Below, in pieces: positions 1 through 15,520 of a DNA stretch of 15,520 nucleotides. The notes under the pieces are model-generated. The model made no database searches. It saw only the letters and a list, made by a program, of their open reading frames with translations, and was not told the DNA's origin. A program made the position numbers and the translations under genes. Source of the DNA: Physocladia obscura (lineage: Eukaryota > Chytridiomycota > Chytridiomycetes > Chytridiales > Chytriomycetaceae); contig JADGJH010000665.1 in the NCBI GenBank assembly GCA_027596945.1, positions 1 to 15,520 of the forward strand. The letters are read 5' to 3'. Numbering within the stretch: the first letter of the stretch is position 1; each line of letters starts with the position of its first letter.

Positions 1-303
1 GAAATTGAAAGGAAATCAGGAAAATTCTAAATTTAAAATAACATCAGTTTATATGTACAATTCTTATAATCAATTAAATTACAGTCAGAAAAAAATATAC
101 ATAAAAAATAAGCTAAATGTGTTGTTAATATTAAAAAATGCATTTTAAATGCATTACACACATTTATAATATACTCCTGGTATGCAATATTTCTATATGA
201 CTCCCATACTTTTTGTAAAGATAGTGGCTTGATCCCTGACAAATTCATGCAAATAAAATTTGAATTTTATATAGAAAATTGGTGAATAGTTTTATTTGAA
301 TTT
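1..303. other. AT-rich stretch, no gene seen
   Basis: This left-edge stretch is AT-rich with long A and T runs. A minus-strand frame of about 70 codons (33-248) has no recognisable motif and looks like chance. I see no RNA gene or repeat. It lies just downstream of the decayed minus-strand frame that ends at 304. Confidence 0.5.
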
Positions 304-810
304 TCAATCATCTGTCACATTTGATTCTGTCTCTGTAAAAACATATTTGCTGTGAGGAATTTTAACCCAAGAATTTCTATCAACAAAAGTATTCAAGTAA
401 ACTCTTCCAGATTTGCTTTTTTGTCCATCTTGGAAGTATGGAATCAAATGGACCTTTGCCTCAATTGCATGTGTTGGAACTACCACAATAGCTGAGTTTA
501 AATGAAGGTCTAGTTTCAAAATGTAATAGCCTGTTTCATTTTGCTCATGTTCAGGCACAGCTTGGTAATGCTACAAACATGCAAACTTGGAGATTCCATA
601 TGTGTTTGAATGAAATGAGTGAAAGAATTTTTCCAGCAAGAAAATTTGTTCTTCCAAGTCAGACTCAACAACGGCTGGTTTGACACATTCCAAATTATAT
701 AGACAGATACTACTGGAAATATTATTAAACCACTTGCCTGTTTTAGATGTGAGGAATGTTCCTCCTTCTGAGTCTAAAAAGATAAATGATTGGACTAAAA
801 GTTCAAAAAA
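304..810 (-). pseudogene. Decayed transposon-like protein, C-terminal fragment
   Basis: One minus-strand frame stays open over about 170 codons with a single in-frame TAG (571-573). A TGA at 811-813 closes it upstream, next to a T-run where a one-base shift would join it to a further open stretch in another frame. The last 84 codons contain the pattern KVHLIPYF, then YLNTFVDRNSW. This resembles the C-terminal segment of large cysteine-cluster or transposase-associated proteins carried by fungal transposons, which have a V-HLIP core followed by a Y-N-x-(F/Y)-V/A-D-R motif; that comparison is from memory. No start codon, catalytic domain or terminal repeats were found. I read it as the decayed 3' end of a transposon gene. 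It may instead be a diverged hypothetical gene with unrecognised introns. An antisense frame on the plus strand (about 491-687) is shorter and carries no motif. Confidence 0.4.
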
Positions 811-1561
811 TCATGGAAGCCAAAGATTTGATAAAAATTGAAGTGGAAAGTGGGCATACATATGCAATTTTTAAGACTAATTACAGTTTATTTTACCATT
901 ATTCTATGAGCCAAGGCAGTTGTACCAAATAATTTTCCCTGTTTTGAAATGAATATTGAACAAAAAAGGACATAACATAACTACAAAACAAAGCATACCA
1001 GTAACTAGAACAGAATGCAGCCATCCATTATACCTGGCATTTTGTTTGTCAGCTTTAGATATGGTAATTTTTGCCTTCTATAAACCCATTACTCCAATAA
1101 TCTTATTCAAAAACATTTTGTTTATACTGATTTATCTCATTAATGTCTAGTTTACTTACCACATTAAAGCTTGTCAATTGTGTTTGGGTTGGAGTCTACT
1201 TATTTACCGCAGCCTTATGTTAATAAACATCTATCAACATAAAATCCAAAAAAAATTAGTTATTTCTTTTCGTTATTTGCAAATCCACCAATACCAAATC
1301 AAAGCAATTTGGATGTAATTCAGCCATAAATCTGGATTTAATGTAATGCCGTTAGTTTCATGGATGAATTTGACTGATGAAGGAATCATTTGATATTTTG
1401 GAATATTGTTTGAGCATTCCTTTTAAAGGTCTTCACTTCAACCAGAACATAACTTTGACTGAATTTGAGAGAAATCTGCAGTTAACAAAAAACAGAAAGA
1501 ACAAAATTTATCCATGTAATATTTATTTTCTGTTGACTGATTTCAAGCCATGATAAGTTGT
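811..1561. other. AT-rich intergenic stretch
   Basis: No convincing coding sequence is present. A 64-codon plus-strand frame at 956-1150 is hydrophobic and AT-driven with no motif. A plus-strand frame at about 788-929 looks protein-like but has stops on both sides and no recognisable family. The right end holds the 3' flank of the Hsp70 fragment. Confidence 0.45.
1522..1527 (-). promoter_or_regulatory. Possible polyadenylation signal for the Hsp70 fragment
   Basis: On the minus strand this reads AATAAA, about 35 nt past the TAA stop at 1562-1564. The spacing suits a eukaryotic cleavage/polyadenylation signal, but in AT-rich DNA such a hexamer is common by chance. Confidence 0.35.
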
Positions 1562-3766
<2,205 letters not shown>

Positions 3767-5543
3767 TTAGGCGCCCGGTGCAGCCGAATGTTCAGTCACA
3801 CTTGTCAATGTTTCCACAGGAGTGATATGCTTCATTTCAAACTGCCAAGCGTCCCGGCACATGTCTTCCAGCGTCTGAGGGAAAATTATTCGCACACACG
3901 TACATAAAAAATTTACATATACATATATATATATATATAGCAAGAAAATTTTTTTACCTTTTCAGTCTTCCATCCAAGCTCTTTATAGGCTTTTGATGGG
4001 TCCGAAATAGCAATTCCAGCATCTCCGACGCGTTTCGGAACAATTTCAATAGGAATGTCAACGCCACTAATACGCTCGACAGTTTTAATAACATCAGCAA
4101 CACTGTATCCACTTCCGCATCCAATGTTATACACCAAAAAGTTCCACTCTTTCTTCGGCTTCTCCTCTACAGGCGTTTCCAGAGCAACAAGACGACGCAG
4201 TGCAGCAGTATGCGCTTTAGCAAGATCTGTGATATGGAGAAAGTCGCGGATTGGTGCGCCGTCTGGTGTCGGCCATGTACCAAACAGCTTGAATGTGGAA
4301 GTCTTATTTTCATTTGGCAGCCCCATTTTTGAACGAAGACTGCGAGCAGCGAATCGCGTGACGATTGGGACCAAATTTGGTGGTTCTTTGCCTTGTGTAT
4401 TTTCACCCATATATCCTGACTCATGTGCTCCTTGAAAAAAAAAATTTAAGTTAATTTTTAAACATAAAAATTTGGTTTTGAACTCTAAAAAGAAAAAATC
4501 TTACCGACTGGATTGAAGTACCGAAGCATAGCTGCCTTTAAAACAACAATTGGCTCATTTTTGCCATTATGGAGTGCACAAACGTCTTTGCAAATTTCTT
4601 CGTTGTAGACTTTAGTGCGGCCGTATGGACTCAATGGACAAAGTGGAGTAGATTCTGGAACTCCATGAGGACCATCTGGTGCGTCGAAACCATAATCGTG
4701 GTCATCGAGGGCAGAGCCGTAGGTGCAAGCACTTGATGAAAAAACAAAATGAATTTGCTTTTTATTCTCCTGTGACTTTGGAGGCGCAAGCGCATACTGG
4801 AGCAGGTTGAGAGTACTGCCAAGATTTAAGTTGTAGTACATGAGAGGGTTCGCCCAAGACTCTGGCACTGATTTTCCTGCTATTAACGAAAAAATAATAA
4901 TTTTTTAAGTCTTCGCAAACAAATTGGGACAGAAGGTAATATAGTAAAGGGAAATGGCTTTGTCAGTCGAAAAAAATGAGTGGGAAAAAAAGTGCACTAA
5001 ACACCGAGCAAGAACAAAAGAAGAAAATTGAGTGATTAATAAGAAACAAACTTACAGGCAAAGTGTAGGACAGCCCAAATGTTTGGATGCAGCCGAAAGA
5101 CATTTTCGAGAGCGGGTTTATCAAGCAAATCGACGCGGTGAAAAGCGAGAATCTTCTTTCCAGATAGTTTTTGGGCATCGACAAGGTTTGCTATGGGGTT
5201 AGCGAAGGATGGGTTAGTATAGACATTGGGTAAACAGAGTAGCAGAACAAGCAATATGCGCAGGACATCCAGGTGACAATGCCGTACCCGTGTTAGAAGT
5301 GCTCAGGTTGTCGACAACAACAACGTTCCACTTTGATTCGTCTTGCATCAAAATCTCGAGTACAGTGTTGGACCCGATGTATCCAGCGCCGCCTGCAACG
5401 AGAATACAGCCCAGAGGCGACGGCTGCAGCGATGGCCCGTTGAGCACGCCCAGATCATTGCTGCTGTTGCTACTGTAGTAGTTTATCTCCTTTACTTTGT
5501 TGTACATATGCGTCATTCGGGTGGTGATTGCACTTATTGACAT
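3767..5543 (-). CDS. GALE: UDP-glucose / UDP-N-acetylglucosamine 4-epimerase (five exons)
   Basis: This enzyme interconverts UDP-glucose and UDP-galactose, and possibly UDP-GlcNAc and UDP-GalNAc, using bound NAD in the cytosol. Exons on the minus strand are 5543-5288, 5190-5056, 4879-4505, 4430-3958 and 3874-3767 (448 residues). Introns are 97, 176, 74 and 83 bp, all GT-AG, and every junction restores the family alignment. The first intron has a TACTAAC branch site (5213-5219). Visible motifs are the NAD-binding GGAGYIG (51-57), SSSACTYG (178-185; catalytic Ser180), YGRTK (Tyr216 and Lys220), the substrate-loop region after NPVGAHESG, and RDFLH. The position equal to E. coli Tyr299 and human Cys307 is Ala396, so the sugar pocket should be wide. 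The start at 5543 follows an in-frame stop (TGA, minus strand 5573-5571) and gives a polar extension of about 45 residues before the Rossmann fold; downstream ATGs (Met10, Met13) would shorten it only slightly. It is transcribed divergently from the giant glycosyltransferase gene, which suggests a shared pathway. Family assignment is very secure; N-acetylhexosamine activity is inferred. Confidence 0.93.
3915..3939. repeat. TA-dinucleotide microsatellite in the last epimerase intron
   Basis: An AT-alternating tract lies inside the 83-bp fourth intron (3875-3957) of the epimerase gene. It is likely polymorphic in length and does not affect the coding sequence. Confidence 0.8.
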
Positions 5544-6041
5544 TTGCGTGATTTGAGAGAATAACTCTTGTCAATTTTTTTTTATAGTGTCTCTCCCGAA
5601 AGCTGCGCTCAAGCACCCTGAACTAATCCATGCGATGCAGAATGCGGAATGCTTGGCGCACTTGTTTTGTTTATTTTCGGTCGTTGCAGCCCAAGCAAAC
5701 TCTGCGTAAGTGTTTTCATGGGCTTGCGCAGGCTTGATGTTCGTTCGCCTGCCGCCCCGTCACAAACACCCAATCGCAGGTCACTCTTTTTTACCCTCCG
5801 TTTACCCGGCGGAAACCTCTCAGCCCAGCATTTACTTGTTCATTTCTTCTTATCTGCACAAGCTCTATTCCGGCCACAATGCGCTTAGTTTTCGTGTCTA
5901 ACGAACCTTGGTTCATCAAAATTCAAAATGAACCCTGAAAAAAAACAGAAATTAGAAATTTCCGCTATCTTTTCAAACTTAAAAAATTAGAAATACCAAA
6001 AGAAAATTGAAGCAAACGCGCCGGTTCACTGACTAATAAGA
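5544..6041. promoter_or_regulatory. Shared upstream region of divergent epimerase and glycosyltransferase genes
   Basis: About 500 bp separates the two start codons, which point away from each other. The middle part (about 5590-5830) is richer in G and C than the rest of the window outside genes and contains one CCAAT pentamer (5770-5774), which may be chance. Pyrimidine-rich tracts and A-runs lie nearer the glycosyltransferase start. Short ORFs here (for example 5649-5888) have no family features. A shared control region is inferred from the layout; no specific factor site is assigned. Confidence 0.55.
5928..5990 (+). promoter_or_regulatory. Possible upstream ORF (20 codons) before the giant gene
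   Basis: An ATG preceded by A-rich sequence (TTCAAAATGA) opens a 20-codon frame ending in TAG, 51 nt before the main start codon at 6042. If transcription begins upstream of 5928 it would be translated first and could damp translation of the main frame. The transcript start is not visible from sequence, so this is tentative. Confidence 0.3.
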
Positions 6042-9000
6042 ATGAGAGAGACGGATGTTGTTTACGCTCCGCCGCTGAATGCCCAACCGCCCAAACACTC
6101 CGATCGCCATTCTTCTGCACAGCAAATGCACATTATCAATGTGGGGCTTGGACTCAACTTGGAGGACCAGAACCAAGCTCAATCGCAATCCCAAACTCAA
6201 ACTCAGCTTGAGCATTGCTACAGCACTACCACTACTCAGAGGAGCAGCAGTACCAGCACCAGTAGCACCAACAATCTTTCTGATTCTTCAAACTCGGATA
6301 ATGAGTCCGAATCTGGCCAGTCCGAAACCTCCCAAGAGTTTGCGACGGAAAACATAAACTTTCCCTCTTTCTATGGTACCTTCGAAGCTCAACCATTCCG
6401 AAACGCGTCGTGTACATCATTTGCAGCATTCTATCCAGCCATAAATACATCATTAGAAGTACTTCTCCATCAACAAAACACGTGGGATGCTGTTAATCTG
6501 CTTTTACTTCCACTATCTGCTCTCGTTGATTTAACCAAAATTCACGCTACGGGAATCGATGAAGACCAAGATGATCATGAATGTACTTTGAACGGTGTTG
6601 CAAGTCCCGATCTTGCTTTTGACCACGGCTTTGGTGCTGAGAAATTTCTGCGCAGCGTCAAAAGCGGAAAATCTAAGGAATTCAAAGCCCCAACTTACAG
6701 TGGCCGTACAAAATCAGCATCATCATACACTTCTCCATCGCCGTCGCCCATCATCCCATACGTTACTTCACACTCTAGTATAACTCTGTCAGGATCACAT
6801 TCGCCTTCCCAGGTCATGCGAAAATCTTCTAGCTCTCAGTTGTATAACTCCTCACAAAGTTTTGCAATACCTACTCTCAAGAAAAAAACTTATTCCCGCC
6901 TATCACGTATGTCTACCTATTTGGGTGTCTCATCGTCTCGTTCGGTTCAAATGGTAGTCGAGAATTCTCCGTTTTCTTTATTCTTCACTTTTTGTTGACT
7001 TTTGTTTCCAGAGTATACATGGCGATATTAACTCCAAAAGTCCCGTTGGACAGCTGAATGGTCTATTAAGTTCTCGAACGGTCTATATAATTGCTGAAAT
7101 AGATGTTTTGGAAGTTTATAAACTGTATCAATCGAAACGGGCGCGTCTTGGATTGATGAAATTTGCAATGTTCTTCCTGCAACATATTTCTGAACTACTA
7201 TCCCGTGCGTCACTACCAATCAATGGGTTCTATTTCTCAAATTGCTTTGAAGCACATTTACTATTTCCTTCGCTACAATGGAGTCTTGTCAGATTGTTTG
7301 GTGCATTGCGGGAGAGTTTCACAATCACCGGCGTTCCTGTTGTCCTGCTGCTTGATGAGTACGGTTTGACTTCATGGGACCACGTTCGTGACTTAATTAA
7401 TGGTATTGTTCTTACCAACTGTATTCTGGAAACTTGTGGAAATTTGCGAATAAGATCAAAGTTTGTTATCCGACTTAATTAAAATTTCCAAAGCCTACTT
7501 TTCTTGGCAAATTAATTAAAATTTTTCATTTCCTCCTAAAAAAATTATCAAGCATGGCACGATCCGAATTCGACAAGCAAATGAAATTATTAAAGAACGA
7601 AATATCTCTTCGAGAAGACTTTAGCGTGTTTGGAATTGAAATTGTTGAGGGTCCTCTGACTCAACAACTGCATGCACATGTTATCAAATTCTACACGGGA
7701 ATGGGGTTCAAGTTTTGGATTTCCAAGTCTGTTGGAATTGATCTAGTTGAAGATATTGTGCCCAATACCATGTTGACAGTTGGCTCGGATATGCTTGAAA
7801 TTGCAACAGCACCGGCAGTGGTGAAATGTTTAAAACTCGGAGAAGAAAAATACACAAAATTGATGATGGAAGTAAGCGAAACCGACGAAATTGAGTTGAT
7901 GCCTTCCGACTGGGACGAGGCAATAAAGAATTTGAAAAGCTCGTCTGACTTTTGGGACAGTAACCAACTCCTCTTGATCAATTTGCGTAAAAGCGACTTT
8001 TCAGAATCAACAGCATACATCAAGAACCAATTTCCGGAGGCACCGAATAATTTTCAGCAACTATCTTCCAATCAAATCGCGGAAATTGTACATCTCCTCC
8101 AAGAAACACCTCAAATCAAGCTCTTAGATCTCCAAAAATCTAAGAGTTGCGGCACTTCGGCCAGAGCTTCACATAAACATATTGGTACTTCTGTAAACCC
8201 TAAACGGCAGAAACGTCTTGAAAATCTCATTCTCAATGTTATGCGGGACCTGAAATCCAGAGACTTATTGGCTGCAGTAAGATATAACAACGATCTCGGG
8301 ACAGATACTGACGCATTCGCAGCACCCTTCAAATTAATGCTTTCGATACTTGACGGAATCACACATCCTTTGCAATCAACGCCGTCGACGAAATGGATTC
8401 TGTCGCTGTTTGGGGAAAAAATGCAATCAACAGTTGTTCAGGGGATCAGAATGCTTGCTGCTGGACTTCGACAGGATACTGTGAGTGTTTGGTGCGCTGC
8501 AAAAGTTGGATTTATTCCAAAAGATGGAATTGATGCAGACGATATTCCGTATGATCCTGTTTGGGCTGTTTGTGAGGAAACTGGAGGGAAGCTTGTAATT
8601 TACCTTTCGGATGGGCATCCGCGAATAGAAGAGGCAGTTTTGCATATTTTTATGAAGCATAGTTTTGGATGGAGAAGTGGTTTGTGCGTCATGATTGAAG
8701 CATTGGTCAGGTTTGTGGGGGTTTGTTACATTTTTATTTTGAAGAATTCATACTTTCTCCCCTCTTTAATAGTGCCCAGATGAATAAGGAAGAATACTTT
8801 CAGATTCCTATTCCGGTGAGGATTTTGCATGAAATCAAAACAACACATCGAGCCAAAATGCTCTCATATGTGCGGAACTCGGCCGATGTTATGACAGCAA
8901 TTCCAAACTTTGCAGAGTCAGACGGCGAAGCAAATTACTTAACCAGCGTGTGTAAATACGTCAATACTTGTGTAGAATATTTGCTGATAACTCAAGAAAG

Positions 9001-12000
9001 TAAGTTACATTAACTTCCTGGCACGCAATCCAATATCTATTTTTTCAGAATTCACCGATTTGATGAAAACTTATGTATTTGCGGAGTTCATCCCTCGAAA
9101 TTCGGCTGAAGAAGCTTTGGTATTATTTTTGGGTGAACAAACATTACTTAAAGACGGCATGGCAACCGTGATTTCGATTTGTACGACAATTGACAAGCTT
9201 TTGCGTGAAGATCAAGGCTCTCGAAACTACAATATTGTTTTGTGCTACATTATTTTTGCAATTTATAAAGCTTGCAAGCGTTGCGCGTATCTAGAACTCA
9301 AACTGGCCGTTACAAACATGTCCACTCAAATATTGCCAGACAAGGATCAAGTGGCTGTATGTTTAGAAATGGCAACAACGCAAACTACACTACAACAAAT
9401 CTTCAATCTGTCCAGCTTGCAACTTGCACCATTTTTTCACCGAATTCAACGGGAACTCATAAAAGAAGTCGAAGAAACGAAAAAAGTTGAGAGTAGTGTT
9501 GATCATGTCCCAGAATTTTCGTTTAAAAACTTGGATTTCAGTATGGTTCGACACATTGGAAACAGTTATATTTACATATATCCGATCTTAATTGATATGG
9601 CGTTGAATGCTGCAATTGGTAGTGGATTGTTTTTTAGCAATAGAATGGATACAGTCACTCTTAAGGCCGCAACTATTGCATTTTTGGGTGAGAAAATGGC
9701 ATTTTTAAACTAAATATCTTCAACTAATTTTTTTTTCTCTGTTTTCTTCGGTCAGTGAGCTTTCCATTCATTGGAGGTCTGATGAACAGTTTTGGACGAT
9801 CAATGTCATTTTATTTCTATCAACGGAGTATTTCTGTTATGATAATGGCAGTCTCGCATCGACTTGCAGCGAGTATTTCTTTCCTGACTTTTGTCGGAGT
9901 TTTAGTAGCAGTAAGTATTTACAGCATAGTTGGAAGTTATTGGAGATTGATTGGTTTGGGTTTTTTGTACTCGATTATATTTGGGTAAGAACAAAGTTTA
10001 TGGTTATTGATAATAATTAATTAGTTTTTTTTTTAATTTAAATTATTTAAATTTTTTTAAGTTTGTTTATGATATTATATGCAATTCTTGTCGCATTTAG
10101 AGACCCAGATGTGCCATTCTACAAATCCGCTGGCCCAGTCACCTGTCTACAAAGTATTTTCCTGCTAATTCCGTCCGCAATTATTTGTCGATTAGCGTTT
10201 CAAGATGTCTCAAACTCCTTTCTTGTATGGGGAATATACACAGGAATGATGGCATTGTCCGTGATATTCATGTTTTACAAGTACAGCAAAATTGCGAAAA
10301 TGTATCTCGCGTGGCCGTCAGCAGTAAAAGTAACATCCAAAGAAGATATATTCAGGGTTTATGAAACAGTTACTGAGAAACCAACTCGTATTAATAACGA
10401 CGAATCTGTCGAACAATTGGATCGGCGTATTCGATTGTGGGAGCGTTCCGCGTTTGAATGGTTTGCGGAAGCTCTGAGAAAGGCTATAAAGTCTCCAAAA
10501 GCACTGGTTACTGATTCCGTTTTGAAGAAAAGGCTGAGTCAATGGAACTGGGAACGGCCGTTAATGGCATGGTTTATGCAACGTAGTTCCGTTGATCCAA
10601 GATCGATTAAGCCGTTTTCGCAAGACTGGGATGCTTTGTTGAAGCAAGCTGTTGATGCGTTGACCAAGAAGTATCAGGTTGAAAAATTGAATCGCGGCGC
10701 ATTGTGAGTCGGTTCCACTTCTTTTTCAGATAACTATTATCTGACTGTTTTTTCCAGGCTTTTTCAATTAGAATCTCCAGCTATTGTTTTTGGCTTTTTG
10801 TACTTTATGTAAGCTTTTCCGATTTTTTTGTAAATTCTCATAAGATAAAAAATTTTCTTTTTGGAATACAGCATCACATTCTTGGACAAGTGGGCGATAT
10901 TGATTGCAACCGGACAAGTTGGCGTTTTCATGCCAAATGCAAACACTCTCAATCTGACAATCACTTTTGCAACTATGTTTTTGCTCTTTTCTGCTGGTTT
11001 CCTTGAAATTACCATTTCCAATTGTGCCGAACAAGTCAATCAATTCAAGTATGCAACAATGTCAACTGTTCGAAATCCATTGGAGCTCATTGCACAATAT
11101 CAAGCTTTTACAGATGCAATGTATCGAACAGAGTTACGCAAGCTAGTTGTCCGGGCTGCTGCAGTTTTTGTTGTCATCACAATAATCATCACGGTTTCTT
11201 TCGGTCTACGAGATGACACACACACTGTGTTTCTATATTACGCAATTGCTAGTTTCAACTACTGTGGTCTTCTTGTGGGCTTGTTCAACAAAATATTTAT
11301 TAACATTAACGAAAATTACTTGAACAATATGTTGGCGGCTGCAATTATAATCAGTACTGCAATTTCAGCTATAGTGATTAAAGTTACAAGCAACAATTCT
11401 TTCGCTCTTATTGCAACTGGTTTGAGTTGCTGGGGATTTGGAATCAGTTGTTTGTTTGTGAGAAACCGCGAGCGCTCTCGCTCTCCGTATTACGAAATTT
11501 CAATCGGTATCTCATTCTTCGTTCTTCAATGCTTTTTGTTTAACTTATATTTTCAATTTTTAGGACCAAACTTACGGACTTCTGGTCAACGAATGATTGG
11601 ATATGTTTCTAATTCATTGTCTGAGAGAAGTTTAAAGACTTACTCAGAGATGTTGCTGAAAGAAAAAGACACTTTTGCGTTGTGTCTTGCATCTTCATCA
11701 ACTGGCATGGCTATTTTGATGCATTTTGACAATTTAATCTCAAAGACAGTTGCTATTGACAAAAGTAGCCTGCTACATACAGCTGCGCAAGATCTTGTTT
11801 TCGTTTTAAAAAGCGCTTCACAGAAGTTTAGATCTGGTTATTTGAAAGTTCACGAAGTTCCTGGGGTTCTTCACACTGGAAATGTTTCATATGCAGCAAT
11901 TGGAACAAATTTGTCCACAATTGATTCGATGGATATATTTGTCTCAGGTACTGGAAATATTTCGTCTGAAGAGCGCGTTGTTTTGTTGGGTGAGGCCATA

Positions 12001-15000
12001 GCTCATGAGGTTGCAGAAAGTCTTGGGTTGAGTCACTCAACTGCTTGTGTGATTGAAATACTTTTAAGCTCGTATTCAAATGAATCATTCATGATTCCGC
12101 GAAGAATTATGTACCAATTGAAGAAATGTGATTCAACTCAAACCGATCGAATCGTTTCAAAAACTCAGAATGAAATTTCGAAATGCTCAACACTCGGTCT
12201 AGATATCGATCAATGTTGGCTATATTTAACTCATACAGAGAGAAAATGGTTTTTTTCTGCTTCACTTGTGTGGAACGAAGCAATTCGTACACTAGATCAA
12301 GAAATTAGCGAAGATAAGGATCAGAATCCATTGTATCAACTTTGTTTAAGTGCGCCATCAAACATGGAGGAAAAAATTCGAAATCTTTTAGGTCGAAGCC
12401 GCAGCGAAACAATTTCGTTATGGTTAATGTGTTGCCATGCAATGATGATGGGAAACCTTGCAATCAAAATATCTGATTGTATCACCAATGGAGATGGATT
12501 TCCATCTTTCAAGTTTCCTAACTCTCTGTCCAAACCTCCGAAGCACAAAATTTCTGATGCCTTAAACATACATTTTGCGGTGGCATATTTTGCTCTTACC
12601 TGTGATGTATCTTTTGGTAAAGAAGTTTCCGAGTTGCCAGCAATCACGCGAAGACCATTATGTGCATTGTTTTGGCTTGATGAAAGGATATTCAATTTTT
12701 TGAATCATACACTTTTGTTCAGCCGCGACACATTCATCAAAGACTTTAAACTTCAGTCTGAGCAAGGAGTCTCTCAAATTCAGTATTTTCAAAAAACTGG
12801 AAAACAAACTGTGTGTAGAATTGATGTGTTTGTCAATGGTGAAAAAAACACGTCAATTGTATCGTCAGAAGTTTCTGATTTGGATGAATTGACTTCCAAA
12901 AAATATTTGGGGGTAAATCGATATATTGGTAACAAGCCTGTAAATTGGGAACCCAGGGATTCTGACAAAATTTTCGCAACAGCTATTTTGTACAAAGGGT
13001 CGAAGACTACTCGTGTGCTGGAAGAAAGGTTTCTGGATGAAAAGGGTGCTGTTCAAAAGTCAAATTTATACTCTTATGCTAGCAAATCAAGTAAATTTCC
13101 AACCAGCAGACTTGTTTTTAATCAAGATATTCCTACAAGAAACAACATAATTACTGGTCCTGCTGAACTACATGTATTGGCCAACAGCAATGATCTGGCC
13201 GAAATTCATTGGTTCTATATCGAAGGCCCACATGCTGGCTTGGTTCAATCAGGAATCTTTTACCGAACTCATAAGATAACCAATGAGAAGGTTAAAATAT
13301 CAGTTGTATTTCAATATGAAATTCCAGCAATTAGCAATATTCCGAAATGGGGAATTTTCCGCAGCGAAGATGAACCAAACTGGGAAATAGTCATTGAATA
13401 CGCACCATTTTCCGATTTTGGTGAACCTATGCAACCTTGGAGTGTTCGGTATCGAAATGGATCCTCTGAAGGATGTAGATTCATTTCTTTTGACTATTCG
13501 CATCCGAAACATATCACTACCAAAACTATTCTCACAACAACAAACGAATTAGAACTTTCAAGTTCAGCACAAGGACTTGAAGTTCCGACGCCTGAAGAGA
13601 TACTTGGTTTGTTTTCAATTTACCATGATGCTTCCTTTCTTTTCTTTAATTTTTCACCGAATATTAATTTTAGATGATTATTTCGGTGTCATGAGTATAA
13701 AACCGCTGAAAACAGTTCAAAGTAGTTGCGAAGTGATGACAAATAAGTTAAAACCTCGCGTCAAATACGGGCTTCACAAAACATGGCCCTTTATTCGAAT
13801 CAATTCTATAGAATACTCTGGATCCACTTACTCGACGCGAGAAAAACGCGATATGCTTTGGACCGCATGGAGAGCAGGAAAAATTCCAGGAGTTTTTGCG
13901 AGATACTTTGATGCAAGCATTTTAAAAAGCGAAGCTGCTCTCACAAAATATTGGAAATTCCGATCAGCTGGAAATGTCTTCGCTGCAAGAGAATATCTTC
14001 GGGAAAATCAAAGACTCCTCAGTAATGTACTCTATGTGGCCGATATTCCCGCAAAGCGAACTCGTCTTCAAATTCGATATAGTGATTTGGCAGTTTTCGG
14101 CAGTGGTGGAGATAGCGAGCACATTTCTTCCTTTGATAGTGGAGGCGGTGAAATTAAAGTTGAAGGTCCCGAAATACTGGAAGCGATCTGTCTTGATTCT
14201 GGCACGTGGCCCACTGGCGGGGGAGGCGTAGGTTCGTGCCGTCGTGATGTGGTGGATTCACTTTCGCGTGTTCGTTGGACAGCCATTGCAGAAATTGCAG
14301 GCGCTGAGCTTGAGCATAAAGATTACCAAATTGAAAAGAACATCAACGCAATCATCTACCTTCCAATATTCGACAATGATATGGGGAGTCCAATGGAAAA
14401 TATTTACAAGACTTTTCCATTTCGAAGTTTACGGGATAGGAATGTCAGAACAACAGATAAAATTGTTTCTCTCAAATTTGTCCCGATTATTGTAGAGCTT
14501 ATTCATGCTTGCATGACAGAAGATCTAGAAACAAGGCGGGTTCAACAAGATGAGCAATTAATCCTTTCATTTTACGACTATTTCAAAACGCATGACTGGC
14601 GAAAATCTTGGGATCATTCGCTTACACAACGGATGTGGATGGCAACGTTTCTAGAAAAAGCCAAAGAGATGGAAAACGATGGAAGACTTCTTAAACACGA
14701 ATCGCCGACCCTTGCTCATATCAGTATGCTGTTCACTTTATTTTCTAGACTACTTTTAATTCTCAGTAGAGAGATTCCAAACGTTCCAGTTGTTCACGTT
14801 TCCCATCACGGAACCCAATCTTTGATTGCTGTTGTTGCGAAAGTTGTTCACGGATCATCTGTTATTATTTGGGATCATGGAATGCTTTGGCGTGAGCGAC
14901 TGTTTGCTCTTGGTAGAGATCCAATGCCATCATTTGCTCAAATTGGCTTTTCAGGATTAACAAGACTTTGTACTAGATTAGCGTATAATAGGTTTGTAAT

Positions 15001-15520
15001 TCAAATTTCTTTATTGTTGATATTAACACAGTATCAATAAAAATCTTTTTACGTTAGAGCTGACTATGTAACTCCATGCACTAATGTTCAAAATGTCATG
15101 TGGGCAGCCCATTTGGCAGGAGGTAATGAAACTTCAATAAATTTAGAATAAAAAAACTGAACTGATGTATTTTCCAGGCAAATATCTCAATGATTTTGAA
15201 CGAGTTGCACTATTATCAAAATGTTCAGCAGTTTTGAATGGAATGAATTTAAAACGGTTCAGTATCAAGCGCGAACTGGCTCGGAAAACACCAACGGCTG
15301 TTATGCTTTCACATATTTCGCCTGTAAAAGACGTGATGAACGCAATCAAGGCAGCCTATCATATAGTTCATGAATTCAAAGTATCGAATTACGAGCTTCA
15401 CGTTTACGGATCGCCAAATACGGATCTTTCCTACACGTTGGCGTGCAATGCAGCAATCAAAGAATTAAATCTTGAAAACAATGTCTTCCTCAAAGGACTT
15501 GGAAACCCAACAAATGTGTT
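6042..15520 (+). CDS. Giant membrane polysaccharide synthase, PelG-like exporter + PelF-like GT4 (Gtb3/Gt4c-like), partial 3'
   Basis: Twelve exons are supported: 6042-6953, 7012-7460, 7553-8710, 8773-8999, 9049-9687, 9756-9984, 10062-10703, 10758-10808, 10872-13606, 13674-14991, 15058-15122 and 15178 to the edge (2,922 codons so far). The eleven introns are 49-92 bp, GT-AG, and each restores one frame. Domains by residue: 1-320 polar, Ser/Thr/Gln-rich and probably disordered; about 327-600 alternating strands and helices; about 1085-1270 and 1418-1670 hydrophobic segments with a polar loop of about 145 residues between them; 1670-2515 soluble and unrecognised; about 2515-2790 PelF N-terminal half; from 2790 GT4 C-terminal half. 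It probably polymerises a polysaccharide from a nucleotide sugar and moves it across the plasma membrane. The start at 6042 is the first ATG after an in-frame TGA (6030-6032) and has A at -3. The weakest junctions are the first donor (GTAGTC) and the second intron. The 3' end, including the usual GT4 glutamate motif, lies beyond the window. Confidence 0.87.
6210..6345 (+). repeat. Low-complexity Ser/Thr/Asn-coding tract in exon 1
   Basis: Imperfect AGC/ACC triplet runs encode a Ser/Thr-rich segment followed by Ser/Asn/Glu-rich sequence, directly after a Gln/Ser/Thr stretch. This is typical of a disordered tail and possibly phosphorylated. It is coding, not an independent element. Confidence 0.65.
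7078..7999 (+). other. Barrel-like alpha/beta region of the giant protein (about residues 327-600)
   Basis: The translated exons 2-3 show a run of short hydrophobic strands, each followed by a helical stretch: YIIAEID, GFYFS, PVVLLLDE, NCILET, FGIEIV, KFWIS, LEIAT, KLMMEVSE and LLLINLR. Several strands end in acidic residues. That rhythm is what an (alpha/beta)8 barrel would give, but no glycoside hydrolase family motif was recognised, so fold and function are inference only. Confidence 0.35.
9552..11577 (+). other. Multi-pass membrane region resembling PelG
   Basis: Exons 5-9 encode about 12-13 hydrophobic segments: roughly residues 1088-1110, 1116-1140, 1152-1180, 1186-1212, 1222-1245, 1250-1272, then 1420-1450, 1462-1485, 1527-1550, 1556-1577, 1586-1604, 1606-1628 and 1640-1668. 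The second block begins with FLDKWAIL, then a segment entering a polar helical stretch of about 45 residues with alternating acidic and basic residues, then more membrane spans. PelG, a MOP-superfamily exporter, has the same order: a (W/L)-x-DK-x(2)-(F/I) segment, a helix-rich loop, then C-terminal spans. This similarity is from memory and from topology, not an alignment score. Confidence 0.6.
14172..15520 (+). other. PelF-like glycosyltransferase family 4 region, cut by the window edge
   Basis: The region opens with SGTWPTGGGGVGS (about residue 2520), the glycine-rich start of PelF-type GT-B enzymes (DUF3492), followed by a WTAIAEIAG strand. Further on come VSHHGTQSLIA (about 2723), DHGMLWRERL (about 2748), LAYNRADYVTP (about 2782, across an intron), LNGMNLKRF (about 2828, equal to the usual IPNGVD-x-xRF) and SHISPVKD (about 2855). 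These follow the PelF order closely. The EX7E-type nucleotide-sugar motif would fall past the right edge. Confidence 0.85.

Follow-up and report, generated by a model that had tools for sequence, protein, structure and literature searches.

The window, by which we mean the whole stretch of DNA analysed, is an entire contig (C631; 15520 bases) from the genome of Physocladia obscura (21.76 Mb, 1222 contigs). The host is a water-living chytrid of the Chytriomycetaceae according to a taxonomy look-up, so that the case of an early-diverging fungus, which the preliminary description raised as a condition, applies. The window carries two genes, both real and lying head to head, an epimerase gene on the minus strand and a giant gene on the plus strand, with 498 bp between the start codons of the gene models; in both, all introns used are of the GT-AG type and the frame is uninterrupted. 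The features are as follows.

3767..5543, minus strand: UDP-hexose 4-epimerase gene, 448 aa (gene model; PF01370; PDB epimerases)
5543-5288, 5190-5056, 4879-4505, 4430-3958, 3874-3767, minus strand: epimerase exons (gene model)
5544..6041, no strand: inter-start stretch, possible shared promoter (gene models)
6042..15520, plus strand: giant PelF-type GT4 synthase gene, 13 exons, 2903 aa present, cut by the contig end (gene model, paralog, homologs)
6042-6953, 7012-7460, 7553-8710, 8773-8999, 9049-9687, 9756-9984, 10062-10703, plus strand: giant gene exons 1-7 (gene model)
10758-10808, 10872-11506, 11564-13606, 13674-14991, 15058-15122, 15178-15520, plus strand: giant gene exons 8-13 (gene model)
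7030..7800, plus strand: predicted N-terminal barrel, GH191/GH166/GH114 endo-galactosaminidase-like; approximate, hand-placed, spans an intron (AlphaFold, Obelidium homolog)
8414..8976, plus strand: repeat domain A, before the membrane part; approximate, hand-placed (hhalign, A versus A′)
9501..11587, plus strand: multi-pass membrane domain, predicted MOP-superfamily fold; approximate, hand-placed, spans introns (hydropathy; AlphaFold of the Obelidium homolog; fold searches)
11840..12385, plus strand: repeat domain A′, after the membrane part; approximate, hand-placed (hhalign)
13832..15520, plus strand: PelF-like GT4 region, end missing (DUF3492 match at 14198-14992; the paralog's region)

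The start codon of the giant gene lies at 6042. The NCBI model of the gene (HK100_011195, partial, Physocladia obscura; row P0009) is 97% identical to the present one over 2876 columns, gaps counted; it is without the last 27 residues and, within the part that encodes the membrane region, without most of exon 9756-9984 and nearly all of exon 10758-10808. A complete paralog of 2974 aa is found on contig C103 and has all 12 intron phases in common with the window gene, in which the comparison exposed a 57-base intron. The GT4 E-x7-E motif corresponds to E2823/E2831 of the paralog; the window copy ends shortly before it, and with the motif placed just beyond the contig end the catalytic completeness of this copy is unreadable from the contig. 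The assembly yielded two giant genes and the matches listed include at least four Physocladia proteins, so the assembly or the genome search misses some. Across residues 2443-2809 the two Physocladia giant proteins are 93-97% identical; gene conversion between their genes was considered and rejected, since synonymous sites are saturated or nearly so along the gene (dS at least 1.19 wherever computable).

A multi-pass membrane region had been described beforehand, and hydropathy bears this out. In the first gene model DUF3492 (PF11997, E 4e-12) was the sole Pfam family above cut-off; among NCBIfam families PelF gave the top E-value for the first member of the giant family and matched eight of eight members, and the GT region aligns with that of bacterial PelF (hhalign 99.7%; seven regions out of 10 matches, from 9 of 52 genomes). 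The paralog, the one member for which a score is at hand, reaches 82.9 bits and falls below the 100-bit equivalog cut-off of PelF (NF038011), which counts against the galactosaminogalactan (GAG) reading developed below. The repeat domains A and A′ match each other (hhalign 98.1%, E 1.3e-13).

PelG is a MOP-type membrane protein. The membrane domain had been called PelG-like, and a MOP transporter fold is predicted for it (AlphaFold of the Obelidium homolog, fold searches), but at sequence level the likeness does not hold: the PelG profile PF16933 has no match in the Physocladia genome, with a positive Thermotoga control, nor in any of nine membrane regions, and hhalign of PelG gives 1.5% against the whole membrane region and 15.6% against its second half. 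The N-terminus is predicted to form a barrel resembling GAG/Pel galactosaminidases; sequence searches with the barrel gave no sequence-level match to known families, and a family missing from the VIA-align fold listing is not thereby excluded. The protein resembles the bacterial Pel machinery in its PelF homology, its predicted MOP-type membrane part and its predicted hydrolase-like barrel, as in PelA (a hydrolase-deacetylase); it differs from the inner-membrane system of PelD, PelE, PelF and PelG in being one fused chain, with no sequence match in the giant family to PelD or PelE, as to PelG, by profile comparison. Pel itself is an alpha-1,4 GalN/GalNAc polymer close to GAG (PMC9135694).

The epimerase gene is complete and divergent from the giant gene, as the preliminary description had it; its five exons join into an uninterrupted 448 aa, and the stop codon finishes at 3767. 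Pfam Epimerase (PF01370) matches the protein with E 6e-39, the highest-ranking PDB entries are UDP-glucose 4-epimerases (E 4e-66), and a YxxxK motif occupies residues 216-220. Ala396 places a small residue in the column that we take, by the human and E. coli sequences, to be the human Cys307/E. coli Tyr299 site; in the alignment of the matches listed, all 9 Chytridiales relatives carry Ala in this column and 82 of the 111 other rows carry Cys. A small residue at the specificity position goes with dual-function 4-epimerases, as described in PMC10482301, and the enzyme is on this sequence evidence probably UDP-GalNAc-capable. It is like Uge3 in being a UDP-hexose 4-epimerase with YxxxK and a small specificity residue that adjoins a giant GT, and unlike Uge3 in belonging to a small Chytridiales clade: among the best 120 of 7880 matches the close relatives are nine proteins from Physocladia, Entophlyctis, Obelidium, Rhizoclosmatium, and Chytriomyces, after which the score falls from 440 to 263 bits (with one short fragment between) and the rows are 39-44% identical. 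Taxonomy look-up placed three of the five genera in the Chytriomycetaceae; the other two presumably belong there as well.

Relatives of the giant protein were sought with the GT part of the C103 paralog under a length filter. The best 110 of 3429 candidates include chytrids in the wide sense (among them Neocallimastix, Anaeromyces, and Gonapodya), the ichthyosporeans Sphaeroforma, Creolimax, and Ichthyophonus, Corallochytrium, Pezizomycotina and Trichosporon asahii; the EukProt prefixes CFRG, Ihof, and Clim we take to be Creolimax, Ichthyophonus, and Corallochytrium. In many rows, though not all, BLAST segments extend outside the GT region; some Metarhizium and Venturia rows and the Trichosporon row match in the GT region only. 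An alignment of 71 rows was built from 69 of the 110 (nearly complete, non-redundant, hand-chosen) and two Physocladia models; in it, positions kept in at least 90% of rows occur from residue 301 onward. The giant protein is homologous throughout its length to the Aspergillus, Metarhizium, and Trichosporon members of this set and is, judged by sequence, a full-length relative of the mould GAG synthases. Homolog search, profiles, and hhalign uphold the kinship with PelF stated in the preliminary description, and also a kinship with the giant GTs of Pezizomycotina and Trichosporon. Full-length identity to ascomycete and Trichosporon GTs is 18-22% in the three compared, a low value that counts against the GAG reading.

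The giant protein is like A. fumigatus Gtb3/Gt4c and Metarhizium MrGtb in its size, membrane region, and C-terminal PelF-like GT4; unlike Gtb3, whose gene clusters with uge3, agd3, sph3 and ega3, its gene is outside a five-gene cluster, with only the epimerase adjacent, and is present in multiple copies. The best 110 of 3429 matches contain no A. fumigatus Gtb3 by name, so the comparison was made through other species; the giant GTs of Metarhizium rileyi and Aspergillus are 27% identical, and the published figure for MrGtb and Gtb3 is 28%. Two prokaryotic MAG matches might have indicated a bacterial origin of the fused gene, which was rejected: ORFs neighbouring them look eukaryotic, and the contigs (L035 and L036) appear to be eukaryotic contamination. 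The open-licence literature yielded no report of GAG synthases in Ichthyosporea or chytrids. A survey that queried ascomycete and basidiomycete proteomes reports the five-gene cluster from Pezizomycotina and T. asahii only (PMC4817252), and the origin of the GAG pathway is left to future work in another study (PMC8224951).

The deacetylase and hydrolase partners that the preliminary description found wanting in the window do have homologs in the Physocladia genome, on other contigs. All the partner families are present: two loci match Agd3-type deacetylases, three match GH114 and one matches spherulin-4. The two Agd3 proteins match the Agd3 deacetylase family (CE18, PF25115; E 2e-93 and 3e-93) and CBM87 (PF25116; E 9e-63 and 2e-47). 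In this genome all of these loci lie on contigs other than those of the giant genes, though the contigs are short and may hide a distant linkage. Agd3 homologs have been described from five chytrid species, with Gonapodya and anaerobic chytrids among them (PMC7229062), and a GH114 expansion in Neocallimastigomycota (PMC8778642).

Linkage in other chytrids was judged from locus tags and contig sizes in protein records. Giant-gene and Agd3 rows are both listed for eight species (for the giant proteins, the best 110 of 3429 matches; for Agd3, 28 among 7998 candidates scored). Giant gene and Agd3 gene carry consecutive tags in Dinochytrium kinnereticum (HDU67_004483/004484, contig 110139) and Phlyctochytrium planicorne (HDU97_007244/007245, contig 18279), and in the other six the two genes lie on contigs of differing size. 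Because the two species belong to one family (Chytridiaceae) and their giant proteins are sisters in the gene tree, the adjacency may be one inherited linkage; its restriction to two of eight species, in a single family, counts against the GAG reading.

The locus is best read as a chytrid synthase of the GAG type with a neighbouring epimerase that can probably handle UDP-GalNAc, the pathway being otherwise dispersed. We consider it likely that the giant gene encodes a Gtb3-family GAG synthase-exporter, with the adjacent epimerase supplying UDP-Gal and probably UDP-GalNAc, and Agd3, GH114, and spherulin-4 acting outside the cell. For the product, the direction of export, the role of the barrel and repeats and the functional coupling of the pair, we infer the following scheme. 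The cytosolic PelF-like retaining GT4 would polymerise the UDP-GalNAc and UDP-Gal that the epimerase may provide, and the MOP-type membrane domain of the same chain would pass the polymer out; the galactosaminidase-like barrel and the two repeat domains flanking the membrane part may grip, trim, or gate the chain. Outside the cell, Agd3 would deacetylate the polymer to give a cationic adhesive, and the GH114 and spherulin-4 enzymes would cut it.

The neighbourhood itself may be accidental, with the epimerase a general enzyme of Leloir metabolism or glycosylation that shares no regulation with the giant gene; we put this close to an even chance, though short of it. The 8 kb upstream of the second Physocladia epimerase contain no giant gene, and the C103 paralog is flanked by a helicase/RdRP gene run, with no epimerase beside it. 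In Obelidium a contig of 177530 carries the epimerase, and contigs of 487203 and 151762 carry the giant genes, a lack of linkage that also counts against the GAG reading. Rhizoclosmatium and Chytriomyces have the epimerase and no giant-gene or Agd3 row among the matches listed, so the window enzyme may be a general epimerase; the absence is weak, as the matches listed depend on the candidate set and on gene-model length. These four observations, and the scattering of the partner genes, leave the reading of the pair as a compact module weak; the proposal of a minimal locus is not supported. Against an accident, rough arithmetic from four giant genes, two epimerases and about 11,200 genes (a total judged from the locus tag number, for a pair chosen after the fact) gives a chance adjacency of about 0.0014, and uge3 and gtb3 of A. 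fumigatus lie within one cluster (PMC4817252).

The spread of the family over chytrids, Ichthyosporea and moulds may be owed more to horizontal transfer than to descent, which we regard as somewhat unlikely. The GAG genes have a patchy distribution, and a move into Trichosporon has been proposed for them (PMC4817252). In an unrooted tree built from 54 of the 71 aligned rows, however, every chytrid-type row except P0073 falls into a single branch (29 rows; SH-aLRT 100); Ichthyosporea and Corallochytrium come next (SH-aLRT 97), and the ascomycetes and Trichosporon stand apart. Chytrid row P0073 lies beside the ascomycetes on a long branch, which favours transfer, and a second Corallochytrium row stands alone, also on a long branch. 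A chytrid subtree that follows the orders was rejected, taxonomy look-ups showing a mismatch with NCBI families: the Chytridiaceae (Dinochytrium, Phlyctochytrium) join Rhizophlyctis and not the Chytriomycetaceae (SH-aLRT 96), a grouping that may reflect an old duplication, transfer, or error. Transfer would explain this mismatch, but old duplications fit it too, several species being multi-copy.

A rooted tree (38 rows, bacterial PelF as outgroup, 200 bootstrap trees) has its root on a very long branch; the chytrids form a single group in 28% of the bootstraps and the Ichthyosporea group with the moulds, while a clade of chytrids and Dikarya is 7.04 log units worse and not rejected (AU p 0.0955). 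The joining of Ichthyosporea to moulds speaks for transfer; given the bootstrap figure, the long root branch, and the AU value, descent of the GAG synthase family from an early opisthokont is at most compatible with the sequences.

A synthase of the Gtb3/PelF family that makes another hexose polymer (for example a galactan or a GlcNAc-based coat), with the Agd3 and GH114 homologs acting on other material, is quite unlikely: GT4 domains switch donor easily, long branches part the chytrid clade from the ascomycetes, and the several copies per species, such as those of Physocladia, suggest diversification, but two chytrids have an Agd3 homolog next to the giant gene, and eight species have both families listed.

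GAG is an adhesive and virulence coat of moulds. The presence of an epimerase beside a giant synthase in a chytrid hints that such a coat is older than the moulds known for it; chytrid synthases with Agd3, GH114, and spherulin-4 partners, together with synthases in unicellular relatives of animals, would shift the question of its origin towards the opisthokont base, and aquatic fungi are offered as models for GAG outside the disease setting of moulds. The predicted layout of barrel, repeat, MOP domain, repeat, and GT4 provides a testable model of synthesis and export by one chain, mould enzymes included. A bolder view, which we hold to be unlikely, is that the family is an ancient opisthokont polymer machine that pre-dates the split between fungi and Ichthyosporea, with synthase, MOP exporter and Pel/GAG-hydrolase-like barrel in one chain, and that the chytrid barrel may have kept endo-galactosaminidase activity, with which it would edit the nascent polymer from within. 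No report of a GH-like barrel in Gtb3 was found in the open-licence literature. Candidate catalytic residues of the barrel, read from the alignment, are D345 (present in 30 of the 34 rows treated as chytrid) and, 64 residues away, E409 (32 of those 34, and 58 of 71 rows overall).

The public NCBI model of the giant synthase gene in the window (HK100_011195, a partial protein) lacks most of one exon (9756-9984) and nearly all of another (10758-10808) when compared with the gene model of this analysis; both exons encode parts of the synthase membrane domain. The window also contains part of a chaperone gene:

1562-2791, minus strand: HSP70 gene, C-terminal part (PF00012, E 8e-135)

The complete Physocladia paralog of the giant gene, on contig C103, adjoins a run of ORFs, all in one direction:

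L003 (G000:C103) 2719-9020, minus strand: helicase ORF and RNA-dependent RNA polymerase (RdRP) run

The RdRP was identified by Pfam (PF05183, E 7e-94), and in the third member of the run a poly(A)-polymerase-like domain comes after an RdRP end. The RNAi complex RDRC of fission yeast combines these same three activities, and the run is perhaps a single fused gene.

Among the matches listed, three Obelidium giant synthases come from contigs of 487203 bases and four homologs of the deacetylase Agd3 from contigs of 402532 bases; this sharing of one contig size within each family hints at local expansion of both. Second, divergent giant synthases appear in the protein listing and tree for Chytridiales sp. 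JEL 0842 (P0073) and, likewise, Corallochytrium (P0052). An unnamed 4282-aa protein (P0050) carries additional Pfam domains, PF00169 (PH) and PF00621 (RhoGEF).

Eukaryote-type giant synthase genes also occur on two prokaryotic MAG contigs (L035 and L036), which look like contamination:

SUTP01000071.1: Methanosphaera MAG contig with giant synthase gene
NYXK01000054.1: Deltaproteobacteria MAG contig with giant synthase gene
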